The position numbers were made by a program, and so were the translations under genes. This document shows positions 1 through 32,153 of a DNA stretch of 32,153 nucleotides, in pieces (position 1 is the first letter of the stretch; each line of letters opens with the position of its first letter). Source of the stretch: Thermotogae bacterium (GTDB taxonomy: Bacteria; Thermotogota; Thermotogae; Petrotogales; Petrotogaceae). The stretch is from contig JAKJGQ010000010.1 in assembly GCA_022704305.1 (NCBI GenBank), forward strand, positions 1-32,153, in the 5' to 3' direction. The notes below the pieces were generated by a model. It had not been told where the DNA came from and searched no databases. It saw only the letters and a program-made list of their open reading frames with translations.

Positions 1-2
1 TC

Positions 3-731
3 AAGGAACTGAGTGAGGATACCTACGTGGAAGATATTCCGCTTTCCATATCTCTAGGATCTGCAATAAAATTTCAAGGCTATCAAAGTATATATACTGT
101 AATGAAAAATGCTGATGATTGTATGTACAGGCAAAAACTTTTTGAAAGCTCAGAAATAAAAGAAAAGACCGTAGCTACAATAATTAAGGCCTTTCATAAA
201 AGATTTTATCGTGAAGAAGAACACGGGAAAAGAGTAGGCGAAATATGCTATAATTTCTCAAAGCTCTTAGGATATACTGAGATTTTTTCACAGGAAATTA
301 AAACAGCAGGCATTATGCATGATATAGGAAAGATTAATATTGCTCCAAAAATACTGGCAAAAAGGGAAAAACTCAATGACAATGACTGGAAAGAAATTAA
401 AAAGCATCCGGAAACAGGGTACAGGATTCTTAGCTCTGTCGGACATATGGCACAGTTGGCTGAGTATATTCTTGCTCATCATGAAAGATGGGATGGAAAA
501 GGATATCCAAAGGGCCTCAAAGAAGAAGAAATTCCTCTCCAATCTCGAATAATTGCCATCGCTGAGGCCTATGAAATAATGATATCTAAAAAAACTTATA
601 AAATGTCTCTCAGCCAAGAACAAGCATTTAAAGAGCTTCTTGCTAATTCCGGAGCGCAGTTTGATCCGTTTCTTGTAAAAACTTTTATTCAAAATTCAAA
701 AGATATAATAGACTATACAGAGTTTCAATAA
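3..731 (+). CDS. GGDEF/HD-GYP protein, C-terminal part (5' end outside window)
   Basis: The frame is open from base 3 with no start codon needed, so the gene begins outside the window. The first ~45 residues are the end of a GGDEF domain: a PLSISLGSA strand followed by the NADDCMYRQK helix that usually closes diguanylate cyclase domains. An HD-GYP domain follows, with HDIGK, then HHERWDGKGYPKG, then an IIAIAEAYEIM helix. HD-GYP domains are c-di-GMP phosphodiesterases with a two- or three-metal centre. In most members the last helix reads ADxYDAM and its first Asp is a metal ligand; here it is Glu, so activity may be changed. The GG(D/E)EF signature itself is outside the window, so cyclase activity cannot be judged. 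The gene probably heads the operon that contains the Sia-type module, which would place synthesis and breakdown of c-di-GMP together. The domain call is firm; catalytic activity is not. Confidence 0.88.
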   Translation, partial: KELSEDTYVEDIPLSISLGSAIKFQGYQSIYTVMKNADDCMYRQKLFESSEIKEKTVATIIKAFHKRFYREEEHGKRVGEICYNFSKLLGYTEIFSQEIKTAGIMHDIGKINIAPKILAKREKLNDNDWKEIKKHPETGYRILSSVGHMAQLAEYILAHHERWDGKGYPKGLKEEEIPLQSRIIAIAEAYEIMISKKTYKMSLSQEQAFKELLANSGAQFDPFLVKTFIQNSKDIIDYTEFQ

Positions 732-750
732 AGATAGGATGGTGAATACT

Positions 751-1230
751 ATGAAGCCGGCATTATTGATAGTAGATATGCAAAACGGATGCAGAAAAGA
801 AACCAAGGCAAAAGAGGATTTTGAAACAGCTGTAAGTTACATAAACGCAGTTTCAGAAATTTTTAGAGAAAAAAATCTTCCGGTAGTTATTGTACAAGAT
901 GCAGGAGTTGGAGAGGGCGATGATTTTGAGGTTGTTAAAGAAATAAAAGTATCGTTAAATGATCTGTATATAAAAAAAGAATTCGGAAATTCTTTTTGGA
1001 AAACTGATCTGGATATTTTATTAAAAGAACTAGATGTTGATTTTCTTGTTATAGGCGGTTTCGCTGCTATGTACTGTATACTTGCAACTTACAACGGAGC
1101 ATTGGAAAGAGGGTACAAATGCACTCTCCTACAAAACGGTATTGCCGGTTATGAAACTGGCGAAGCGGCTATGGTTTCAAACTCCAGAGCAATGATAAGT
1201 TATACTGCGCTAAGATACTTTTTGTTCTGA
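751..1230 (+). CDS. Isochorismatase-fold cysteine hydrolase
   Basis: A protein of about 159 residues with the cysteine-hydrolase triad of the isochorismatase/nicotinamidase superfamily: Asp in ALLIVDMQNG near the N terminus, Lys in the KKEFGNSFWKTDL segment, and Cys in GGFAAMYCILATYNGALERGY. It has typical family length, no signal peptide and is probably cytoplasmic. I chose the ATG at 751 because MKPALLIVDMQ is a normal family N terminus and the AGGATGGTG ribosome site lies just before it; an in-frame ATG at 739 sits inside that site. It starts 20 bases after the HD-GYP gene and ends 31 bases before the phosphatase gene, so it is probably co-transcribed. The substrate cannot be read from sequence (an amide such as nicotinamide, or another small molecule). 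A role in c-di-GMP signalling is not evident. Confidence 0.8.
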   Translation: MKPALLIVDMQNGCRKETKAKEDFETAVSYINAVSEIFREKNLPVVIVQDAGVGEGDDFEVVKEIKVSLNDLYIKKEFGNSFWKTDLDILLKELDVDFLVIGGFAAMYCILATYNGALERGYKCTLLQNGIAGYETGEAAMVSNSRAMISYTALRYFLF

Positions 1231-1261
1231 AAAAAATGCATTTAAGGCATGTGATGTTTTT

Positions 1262-3175
1262 ATGAGAAAAATTTCAAGCATAAAAAGGAAGTACATTCTC
1301 TACATATCTTTGATATGCGTGATAAGTCTTTTTATACTTTCCTGCATTAGCTACATTTTTTCTTACAGAATTGTTCTTTCAACCCTTAAGGAAAAATTAT
1401 CCGCTTACTCTTTAAGGTATTCACAAGAGATAGATTCATGGCTGACTGTTCAATCACAGAAACTTGAATGGATAAGTCATGACATCAGTATCAATGAAGA
1501 GTACTATTCAAACAGATCCAATGTTTATAAGCTACTGTCTGAAAAATACAGATCGTCTTTAGGCATAGTAAATGATTATTATATGAGCTATACTGATAAA
1601 ACATTAATTTCCGGTTCTGACTGGGTTCCTCCGTCAGATTACGACTGCACACAAAGAAATTGGTATACTCTTGCATCTCAGGGCGGAAAAACTGTTTTCA
1701 CCGAACCGTACGTTGATGCGGATGAAAGATCCGGTTTAAGAATGGTAATTACTATATCTACACCTGTTTACTCAGAGGACAGATTATCCGGAGTGTTGGC
1801 TGCAGATATTACTATAGATAGCCTAGTAAAGCTTGTAAACAGCATAAATCCGGCCAAGGGAGGTTATGCCTTCCTTGTTGACGGAAACAACGCTTTCATA
1901 ACTCATCCAGAAAAAGATTTTCTTCCAACCCGCGAAAAACACTCTTATATTGATAAGGTTTTTAACGGCGGCTATACAAAACTTTCAGAACAAATTGCAT
2001 CTAGAAGTTATAGTATTACCCAAATAAAGGATTTTGACGGTATTGACAAATATTTCATCCTTTCAGAAATTAAAAGTTCGGGGTGGTTTCTGTGTATCTC
2101 AATTCCCCAAACTGAAATTTCAAATAATCTTAACATACTTTTGATCGGATTTACTGTTTTTACTACCTTGTCGGCACTTATAAGCATGGTGATAATATAC
2201 TTTCTTATAAGCGGTATGATAAGGCCTGTGATAAGTCTTACCCAAGCAGTAAAAGAGTTTGGAGACAAAAAAATGCACGTAAGAAGCACCGTGTACTCTC
2301 AGGACGAGATTGGAGAGCTTTGCAACAGCTTCAATAAAATGGCAGATCTTATACAGGATTATAGTACAACTCTTGAAAACAAAGTTTTAGAGAGAACAAA
2401 GGAACTTAATGAAAAAAATCTTAAAATTCAGGAAAGCATAGAATATGCCAATATGATACAGATAGCCATACTTCCTTCTGATTCAGAGATGAAAGCTTTT
2501 CTGGGAGATTATTTTGTGATATGGCAGCCAAGAGACACTGTAGGCGGAGATTTTTATTGGACAAAAAATTTTGATGACGGGTTTCTTGTCATGGTAGGCG
2601 ACTGTACCGGACACGGAATACCGGGTGCCCTTATGACAATGGCTGTAAACGCTATAATCGATCATATTACACAGGATATATGCCATAATGATCCGGCACG
2701 GATTTTAACTGAAATGGACAGGCTTGTCAATCAGCTTTTACACAGGGACAGAAGCAACGATACTGTGAGTGACGGTCTTGACATAGGAATTGTTTTTATT
2801 TCGGAAAAAAAGGACATACTGTTTTGTGGAGCCCGGATATCGCTTTTTACTGCTGATAATGCTCAAATAAGGGAGATTAAAGCCTCAAATCATACTATAG
2901 GACATGAGGCTACGCAAAGAGAAAAAAAGTTTGACAATATCTCTGTAAAACACAGCAGTTCTATGGCTCTGTATCTGATGACCGATGGTATAAAGGATCA
3001 GATAGGCGGAGATAAAAAACTTCCTTTTGGTAAAACAAACGTAATAAAAATTCTTGAATCTGTATGGGATAAGCCTATGAGTGAACAGAAAAATCTTATA
3101 TATATGAAATACAAAGAGTACCGTAATACTGAAATAAGCAGGGACGATATTACAATGTTCGGATTACGTCTATAA
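1262..3175 (+). CDS. siaA: SiaA-like membrane PP2C phosphatase with Cache sensor
   Basis: A 637-residue membrane sensor phosphatase. A first transmembrane helix (about 10-36) and a second (about 291-317) flank an extracytoplasmic double-Cache-type domain with NWYTLAS at 133-139 and EPYVDADERSG at 148-158. A HAMP linker (about 318-370) and a coiled-coil stretch lead to a PP2C/SpoIIE-type domain (about 400-637) with GGDFYW, VGDCTGHGIPGAL, TDGIKDQIGG and a final DDITMF. These carry the expected metal-binding aspartates. In Pseudomonas aeruginosa SiaA has this architecture and dephosphorylates SiaC, which switches on the cyclase SiaD. The next three genes are homologues of SiaB, SiaC and SiaD in the same order, which makes this a confident context call. 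It reads an external small ligand that is unknown here. The ATG at 1262 has only a weak upstream ribosome site. Confidence 0.88.
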   Translation: MRKISSIKRKYILYISLICVISLFILSCISYIFSYRIVLSTLKEKLSAYSLRYSQEIDSWLTVQSQKLEWISHDISINEEYYSNRSNVYKLLSEKYRSSLGIVNDYYMSYTDKTLISGSDWVPPSDYDCTQRNWYTLASQGGKTVFTEPYVDADERSGLRMVITISTPVYSEDRLSGVLAADITIDSLVKLVNSINPAKGGYAFLVDGNNAFITHPEKDFLPTREKHSYIDKVFNGGYTKLSEQIASRSYSITQIKDFDGIDKYFILSEIKSSGWFLCISIPQTEISNNLNILLIGFTVFTTLSALISMVIIYFLISGMIRPVISLTQAVKEFGDKKMHVRSTVYSQDEIGELCNSFNKMADLIQDYSTTLENKVLERTKELNEKNLKIQESIEYANMIQIAILPSDSEMKAFLGDYFVIWQPRDTVGGDFYWTKNFDDGFLVMVGDCTGHGIPGALMTMAVNAIIDHITQDICHNDPARILTEMDRLVNQLLHRDRSNDTVSDGLDIGIVFISEKKDILFCGARISLFTADNAQIREIKASNHTIGHEATQREKKFDNISVKHSSSMALYLMTDGIKDQIGGDKKLPFGKTNVIKILESVWDKPMSEQKNLIYMKYKEYRNTEISRDDITMFGLRL

Positions 3176-3190
3176 AAGGAGGGAAAACTT

Positions 3191-3751
3191 TTGCTCAACC
3201 TATATGAGCTTTATAAAAATGCCAAGACCAAGAACATAATTTTTTATTACAGTGGACCTATTGCACATGCCAGTATAGAAGGAGTAGCCGCTACCCTGCG
3301 CAAGAACCTACAGTATGAAGGGACTGATGAAATAACTTCAAATGCAGTTTTTTCAGTTTTTATTGAGCAAGTGCAGAATATTCTGAATTATTCGGCCGAA
3401 AAATTCTCTGATATCAACAGTGATGACGAAGATCTGCGTGCAGGTGTCGTGGCAATAGGATATGAAGAAGGATTTTACTGTATCTACTGTGGAAACAAGG
3501 TATATAATCAAGACATTCCAAAGATAAAAGAAAATATTGACAGTGTTCGCAATCTCGACAAAGAACATCTTAAAGCACTTTATAAAGAGAGAAGAAGAAT
3601 GGAACCTCCACCATCAAGCAAAGGGGCAGGTCTTGGACTTATAGAGATGGCACGTAAAGCTGTAAAACCCATCGATTATACTTTTATTCCTATGGATGAA
3701 GAGTATTCATTTTTCACCATAAAAGTCGTAACAGGGAGGGAAAAGATTTGA
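3191..3751 (+). CDS. siaB: SiaB-like protein kinase (DUF6272)
   Basis: A 186-residue protein resembling SiaB, which in Pseudomonas phosphorylates SiaC. The fold looks like the histidine-kinase/anti-sigma ATPase fold: a central helix with IEQVQNILNYS resembles an N-box, and SSKGAGLGLIEMARKA near residue 145 resembles the glycine-rich ATP-lid segment. No transmembrane helix is seen. Translation starts at a TTG at 3191, preceded by AGGAGGG at good distance; no ATG fits. It lies 15 bases after the phosphatase gene and overlaps siaC by four bases, so translation is probably coupled. By analogy it opposes SiaA in setting the phosphorylation state of SiaC. The kinase assignment rests mostly on gene order plus the ATP-site motifs. 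Confidence 0.8.
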   Translation: MLNLYELYKNAKTKNIIFYYSGPIAHASIEGVAATLRKNLQYEGTDEITSNAVFSVFIEQVQNILNYSAEKFSDINSDDEDLRAGVVAIGYEEGFYCIYCGNKVYNQDIPKIKENIDSVRNLDKEHLKALYKERRRMEPPPSSKGAGLGLIEMARKAVKPIDYTFIPMDEEYSFFTIKVVTGREKI

Positions 3752-4146
3752 ACGACCTTATAATTGAAAAAACTCAGTCCACACCATATATAAATTTTTC
3801 TCATGAACACAAAAAACTTTTTATCAGCGGTGAATCTTTCCCTGAAAACGCAGCCAAATTTTATGCTCCCATACTCGAATGGATAAAGCAGATAATAAAT
3901 GACCCAAATACTGACAGTTTCACTGCCGACTTTGAGATTATATATTTCAACAGCAGTACTTCAAAAGTATTTATGACTATCTTCGATACTTTTGAAAATG
4001 CTGTGAAAAAAGGAATGCAAATTACTGTAAACTGGCGCTGTGATTCAGAAAATGAAACAGCAATAGAGTGTGGAGAGGAGTTTAAAGAAGATCTTTCTAC
4101 TCTACCCTTTAACATAGTTTTGGTGAAAGGAGTGGAAAATGGATAA
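3748..4146 (+). CDS. siaC: SiaC-like partner-switch protein (DUF1987)
   Basis: A 132-residue cytoplasmic protein of the DUF1987/SiaC type. Typical segments are TPYINFSHEHKKLFISGES at the N terminus, FEIIYFNSSTSKVF in the middle, and VNWRCDSENETAIECGEEF towards the end. In Pseudomonas unphosphorylated SiaC binds and activates the diguanylate cyclase SiaD, and phosphorylation on a threonine by SiaB blocks this. The hydroxyl-rich NSSTSK run (68-73) is the likely phosphosite region here; I cannot say which residue is used. The start is TTG at 3748, overlapping the siaB stop by four bases with GGGAGGG upstream, and the end overlaps siaD by eight bases. The tight coupling suggests fixed stoichiometry. 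Confidence 0.85.
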   Translation: MNDLIIEKTQSTPYINFSHEHKKLFISGESFPENAAKFYAPILEWIKQIINDPNTDSFTADFEIIYFNSSTSKVFMTIFDTFENAVKKGMQITVNWRCDSENETAIECGEEFKEDLSTLPFNIVLVKGVENG

Positions 4147-4849
4147 TATCTTTATCAAAGAAGATGAAGTTATCGAGAATGCAGAAAACGCTATTCGGAA
4201 AAATATTATGGGAAGCACTGAAGGAGAGGCTCTTTATAAAGATCTGCTATATGAATATAAAAAATTGTTGAAACAGACCAAAAGTCTTGTAAAAATGTCA
4301 GATATGATGCAGCTTCAGCTTCATGACCTTTCACGTGAGCTTGAAAGGATGTCAAACACAGATGGACTTACTGGAATATATAATAGACGTTTTTTTAACG
4401 AAATATTTCATAAAGAATGGTACAGCGCCTTTAGAGGAAAAATATCTATCGGAATTCTTATGATAGATATTGATAACTTTAAAAAGTACAACGATACCTA
4501 TGGACATCTGCAAGGCGACAGATGCTTGAAGCTTATTTCTGAAATTATACAAAAATCTGTAAAACGTCCGAGAGATATGCTGGCAAGATATGGAGGCGAA
4601 GAGTTTGTAGTACTGCTTGCAGAAACTGATATAAAAGGATGTCGTGCTGTTGCAGAAGAAATTATAAAAAGTATTGAAGCCAAGGATATTAAGCATGCGG
4701 GTTCTCCGTATTTTCCGCGTGTCACGGTATCTGTAGGAATAGCTGTGACTGTCCCTGATGATCAGGACTCGTGTGAAAAACTTCTTAATATGGCCGATGA
4801 AGCATTATACCGTGCAAAGGCTGCTGGAAGAAACTGCTGTATGGAATAG
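4139..4849 (+). CDS. siaD: SiaD-like diguanylate cyclase
   Basis: A 236-residue soluble GGDEF protein. The first ~70 residues are helical and look like a coiled coil (LLYEYKKLLKQTKSLVKMSD onward), matching the N-terminal region through which Pseudomonas SiaD is activated by SiaC. The catalytic domain follows with NTDGLTGIYNRRFF, DIDNFKKYNDTYGHLQGD and ARYGGEEF, so the active site is intact. RPRD lies five residues before GGEEF and fits the RxxD inhibitory site, so product feedback is likely. The domain closes with ADEALYRAKAAGRN. It makes c-di-GMP from two GTP. It is the last gene of the operon and overlaps siaC by eight bases. No clear terminator hairpin follows it. Confidence 0.92.
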   Translation: MDNIFIKEDEVIENAENAIRKNIMGSTEGEALYKDLLYEYKKLLKQTKSLVKMSDMMQLQLHDLSRELERMSNTDGLTGIYNRRFFNEIFHKEWYSAFRGKISIGILMIDIDNFKKYNDTYGHLQGDRCLKLISEIIQKSVKRPRDMLARYGGEEFVVLLAETDIKGCRAVAEEIIKSIEAKDIKHAGSPYFPRVTVSVGIAVTVPDDQDSCEKLLNMADEALYRAKAAGRNCCME

Positions 4850-5167
4850 TTTTAAAAAAATAACAGTACAGAAAAAGTATCCCTAATTATTATTTTATCG
4901 ATTCAAACGGTTTTTCACACAGTATAGCATATTCATAAGTATCATTTCACAAAGGTATTCCTTGGGAATATCTCTTAAGAAAAATACTTTTTGAGATGCA
5001 CTTTATGTCTCGTTTAATCTACCAAGAAGTCTCAAGGAGCGTACACTTAAATGATTGCAGATAGTGGCTACGCAAAGAAAAAACATTCTTCCTTTTACAA
5101 AGGATCGGCGAGTTTTCTATCTTCCCAGTTAAGCATATGTATGCTCATACTATTGAAGCTGCCAAAA
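4850..5167. other. Intergenic region without a convincing gene
   Basis: About 320 bases between siaD and the maltodextrin operon. I see no ORF with a recognisable domain. Small structures are present: an imperfect hairpin around 4953-4971 (GGTATTCC facing GGAATATC), a TTGAGA/TCTCAA pair about 40 bases apart around 4990-5035, and AGCATA-TG-TATGCT near 5132-5145. The minus strand has two short open stretches without good start codons. It could be a decayed gene or mobile fragment, an unrecognised small RNA, or a spacer. The only plus-strand ORF (from 5051) runs into the terminator and the end of the opposing gene and is not credible. Confidence 0.4.
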
Positions 5168-5203
5168 AACAATAAAAACCGTTTGATAACGGCTTTTATT
5201 GTT
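5168..5203 (-). terminator. Terminator of the maltodextrin operon
   Basis: A long hairpin: AACAATAAAA and CCGTT on one arm face AACGG and TTTTATTGTT on the other, separated by a four-base loop and one mismatch. On the minus strand it is followed by a run of six T. It overlaps the stop codon of the GH13 gene, so it ends the minus-strand operon; on the plus strand the T tail is poorer. Confidence 0.8.
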
Positions 5204-6545
5204 ATGTTATCCTTTTATACGGGTTATAGCTTGATCTTTCTTCCTTTATCTTGAATACTCCCGCAAACTTCGGTGGAATAACTGCATCTATACATGAACT
5301 AAAAATTTCAAACTCTGTCTCTGAAAATACATCCTTAATTTTTGAATAGTTCATCAAGGATGAGTTCTCCGTTATAATACAAGCAGAAATCATTTTATTT
5401 GTAGGATTAGCTATAACAAAGCGCGTATCCCGTATCTCATCGCTTGTCCTTTCAAAACACACTACTTCACTATCAGAGGAAAAAAGCTGTTTAATCCTTC
5501 CAGAGTTGATACCCTTTGCCTTTTTATACTCATCAATCAATTTTAAGTAGAAGCAATAAGCTTCATTCCCTTGAAGATCCTCCTGCCACAACATTGGCTG
5601 CCTGCAGTATGGATCTCCTTCCCCCTGCATTCCTATTTCTTCTCCATAGTATACAAGTGGACTGCCTGGAACTGTAAATTGAAGCATTACAGCAATTTTC
5701 CACAGATCACCAAAGATATTTTTTATTCTAGGAGTATCGTGCGTCGAAAGAATATTCCAGCTTTTAAAAATTTTATCTCCGCATTCTTCCGATGTTTTTG
5801 CAACAGCAGCGGTAAATGTTGTTCCATCTATCTTTCCATAAAGCAGCATTTTTATGAGCTGTTGAAAGTAATAGTTCATTACGCCGTCGATAACTTTGCA
5901 CCATTCAAGAGGGTAAGACCAGACTTCACCTATTACTTCGTTTTCACAAACTTTGTCCATATTATGCTTTATCTCTTTTAAAATTTCATAGCCCAAATCA
6001 TACGCACAGTCAAATCTCCAGTTTGTTAATCCTTTCCTAAGATAACTCTTCATAACAGAAGAATCCTCTCTAAAAAGATAGTTTTTAAGCTCTGCACTTT
6101 CTAAATTCAACTCAGGAAGATTTTCAACATTCGCCCAATTTTTACCGGTATAAAAATCAATGTTTTCTTTCATGCTGTTAAAACGGCTGGTATGGTTCAG
6201 TGCTATATCCATGTATAGCTCTATACTGTTTTCTTTGAGAAGACTTTTTAGCTCCAGAAGATCATTTTCGGTTCCTGCTTTTTCATCAATACCAAAAAAA
6301 TCAAGTGTATCGTACCGGTGATTTGTATTTGCTTTGAACACGGGAGTAATATAGATAAAATCTACTGACAATTTTTTCAGATACTCAATCTTCTTACTGA
6401 TTCCTTTGAGATTTCCTCCGTAAAAATCATATTCTTGCTTATCGTATGCTTTAACAGGTATGTTCCATGGTATAAACGTATACCCCTTGTTATTAAAATT
6501 ATAGAATCTATCGACAAAAATTTCATAGCCTACTTTACCTTTCAA
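5202..6545 (-). CDS. Cytoplasmic GH13 alpha-glucanase (maltodextrin hydrolase)
   Basis: A 447-residue glycoside hydrolase family 13 enzyme. The four conserved regions are present: DIALNH (113-118), NWRFDCAYD with nucleophile Asp179, IGEVWS with acid/base Glu207, and STHDTPR with Asp270. The barrel begins almost at residue 1 (GYEIFVDRFYNF), so there is no N-terminal carbohydrate module. There is no signal peptide, so it acts inside the cell, fitting a neopullulanase, cyclomaltodextrinase or maltodextrin glucosidase that degrades imported oligosaccharides. The exact bond specificity cannot be read. It is the last gene of the operon; its ATG overlaps the permease stop by four bases, so the two are translationally coupled. 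Confidence 0.88.
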   Translation of the reverse strand: MKGKVGYEIFVDRFYNFNNKGYTFIPWNIPVKAYDKQEYDFYGGNLKGISKKIEYLKKLSVDFIYITPVFKANTNHRYDTLDFFGIDEKAGTENDLLELKSLLKENSIELYMDIALNHTSRFNSMKENIDFYTGKNWANVENLPELNLESAELKNYLFREDSSVMKSYLRKGLTNWRFDCAYDLGYEILKEIKHNMDKVCENEVIGEVWSYPLEWCKVIDGVMNYYFQQLIKMLLYGKIDGTTFTAAVAKTSEECGDKIFKSWNILSTHDTPRIKNIFGDLWKIAVMLQFTVPGSPLVYYGEEIGMQGEGDPYCRQPMLWQEDLQGNEAYCFYLKLIDEYKKAKGINSGRIKQLFSSDSEVVCFERTSDEIRDTRFVIANPTNKMISACIITENSSLMNYSKIKDVFSETEFEIFSSCIDAVIPPKFAGVFKIKEERSSYNPYKRIT

Positions 6546-7372
6546 GATTTCACAGCTCCTTTTGTAAGTCCGTTTGTAATATTTTTCTGAAGTAGAAGGA
6601 ATAAAATTATTATAGGCAACGATCCAAGTACTGCTGCTGCACAGAAAACTGTCCAGTTTACAGAATAATTCGACGCAAGGAAACCTTTTATACCAACTCC
6701 TACAGGATACTTTGAAGGATCAAAAAGCAGAATAACCGAAAACATATATTCATTGTAAACGCCTATAAAAGTCATTATAAACTGTGTGGCAAGAATTGGC
6801 ATCATAAGAGGAAAAAGTACCTTCCAGAAAGTCTGCCAGTAATTTGCACCGTCTATATATGCCGCTTCATCAATCTCGGTGGGTATAGAGTTCAAGTAGT
6901 TCCTTATAATCCATGTGCCAAAAGCCGCGTTTCCCAATCCCATAATAAGGATTATACCGGTAAGCGTATTAAGCAGGCCTGCTATCTGAAGCATTTTGAA
7001 ATACGCAACCATAGCAACAGATGTTGGAAACATCTGAAGTACCATGAGGAAAAGTATTCCATACTTCCTTCCGGGAAATCTGAGCCTGCTGAAAGCATAT
7101 CCGCCAAACATGGTTACAACTACCGTCAATAATGCCGAGAATCCTCCAAGAATAGTCGAGTTCTTAACCCATAGCAAAAACTTAGAGTTGTTTATTAGAG
7201 AACTATAATTATCCAGAGTGAACTGTTTTGGAAATACGGAGCCTGAATAAAATGAAGAGCCCGGCTTGAAGGAAGTAAGCACAACATAGTAAAAAGGAAA
7301 AAGAATAACAACTACCAGCAGAATAGCCAACATTCTTACAAACCAAATATTTTTCTTTTTTAATCTGTTCAT
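6542..7372 (-). CDS. malG: MalG-type sugar ABC permease
   Basis: A 276-residue inner-membrane permease of the binding-protein-dependent (MalG) family. It has an N-terminal helix (about 12-32) and further hydrophobic helices; the cytoplasmic EAA loop is clear as EIDEAAYIDGANYWQTFWKVLFPLMMP (around residues 165-191), the contact for the transport ATPase. It pairs with the upstream MalF-type permease, whose stop overlaps this start by one base. The sugar is not proven, but the downstream GH13 enzyme points to maltose or maltodextrins. The symbol is by family and context only. Confidence 0.88.
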   Translation of the reverse strand: MNRLKKKNIWFVRMLAILLVVVILFPFYYVVLTSFKPGSSFYSGSVFPKQFTLDNYSSLINNSKFLLWVKNSTILGGFSALLTVVVTMFGGYAFSRLRFPGRKYGILFLMVLQMFPTSVAMVAYFKMLQIAGLLNTLTGIILIMGLGNAAFGTWIIRNYLNSIPTEIDEAAYIDGANYWQTFWKVLFPLMMPILATQFIMTFIGVYNEYMFSVILLFDPSKYPVGVGIKGFLASNYSVNWTVFCAAAVLGSLPIIILFLLLQKNITNGLTKGAVKS

Positions 7373-8328
7373 TAGAACTCCTCCTTAAGCCCCTTAAGGC
7401 AGAGGGTGGTAAAGACTATTATCAATACGGTTATAAAAAAAGTGATAACTCCGTATGCTGCTGTAAGACCATATTGTTGAAGCTCTCGCATTATATTAAA
7501 AGTATATGAAACCAAAATATCAGTAGATCCAAAATAATCTCCGAGGGAATTTCTAGGTCCGCCACGTGTAAGCAAAAATATAAGGTTGAAATTATTGAAT
7601 TGGAATGCAAACTGCGTTATAATTAAGGGTGAAAGGGTCTTGTTAAGCAAAGGAAGGGTGATTTTTCGAAATTTATATACTTTTCCTGCCCCATCAATTT
7701 CAGCTGCTTCATACAAATCAGTCGGAATACTCTGAAGCGCCGCATACGTAATAGTCATAAAATAAGGAAATGAAATCCATGCATTAACAATAATTACCCA
7801 AAATCTTGACCAAAAGACCGAATTAAACCATGAAACTGCTTCGATTCCGAACATACCAAGAAATTGATTAAGTACCCCTTCCGTTCCAAGCATGCCATGC
7901 CACATCTGAATTGCTATTACCCCCGGAAGCGCCCATGGAATAATAAGTAGTCCACGATAAATATTTCTTTCCGGAAGATTTGGATTATTGAGAAATATAG
8001 CAATAAACATACCTATAAAGTAATTTAATAAAGTACTGAGTACCATCCAGGCTATTGTCCACAGCAGTACAGGAAAAAACGGACTATTTTGAGTAAGATT
8101 GAAAATTTTCTTGTAATTTTCAACACCAATGAAATCATATTCAAAGTAATGATTAAGACCGTAGTTTGTAAAAGAAATAAAAATATTGTATAGCGAAGGA
8201 ATAACTGTTGATACTGTAATTGCAAATACAGTTGGAAAAAGAAATAAAGAAGCTGCTTTAAGCTGTTTTTTCGGATATATTGCTTTTTTTTGTAGGCTAA
8301 TTTTCTTTGAAAAGGCTCTGTAAGTCAT
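7372..8328 (-). CDS. malF: MalF-type sugar ABC permease
   Basis: A 318-residue permease of the MalF family. After a short basic N terminus it has a first helix (about 28-50), a further helix bundle, and the EAA loop DLYEAAEIDGAGKVYKFRKITLPLL (around residues 208-232). The family-typical QFAFQFNNFNLIFLLTRGGP segment follows. It lacks the large periplasmic loop of the enterobacterial MalF, as many Firmicutes and Thermotogota members do. A strong AAGGAGGT site precedes the ATG at 8328. A hairpin separates it from the binding-protein gene, which may lower its expression relative to that gene. Confidence 0.88.
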   Translation of the reverse strand: MTYRAFSKKISLQKKAIYPKKQLKAASLFLFPTVFAITVSTVIPSLYNIFISFTNYGLNHYFEYDFIGVENYKKIFNLTQNSPFFPVLLWTIAWMVLSTLLNYFIGMFIAIFLNNPNLPERNIYRGLLIIPWALPGVIAIQMWHGMLGTEGVLNQFLGMFGIEAVSWFNSVFWSRFWVIIVNAWISFPYFMTITYAALQSIPTDLYEAAEIDGAGKVYKFRKITLPLLNKTLSPLIITQFAFQFNNFNLIFLLTRGGPRNSLGDYFGSTDILVSYTFNIMRELQQYGLTAAYGVITFFITVLIIVFTTLCLKGLKEEF

Positions 8329-8362
8329 TAGGGCGACCTCCTTACTGACTTATGGAAAGGGG

Positions 8363-8383
8363 GGTCAGGCAAATTGCCTGACC
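8363..8383 (-). promoter_or_regulatory. Intercistronic hairpin between malE and malF
   Basis: A perfect palindrome, GGTCAGGC-AAATT-GCCTGACC, lies three bases after the malE stop codon. In the minus-strand transcript it is followed by CCCCCC and not a T run, so it is not a standard terminator. Such hairpins often protect the upstream message from 3' decay so that the binding protein is made in excess over its permeases. That role is inferred from position. Confidence 0.6.
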
Positions 8384-8385
8384 TT

Positions 8386-9603
8386 TTATTCCTGCATCAT
8401 TTTAAGTTTATTATGGAGAACCTCCACAAGCTCGTCAAGCGTCTTCTGTATATCCTGCTTACCTGAGTACATCAAAGGAAGAGAATCTTTCCATGCTGTC
8501 CATACAACGCTCATCTCTGGAATATTTGGCATCGGTTCTCCGTATACTGCCTGCTGTGACCATCCCGAAATAAGTGGATTTTTCTTTATTTCCTGAGAAT
8601 CAATAACGCTTTTTCTTGCTACAACTCTATTGGTGTCTAATGCAAATTTGAGCATGTTATCGTGTGAGGTAATAAATCTTGCGAACTTTAAAGCATCAGC
8701 TTGATTCTTGCTGTAATTATTAAAAGCTATCATCTGCACTCCCATAAAAGGCTTTGGCATTTCACCATTGGGAAGTTCCGGGATAGGAACTACACCGCAG
8801 TCTATACCCATTTTCGAAGCTCCGGGAATTACCCACGGTCCGTTGATCTGAAATGCAGCTTTACCTTCTTCAAAAGCACCTGTAGAAAACGAATGCATTG
8901 AAGACGAATCCATAAGAACCTTTGAAAGTATTCCCCTATCGAAAAGCTCTTTTAAAAAGGCAATAGCCTGGTATGCACCCTTATTATTCATTCCTATATC
9001 CTGTATATTGTATTGATTATTCTCCCATTTAAATATGTATCCGCCAAAGCCTCTTAAAATACAGTACATATGGTATGCTTCTCCGGCAGGAAATACTATT
9101 CCATTTATTCCCTGTGATTTGAGTTTTTCCGATATTTGTATGATTTCATTCCAGTCCTTGGGAGGCTGACTGACATACTTTTTATTGTAAACCAGTCCGA
9201 CACTCTCTACAGTATAAGGCAAACCATAAGCTTTTCCGTCATATCTGACAGCCATTAAAGATGACTCAGTAAAATTTTTGAGATCTTCTGACAAAATTGT
9301 GTCCACAGGCTTGAGAATGTTCTGTTTAACCCATTTTCCTATGCTGTCATGCGGAACTGTCACCAGGAGATCTGGTCCGACCCCAGCCGGAGCTGATACT
9401 CGTAACTTAGAATCGAGGTCTGTTAAATCAGTTATAGGAATCCATTTTATTTTGATACCTGTTTCTTTTTCAAACATCTTTCCCATAGCTTCAAAGTTTT
9501 TATATTCCACTGTGCTTTCCCCATAACACGTCCATACGTTCAGTTCTTTTGAAAACCCCAATAAAGAAAAAATCAAGACAAAGACTACAAGGTACTTTTT
9601 CAT
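8386..9603 (-). CDS. malE: Sugar-binding protein, MalE-type (periplasmic)
   Basis: A 405-residue family 1 extracellular solute-binding protein. It starts with a signal peptide (MKKYLVVFVLIFSLLGFSKE) that has no lipobox cysteine, so the mature protein is probably soluble in a periplasm. Family landmarks include FEKETGIKIKWIP near residue 48, GPDLLVTVPHDSIGKW near 80, and a FEEGKAAFQINGPW segment near 240. The C-terminal region with EPMPNIPEMSVVWTAWKDSL is typical of maltose and maltodextrin binders. The gene follows lacI by 15 bases with an AGGGGATG-type ribosome site and is the first structural gene of the transport operon. The ligand is inferred from the neighbouring GH13 enzyme. Confidence 0.88.
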   Translation of the reverse strand: MKKYLVVFVLIFSLLGFSKELNVWTCYGESTVEYKNFEAMGKMFEKETGIKIKWIPITDLTDLDSKLRVSAPAGVGPDLLVTVPHDSIGKWVKQNILKPVDTILSEDLKNFTESSLMAVRYDGKAYGLPYTVESVGLVYNKKYVSQPPKDWNEIIQISEKLKSQGINGIVFPAGEAYHMYCILRGFGGYIFKWENNQYNIQDIGMNNKGAYQAIAFLKELFDRGILSKVLMDSSSMHSFSTGAFEEGKAAFQINGPWVIPGASKMGIDCGVVPIPELPNGEMPKPFMGVQMIAFNNYSKNQADALKFARFITSHDNMLKFALDTNRVVARKSVIDSQEIKKNPLISGWSQQAVYGEPMPNIPEMSVVWTAWKDSLPLMYSGKQDIQKTLDELVEVLHNKLKMMQE

Positions 9604-9618
9604 GTTTTCTCATCCCCT

Positions 9619-10605
9619 TTAATTTGAAGTTCGTTCAACATATCTCGGAGAAAGTACAATATTTTCGATATTTGCCGCACCTTTTATCTTTTCTACTACT
9701 TTTTCTGCAGCAATTTCCCCCAACTCCGATATAGGCTGACTTATTGTTGTTAATCCAATTTTCTGAGAAAAAGAAAGGTCATCATATCCTATTATGTGAA
9801 AGTCTTTTCCAGCATATAATCCATTTGTTCTGCATCCTTCAATGAATCCCCATGCCACAAGATCTGAAACGGAAAATACACTAAACTTTTTTTCAGTTCT
9901 TGAAATCCTTGCTCCGAAATCAAAGGCTTGATTCCAGTCAAGAACAATGTTTTTAAACTCTATCTCCTTACTTTCTATACCTCTTTCTCTTATAGCATCT
10001 TCAAACCCTCTTTTCCTTTCGCTGAAAACTCCGCTCGAAAAAGCATCATCAGGCTCATATCCTCCTATTAGAAATAATTTCCCATTTTTTTCAAGACTGA
10101 TATGCTTTCCGGCAAGATGTCCCCCAAGGTAATTGTCTATGATGACAGAGTTTGAGCTTTCCCCATGAGAATCTACTATAAGATAAGGTTTACGTGTAGG
10201 AACCCTTCCATCCCTAAAAAGATTTTTTGGTGAAAGAGAAGCTAAAATAAGCGCATCGGTGTGGAAAAGAAAGTTTGACTCACTTGAAAATCTTGCCAGT
10301 CTGTCGCGCGAAAGTAATGGAAAAACAACACTATCATAATTGCTTTTTCTAAGTACATCATCCAGCGATTTAAGAAAAATTTTCTGAAATTCAAATCCTA
10401 CAGTCGGCACAACTATACTTACCAAGTTGGTTTTGCCGCTTGAAAGTGTCCGCGCATGTATATTAGGCTCATAATTAAGTTTTTTAACAGCATCCAATAC
10501 CTTTTTCCTGTTATTTTCTTTTATACCGTCCTGATTGTTAATAACTTTAGAAACAGTACCCACACTTACTCCTGCAAGTTTGGCAACCTCTTTTATGGTT
10601 GTCAT
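9619..10605 (-). CDS. LacI-family repressor of the maltodextrin operon
   Basis: A regulator of about 328 residues. The N terminus TTIKEVAKLAGVSVGTVSKV is the LacI helix-turn-helix, followed by the NYEPNIHARTL hinge; the rest is a periplasmic-binding-protein-like effector domain ending with the typical ISELGEIAAEKVVEKI and VERTSN segments. I place the start at the ATG at 10605 (10608 is equally possible) because GGAGGTG lies just upstream and MTTIKEVAKLAGVS matches family N termini. The frame stays open further upstream through two copies of an operator-like repeat, but that extension would remove the ribosome site. It is co-directional with, and 15 bases from, the binding-protein gene, so it probably represses its own operon and is released by a maltooligosaccharide. 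Confidence 0.9.
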   Translation of the reverse strand: MTTIKEVAKLAGVSVGTVSKVINNQDGIKENNRKKVLDAVKKLNYEPNIHARTLSSGKTNLVSIVVPTVGFEFQKIFLKSLDDVLRKSNYDSVVFPLLSRDRLARFSSESNFLFHTDALILASLSPKNLFRDGRVPTRKPYLIVDSHGESSNSVIIDNYLGGHLAGKHISLEKNGKLFLIGGYEPDDAFSSGVFSERKRGFEDAIRERGIESKEIEFKNIVLDWNQAFDFGARISRTEKKFSVFSVSDLVAWGFIEGCRTNGLYAGKDFHIIGYDDLSFSQKIGLTTISQPISELGEIAAEKVVEKIKGAANIENIVLSPRYVERTSN

Positions 10606-10621
10606 CATCTTCACCTCCATA

Positions 10622-10650
10622 ATGAATCGGTTCATAATGAATCGGTTCAT
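10622..10650 (-). promoter_or_regulatory. Tandem LacI-type operators
   Basis: Two identical copies of ATGAATCGGTTCAT (10622-10635 and 10637-10650) spaced 15 bases apart. Each contains the near-palindrome TGAA-(T/C)CG(G/A)-TTCA with the central CG typical of LacI-family operators. They lie directly downstream of the predicted -10 element of the lacI promoter, where a repressor would block transcription of the whole operon. Confidence 0.75.
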
Positions 10651-10655
10651 TTTAT

Positions 10656-10684
10656 ATAATACCTTGCTGTAAAAAATAAATCAA
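10656..10684 (-). promoter_or_regulatory. Promoter of the lacI-malEFG-GH13 operon
   Basis: On the minus strand TTGATT (10684-10679) and TATTAT (10661-10656) are separated by 17 bases. The tandem operators begin five bases after the -10 element, so the expected start of transcription lies within them. No other promoter is needed between the tightly packed genes downstream. Confidence 0.6.
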
Positions 10685-10886
10685 AGACAAAAAAAGGAAA
10701 ATAAACTCTATTAACTATTAAAATCATTTCTTTTTATGATTATTCTTGAAATTAAAAAGAAAAACATAATTATACAATGCCTTCTTGTACTTTAAGGTTG
10801 ACAAAACAGAGCAATTAAAGCAAAATCTTTATCTGAACTATATGCTAAAATATAGTATAACCTTATATAACAAAAGGGGGATGACT

Positions 10887-11720
10887 ATGCTTGAAATACC
10901 AGAGGCCATGACCTTAAGCAATCAGATCAGAGAAAAACTCCTGGGGAAAAAAATACTCTCGGCAAAAGCAAATAGCAGTGTGCATAAATTTACATGGTAC
11001 TACAACAATGATCCTGAAAAGTACTCTTTGGTTCTTAAAGGTAAAATAATAACAGATGCGTTATCCTTTGGCGGAATGCTGGAAGTGCGATTAAATGGGG
11101 CAAAACTTTTATTTACAGACGGAGTTTCACTGAAATATCTTGGAAATGACGAGAAACATCCTCTAAAACATCAGCTTCTGATTGAGTTTGAAGATAAAAG
11201 TGCTCTAACCGCAACAGTACAGATGTATGGGGGAGTATGGTGCTTTAACGACGAAGATGTTTTTGATAACCCTTACTACGCTACAGCGAAGGAAAAACCT
11301 TCAGTTTTCTCAGATAGCTTTAACCAAGAGTATTTCATGAATATTATTAATATGCCTCTGGCTGAAAAACTTAGCCTAAAAGCACTTTTGGCAACAGAAC
11401 AGCGTATACCAGGACTTGGAAACGGTGTTTTACAGGACATACTGTGGACAGCACGAATCAATCCGCGTAAAAAGGTATGCATGCTTGAATCTGATGAGAA
11501 AAAGAAGATTTTTTCATCAATAAAATCCGTTTTAAAGAATATGTACGATCTAGGTGGAAGAGATACTGAAAAAGACCTATATGGCAATAACGGCGGATAT
11601 AAAACCATTCTCAGTAAAAATACAGCATCATCACCATGTCCGGTATGTGGACAGACCATAATAAAAGAAAATTTCCTTGGCGGAAGCATTTACTACTGCC
11701 CAAAATGTCAGCCAAAATAG
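10887..11720 (+). CDS. Fpg/Nei-like DNA glycosylase homologue lacking Pro1
   Basis: A 277-residue protein of the formamidopyrimidine-DNA glycosylase/endonuclease VIII family. It keeps the helix-two-turns-helix region (ATEQRIPGLGNGVLQDILWTARINPRKK, around 190-217) and a C-terminal zinc finger CPVC...YYCPKC. The catalytic N terminus is changed: active enzymes read Met-Pro-Glu, with the proline as Schiff-base nucleophile after Met removal, whereas this one reads MLEIPEAM. It may therefore bind DNA without classical glycosylase/lyase chemistry. I chose the ATG at 10887 because it follows AAAAGGGGG at good distance and gives the family N terminus; upstream codons in frame are unrelated. It is 25 bases before the UvrA-like fusion gene and almost certainly co-transcribed, suggesting a shared nucleic-acid role. 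The family call is firm, the function open. Confidence 0.85.
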   Translation: MLEIPEAMTLSNQIREKLLGKKILSAKANSSVHKFTWYYNNDPEKYSLVLKGKIITDALSFGGMLEVRLNGAKLLFTDGVSLKYLGNDEKHPLKHQLLIEFEDKSALTATVQMYGGVWCFNDEDVFDNPYYATAKEKPSVFSDSFNQEYFMNIINMPLAEKLSLKALLATEQRIPGLGNGVLQDILWTARINPRKKVCMLESDEKKKIFSSIKSVLKNMYDLGGRDTEKDLYGNNGGYKTILSKNTASSPCPVCGQTIIKENFLGGSIYYCPKCQPK

Positions 11721-11744
11721 AAGAGAATAGCACCAGGAGGTGGT

Positions 11745-14700
11745 ATGATGATTAAAAATGATGAACTACAACTTAAAAATATAGGTATTATATTTAATTC
11801 AAATGGGTTAACAGCAGTTTTTTTAAAAAAAGAGTATATCCCGGCTCTTTTACATCTTGAGCTTTTCAGTCACTGTATAATTTTTTCAGACAGCCAACAA
11901 CAAGATAAATACAATTTATTTAAAAGCAGTATCAGCTCAGAGGTATGCAGAATAGTAAAGATTGATGGAAAAAGAGGGATTATCTATCTTGACCGGATAG
12001 CAGCAGCAGATCAGTCACCGGTATGGGATGTAAAACCTTACTTTCCCTGTGAAGATCGCGTCCAATCTCCAACAGATCCTTTTTCAAGCTTTGGAACCTT
12101 CAGAGCGGAAAACAACTGCGAGCCTCAAGAAAAGGACATCAGTGAAATTAACAATATTGAAAGAACTGTCAGAAAAAAGGGAACAATTATAAATTTTCAA
12201 GGAGAGTATTTTATTCAATTTGATAATAAATGCTTTTTTGAGTATGAGAAAATAAATCAGTTTTCGCATATAAAAATATTGTGGTGGTTTGATAGATTTG
12301 ACAAGCCGGAGTACAGAAAAGTTATACAGTGCAACCCTCCATATGAGAATGCACCAAAAACCGGTATTTTTGCAAGTCGTTCGCCCGTTAGACCAAACCC
12401 TATCGCTATGACCACAGCAAAAGTGTTAAGAACAGATCCGGAAAAAAATAGAGTATATATAAACTATATCGATTGTTTTGAGAAAAGTACAGTTGTTGAA
12501 GTTCTTCCTTACATTGCAGTATACGACAGAATTGAAGCTTTCACTCTACCGCAGTGGCTGGAACACTGGCCCCAGTGGTTGGATGAAGGAGCTACCAGCA
12601 GCATCCCTGATAAAAGCGAAATGGAACCTTCATTAAAAGACCGGATCAAAAAATACATAAAGGCTGATTCTGTCTGTTACTCACAGGAAAAAAGATACGA
12701 TAGCTTTTCCGACGGGGTTTTCCGCGATGAAGGCTACATAACTATTAAAGGTGCGAAACAAAATAACCTTAAAAACATAACGGTAAAGATACCAAAAAAT
12801 AAAATTACACTTATAACCGGAGTGAGCGGAAGCGGAAAATCAAGTCTCGCATTTGACACTCTTTATGCAGAAAGTCAGCGTAGATTTATGGATAGTATTT
12901 CAACCTCCGGTAAAATGGCGTTCGAACAGTTTGAAAAACCGGATGTTGAGCAAATAACTAATCTCCCTCCGGCTATAGCCATAGAACAGAAAACTCTTGG
13001 AAGAAATCCAAGATCAACTGTCGGAACCATAACTGACATATACGATTATCTTAAACTTCTTTATGCACGAGTTGGAACAAGACACTGCCCTCAGTGTGGA
13101 AAACCCTTTACCCAAATGACTGAGAACCAGATAATAAATACGCTACTTTCTATCCAGCCTCATAATCATATTACTATAAGTCCATTTGGTCATAATGATG
13201 ATCAAAAACATTTTATCTTTTCCGAGCAAAAAGACCGGCTTTTTGAAGACGATCTGGCTAAATGCGTATCTCTGATGCTGAAAAAAGGAAAGGGAGCATT
13301 AAGGGTATTAATAAATGAAGAAGATTTTCTCTTTCAGACCACCTCAATATGTTATCACTGTGAAAAAATATTCTTTGAGCTTACTCCGGCAGACTTCAGT
13401 TTTAACAATCCGCAAAGTATGTGTCCTGTATGCAAAGGATTGGGAGTAATTCTGCAGGTCGACCCGGAACTGATAGTAAGTGATCCCTCAAAATCATTGT
13501 TGGATGGTGCTTCAAATTGGTGGGGCAATCTCCGCAAACACAGAAGCAAACCAAATGCCAACTGGATGAAAGGCGAGGTTCTCGCTCTTGCCGAACAGAT
13601 GAATGTTGATTTGGAACTTCCATGGAAAGAGCTTCCACAGGAATTTAAAACTCAAGCACTTTATGGGTCTAAGGGAAAAGAGGTACGGTTTGTTTATGAA
13701 AATTCAAACGGTAGGAAAGGCGAAATCATAAGACCTGTTGAAGGAGCCTGCAACATTATAAATAGATTATTCAGGGAAAACAACGGCGAAACCGCACAAA
13801 GACTTGTTTCCGCCTTTATGAATGAAAAGGAATGTACCACATGTCATGGAGAGAGGCTTTCTCCACAAGGACGGATGGTGGTTCTTGCCGGAAAAAGATT
13901 TCCACAGGCAACATCAATGAAAATTAGCGAGCTGCTAAAGTGGCTCCTCGAACTTCAAATAAAGCTTGATCCATCGGAACTAGAAATAGCACAGACACTT
14001 TTGAATGAAATGACTAAAAAACTTAAGAGCCTTAGCAATGTGGGCGTTTCGTACCTTTCACTTGATAGAGCCGTGCCAACCCTATCGCCTGGCGAAGCAC
14101 AGAGAATCCGTCTTGCATCTCAGCTTGGCAACGGTCTTTCCAATCTTCTTTATATACTGGATGAGCCTTCAATGGGACTTCATGCTAAAGACCATAAGTA
14201 CCTCATACAGTCAATAAAAGAGTTGCGCGATAATGGCAATACTGTTGTCATGGTAGAACATAACACCCAAATGATCCTTAATGCTGATTATATAATAGAT
14301 ATGGGTCCGGGGGCCGGTGAACACGGAGGATACGTGATAGCTCAGGGAAATCTTTCGCAGTTAGAGGAAAACTGCACTTCTCTTACAGCAAAAGCACTTA
14401 AGGAAATAGAAAATGAACCCCGATCATGTTCAAATCGTAGAATACCTTATGGATGGCTTAAAATAATAGGTGCAACCCATAACAACCTTAAAAACATTGA
14501 TGTTGAAATTCCTTTGGGACTTATTACATGTGTAACGGGTGTAAGCGGATCAGGAAAAAGCAGTCTTATATCAAAAACACTTTTCCCAATGCTGAACAAC
14601 CATTTCAATGCTTCACAGGACACGGCGGGATCTTGTCAAAATATACTCGGAATTGAAAACATTGACAATGTCCTAAACATTTCGCAACAGCCAATAGGCA

Positions 14701-15449
14701 GAACTCCGCGTTCCAATCCTGCAACATATACCGGTCTGCTTGATGAGATACGTGAACTTTTCGCTGCTATACCTGCTGCAAAAAAATTAGGCTATAGATC
14801 AAATAAATTCAGCTTCAACAGTAAAGAGGGACAGTGCCCGGAATGCTCAGGCGAAGGCCGTAAATGTATTGAGATGAACTTTATGCCTGACGTATGGATT
14901 CAATGTCCTCAATGCAAAGGTAAGAGATTTAATCAACAGGTGCTTGAAATCTTTTACAATGGCAAAAACATTGCTGATATTCTGGAAATGACTGTAGAAG
15001 AAGCATTAACTTTCTTTAGTACCCAGAAAAAAATCTCCAGAATTCTTACAACCATGTATAATGTAGGATTGGGATATATAAAACTTGGACAAAGTGCTTT
15101 AACACTTTCCGGTGGCGAGGCCCAGAGAATAAAACTATCAAAAGAGCTTAGCCGTGAAACATCCAGCCGTTGTCTGTATATCTTAGATGAACCTACGACA
15201 GGCCTTCACTATGAAGATATTAAAAAACTTTTAAAAATACTTTCAGATATATCGGATGCCGGCAATACAGTACTAGTGATAGAACACAACCCTCAGGTAA
15301 TAAAAAATGCCGATTGGATTATAGATTTAGGACCGGAAGGCGGAGACAACGGAGGATTCCTCATTTTTCAGGGAACAGTTTCAAAGATTTTGGAATGTGA
15401 AAAAAGTTTTACTGGACAAGTACTCAAAACCATTATAAAAAACAGATAG
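11745..15449 (+). CDS. Fusion of two TrmO/TsaA-like domains with a UvrA-like ATPase
   Basis: A 1234-residue fusion. Residues ~8-120 form a TrmO/TsaA-like beta-barrel without its key motif (NIGIIFNSNG, LLHLELFSHCIIF, GIIYLDRIAAADQSPVWDVKPYFPCEDRV). Residues ~145-290 form a second, better preserved TrmO-like domain with FSHIKILWWFDRFD and GIFASRSPVRPNPIAM, the signature of tRNA t6A37 N6-methyltransferase TrmO. From ~330 the protein is UvrA-like: Walker A GVSGSGKSSLAFDT, zinc site CYHC...CPVC, LSPGEAQRIRLASQ, LYILDEPSMGLH, a second Walker A GVSGSGKSSL, zinc site CPEC...CPQC, LSGGEAQRIKLS and LYILDEPTTGLH. About 85 residues separate HCPQC from CYHC, against about 130 in E. coli UvrA, so the UvrB-binding part is shortened, as in UvrA2-type proteins linked to DNA-drug tolerance. 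AGGAGGTG precedes the ATG; ATG 11748 is an equal alternative. Confidence 0.88.
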   Translation: MMIKNDELQLKNIGIIFNSNGLTAVFLKKEYIPALLHLELFSHCIIFSDSQQQDKYNLFKSSISSEVCRIVKIDGKRGIIYLDRIAAADQSPVWDVKPYFPCEDRVQSPTDPFSSFGTFRAENNCEPQEKDISEINNIERTVRKKGTIINFQGEYFIQFDNKCFFEYEKINQFSHIKILWWFDRFDKPEYRKVIQCNPPYENAPKTGIFASRSPVRPNPIAMTTAKVLRTDPEKNRVYINYIDCFEKSTVVEVLPYIAVYDRIEAFTLPQWLEHWPQWLDEGATSSIPDKSEMEPSLKDRIKKYIKADSVCYSQEKRYDSFSDGVFRDEGYITIKGAKQNNLKNITVKIPKNKITLITGVSGSGKSSLAFDTLYAESQRRFMDSISTSGKMAFEQFEKPDVEQITNLPPAIAIEQKTLGRNPRSTVGTITDIYDYLKLLYARVGTRHCPQCGKPFTQMTENQIINTLLSIQPHNHITISPFGHNDDQKHFIFSEQKDRLFEDDLAKCVSLMLKKGKGALRVLINEEDFLFQTTSICYHCEKIFFELTPADFSFNNPQSMCPVCKGLGVILQVDPELIVSDPSKSLLDGASNWWGNLRKHRSKPNANWMKGEVLALAEQMNVDLELPWKELPQEFKTQALYGSKGKEVRFVYENSNGRKGEIIRPVEGACNIINRLFRENNGETAQRLVSAFMNEKECTTCHGERLSPQGRMVVLAGKRFPQATSMKISELLKWLLELQIKLDPSELEIAQTLLNEMTKKLKSLSNVGVSYLSLDRAVPTLSPGEAQRIRLASQLGNGLSNLLYILDEPSMGLHAKDHKYLIQSIKELRDNGNTVVMVEHNTQMILNADYIIDMGPGAGEHGGYVIAQGNLSQLEENCTSLTAKALKEIENEPRSCSNRRIPYGWLKIIGATHNNLKNIDVEIPLGLITCVTGVSGSGKSSLISKTLFPMLNNHFNASQDTAGSCQNILGIENIDNVLNISQQPIGRTPRSNPATYTGLLDEIRELFAAIPAAKKLGYRSNKFSFNSKEGQCPECSGEGRKCIEMNFMPDVWIQCPQCKGKRFNQQVLEIFYNGKNIADILEMTVEEALTFFSTQKKISRILTTMYNVGLGYIKLGQSALTLSGGEAQRIKLSKELSRETSSRCLYILDEPTTGLHYEDIKKLLKILSDISDAGNTVLVIEHNPQVIKNADWIIDLGPEGGDNGGFLIFQGTVSKILECEKSFTGQVLKTIIKNR

Positions 15450-15456
15450 ATATCAA

Positions 15457-15499
15457 AAAGTACCCTGTGGATTGAATTGTTCCAGCCACAGGGTACTTT
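15457..15499. terminator. Bidirectional terminator between the UvrA fusion and znuB
   Basis: A perfect 14-bp stem, AAAGTACCCTGTGG facing CCACAGGGTACTTT, with a 15-base loop, sits between convergent genes. On the minus strand it is followed by TTTTT, so it should end the zinc operon efficiently; on the plus strand the T stretch is shorter, but the stem is strong enough to act on the UvrA-like gene too. Confidence 0.85.
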
Positions 15500-15511
15500 A
15501 AAATTACTGTT

Positions 15512-16321
15512 TTATGTCGTTTTTTTTAGTCTGGCAAGCATCATTGATACTATAAAAAATCCAAAAAGCATTACTACTATTGCCGGTCCGGGAGGAATAT
15601 TCATAAAGTATGAAATAAAAACACCGAATAATGCTCCCAAAAATCCTATGAAACAAGATAATACTATCATCTGATTAAGCGTCGTGGCCCACATCTTGGC
15701 AATTATGCCAGGAGTAAGTAAAAGCGCCGTTACGAGTATAATCCCTATAATTTTTACCGAAGTAACCACAACAAGAGATACTGTAAGCAAAAATATATAG
15801 TCTATAAAGTCCACAGGAACCCCATATATTTTTGCCATTCTTTGATTGAATGCATAGTATTTAAGCTCTTTATTGAAAAAAACAGTACTCATAAGTATTA
15901 TTGCAAAAACAACAAGAAGAAGTACAATATCGTTAAAAGTAACCATAAGAATATCCCCGAAAAGGTATCCGGATATTTCTGGTGTATAGCCGGTCTTAAG
16001 CGAAATGAATATTATTCCCAGAGCCATCGAAAGAGAAAGCATAACTCCTATAATACTGTTTTCATTAATACTCTTTTTTTTACTTATAATAAATATGGCA
16101 CTGGCAAATATGATAGCAGTTATTATCGAAACAAGGTTCAGATTCCAGCCCATAAGCAAGGCCAAGGCTATTCCACCGAAAGCTGTATGTCCTGCACCAT
16201 CGCCTATAAACTCCATTTTTTTCAAAACAATAAAGTTGGAAAGTATCGCACAGCTTACTCCCGAAAGCAAGGATGCTGCAAGAGCATACTGCATAAACTG
16301 ATAACTTAGTATTTCAATCAT
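15512..16321 (-). CDS. znuB: Zinc ABC transporter permease
   Basis: A 269-residue membrane permease of the ABC-3 (ZnuB/MntB) family with about eight hydrophobic helices. Family landmarks are the N-terminal FMQYALAASLLSGVSCAILSNFIVLKKMEFIGDGAGHTAFGG stretch and, near the C terminus, KIIGIILVTALLLTPGIIAKMWA. It is the last gene of a four-gene operon and its ATG overlaps the ATPase gene by eight bases. The metal is assigned from the histidine-rich binding protein and the Fur/Zur-like regulator; manganese or iron permeases are similar in sequence. Confidence 0.88.
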   Translation of the reverse strand: MIEILSYQFMQYALAASLLSGVSCAILSNFIVLKKMEFIGDGAGHTAFGGIALALLMGWNLNLVSIITAIIFASAIFIISKKKSINENSIIGVMLSLSMALGIIFISLKTGYTPEISGYLFGDILMVTFNDIVLLLVVFAIILMSTVFFNKELKYYAFNQRMAKIYGVPVDFIDYIFLLTVSLVVVTSVKIIGIILVTALLLTPGIIAKMWATTLNQMIVLSCFIGFLGALFGVFISYFMNIPPGPAIVVMLFGFFIVSMMLARLKKTT

Positions 16322-17060
16322 TCCTGCTCACCACTTTCAAAGGATTGTCTATATGCACAAGCATTTCAAGGCTCTCGGCATATATATCTTTAAGATCCTG
16401 TGAAGACATCTCTGCAGTATTTTTATGGCAGTGAAGCGTCCTGTTAAGACACATAACTTTGGTGGTTTCTTTAAACACCATAGAAAGATCATGACTCACA
16501 AGTATCACAGTCACTTTTTCCTGCTGGTTAAGTTTTTTCAACAGACCGTAAAATAATATCTGTCCGTTCTTATCAACCCCGGCTTCCGGTTCATCCAGAA
16601 TAAGAATATCCGGTTTTGATACAAGAGCACGTGCAAGCAGGAGTCTCTGATACTCTCCACCGGAAAGTCTTCCTGCTTTTCTGTCTTTCAGATGATCTAT
16701 TCCCAAAATTTTCAATACTTCCATAACTTTTTTCACATGCTCTGCGGTATAGCGCCTAAGAAAACCTACTTCTTTATACATACCCATCAGTGCTACTTCT
16801 TTAACGGTTATGGGAAAGCTTCTGTCTATTTCATCGTATTGTGGAACATATCCTATTTTCCCGTTTATTTTTATTTCTCCGGTATAATCTTTTATTTCAT
16901 TAAGGATTACTTTTATAAGTGTAGATTTTCCTGCACCATTAGGTCCTATTATTCCCACAAAATCACCGGTATGAATTTCAAAGTCTATATTTTGTAGGAT
17001 AACATGATTTTCAATTTTATAGTTGAGATTGTTTACACAGATTGCTGTTTTTTTATCCAT
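16314..17060 (-). CDS. znuC: Zinc ABC transporter ATPase
   Basis: A 248-residue ATP-binding subunit with Walker A GPNGAGKST (about 39-47), Q-loop GYVPQYDEID, signature LSGGEYQRLLLARAL, Walker B DILILDEPEAGVD and the switch histidine in VILVSHDLSMV. I start it at the ATG at 17060 (MDKKTAICVNNLNYK), which matches family N termini; the longer frame upstream is out-of-frame readthrough of the preceding regulator gene. It overlaps the regulator stop by eight bases and znuB by eight bases, so the products are probably made in step. It powers import through ZnuB. Confidence 0.9.
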   Translation of the reverse strand: MDKKTAICVNNLNYKIENHVILQNIDFEIHTGDFVGIIGPNGAGKSTLIKVILNEIKDYTGEIKINGKIGYVPQYDEIDRSFPITVKEVALMGMYKEVGFLRRYTAEHVKKVMEVLKILGIDHLKDRKAGRLSGGEYQRLLLARALVSKPDILILDEPEAGVDKNGQILFYGLLKKLNQQEKVTVILVSHDLSMVFKETTKVMCLNRTLHCHKNTAEMSSQDLKDIYAESLEMLVHIDNPLKVVSRND

Positions 17061-17436
17061 TTTTTTTGCTCCTGTTTTTGCAGTCTTTACATATGCCCTC
17101 AAAATAAAGCGTATGGTCCAGGATCTCAAACTCAAGCTGTTGCATGATATACTCTGATAGCTTCTCTTCAAAACACATATCAAACCTGCTGAAAGATTTA
17201 CATTTCACACAGTATATATAATGAAAATGCCCGTTCCCATAGTAATAATAAGTAACCTTGTCCGAAAAAACCATTGTTTTTAGAATATTTTCGGATGTAA
17301 AAAAATTAAGATTCCTGTATATAGTTGAAAGATCGTAATTGAAGCCCAGCAGGCCGTTAAGCTTTTCAGCACTCAACGGCTCATCTGAGTTTTTAAAAAT
17401 ACTTAGTATTTCACGTCTTGCTCGGGTTAATTTTAT
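17053..17436 (-). CDS. Fur-family metal regulator (Zur-like) with a non-standard start
   Basis: A Fur-family regulator. The winged helix reads LTRARREILSIFKNSDEPLSAEKLNGLLGF...STIYRNLNFF, the metal region HFHYIYCVKC, and a structural zinc site is formed by CVKC with CKDC at the C terminus. Its place between znuA and znuC argues for a zinc sensor. The start is odd: in this frame there is no ATG or GTG, and the first TTG (17376) lies after helix 1. Homology extends back to about 17430 and a stop lies just upstream, inside znuA. The best candidates are ATA at 17436, five bases after GGTGA, giving 127 residues, or ATT at 17454. Coordinates here use the ATA. Either the gene uses a rare start codon or it makes a shortened protein. 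Confidence 0.75.
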   Translation of the reverse strand: MKLTRARREILSIFKNSDEPLSAEKLNGLLGFNYDLSTIYRNLNFFTSENILKTMVFSDKVTYYYYGNGHFHYIYCVKCKSFSRFDMCFEEKLSEYIMQQLEFEILDHTLYFEGICKDCKNRSKKNG

Positions 17437-17444
17437 TTTATCAC

Positions 17445-18341
17445 CTACTTCAATTTCATAATTTGATCAAAATTATACTGATACAGGTCTGTTATGGTTT
17501 TCATGGACGAGTTACCCAAGGGATCAAGCATTCCTATCTTAAGTCCGGCAGAAGCTGCTATTGCTTTGGCAGCCCTATCGCTTAGTTGAGGCTCTATGAA
17601 AATCACATTTGCATTTTCTACCTTAGCCTTATCGATTATATCCTTCATCTGTGAAGGAGTAGGATCTATTCCAGGAGAAAGCTGAACTACACCTGCAATT
17701 TTAAAACCATATCTTTGAGCAAAGTATGGAAAAGAGTTATGGAATGTAAAAAAAGATATGTTTAATTCTTTTGAACTAGAAAGAAACTGCTGATCCTGTG
17801 CTTTAACTTTCTGAATAAGTTTCTGCGCATTCGCTTCATAAAGAGTTTTGGACTTAGGATTTACCTTTGAAAGCTCAGCAGTAATTGCGGGTATCATATA
17901 ATTATACATCAAATAAGGACTGGTCCAAACATGAGGATTTACTCCAGAATGAACATGACCATTTTCCTTGTGGTCTTCGCTTTCTTCATCATGATCTTCC
18001 TCTTCTTCAACAGACAGCTCATCCTGTTTGATACTTTGAGCCACATATAAAACCGGTATCTTCTTCTGTTGCAAAGAAACAAGGACTTTTTCAATGAAAA
18101 CCTCCACATCAAGCCCGTTTACAATCAAAATATCTGATTCATAAAGGTTCTTCATGTTCTCAACGGTCAGAGCATAGGTGTGAGGGCTTTTGCCCTGCGG
18201 TATGATAAGATTTACATTATCGTTTTGACCTGCAATCTCTCTGACAGCAAGGTAATATGGGTAAATAGATACGGATATGTTTATGGAAAAAACTGAAAGT
18301 ACTGTTGTTAATACCATAAAAAGAATCCAGAATTTTTTCAT
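17445..18341 (-). CDS. znuA: Zinc-binding protein of the ABC importer (periplasmic)
   Basis: A 298-residue cluster A-I metal-binding protein. It has a signal peptide (about 1-20) without a lipobox cysteine. Likely metal ligands are His54 (GKSPHTYAL), His137 (GVNPHVWTSP), His201 (FFTFHNSFPYF) and Asp273 (GMLDPLG). An acidic, histidine-containing loop at about 112-131 (EEEEDHDEE, EDHKENGHVH) is typical of zinc-specific members and may pass zinc to the site. It is the first gene of the operon, followed closely by the Fur-like gene, whose reading frame begins inside its last codons. GGAGGAG precedes the ATG. A palindromic operator lies 23 bases upstream. Confidence 0.92.
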   Translation of the reverse strand: MKKFWILFMVLTTVLSVFSINISVSIYPYYLAVREIAGQNDNVNLIIPQGKSPHTYALTVENMKNLYESDILIVNGLDVEVFIEKVLVSLQQKKIPVLYVAQSIKQDELSVEEEEDHDEESEDHKENGHVHSGVNPHVWTSPYLMYNYMIPAITAELSKVNPKSKTLYEANAQKLIQKVKAQDQQFLSSSKELNISFFTFHNSFPYFAQRYGFKIAGVVQLSPGIDPTPSQMKDIIDKAKVENANVIFIEPQLSDRAAKAIAASAGLKIGMLDPLGNSSMKTITDLYQYNFDQIMKLK

Positions 18342-18363
18342 GTTCTCCTCCTTATGAAAACAA

Positions 18364-18388
18364 TTTGCAAATGCAATTGATTTGCAAA
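18364..18388 (-). promoter_or_regulatory. Palindromic operator of the zinc operon
   Basis: A perfect 9-bp inverted repeat, TTTGCAAAT-N7-ATTTGCAAA, lies between the znuA start and a TATACT -10-like element on the minus strand (18395-18390). Position and symmetry suit a dimeric Fur-family repressor, probably the Zur-like protein of the same operon. The sequence differs from the Bacillus Zur box (TCGTAAT-N-ATTACGA), so the assignment is by position only. Confidence 0.6.
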
Positions 18389-18452
18389 AAGTATATTATC
18401 AGACTAAAGTAACTTTAAAATGAAGCAAAAGTTTCAAATCAGCTTATGTTCA

Positions 18453-18481
18453 AAGACAAATTTTTCTTATTGTAGTATAAT
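18453..18481 (+). promoter_or_regulatory. Promoter of the phosphatase-like gene
   Basis: AAGACA (18453-18458) and TATAAT (18476-18481) are spaced by 17 bases and lie about 35 bases before the start codon at 18516. The zinc operator is about 65 bases further upstream, so the two divergent units need not share control. Confidence 0.55.
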
Positions 18482-18515
18482 ATCCTTACATATCATAAAT
18501 TCGGGAGGGATTATT

Positions 18516-19598
18516 TTGAAAAAAAACGTTTTGAAATCCATAACTGTATTTATTTTTATTACTCTTTTTTCAACAGTAATTTTCGCTGCTGGAACTCAAG
18601 GTTTTTCCGGAAATGTAGCCGAGATAGACAAGTACGGGAATGTACGACTTGACGTGACGGAAGAAGCTGTAAAGCTTTCTGGAGTGGAGGTAGGAGACAT
18701 TCTTGAAGTCAAGTTTAACGATAAAACTCTTATCCTTCCTTTTGCTACGGCATACGGAGATGTCGATAGATCATCCGCTCTTTTACGATTAAATAAAGGA
18801 TTTGTTCAGATGGCTATTAACTACGGTAACTTTGCAACATTTTTCTCAGTTGCACTAAACAATACCGTAACCGTTTCTGTTCTTGAAAAGGGAACTTATA
18901 AGGCTCAAATTGAATTAAGAAAACTTGTAAAATCGGAGGAACGCAAGGACTATCCATCAGATCAGGCTTTTGCGAATTTCAGAGAAATTTCTTTAGGATG
19001 GATAAAACCCGGTATTCTTTTCAGGACATCACATCCATCGGTAGCAGATTCAAGATCGTCCTACGTTGCTGCTTTTGTAGAGGAATATCAGATACAAACC
19101 ATAATCAATCTTGCTGACACACAGGCTGAACTGCAGGAAAACCTTAAAAATTCAAAGTACTATGAAGATCTCTATAATAAAGGGTCTGTAATAGCTCTTG
19201 GAATGGGAGTAGACCTTCTTTCAAAAGACTTTGCGGCAAAATTAAAAACTGCCTTTGAGTTTATGATAGAACACAGAGGTCCTTACGCCATACATTGTCT
19301 TGAAGGCAAAGACAGAGCCGGAATAGTATCAGCAATACTTGAAGGACTCATGGGGGCAACCGTTGATGAAATCGTTAACGATTATATGATAACCTATGAA
19401 AACTACTACTCCATGGTAAAAGGAACCGAAAGATACGACCTCATAGCAAAGATCATGACTGACCAGCTGAAAGAGATGAACAGCAACAAACCGGTAACTG
19501 ATCTTAATTTGAGATCCGTAATGTTTCTGTACCTAAAGAACACTGTAGGACTTTCAGATGAACAGATAGCACTTCTCAGAACAAGAATTTCAGAGTAA
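18516..19598 (+). CDS. Exported tyrosine-phosphatase-like protein with N-terminal beta domain
   Basis: A 360-residue protein with a signal peptide (about 1-25, ending TVIFAAG) and no lipobox. Residues ~28-140 form a beta-rich domain that resembles the C-terminal domain of SAM-hydroxide adenosyltransferases (GNVAEIDKYGNVRLDV, then GDILEVKF and LPFATAYGDV); this likeness is tentative. From ~150 the protein resembles the Y_phosphatase3/PTP family: LGWIKPGILFRTSHP, then IINLADTQAEL, and the P-loop HCLEGKDRAG with nucleophile Cys261 and Arg267. It should be a phosphatase acting outside the cytoplasm, on phosphotyrosine, phosphoinositide-like or other phosphate esters. TTG at 18516 is chosen because GGGAGG precedes it and the signal peptide begins there; an ATG at 18420 would bury it. 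Confidence 0.78.
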   Translation: MKKNVLKSITVFIFITLFSTVIFAAGTQGFSGNVAEIDKYGNVRLDVTEEAVKLSGVEVGDILEVKFNDKTLILPFATAYGDVDRSSALLRLNKGFVQMAINYGNFATFFSVALNNTVTVSVLEKGTYKAQIELRKLVKSEERKDYPSDQAFANFREISLGWIKPGILFRTSHPSVADSRSSYVAAFVEEYQIQTIINLADTQAELQENLKNSKYYEDLYNKGSVIALGMGVDLLSKDFAAKLKTAFEFMIEHRGPYAIHCLEGKDRAGIVSAILEGLMGATVDEIVNDYMITYENYYSMVKGTERYDLIAKIMTDQLKEMNSNKPVTDLNLRSVMFLYLKNTVGLSDEQIALLRTRISE

Positions 19599-19611
19599 CT
19601 TATCTTATTAG

Positions 19612-19642
19612 CTGCCTGCGTAATTACGTAGGCAGTTTTTTT
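19612..19642 (+). terminator. Terminator after the phosphatase gene
   Basis: CTGCCTGCGT faces ACGTAGGCAG with one G-T pair and a four-base loop (AATT), followed by TTTTTTT. It is a standard Rho-independent terminator 13 bases after the stop codon. Confidence 0.88.
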
Positions 19643-20098
19643 ATTAAAAATCACATTATTATGTTAAATCCTTCAATATATATGTGATAATTATTTTTTT
19701 CGTCAGGAAAAGCTAATTTTAAGATATTTTCGTAAATAAATGCATTTAAAATCAAAAAAGTCTTTTTTAAATTGTGCGTTTTATAACAAATCAGTAAATA
19801 ATTAAAGGGTTAAGAAACAAAACTATGAATTCCCAGCGTAAAACTTAACCATAAAATAATTTTTCAGTGTATTTTTTTCAGAAATAAGTGGTAGAATTGT
19901 GTTGAAAATAAAAAAGTGAAATAAAACACTTTTATACTTTTACTATGAAGTGAAAATAATAACTTCATTTTTATAAAACTTATATTTTCTAGCTTCTATA
20001 AGTACCTGAAAAAAAATTACAGTATAAGTGGCAAGGAAAAATTGAAAAAAAGTATAATCCAAGTGATAAAAAGAACTTAAAAACGGGAGATGATTCTA
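19643..20098 (+). promoter_or_regulatory. Long AT-rich leader of the 4-hydroxybutyrate operon
   Basis: About 450 bases without a gene before a highly structured catabolic operon. A TATAAT at 20053-20058, 41 bases before the start codon, is the best -10 candidate, but no good -35 fits (TGGCAA at 18-base spacing is weak), so an activator may be needed. Two short hairpins lie upstream (listed separately). The rest is very AT-rich with no ORF, tRNA or recognised RNA. Confidence 0.45.
19912..19968. repeat. Two adjacent inverted repeats upstream of the dehydratase gene
   Basis: AAAAGTG (19912-19918) faces CACTTTT (19927-19933) across 8 bases, and ATGAAGT (19945-19951) faces ACTTCAT (19962-19968) across 10 bases. 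Neither is followed by a T run suited to termination. They may be protein-binding sites or RNA hairpins; the sequence does not match a regulator site I recognise. Confidence 0.45.
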
Positions 20099-21565
20099 AT
20101 GGCATTGATGACACCTGAGCAGTATGTTGAGAGTTTGAGAAAGCTTAATCTGAAGGTTTACCTTTTCGGAGAGTTGATAGAAAATCCTGTAGATCATCCG
20201 ATAATAAGACCTTCGCTAAACTCTGTGGCAAAAACATACGAGCTGGCCCAGATGGATGAGTACAAAGAGCTTATGACGGCAAAGTCCAATCTTACCGGTG
20301 AAACTGTCAACAGATTCTGTCATCTTCACCAGAGCACTGAAGATCTCAAGAATAAAGTAAAAATGCAAAGACTTTTGGGTCAGAAAACAGCTGCCTGTTT
20401 TCAGAGATGCGTTGGAATGGATGCTTTTAATGCACTTTACTCAACAACATATGAAACTGATGAAAAATACGGTACTACTTATCATAAAAATTTTATTGAG
20501 TATATGAAGTATGTACAGACAAACGATCTGACCGTCGATGGAGCAATGACAGACCCTAAAGGCGACAGGGGACTTGCACCTTCAGAACAGCAGGATCCGG
20601 ATCTTTACCTGCGAATTGTTGAAAGAAGGAAGGACGGTATTATTGTCAGAGGAGCAAAAGCTCATCAGACAGGTGCGGTTAATTCTCATGAACACCTTAT
20701 AATGCCTACATGTTCTATGAGAGAAGAGGATAAAGACTACGCTGTGGCTTTTTCTGTTCCAAGCGATGCACCAGGTGTATTTATGATTTATGGAAGACAA
20801 TCTTGCGACACCAGAAAGCTTGAAAATTCTTCTATTGACGTTGGAAACAGCACTTATGGCGGTCATGAGGCATTGGTAGTATTTGACGATGTTTTTGTAC
20901 CTAATGACAGGATTTTCTTATGCGGTGAGTATGATTTTGCCGGAATGCTTGTGGAAAGATTCGCTGGTTACCATAGACAGTCCTACGGAGGATGTAAGGT
21001 TGGAGTTGGAGACGTTCTGATAGGAGCAGCGGCACTCGCAGCAGATTATAACGGTGTCCCAAAGGCAAGTCATATAAAAGATAAACTGATCGAGATGATT
21101 CATCTTAATGAAACACTTTACAGTTGTGGTATCGCCTGTTCAACAGAAGGGAAGAAAACTAAAGCCGGAAATTACCAGATAGATCTTCTGCTGGCCAATA
21201 TCTGTAAGCAGAACGTTACCAGACTGCCGTATGAGATTGCCAGACTTGCAGAGGACATAGCAGGCGGTCTTATGGTTACAATGCCTTCTGAAAAAGATCT
21301 TAACAGTCCTGAAATAGGAAAATATGTGGAAAAGTACCTTAAAGGCAGCTCGAAAGTATCTACAAAAAACAGAATGCGAGTACTTCGCCTTATCGAAAAT
21401 ATGACACTTGGAACAGCAGCAGTAGGTTACAGGACAGAATCAATGCACGGTGCAGGTTCACCTCAGGCACAGAGGATCATGATATCAAGACAGGCAGATC
21501 TAGAGCAGAAGAAGAATCTTGCGAAAGTAATAGCAAAAGTAGACGAATCCGAAAATAAAAAATGA
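20099..21565 (+). CDS. abfD: 4-Hydroxybutyryl-CoA dehydratase
   Basis: A 488-residue [4Fe-4S]/FAD enzyme converting 4-hydroxybutyryl-CoA to crotonyl-CoA, with expected vinylacetyl-CoA isomerase activity. The sequence follows the Clostridium aminobutyricum enzyme closely along its whole length. The unusual cluster ligands are present: Cys100 and Cys104 (AACFQRCVGMDAF), His292 and Cys299 (GYHRQSYGGC). Other conserved stretches are MTDPKGDRGLAPS, AKAHQTGAVNSHEH, FMIYGRQSCDTRK and SMHGAGSPQAQRIM. The enzyme is cytoplasmic, works as a tetramer in known cases and is oxygen-sensitive. I use the ATG at 20099 because GGGAG lies at a good distance; the ATG at 20090 is almost on top of it. It opens the operon and is followed after 10 bases by a NifU-like gene. 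Confidence 0.96.
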   Translation: MALMTPEQYVESLRKLNLKVYLFGELIENPVDHPIIRPSLNSVAKTYELAQMDEYKELMTAKSNLTGETVNRFCHLHQSTEDLKNKVKMQRLLGQKTAACFQRCVGMDAFNALYSTTYETDEKYGTTYHKNFIEYMKYVQTNDLTVDGAMTDPKGDRGLAPSEQQDPDLYLRIVERRKDGIIVRGAKAHQTGAVNSHEHLIMPTCSMREEDKDYAVAFSVPSDAPGVFMIYGRQSCDTRKLENSSIDVGNSTYGGHEALVVFDDVFVPNDRIFLCGEYDFAGMLVERFAGYHRQSYGGCKVGVGDVLIGAAALAADYNGVPKASHIKDKLIEMIHLNETLYSCGIACSTEGKKTKAGNYQIDLLLANICKQNVTRLPYEIARLAEDIAGGLMVTMPSEKDLNSPEIGKYVEKYLKGSSKVSTKNRMRVLRLIENMTLGTAAVGYRTESMHGAGSPQAQRIMISRQADLEQKKNLAKVIAKVDESENKK

Positions 21566-21575
21566 AGTGACTTTT

Positions 21576-21863
21576 ATGAGCAGCCCAACTTTCGATTTAG
21601 TAAAAGAAATAATCGACATTAAGATAAAACCTCTAGTACAAGAGCATGGCGGAGGAATTGAACTCAAAAGTGTTCAGGGCGGTACCGTTTATATCAAGCT
21701 ACTGGGAGCTTGTAGGAACTGCCCTTCCGCCCAGCTTACCGTTGAAAACCACATCAAAAGAATACTGATACAGCACTTTCCCAATATAGAAAAAGTTGCT
21801 GTAACGGATAACATAAGCAGCGATCTTATGGATATGGCTAGGAAAATTCTATCTCATGCATAA
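21576..21863 (+). CDS. NifU-type iron-sulfur scaffold domain protein
   Basis: A 95-residue protein consisting only of the NifU C-terminal (Nfu) domain. It has VKEIIDIKIKPLVQEHGGGIELKSV, then GACRNCPSAQLTVENHI with the cluster-binding CxxC (Cys46 and Cys49), then the helical tail. Nfu domains hold or pass on [4Fe-4S] clusters. The gene sits between the dehydratase and the CoA-transferase, with only 10 and 27 bases on either side, so it is in the operon. The dehydratase is the only Fe-S enzyme encoded there, so delivery or repair of its cluster is a sensible inference. ATG 21576 follows AAGTGA; GTG 21567 in the same frame is possible. Confidence 0.85.
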   Translation: MSSPTFDLVKEIIDIKIKPLVQEHGGGIELKSVQGGTVYIKLLGACRNCPSAQLTVENHIKRILIQHFPNIEKVAVTDNISSDLMDMARKILSHA

Positions 21864-21890
21864 TACTTTTTGATAAGGAGCGGCTAAAGT

Positions 21891-23183
21891 ATGGATCTTA
21901 AACAGTTATACAAGGAAAAAACAGTATCGGCTGAGGAAGCTGCTTTTAAAATACCTTCCGGTTCAAGAGTTGTTCTTGCGCATGCAGCAGGAGTTCCAAC
22001 TGCAGTAATCAACAGTATGACAGCCAACAAAAGCAGATACAAGGATGTCGAAATAGTCCATCTTTTATGTCTTAATGATGCTCCCTATACGAGCAGCGAC
22101 TGTGAAGGACATTTCAGACACAATGCACTTTTCGTTGGTGGAAATACCAGAAATGCTGTTTCAAAAAACAAAGCAGATTATACGCCATGCTTTTTTTATG
22201 AGATTCCAAAACTTTTTTCAAGCGGCAAAATGCCTGTTGATGTTGCCATAATAAACGTAAGCAGACCGGACAAGTATGGTTATTGCAGTTATGGGGTGTC
22301 TTGCGATTATACTAAACCAGCTGCTGAAAACGCAAGAATAGTAATTGCTGAAGTAAACGATAAAATGCCTACAGTAATGGGAGATAACTTTATCCATATA
22401 AGCAATATAGATTATATAGTAGAAACCTCAAAAGAGCCTGCTGTTCTGGAACCGGCAGAGATAGGACAGACAGAAAAAGCAATCGGTGAGAACTGCGCTG
22501 CTCTTATAGAAGATGGTTCAACATTACAGTTAGGAATAGGAGCCATTCCTGATGCAGTACTGCTTTTTCTGAAAAACAAAAGGGATCTAGGCATACACAG
22601 CGAAATGGTTTCCGACGGAGTATTAGAACTGGTTGAGGCAGGCGTTATAACAAACAAAAATAAAACTATTCATAAAGGTAAGATGATTGCAACTTTTCTC
22701 ATGGGTAGCAAGAGACTTTACGATTTTGTCGATAAAAATCCGATGATTGAACTTTATCCTGTTGATTATGTAAATAATCCATTGGTGATAATGCAAAACA
22801 GAAAGATGGTCTCAATAAACTCGTGTCTTCAGGTAGACCTTATGGGACAGATCGCATCTGAGAGCATAGGACTCAAACAGTTCAGCGGAGTAGGCGGACA
22901 GGTGGATTATGTAAGAGGAGCAAGCATGTCAGAAGATGGAAAGTCAATAATTGCCATGCCGTCTACTGCATGTGACGGAAAGGTATCAAGAATTGTACCT
23001 TTTCTTTCACAGGGAAGTGCCGTTACAACTTCAAGAAACGATGTGCATTATGTTGTAACTGAATACGGAGTTGCTGATCTATGGGGAAAGACTCTCAGAA
23101 AACGTGCTGAAGCCTTAATAGAGATAGCTCACCCATATTTCAGACAAAGTCTGACAGAAGAATACGAAAAAAGATTTTCATAA
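21891..23183 (+). CDS. abfT: 4-Hydroxybutyrate CoA-transferase
   Basis: A 430-residue family I CoA-transferase that moves CoA from acetyl-CoA or butyryl-CoA to 4-hydroxybutyrate. The catalytic glutamate is Glu238 in LGIHSEMVSDG, the position known for the Clostridium aminobutyricum enzyme. Further landmarks are LQLGIGAIPDAVL, FSGVGGQVDYVRGA and VTEYGVADLWGKTLRKRAEALI. It belongs to the 4-hydroxybutyrate/acetate CoA-transferase (Cat2) subgroup, and its neighbours on both sides act on the same metabolite. GATAAGGAGC lies upstream of the ATG. Confidence 0.94.
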   Translation: MDLKQLYKEKTVSAEEAAFKIPSGSRVVLAHAAGVPTAVINSMTANKSRYKDVEIVHLLCLNDAPYTSSDCEGHFRHNALFVGGNTRNAVSKNKADYTPCFFYEIPKLFSSGKMPVDVAIINVSRPDKYGYCSYGVSCDYTKPAAENARIVIAEVNDKMPTVMGDNFIHISNIDYIVETSKEPAVLEPAEIGQTEKAIGENCAALIEDGSTLQLGIGAIPDAVLLFLKNKRDLGIHSEMVSDGVLELVEAGVITNKNKTIHKGKMIATFLMGSKRLYDFVDKNPMIELYPVDYVNNPLVIMQNRKMVSINSCLQVDLMGQIASESIGLKQFSGVGGQVDYVRGASMSEDGKSIIAMPSTACDGKVSRIVPFLSQGSAVTTSRNDVHYVVTEYGVADLWGKTLRKRAEALIEIAHPYFRQSLTEEYEKRFS

Positions 23184-23197
23184 AAAGGGATGATAGC

Positions 23198-24313
23198 ATG
23201 GAGCTTTTCAAGCTAGGCAGCAAGATCTTTAAATACGACACATTCAATGACTTTGTGCATGAATTTAAAATAGAAAGTACTGATCTCATAATAACCAATC
23301 AGTTCATATATGATCCGATTATAAAGGAGTCAGACGCAAAGTGTAATGTAATATTTCAAGAAAGATACGGAAATGGTGAACCTTCAGATGAAATGATGAA
23401 CGGTATTCTGAACGAAGCAAAAAAATATGATTTTAAAAGAATAATTGCTATCGGCGGAGGTACTGTTATAGATATCGCTAAGATCCTTGTTCTCAAAGAT
23501 ATTGTTGACGTAAAGGATGCTTTTGAAAGAAAAGTTCCTCTCCTAAAGGGAAAAACTCTTATAGCAGTTCCTACTACCTGCGGTACCGGAACCGAGGTTA
23601 CAAATATTTCTATCGCCGAAATAAAATCAAAAAAAACTAAGATGGGGCTTGCAGTTCCTGAATTGTTTCCAGATGCGGCAGTTCTTATCCCTGAGTTTTT
23701 GAAAAATCTTCCTTATAAATTTTATATGTATAGCTCTATTGATGCTCTTATTCATGCGACCGAATCATATCTTTCACCAAAAGCAAATACATATACCAAG
23801 CTTTATGCTGTGAAAGCAATAGAAACCATACTTGATATCTATATTAATATGAAAAAGTTTGGCGAAGAGTACAGATTTGAAAGGCTTGAAGATATTCTGG
23901 TTGCAAGTAACTGCGCAGGAATAGCTTTTTCCAATACTGGAGTAGGAGCCGTGCATGCACTTTCTTATCCTATAGGGGGAAATTATCATGTCCCTCACGG
24001 ACTTTCTAACTATCTTTTCTTTACAGAGATATTTAAGCTTTATGTAAAAAAGAATCCTTCAGGAACGATAAAGGAACTGAACAGAATACTTTCTGGTATT
24101 CTAGATTGTGATACTTTTGACGTATACGATAAACTTGAAATGCTTTTGGGAAAACTTTTGCAGAAAGAAAGGCTTTCTTCTTACGGAATGAAGGAACGCG
24201 AGGTTGAAGAGTTTGCAAAGAGTGTTATAGCCAATCAGCAAAGGCTTCTTGCTAACAACTATGTTCCTCTTTCCGATAAAGAGATAGAAAACATATACAG
24301 AATATTATTATAA
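23198..24313 (+). CDS. 4hbD: 4-Hydroxybutyrate dehydrogenase (iron-type alcohol dehydrogenase)
   Basis: A 371-residue group III metal-dependent alcohol dehydrogenase that interconverts succinate semialdehyde and 4-hydroxybutyrate with NAD(H). The nucleotide motif is IAIGGGTVIDIAK (83-95), PTTCGTGTEVTN follows, and the metal ligands are Asp182, His186, His253 and His267 (IDALIHATESY and AVHALSYPIGGNYHVPHG), with the 4- and 14-residue spacings of the family. The sequence is close to the Clostridium kluyveri 4hbD product from end to end. It lies 14 bases after the CoA-transferase gene. Confidence 0.94.
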   Translation: MELFKLGSKIFKYDTFNDFVHEFKIESTDLIITNQFIYDPIIKESDAKCNVIFQERYGNGEPSDEMMNGILNEAKKYDFKRIIAIGGGTVIDIAKILVLKDIVDVKDAFERKVPLLKGKTLIAVPTTCGTGTEVTNISIAEIKSKKTKMGLAVPELFPDAAVLIPEFLKNLPYKFYMYSSIDALIHATESYLSPKANTYTKLYAVKAIETILDIYINMKKFGEEYRFERLEDILVASNCAGIAFSNTGVGAVHALSYPIGGNYHVPHGLSNYLFFTEIFKLYVKKNPSGTIKELNRILSGILDCDTFDVYDKLEMLLGKLLQKERLSSYGMKEREVEEFAKSVIANQQRLLANNYVPLSDKEIENIYRILL

Positions 24314-24328
24314 CGGAGGAAAATGAAT

Positions 24329-25684
24329 ATGTCTGAAATAGATGAACTGATTCAAAAGTCTAGAAAAGCACAAAAAGAGTTTGAAAGGTTCAGTCAGGAA
24401 CAGGTTGACCTAGTGGTGAAGGAAATTGCAAAGACTGTTTACGATAATGCCGAGTTACTTGCAAAAATGGCTGTTGAAGAAACCAGAATGGGAGTTTATG
24501 AGCACAAGGTTTCTAAAAACAAAGGAAAGTCAAAAACCATATGGAATGATCTCAAAAATAAAAAATCTGTTGATATAATAAAAATTGATGAAGAAAAAAA
24601 TATTGTTGAAATAGCTAAACCCATGGGAGTTGTAGGTTCCGTGACTCCTACCACGAACCCTACTGTTACGTGCATGTGTAACGCAATGTTTGCGCTTAAG
24701 GGGAGAAACTCCATAATAATCGCACCTCATCCAAGGGCAAAAATGACTTCTTTGAAAACAGTTGAACTTATTAATGAAGCACTCAAAAAATATAATTCTC
24801 CGGAAAATCTTATTCAGGTAATAAAGGATCCGAGTATTCAAAAAACTGAAGAGCTTATGAAAGTTGTTGATGTTGTCGTCGCTACAGGAGGAATGGGCGT
24901 TGTCAAGGCTGCATATTCCAGCGGTAAACCAGCATATGGGGTCGGAGCAGGAAATGTCCAGGTTATACTGGACAACGACATTGACTATGAGACAGCAGCA
25001 GAAAAAGTCATATCAGGAAGAGCTTTTGATAACGGCATAATCTGTTCCGGCGAGCAGAGTATAATAGTTGATGAGCATGACTATGAAAAAGTAGTGAAAG
25101 CTTTTGAAAGCAAAGGTGCCTTTTTTGTAAGAGATCAAAAAACCAAGGAACATGTCAGAAGTATGCTTTTTATTAATGGACAGATAAATAAAGATGTTGT
25201 GGGACAGTCTGTAAAAAAGATTGCTGAAATAGCAGGGCTGAATATTCCGGAAAATACCAAGGTAATCATAGTAGAAGCTGATGGTATAGGAAAAGAAGAC
25301 GTCCTGTGTAAAGAAAAGATGTGCCCGGTTATGGTCAGCTTCAAGTATAAAACCTTTGATCAGGCACTAAAAATTGCAAAGACCAATCTTGAACTTGAAG
25401 GTTCGGGACATACTGCGGCCATTCATTCCAACAACAATTCAAATATCGAAAAAGCAGGGATATGTCTTCCAATTTCACGGCTTGTTGTAAATGCACCTTC
25501 TTCAACTACAGCAGGAGGTAGTTTAATGAACGGTTTTGCACCAACCACAACTCTTGGATGCGGTTCATGGGGAAACAACTCCATATCTGAGAACTTTACC
25601 TATAAGCATTTAATAAACATTTCACGTATAGGCTTTGTAAATACCAAAATACGTATTCCCACTGACGAAGAAATCTGGGCCTGA
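24329..25684 (+). CDS. sucD: Succinate-semialdehyde dehydrogenase, CoA-acylating
   Basis: A 451-residue aldehyde dehydrogenase that reduces succinyl-CoA to succinate semialdehyde. The catalytic cysteine lies in DNGIICSGEQS (Cys239), with KAAYSSGKPAYGVGAGNVQV before it and the C-terminal TTTLGCGSWGNNSISENFTY typical of CoA-acylating members such as Clostridium kluyveri SucD, which it matches along its length. I use ATG 24329 because GGAGG is eight to nine bases upstream; ATG 24323 is too close to it. It completes the route from succinyl-CoA to crotonyl-CoA and is followed by a terminator. Confidence 0.94.
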   Translation: MSEIDELIQKSRKAQKEFERFSQEQVDLVVKEIAKTVYDNAELLAKMAVEETRMGVYEHKVSKNKGKSKTIWNDLKNKKSVDIIKIDEEKNIVEIAKPMGVVGSVTPTTNPTVTCMCNAMFALKGRNSIIIAPHPRAKMTSLKTVELINEALKKYNSPENLIQVIKDPSIQKTEELMKVVDVVVATGGMGVVKAAYSSGKPAYGVGAGNVQVILDNDIDYETAAEKVISGRAFDNGIICSGEQSIIVDEHDYEKVVKAFESKGAFFVRDQKTKEHVRSMLFINGQINKDVVGQSVKKIAEIAGLNIPENTKVIIVEADGIGKEDVLCKEKMCPVMVSFKYKTFDQALKIAKTNLELEGSGHTAAIHSNNNSNIEKAGICLPISRLVVNAPSSTTAGGSLMNGFAPTTTLGCGSWGNNSISENFTYKHLINISRIGFVNTKIRIPTDEEIWA

Positions 25685-25689
25685 AAAAA

Positions 25690-25719
25690 GGAAAGACCTT
25701 TATGGTCTTTTCTTTTTTT
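25690..25719 (+). terminator. Terminator of the 4-hydroxybutyrate operon
   Basis: GGAAAGACC faces GGTCTTTTC with one G-T pair and a five-base loop, followed by TTTTTTT, five bases after the sucD stop. It ends the operon. Confidence 0.88.
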
Positions 25720-25760
25720 ATCGTGTATAATAGTTTTAACAATTGAATGGAGGCTGAGAA

Positions 25761-26738
25761 ATGTTAAAACTCAAATATCTTTTTGATAATCCGGATCTTG
25801 CCCAGATGATTTCCAAAAACTGGGACTGCCTGTCAACTCCTGTTTTTTTCAGAATTTCGTCCAATGTAATATATACTGTCAAAAAAGATAGTAAAACTTT
25901 TTTCCTTAGATTTTCGCCACAAGCAGAAAAAAGTATAACCTCAGTTATTGCTGAGGTTGAGTTTCTTATGTACTTAAGCGAAAGAGGATTTAATGTCTGT
26001 AACCCTGTACCTTCAAAAAATCTCAAACTGGTAGAGGATGTTTATACCCCTTGGGGTAGCTACACAGCTGTACTTTTCCCATGTAGCCGCGGGGTACAGC
26101 TTAGCAAAGTAAAGCTGGATAATTATTCGGCTGAACTTATGGGAAAAACTCTGGGCAAGCTTCACAAACTGAGTTGTCAGTATGTTCCTAAGAAATTCAA
26201 AAGAAAAAATCATGATGCAATTTTAGATGAGGTTTCAGAACTCGCACAGAAATATGGTTTAGAAGACGTTTTAACCTCCGCCGTGATTATTCGAGACGAA
26301 CTTGATACTTTGCCAAAAGACAGTAAAAATTATGGTCTAATACATTATGATTTTGAAACAGATAATCTTTTCATCGATTCAGAAAACCAAAATATATCGG
26401 TTATTGATTTTGATGACAGTCATTATAACTGGTATGTACTTGATATAGAAAGAGCTCTGAACAGTATTCTTGAACAAAGCGGCGATAAAGAGTTCAATGA
26501 TCTCAAGTCTTCTTTTATTGCCGGTTATTCTTCAGAAAGATCTATTGATGAAAGGATACTTGAAAAATTACCGCTTTTAACTGCTTATGCAAATCTTTAC
26601 GGTTACACAAGAATATACGATTCAGTATTTGAAAAATGGAATAATGAACCACAGTGGATTGGAGAGCTTAGAACTCACATAAACAGTCTATTAGACGAAA
26701 GGAAAAAAGTTTTCTTGGAGTATACCGCTAAAAAATAA
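25761..26738 (+). CDS. Aminoglycoside-phosphotransferase-fold kinase, substrate unknown
   Basis: A 325-residue protein of the APH/choline-kinase fold. The catalytic loop LIHYDFETDNLF carries Asp197 and Asn202, and VIDFDDSHYNWYVLDIERAL carries the metal-binding aspartate. The N-terminal lobe has FFLRFSPQ as the likely nucleotide-lysine strand with Arg in place of Lys, then VAEVEFL-like ISVIAEVEFLMYLSERGF. This subgroup (CotS, homoserine-kinase-like and SrkA-like proteins) phosphorylates small molecules or proteins and is often mis-named as a resistance gene; nothing here shows antibiotic resistance. It has its own TATAAT (25726-25731) and stands alone between two terminated units. Confidence 0.75.
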   Translation: MLKLKYLFDNPDLAQMISKNWDCLSTPVFFRISSNVIYTVKKDSKTFFLRFSPQAEKSITSVIAEVEFLMYLSERGFNVCNPVPSKNLKLVEDVYTPWGSYTAVLFPCSRGVQLSKVKLDNYSAELMGKTLGKLHKLSCQYVPKKFKRKNHDAILDEVSELAQKYGLEDVLTSAVIIRDELDTLPKDSKNYGLIHYDFETDNLFIDSENQNISVIDFDDSHYNWYVLDIERALNSILEQSGDKEFNDLKSSFIAGYSSERSIDERILEKLPLLTAYANLYGYTRIYDSVFEKWNNEPQWIGELRTHINSLLDERKKVFLEYTAKK

Positions 26739-26827
26739 TTTAAGATCATGGAAATTTTTTTTAACAATAAAATGTTATCATTGTGATTGATTTATAAACT
26801 AAAAATTTAATACTTAACTTATTTAAA

Positions 26828-26929
26828 GAGAAAAAAACACAGTCCGGTTGGTAGTCCGGACACAGTAAAAACTGTTAGTAGCCTTCCGTATAACGGATGT
26901 CCATTCTCCAATTTTTTGTTTAGGAGGAT
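26828..26929 (+). ncRNA. Probable yjdF (azaaromatic) riboswitch
   Basis: The 100 bases before yjdF can fold into a multibranch element. GAGAA (26828-26832) pairs with TTCTC (26904-26908) and encloses three hairpins: GTCCGG/CCGGAC (26842-26861), ACAGT/ACTGT (26862-26875) and CCGT/ACGG (26886-26896). The 3' strand ATTCTCC (26903-26909) can instead pair with GGAGGAT (26923-26929), which is the ribosome site of yjdF, giving seven pairs including one G-U. The two folds exclude each other, so stabilising the closing stem would free the ribosome site: a translational ON switch. yjdF genes are known to be preceded by an azaaromatic-sensing RNA that raises translation. Match to its covariance model was not tested. 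Confidence 0.65.
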
Positions 26930-26931
26930 GT

Positions 26932-27348
26932 ATGGAAAAAGGCATAAGACTAACAGTTTTTTTTGAAGACCCTTTTTGGGTCGGAGTATTTGAAAAAGTT
27001 GAAGATCACCAGCTATATGTGTGCAAATATGTTTTTGGTGCAGAGCCAAAAGAGTATCAGGTTTATGAACTCATTTTAACCAAACTTAACTCTCTTTACT
27101 TCAGTAGAGGTATCTTTACAGAGTTTAAACCAGAAAAAGAAGTCAATCCCAAAAGGATGCAACGGCAGATAAGCAACAGCATAAAATCACGAGGCCCAGG
27201 TGAAAAAGCCTTTATGGCAATGAAATATGAGCATGAACTGCTTAAAAACGAACGTAGGAAAATTAAAAAAATTTTAGAAGAAACCGAGAATACAGAAAAG
27301 TTTGTTAAAAAGCAGCTCAGGAAAAAAGAAAAGCATCGTGGACACTGA
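26932..27348 (+). CDS. yjdF: YjdF-family protein (DUF2992)
   Basis: A 138-residue protein of the YjdF family. The globular N-terminal part (RLTVFFEDPFWVGVFEKVED, then VCKYVFGAEPKEYQVYELIL) is typical. The C-terminal half is basic and helical, with KRMQRQISNSIKSRGPGEKA and a lysine/glutamate-rich end (KKQLRKKEKHRGH). The family function is unknown; its frequent RNA control by azaaromatic compounds suggests a protective or detoxifying role. It has GGAGG four bases before the ATG, within the alternative pairing of the leader RNA. It converges with the GNAT gene, leaving two bases between the stops. Confidence 0.85.
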   Translation: MEKGIRLTVFFEDPFWVGVFEKVEDHQLYVCKYVFGAEPKEYQVYELILTKLNSLYFSRGIFTEFKPEKEVNPKRMQRQISNSIKSRGPGEKAFMAMKYEHELLKNERRKIKKILEETENTEKFVKKQLRKKEKHRGH

Positions 27349-27350
27349 TT

Positions 27351-27812
27351 TTATAGAACCTTTATCATTATAAGACAAGGATTTTCTTCTCCCCATATCT
27401 CTTTTATCTCCTGCAATGGAAAAAAACCACATTTTTTATAAAACATCCTTGTTCTGGCATAGCATTCATAATCACAGGACTCACCTAGAGTCTTTACCAT
27501 AAGGAATCTATATCCATTATTTTTGAGGAAAAGTTGAGCTTTTTCAATCAAAATGGTTCCTATACCTTTTCTGTGATATGGTTTTTCTATACCCATAACA
27601 TATATTTCTGCAGTATATTCGTTGTTGCTTTTTATGGAGATAAATCCAACAGGCTTTTCATCCTCGTATGCTGCAAAAAAGACTGTTTCTTTTACTCCTG
27701 ATACATAATCGTTTATAGCGGAGTCAATTCCAAACCATTGGGTTAGTTTTTTTAGGATATCTGCTGTGATAATTTGCTTATCCGCTGAAGTGATTTCAGA
27801 AATTTTTATCAT
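27351..27812 (-). CDS. GNAT-family N-acetyltransferase
   Basis: A 153-residue acetyltransferase of the GNAT fold. The acetyl-CoA site is the EIYVMGIEKPYHRKGIGTILIEKA segment, with RKGIG as the pyrophosphate loop, followed by CYARTRMFYKKCGFFPLQEI, the usual C-terminal NxxA-like helix and strand. The substrate (amine, amino acid or protein) cannot be told. It is transcribed divergently from the thioredoxin gene and convergently with yjdF, so it is probably a single-gene unit. AAGGAGGG precedes the ATG. Confidence 0.82.
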   Translation of the reverse strand: MIKISEITSADKQIITADILKKLTQWFGIDSAINDYVSGVKETVFFAAYEDEKPVGFISIKSNNEYTAEIYVMGIEKPYHRKGIGTILIEKAQLFLKNNGYRFLMVKTLGESCDYECYARTRMFYKKCGFFPLQEIKEIWGEENPCLIMIKVL

Positions 27813-27873
27813 ATATTTTGTCCCTCCTTATTTATAAATTATAACATTATCCTTCAATTACCTTTTTCCGGAC

Positions 27874-27903
27874 TTGACATGACCTTTGGATATATGTTAT
27901 AAT
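27874..27903 (+). promoter_or_regulatory. Strong promoter of the thioredoxin operon
   Basis: A consensus TTGACA (27874-27879) and TATAAT (27898-27903) are separated by 18 bases. It is one of the best promoter matches in the window. The predicted transcription start, around 27910, lies inside an ATACC/GGTAT palindrome. Confidence 0.82.
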
Positions 27904-27907
27904 AAAA

Positions 27908-27924
27908 ATACCTACTAGGGGTAT
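27908..27924. promoter_or_regulatory. CsoR/CstR-like operator over the thioredoxin transcription start
   Basis: ATACC-TACTAGG-GGTAT is a 17-base palindrome with 5-base arms, similar to the ATACCCNNNGGGGTAT-type sites used by CsoR-family repressors for copper (CsoR) or persulfide (CstR). It covers the predicted start of the thioredoxin transcript, an ideal place for repression. No CsoR-family gene is present in the window, so the regulator must be elsewhere. The sequence match is real, the regulator inferred. Confidence 0.5.
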
Positions 27925-27954
27925 AATAGTTAAATAAAATATTGGAGGAAAAAT

Positions 27955-28269
27955 ATGAGAGAAATAACCGATGCTACATTTGAAACTGAAGTTTTAAAAA
28001 GTGAGTTGCCTGTTCTGGTTGACTTCTGGGCAACCTGGTGTGGACCGTGCAGAATGATTGCACCTGTAGTACAGTCTTTATCAGAAAAGTATGAAGGCAA
28101 AGTCAAGTTTGTAAAGCTTGATGTAGATGCTAATCCTCAAAATCCCCAGCAGTACAGGGTGAACAGCATACCCACACTGATGATCTTCAAAAATGGACAG
28201 CCTGTAGATACATCCGTGGGATTCAAACCAGAATCTGTGATCGAAAAGATAATTCAGAAAAATTTATAG
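27955..28269 (+). CDS. trxA: Thioredoxin
   Basis: A 104-residue thioredoxin with the canonical active site WCGPC (Cys29 and Cys32), FWATWCGPCRM, and the cis-proline loop NSIPTLMIF near residue 73. It has the usual length and no signal peptide, so it is cytoplasmic and reduces protein disulfides. GGAGG lies seven bases before the ATG. The reductase gene follows after three bases, so the pair forms one system. Confidence 0.96.
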   Translation: MREITDATFETEVLKSELPVLVDFWATWCGPCRMIAPVVQSLSEKYEGKVKFVKLDVDANPQNPQQYRVNSIPTLMIFKNGQPVDTSVGFKPESVIEKIIQKNL

Positions 28270-28272
28270 GCT

Positions 28273-29145
28273 ATGGAAGAACTCTTTGATATTGCAATCA
28301 TAGGCAGCGGTCCCGCAGGGCTTTCAGCGGCATTAAATGCAAAAATAAGAAATAAAAAAATATTATTTTTAGGAAAAAAAGAGTTGAGCGAAAAACTTTA
28401 TAAAGCTCACACCATTAATAATTATCTCGGTTTTCCAAGTATATCAGGCCAAGACCTTAAAAATAGTTTCAAAAAACATATTGACTCTCTTGAAATAGAG
28501 ATAATGGATATGTTTGCCGACACAGTTTACTCTATGGGAGATTATTTTTCCATATCTGTAAAAGAAAAAGTTTTTGATGCAAAAACGGTTATTGTTGCTG
28601 TTGGAATGGACTTTCCTAAAACTATCAAAGGTGAAAGAGAGTATCTCGGCAAAGGTGTCAGTTACTGCGCAACATGTGATGCAATGCTTTTTAGAAATAA
28701 AAAAGTGGCAGTAATAGCTTACGATAAGGAAGATGAAGCTGAAGCCCTTTATCTTTCCGAAATAGGATGTGAAGTTTATTATATTCCTATGTACAAGGAG
28801 ACCCCAAAATTGTCAGATCGGATAAAGATTATTAATGAAAAACCTCTAGAAATATCTGGAAGTAATTTTTTATCCGCTCTTATAACCGATCAAAGAAGTA
28901 TTGAAGTTTCGGGAGTTTTTGTTCTTAAACAGATGAAGCCGGTTCAGGATCTAATACCAGGAGTTGAAACTGCAGATGGACATATTGTTGTTGACAGAAG
29001 TATGCAAACATCTATTCCTGGCCTTTTTGCAGCAGGAGACTGTACAGGAAAACCTTATCAGTACATGAAAGCAGCCGGTGAGGGTCTTGTAGCTTCGCTC
29101 AGTGCTGTAGCTTATCTCGATAAACTTAATAAAAATAAAGTATAA
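28273..29145 (+). CDS. Thioredoxin-reductase-like flavoprotein without an NADPH site
   Basis: A 290-residue member of the thioredoxin reductase family. FAD binding is intact: GSGPAGLSAA at 11-20 and GLFAAGDCTGKPYQYMKAAGEG at the C terminus. The redox pair is Cys132 and Cys135 (YCATCDAML). The NADPH domain is degenerate: where standard enzymes have GGGDSAxEEA followed by HRR, this one reads AYDKEDEAEALYL and then IPMYKET, so both the dinucleotide loop and the phosphate-binding arginines are gone. This is the pattern of ferredoxin-linked flavin thioredoxin reductases described in clostridia, and the electron donor is therefore probably ferredoxin or a related low-potential carrier. It starts three bases after the thioredoxin stop, without its own clear ribosome site. 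Confidence 0.85.
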   Translation: MEELFDIAIIGSGPAGLSAALNAKIRNKKILFLGKKELSEKLYKAHTINNYLGFPSISGQDLKNSFKKHIDSLEIEIMDMFADTVYSMGDYFSISVKEKVFDAKTVIVAVGMDFPKTIKGEREYLGKGVSYCATCDAMLFRNKKVAVIAYDKEDEAEALYLSEIGCEVYYIPMYKETPKLSDRIKIINEKPLEISGSNFLSALITDQRSIEVSGVFVLKQMKPVQDLIPGVETADGHIVVDRSMQTSIPGLFAAGDCTGKPYQYMKAAGEGLVASLSAVAYLDKLNKNKV

Positions 29146-29177
29146 AAACCAGCATCGTATATGGTGCTGGTTTTTAT
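29145..29177 (+). terminator. Terminator of the thioredoxin operon
   Basis: AACCAGCATC (29147-29156) faces GGTGCTGGTT (29163-29172) with one G-T pair and a six-base loop, followed by a T run. It begins at the stop codon of the reductase gene. Confidence 0.88.
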
Positions 29178-29212
29178 TTACGATATAGTCTTATTAGTGA
29201 AAAGAAAATATG

Positions 29213-29241
29213 TTGAAATGTCATATAAACAGAAATATAAT
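29213..29241 (+). promoter_or_regulatory. Promoter of the marR-ABC exporter operon
   Basis: TTGAAA (29213-29218) and TATAAT (29236-29241) are separated by 17 bases. The -10 element runs directly into the long inverted repeat, so a protein bound to the repeat would block the polymerase. Confidence 0.8.
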
Positions 29242-29288
29242 TAGGTATCATAATAATATTTTATTTTTATTATTATGATACCTAATTA
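29238..29288. promoter_or_regulatory. Perfect 21-bp inverted repeat, probable MarR operator
   Basis: Two 21-base arms (29238-29258 and 29268-29288) are perfect reverse complements with a nine-base T-rich centre. The outer half of each arm contains TAATTAGGTATCAT. The repeat overlaps the -10 element and the predicted start of transcription and ends 15 bases before marR. It suits one or two MarR dimers, giving autorepression. As RNA it would also fold into a long hairpin just upstream of the ribosome site. Confidence 0.75.
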
Positions 29289-29303
29289 CTTTTAGAGGTG
29301 ATA

Positions 29304-29765
29304 ATGGTGATGGACGGTATAGATCCTCATGCAAGAAAGCTTATGGAAGTATTTTCTGCAATTGAGAGATCAAAATGGAATGACAGTCCCGTTAAGGGGC
29401 TTGCTGCAAATGAGGCACATGTTCTTTTCTGTATTAAGCATAAAACAATTTTCCCTCAGGAAGGAATGAAAGTATCTGAAATAGGCAGATTGATGAAAGT
29501 AACCACGCCAACGATAACCCAGACTATCAACAATCTTTACAAAAAAGGACTGGTGCTAAGGATTCCAGATATACACGACAGAAGATCGGTCAGAATAAAA
29601 TTGACCGACAAGGGAGAGGAGATAATAAAAAGAGTATCTGAACACATATGCATTACTTTTAACGGTCTTTCACAGCATCTTGGTTCTGAAGAGAGCGATA
29701 AACTCGCCGAACTTCTTCTCAAAGCCCACAACTATATAATAAACGTCAAAAAAATAGATATCTAA
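29304..29765 (+). CDS. MarR-family regulator of the ABC exporter
   Basis: A 153-residue winged-helix regulator. The recognition region is MKVSEIGRLMKVTTPTITQTINNLYKKGLV and the wing is DIHDRRSVRIKLTDKGEEII, both typical of MarR proteins, with helical dimerisation ends. I use the ATG at 29304, five bases after AGAGG; GTG 29298 and ATG 29310 are in the same frame. It is 16 bases before the exporter genes. It probably represses its own operon and is released by a compound that the exporter removes; the compound is unknown. Confidence 0.88.
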   Translation: MVMDGIDPHARKLMEVFSAIERSKWNDSPVKGLAANEAHVLFCIKHKTIFPQEGMKVSEIGRLMKVTTPTITQTINNLYKKGLVLRIPDIHDRRSVRIKLTDKGEEIIKRVSEHICITFNGLSQHLGSEESDKLAELLLKAHNYIINVKKIDI

Positions 29766-29781
29766 ACGGGAGAGGATTATA

Positions 29782-31518
29782 TTGCTTAAACTTTTTAAAA
29801 ATCTCAAACCATATTCTCTATCAGTAATTTTAGTTTTCACACTGATATTTGTACAGGTTATGGCCGAACTTTATCTTCCCAACCTTATGTCTGATATTGT
29901 GGATAAAGGCATAGCAAAAGGCGATACATCTTATATCTTTAAAACCGGAGCTTTTATGCTCATAGTTGCAGCTATCGGAGTTGGGTGCATGATTGCGGCA
30001 AGCTTTCTTTCCTCACGTATTGCTACCGGTTTTGGACGCGATGTGCGAAAAAAACTCTTTACACATATAGAAAATTTTTCCTTGAACGAGTTTGACAGAT
30101 TAAGTACAGCATCTCTAATTACAAGAACCACTAACGATATAACACAAGTCCAAATGGTTCTTATCGTAATGATGAGAATGATGGCCATGGCGCCTATGAT
30201 GTGCATAGGCGGAATAATAATGGCTGTGTCCAAAGATCCAAAGCTTTCACTTATAATTGTATTTGCCATACCGATTGTAGTAGGCGCCATTCTTCTGGTT
30301 GCACGTAAGGGAATACCTTTATTTAAGACTATGCAGAAAAAGATTGATAAGCTTAATCTTATTTTAAGGGAAGAGCTTATAGGTGTAAGAGTAATACGTG
30401 CATTTAACAAACAATTTGATGAACAGGAACGGTTTAATTCTTCAAACAAGGAGCTCACTCAGACAGCAATAAGAGTAAACCAGATAATGGCTTTTCTGAT
30501 GCCTTTCATGATGGTTATCATGAACTTCATTACATTGGCTGTAATATGGTTTGGTGCAAAAAGGATAGATGCCATGAGCATGCAGGTGGGAGACTTAATG
30601 GCATTTATACAGTACATAATGCACATAATGTTCTCACTTATCATGGTTTCAATGATGTTTATTCTTATTCCTCGGGCCAGTGTTTCAGCAGCAAGAATTA
30701 ATGAAGTGCTTGAAACATCTCCTGAAATAAAAGATCCTCATGGAAATAAGCTGGAAACTGAACTGCAAAATCAAAGAGGAACTATTGAATTTCGAAACGT
30801 CTCCTTTTCATATCAGGGTGCCGCCGAACCTGCAATAAAGGATATTTCTTTTGTTGCTAACCATGGAAAAACTACAGCTATAATAGGAGGAACAGGAAGT
30901 GGAAAGTCTACAATAGTAAATCTTATACCGAGATTTTACGATGTCTCTGGCGGAAACATTTTTGTTAATGGCATTGATGTGAAAGATTATACTCAGAAAG
31001 AACTGAGAGATAAGATCGGTCTTGTTCCTCAGAACACTATGCTTTTTTCTGGCAGTATAAGTGACAACATAAGATATGGCAATCCGTCAGCAACAGACGA
31101 AGAAGTAGCCTACGCTGCAAAAATAGCTCAGGCTGATGAATTTATAAGCAGTATGCCACAAAAATATGATTCACAGATATCTCAGGGAGGAACAAACATA
31201 TCAGGCGGACAGAAGCAGAGACTATCAATTGCCAGAGCCCTTGTTAGAAAGCCTGAAATTTATATTTTTGATGACAGTTTTTCAGCTCTGGATTTTAAAA
31301 CAGATGCTAAACTCAGAAAAGAACTGGCCTTGGAAACCGTGAGTTCAACGGTTATCATCGTATCTCAAAGAGTTAGTACTGTCATGAATGCAGAACAGAT
31401 AATCGTTTTGGAAGATGGAAAGATTGCAGGAAAAGGAACTCATAGAGCTTTAATGGAAAACTGTCCTCAATACAGAGAAATTGTAGCTTCTCAGCTTTCC
31501 GAGGAGGAATTAAAATGA
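29782..31518 (+). CDS. Heterodimeric ABC exporter, subunit with degenerate ATP site
   Basis: A 578-residue type IV ABC exporter half: six transmembrane helices in ~1-310 and a nucleotide-binding domain from ~335. The domain has Walker A GGTGSGKST, Q-loop VPQNTMLF, and signature NISGGQKQRLSIARAL. Two catalytic positions are changed: the Walker B glutamate is Asp (IYIFDDSFSALD), and the switch histidine is Gln (IIVSQRVST). This is the pattern of the non-catalytic half of heterodimeric exporters such as Thermotoga TM287 with TM288. Start is TTG at 29782 after GGGAGAGG; the end overlaps the partner gene by four bases. It probably exports lipophilic compounds. Confidence 0.9.
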   Translation: MLKLFKNLKPYSLSVILVFTLIFVQVMAELYLPNLMSDIVDKGIAKGDTSYIFKTGAFMLIVAAIGVGCMIAASFLSSRIATGFGRDVRKKLFTHIENFSLNEFDRLSTASLITRTTNDITQVQMVLIVMMRMMAMAPMMCIGGIIMAVSKDPKLSLIIVFAIPIVVGAILLVARKGIPLFKTMQKKIDKLNLILREELIGVRVIRAFNKQFDEQERFNSSNKELTQTAIRVNQIMAFLMPFMMVIMNFITLAVIWFGAKRIDAMSMQVGDLMAFIQYIMHIMFSLIMVSMMFILIPRASVSAARINEVLETSPEIKDPHGNKLETELQNQRGTIEFRNVSFSYQGAAEPAIKDISFVANHGKTTAIIGGTGSGKSTIVNLIPRFYDVSGGNIFVNGIDVKDYTQKELRDKIGLVPQNTMLFSGSISDNIRYGNPSATDEEVAYAAKIAQADEFISSMPQKYDSQISQGGTNISGGQKQRLSIARALVRKPEIYIFDDSFSALDFKTDAKLRKELALETVSSTVIIVSQRVSTVMNAEQIIVLEDGKIAGKGTHRALMENCPQYREIVASQLSEEELK

Positions 31519-32153
31519 GCCGCAGCCAGACACAGGATCTACAGATGAAAAAACCAGGAGGATTTGGACCGAAAGGATCTTTAGGAATGCCCGCAGAAAA
31601 ACCCAAAAATTTCAGAAAGACCCTTCGCAGACTAATAAAGTATCTTAGCCCATACAAAATTAATCTTATAATTATTTTTTCTATGGCAGTACTAAGCACG
31701 GTATTTTCAATTCTTTCGCCTAAAATTATGGGGAAAGCCACCACAAAACTTTTTGAAGGCTTCATACTGAAAGTACAGGGTATTACAGGTGCGGGAATAG
31801 ATTTTTCTTATATTCTTAAAATCCTTGCATTTCTTTCGGTTCTCTATATTTTAAGTTCCTTTTTCAGTTATGTTCAGCAATACGTTATGGCAGGCGTTGC
31901 ACAGAAAACGGTTTACAAGATGAGAAAAGACATATCGGAAAAGTTAGCACGACTTCCTCTTAAGTTTTATGATTCCCATGCTCACGGCGAAATTTTGAGC
32001 AGAATAACCAATGATGTAGACAATATAAGCAATACTCTTCAACAGAGTATAACCCAACTCATATCGTCCTTGGTGACTCTCATAGGAGTCATAGTAATGA
32101 TGCTGACTATAAGTCCTATAATGACTCTTATTACTTTTGTTACTCTTCCTTTG
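31515..32153 (+). CDS. Heterodimeric ABC exporter, partner subunit (3' end outside window)
   Basis: The first 213 residues of the partner exporter half. The N terminus carries a ~40-residue glycine/lysine-rich extension (MKKPGGFGPKGSLGMPAEK), then transmembrane helices, the KMRKDISEKLARLPLKFYDSHAHGEILSRITNDVDNI coupling region and a further helix. Such an extension is common in the TM288/BmrD-like subunit. The nucleotide-binding domain, expected to hold the functional ATP site, is beyond the window. The ATG overlaps the stop of the first subunit (ATGA), with GAGGAGG upstream. Confidence 0.88.
   Translation, partial: MSRSQTQDLQMKKPGGFGPKGSLGMPAEKPKNFRKTLRRLIKYLSPYKINLIIIFSMAVLSTVFSILSPKIMGKATTKLFEGFILKVQGITGAGIDFSYILKILAFLSVLYILSSFFSYVQQYVMAGVAQKTVYKMRKDISEKLARLPLKFYDSHAHGEILSRITNDVDNISNTLQQSITQLISSLVTLIGVIVMMLTISPIMTLITFVTLPL

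Follow-up and report, generated by a model that had tools for sequence, protein, structure and literature searches.

Four consecutive plus-strand genes at positions 1262–4849 of the window, by which we mean the whole 32,153-nt stretch of DNA analysed, are siaA, siaB, siaC and siaD, and judged by their sequences they are a SiaABCD-type partner switch with its complete four-gene set, carried by a Petrotogaceae (Thermotogota) genome that is 80% complete. Very probably, this switch adjusts the activity of a diguanylate cyclase to a signal from outside the cell, for which an L-amino acid is the likeliest candidate. The gene content and order, the catalytic and switch residues (intact in all four proteins), a SiaC-docking helix on SiaD and an amino-acid motif in SiaA can all be read directly from the translated genes (Table 1). 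Sia switches have so far been worked out in one organism. The present locus, taken together with its relatives, allows predictions of the class of ligand, of a docking stoichiometry simpler than the known one, and of which proteins SiaC acts on, the last in the form of a sequence rule.

Identity and layout of the four genes

The first-pass annotation had recognized the siaABCD order of phosphatase, kinase, DUF1987 partner and diguanylate cyclase, and this reading held: all four proteins match the expected families far above chance, each matches its own Sia counterpart in a profile comparison with SiaA–D, and SiaA, SiaB and SiaC also match solved structures. SiaA, which combines dCache_1, HAMP and SpoIIE/PP2C domains, matches NF038263 at E 8e-86 in a profile search, and its PP2C part matches PDB 6k4e (SiaA-PP2C) at E 4e-55 and keeps the metal residues D430, D447, D507, D575, D579 and D628/D629. 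SiaB scores 194.5 bits on NF038262 (cut-off 85) and matches PDB 6kko_A at E 6.5e-22; its E59 corresponds to the predicted catalytic E61 of PA0171, and its GAGLGL box occupies residues 145–150. SiaC, for which the PF09345 cut-off is 24.5 bits, matches PDB 6kko/6k4f at E 3e-20. The assignment had been made to hinge on the two short proteins, of 132 and 186 residues, and these do match DUF1987 and DUF6272, respectively.

The genes had also been described as overlapping, which is right for siaB/siaC (4 nt) and siaC/siaD (8 nt) but not for siaA/siaB, since 15 nt separate the end of siaA at 3175 from the start of siaB at 3191. Both siaB and siaC start with TTG, each preceded by a strong Shine–Dalgarno sequence. 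The scan for promoters and terminators gave chance-level matches only, and we do not use it to define a transcription unit. The view that such a system is little described applies to its study, which has been rare outside Pseudomonas, but not to genomes, in which Sia operons are common (at least 522 SiaC relatives confirmed).

Table 1. Features of the Sia locus and its upstream neighbours (positions in the window).
Feature	Position	Strand	Evidence or detail
PAS-GGDEF-HD-GYP protein, 3' part (cut by contig end)	27..731	+	PF13487 E 5e-37; signature HDIGK / HHERWDGKGYP
Isochorismatase-like hydrolase, between HD-GYP gene and siaA	739..1230	+	PF00857 E 1.5e-24; gene order same in sister genome
siaA, membrane PP2C phosphatase	1262..3175	+	dCache_1 ~residues 43-279, HAMP 315-365, PP2C ~370-636
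Amino-acid-binding motif, SiaA Cache	1640..1807	+	Y127, R132, W134, Y135, Y150, D182; PctA/PctB alignment
siaB, HATPase-type protein kinase, 186 residues	3191..3751	+	PF19788/DUF6272 E 3e-44; NF038262
siaC, STAS-like phosphoprotein, 132 residues	3748..4146	+	PF09345 (formerly DUF1987) E 4e-42, 143 bits
Ser69 of SiaC, in FNSSTSK	3952..3954	+	Alignment: position of phosphorylated Thr68, P. aeruginosa SiaC
siaD, docking stalk + GGDEF diguanylate cyclase	4139..4849	+	GGDEF E 5e-50
SiaC-docking helix of SiaD, residues 36-73, one copy	4244..4357	+	Held-out profile E 1.5e-10

Signal input and predicted operation of the switch

For the ligand of the Cache domain, which the first-pass annotation had called unknown, a six-residue motif gives a prediction, namely an amino acid. 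All six dCache_1AA residues (6/6) are present in SiaA, where they align with Y121, R126, W128, Y129, Y144 and D173, the amino-acid-binding positions of PctA (PMC10104139, PMC11245519). The predicted SiaA structure matches, besides the PP2C domain 6k4e, the amino-acid chemoreceptor domains Mlp24, PctA, PctB and CtaA. A 3-residue insertion relative to PctA, between Y150 and D182, counts against our preferred reading. The first regular expression for the motif was too tight and missed true cases, and four SiaA proteins of Marinitoga escaped even a looser version and were judged from their sequences by eye. We consider it rather unlikely that the same switch responds instead to an amine, a purine or another small molecule, or to a physical trigger such as membrane state. 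The dCache_1 subfamilies that sense amines and purines are relatives of the one for amino acids (PMC10104139, PMC11245519), and a temperature response of P. aeruginosa SiaA via its membrane part has been reported (PMC12834913); however, SiaA has the carboxylate-binding Arg (R132, PctA R126), a residue that amine sensors do not conserve, D182 (PctA D173) is found where the purine sensor McpH has Gly, and the closest solved ligand complexes contain amino acids. 

We infer the direction of the switch, in which unphosphorylated SiaC activates, and its biochemical steps from P. aeruginosa. SiaB would phosphorylate SiaC at Ser69 and so keep it off SiaD; while the SiaA Cache is signalling, the PP2C domain in the cytoplasm would strip the phosphate from SiaC; and the unphosphorylated SiaC would clamp the N-terminal helix of SiaD, aligning two GGDEF domains and turning on c-di-GMP synthesis, with probable feedback on SiaD via the I-site. 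Whether the ligand raises or lowers the output, and which behaviour follows downstream, are a matter of guesswork. The residues that such a mechanism would use are in place in SiaC, where the phosphorylatable Ser69 stands at the start of helix 2 (the position is Ser in 73 of 91 aligned SiaC rows and Thr in the other 18) and where Q10, Y66, N68, S69, S70, M76 and D80 match contacts of the solved SiaC–SiaD complex (PMC8457831).

In SiaD, both the GGEEF signature (residues 152–156) and the RxxD inhibitory site (R143-x-x-D146) that had been noted in the cyclase are present. The catalytic set also keeps the metal-binding D110, together with N118 and D127, which we take, from their positions after PleD, to be the guanine-recognising residues. 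Because these two are kept, the sequence argues for c-di-GMP as the product of SiaD, and we rejected a Hypr-type (cGAMP) product on account of the kept guanine-recognising Asp. Searches of the 80% complete host genome found no PilZ, no MshEN and, in a riboswitch search run without a positive control, no c-di-GMP-I riboswitch; no c-di-GMP effector was found, which counts against the proposed reading.

The docking helix and the reach of SiaC

The core of the docking helix of SiaD, S54 D55 xx Q58, corresponds to S82 D83 xx Q86 of P. aeruginosa SiaD, which are contacts in the solved complex (PMC8457831), and the residues by which SiaC contacts SiaD, and SiaD contacts SiaC, are largely conserved. 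The profile that detects the helix was trained on non-Thermotogota cyclases only, without the window or any Thermotogota, and its best reversed decoy reached E 0.35; a PDB search with the SiaD stalk alone returned chance coiled-coil matches only. P. aeruginosa SiaD has two docks (S50/Q54 and S82/Q86; 32 residues apart), whereas no second SiaC-binding motif occurs in the present SiaD, which has no S, D or Q at the upstream positions. As each SiaD offers a single dock, two SiaD would be expected to assemble with two SiaC, compared with 2:4 in P. aeruginosa.

The held-out profile also detects the docking helix on SiaC-linked histidine kinases, HD-GYP phosphodiesterases and class III cyclases, and the helix tracks SiaC across 103 Thermotogota genomes (P ~2e-10), so that SiaC looks like a portable adaptor. 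We think it probable that SiaC serves as an adaptor of general use and is not dedicated to activating cyclases. A transferable helix (core [IVL]-x-[KR]-[IVM]-S-D-x-x-Q, length ~38 residues) would plug it into histidine kinases and HD-GYP phosphodiesterases as well as into diguanylate and class III nucleotidyl cyclases; the same SiaA–SiaB–SiaC module would therefore drive different outputs in different bacteria. The published suggestion is limited to DUF1987 proteins modulating adjacent proteins (PMC8457831), and a search of openly accessible papers, which did not extend to subscription journals, turned up no account of the shared helix. Such a rule makes many 'DUF1987' loci testable pairs, and through one helix it ties partner switching to signalling by two-component systems, by c-di-GMP and by cyclic nucleotides.

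In the host organism, the sole detectable target of SiaC is SiaD. It seems improbable that SiaC acts there on further partners, for instance on a kinase as in Marinitoga, with c-di-GMP as one output of several. Such multiple targeting has parallels in Marinitoga, where a HATPase kinase with a dock comes after SiaC, together with a response regulator, and in Azospirillum, where a kinase and a cyclase, both with docks, lie beside one SiaC; yet the SiaD helix was the only match in the whole-genome dock search (20% of the genome is missing), and the held-out profile found no docking helix at any other GGDEF locus of the host genome.

Relatives, neighbouring genes and origin

Compared with P. aeruginosa SiaABCD, the locus shares the A-B-C-D order, the PP2C, kinase, SiaC and GGDEF families, the proximal-dock core (S82/D83/Q86) and the I-site, and differs in having Ser at the place of Thr68 and in the amino-acid motif of its Cache, a motif read here from the window SiaA and not from P. 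aeruginosa SiaA. All four proteins fall under the NCBIfam cut-offs for strict P. aeruginosa equivalogs (NF038263, 289 against 700 bits; NF038264, 115.7 against 225; NF038265, 110.6 against 150; NF038266, 172.6 against 290), which marks the switch as a divergent variant. Its nearest relatives are siaABCD loci of Clostridia, namely those of the Soudan_22 MAG (L042), the Eubacteriales STD2_249 MAG (L044) and Desulforamulus aquiferis (L043), and the first two show 59–63% identity in SiaB, 59–63% in SiaC and 48–51% in SiaD. These loci have the single dock and the FNSSTSK switch loop in common with the window. L044 shares the amino-acid motif, whereas L042 shows none; the SiaD of L043 has ADxxE in place of SDxxQ, and that of L044 lacks the RxxD I-site present in the window, which counts against our reading. 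Marinitoga, of the same family Petrotogaceae, has SiaABC, an amino-acid-type Cache and dock-bearing partners, but its Sia genes form a separate tree branch, their main partner is the dock-bearing kinase with its response regulator, and in some loci a further cyclase lies between siaA and siaB.

The grouping of the window Sia proteins with Clostridia homologues, apart from those of Marinitoga, suggests that the operon was gained horizontally. A sister genome (G054) carries the HD-GYP, isochorismatase and siaA genes at 99% DNA identity (2193/2212) on a contig that ends inside siaA, which makes mis-binning unlikely. That the operon is decayed or the contig mis-binned, and hence no working system of the host species, is very improbable: the nearest homologues come from Clostridia and the contig begins shortly upstream of the operon, but every frame and active site is intact, the sister genome agrees and the remainder of the contig matches Petrotogaceae genomes.

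A sister contig (L136) shows the PAS-GGDEF-HD architecture of the upstream HD-GYP protein, a phosphodiesterase that is possibly the opposing enzyme to SiaD. A role for this protein as a second SiaC target is unsupported, with no dock across its 531 visible residues (N-terminus missing). Partner switches in which STAS-like proteins control a diguanylate cyclase are also known from HsbA/HsbD of P. aeruginosa and Bgr of Sinorhizobium meliloti, where, unlike here, a STAS domain takes the part of the switch protein in place of PF09345 (PMC8457831).

Operon identity, switch residues and predicted input

The four Sia genes of the window form a divergent variant of the SiaABCD system of Pseudomonas aeruginosa, and the operon identity given by the first-pass annotation is correct. 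The order phosphatase, kinase, DUF1987 partner and cyclase that it had read is borne out by ORF order, by Pfam and NCBIfam profiles and by structure matches of SiaA (SiaA-PP2C structure 6k4e, E 4e-55), SiaB (6kko_A, E 6.5e-22) and SiaC (6kko/6k4f, E 3e-20); the 132- and 186-residue proteins match PF09345 (formerly DUF1987) and DUF6272, respectively. Its description of four consecutive overlapping genes holds for siaB/siaC (4 nt) and siaC/siaD (8 nt) but not for siaA and siaB, which lie 15 nt apart. Sia models are the top or near-top NCBIfam matches for the window proteins, with the cut-off passed for the SiaB subfamily model only; those of the four P. aeruginosa equivalog models were not reached, which marks the operon as a divergent relative. 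Beyond the known system are a predicted amino-acid input, a single docking site and evidence that the SiaC-docking helix is portable across several classes of enzyme; of these three, the last holds the greatest interest for a specialist's test.

Coordinates of the Sia genes, dock-bearing proteins in compared loci and other features
Locus	Position	Strand	Feature
Window	1262-3175	+	siaA, 637 aa; dCache_1, HAMP, SpoIIE/PP2C (ORF listing, profile search)
Window	3191-3751	+	siaB, 186 aa; DUF6272 (same sources)
Window	3748-4146	+	siaC, 132 aa; SiaC family PF09345 (same sources)
Window	4139-4849	+	siaD, 236 aa; GGDEF (same sources)
Window	11745-15449		1234-aa UvrA; N-terminal extension of ~300 residues with TrmO/TsaA-type tRNA methyltransferase domain (166-261); unusual fusion
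Window	18420-19598		Tyrosine-phosphatase-like domain fused to region resembling SAM hydroxide adenosyltransferase C-terminal domain
Window	20090-25684		HpaB-type (4-hydroxybutyryl-CoA dehydratase-like) enzyme, CoA transferase, aldehyde dehydrogenase
Window	26821-27348		Azaaromatic (yjdF) riboswitch, 77 bits, immediately 5' of yjdF/DUF2992 gene, in a Thermotogota genome
L049	7381-8604		Class III nucleotidyl cyclase with docking helix, adjoining siaC
L059	7467-8495		As L049
L063	7694-8683		As L049
L046	8027-9001		HD-GYP protein with SiaC-docking helix
L051	9271-10890		As L046
L067	9277-10899		As L046
L034	5249-9008		Marinitoga SiaB-SiaC, then dock-bearing HATPase kinase and response regulator
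L036	5459-8658		As L034
L038	7423-10629		As L034
L041	8081-8356 and adjacent frame		Frameshift-split siaC, Marinitoga

The PP2C metal residues of SiaA are kept in the alignment with 6k4e (P. aeruginosa numbering: PMC7647112), as is the predicted catalytic glutamate of SiaB (E59, E61 in P. aeruginosa). The switch loop of SiaC is also kept, with Ser69 in place of the phosphorylated Thr68 of P. aeruginosa; because Ser occupies this position in 73 and Thr in 18 of 91 SiaC rows, a sample biased towards the window, the P. aeruginosa Thr is the rarer of the two in that sample. In SiaD, both the GGEEF motif and the RxxD inhibitory site originally noted are intact, together with the guanine-recognising N118 and D127.

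The Sia switch of the window is predicted to read amino acids. All six positions of the dCache_1AA motif (Y127, R132, W134, Y135, Y150 and D182) are present in the SiaA Cache domain when aligned with the chemoreceptors PctA and PctB (PctA positions: PMC10104139, PMC11245519). For the AlphaFold model of SiaA, whose confidence is moderate (mean pLDDT 71), amino-acid chemoreceptor domains rank next behind SiaA-PP2C and two integrative models of the chemoreceptor McpB; a dCache from an Aeromonas diguanylate cyclase, with proline bound, comes further down. The motif can also be read in L044, from Clostridia, and in the Marinitoga SiaA sequences inspected. The other SiaA homologues examined did not show it, a contrast that is indicative only, as the regular expressions are imperfect.

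Genomic setting and origin

Upstream of siaA, on the same strand, lie a PAS-GGDEF-HD-GYP gene with an intact HD-GYP signature and then an isochorismatase-like hydrolase gene, with gaps to their downstream neighbours of 7 and 31 nt. Judged by this spacing, the phosphodiesterase may be co-transcribed, in which case one locus would both make and break down c-di-GMP; a promoter and terminator scan did not rise above chance level. The genome holds about 20 further GGDEF matches, and its assembled 80% gave no match to PilZ or MshEN, whose models both detect Thermotoga maritima, or to the c-di-GMP-I riboswitch. Elsewhere in the window, the gene run at 20090-25684 looks like a fermentative four-carbon pathway.

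The window opens contig 11 of a genome of 2.04 Mb that is 80% complete, and stretches of it match Petrotogaceae genomes at the DNA level. The placement in Petrotogaceae, phylum Thermotogota, follows from a genome of the same family whose plasmid shows 100% identity to NC_016748.1 of Marinitoga piezophila KA3. The genus has one other genome, which carries the HD-GYP gene, the isochorismatase gene and the first half of siaA, within which its contig ends; identity over 2193 of 2212 bases speaks against mis-binning and points to an operon shared by the genus. Among 103 Thermotogota genomes siaC is present in 10. A tree of PP2C, SiaB and SiaC joins the window to two Clostridia loci with support 1.00 and sets the Marinitoga loci apart on a separate branch. 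Identities are 52% (SiaA), 63% (SiaB), 59% (SiaC) and 48% (SiaD) with L044, and 29-42% with Marinitoga L034, for which the simplest reading would be horizontal transfer, either as a gain from Clostridia or as an exchange with them.

The SiaC-docking helix on other enzymes

In the solved P. aeruginosa complex, Thr68 of SiaC is inserted between the stalk helices of SiaD, where it touches S82 and Q86 and has D83 close by; a second docking site (S50/Q54) lies 32 residues upstream (PMC8457831). The window SiaD has one site (S54, D55 and Q58); at the upstream position its residues do not fit. SiaD proteins with two sites, again 32 residues apart, are present in Marinomonas and others (L079, L105, L118).

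A profile of the helix aligned from 20 SiaC-adjacent proteins was searched over the 5940 ORFs of the collected loci; all significant matches fell in SiaC-linked genes, and 73 of 80 SiaC-anchored loci had one. A stricter profile, trained on diguanylate cyclases only and leaving out the window and all Thermotogota, matched the window SiaD (E 1.5e-10), HATPase kinases (E 4e-10 to 6e-4), an HD-GYP protein (E 3e-9), GGDEF-HD-GYP proteins (E 7e-6 and 6e-4) and class III cyclases (E 3e-8 to 2e-6), the domain classes being checked with Pfam on representatives. The L040 hybrid kinase gave a marginal score (E 0.009) and one Marinitoga cyclase a weak one (E 0.03), and the L072 HD-GYP protein fell short of significance. 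Reversed decoys reached E 0.35 at best, and none of the remaining GGDEF loci of the window's genome was matched. Three plasmid loci outside the training set were also searched. In Azospirillum, a sensor kinase and a cyclase adjoining siaC both carry the helix (E 9e-9, 7e-11), as does an adjoining ORF in Tistrella (E 3e-9), a GGDEF cyclase as read by eye; the Bernardetia locus gave no match and has no obvious partner gene adjoining siaC.

The dock-bearing class III cyclases suggest partner-switch control of a cyclic mononucleotide, and through the HD-GYP proteins c-di-GMP breakdown may also come under SiaC control. In the Marinitoga loci, where the kinase has a CheA/Hpt-like HTYKG motif, a serine/threonine partner switch apparently feeds a phosphorelay.

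Across the 103 Thermotogota genomes, the helix occurs at E <1e-4 in eight, all with SiaC (8/10 with SiaC, 0/93 without; Fisher P about 2e-10, the genomes being related and the independent cases fewer). Three more have weak matches (E 0.004-0.006): two lack SiaC and look like chance matches, and one is a Marinitoga with siaC split by a frameshift. One SiaC genome (G018, contig C98) shows no helix match at all; there an ABC transporter follows a PAS-PP2C-SiaB-SiaC locus (L033), which represents either another kind of Sia-like arrangement or a contig of foreign origin. At the split siaC of L041, the docking partner also looks broken.
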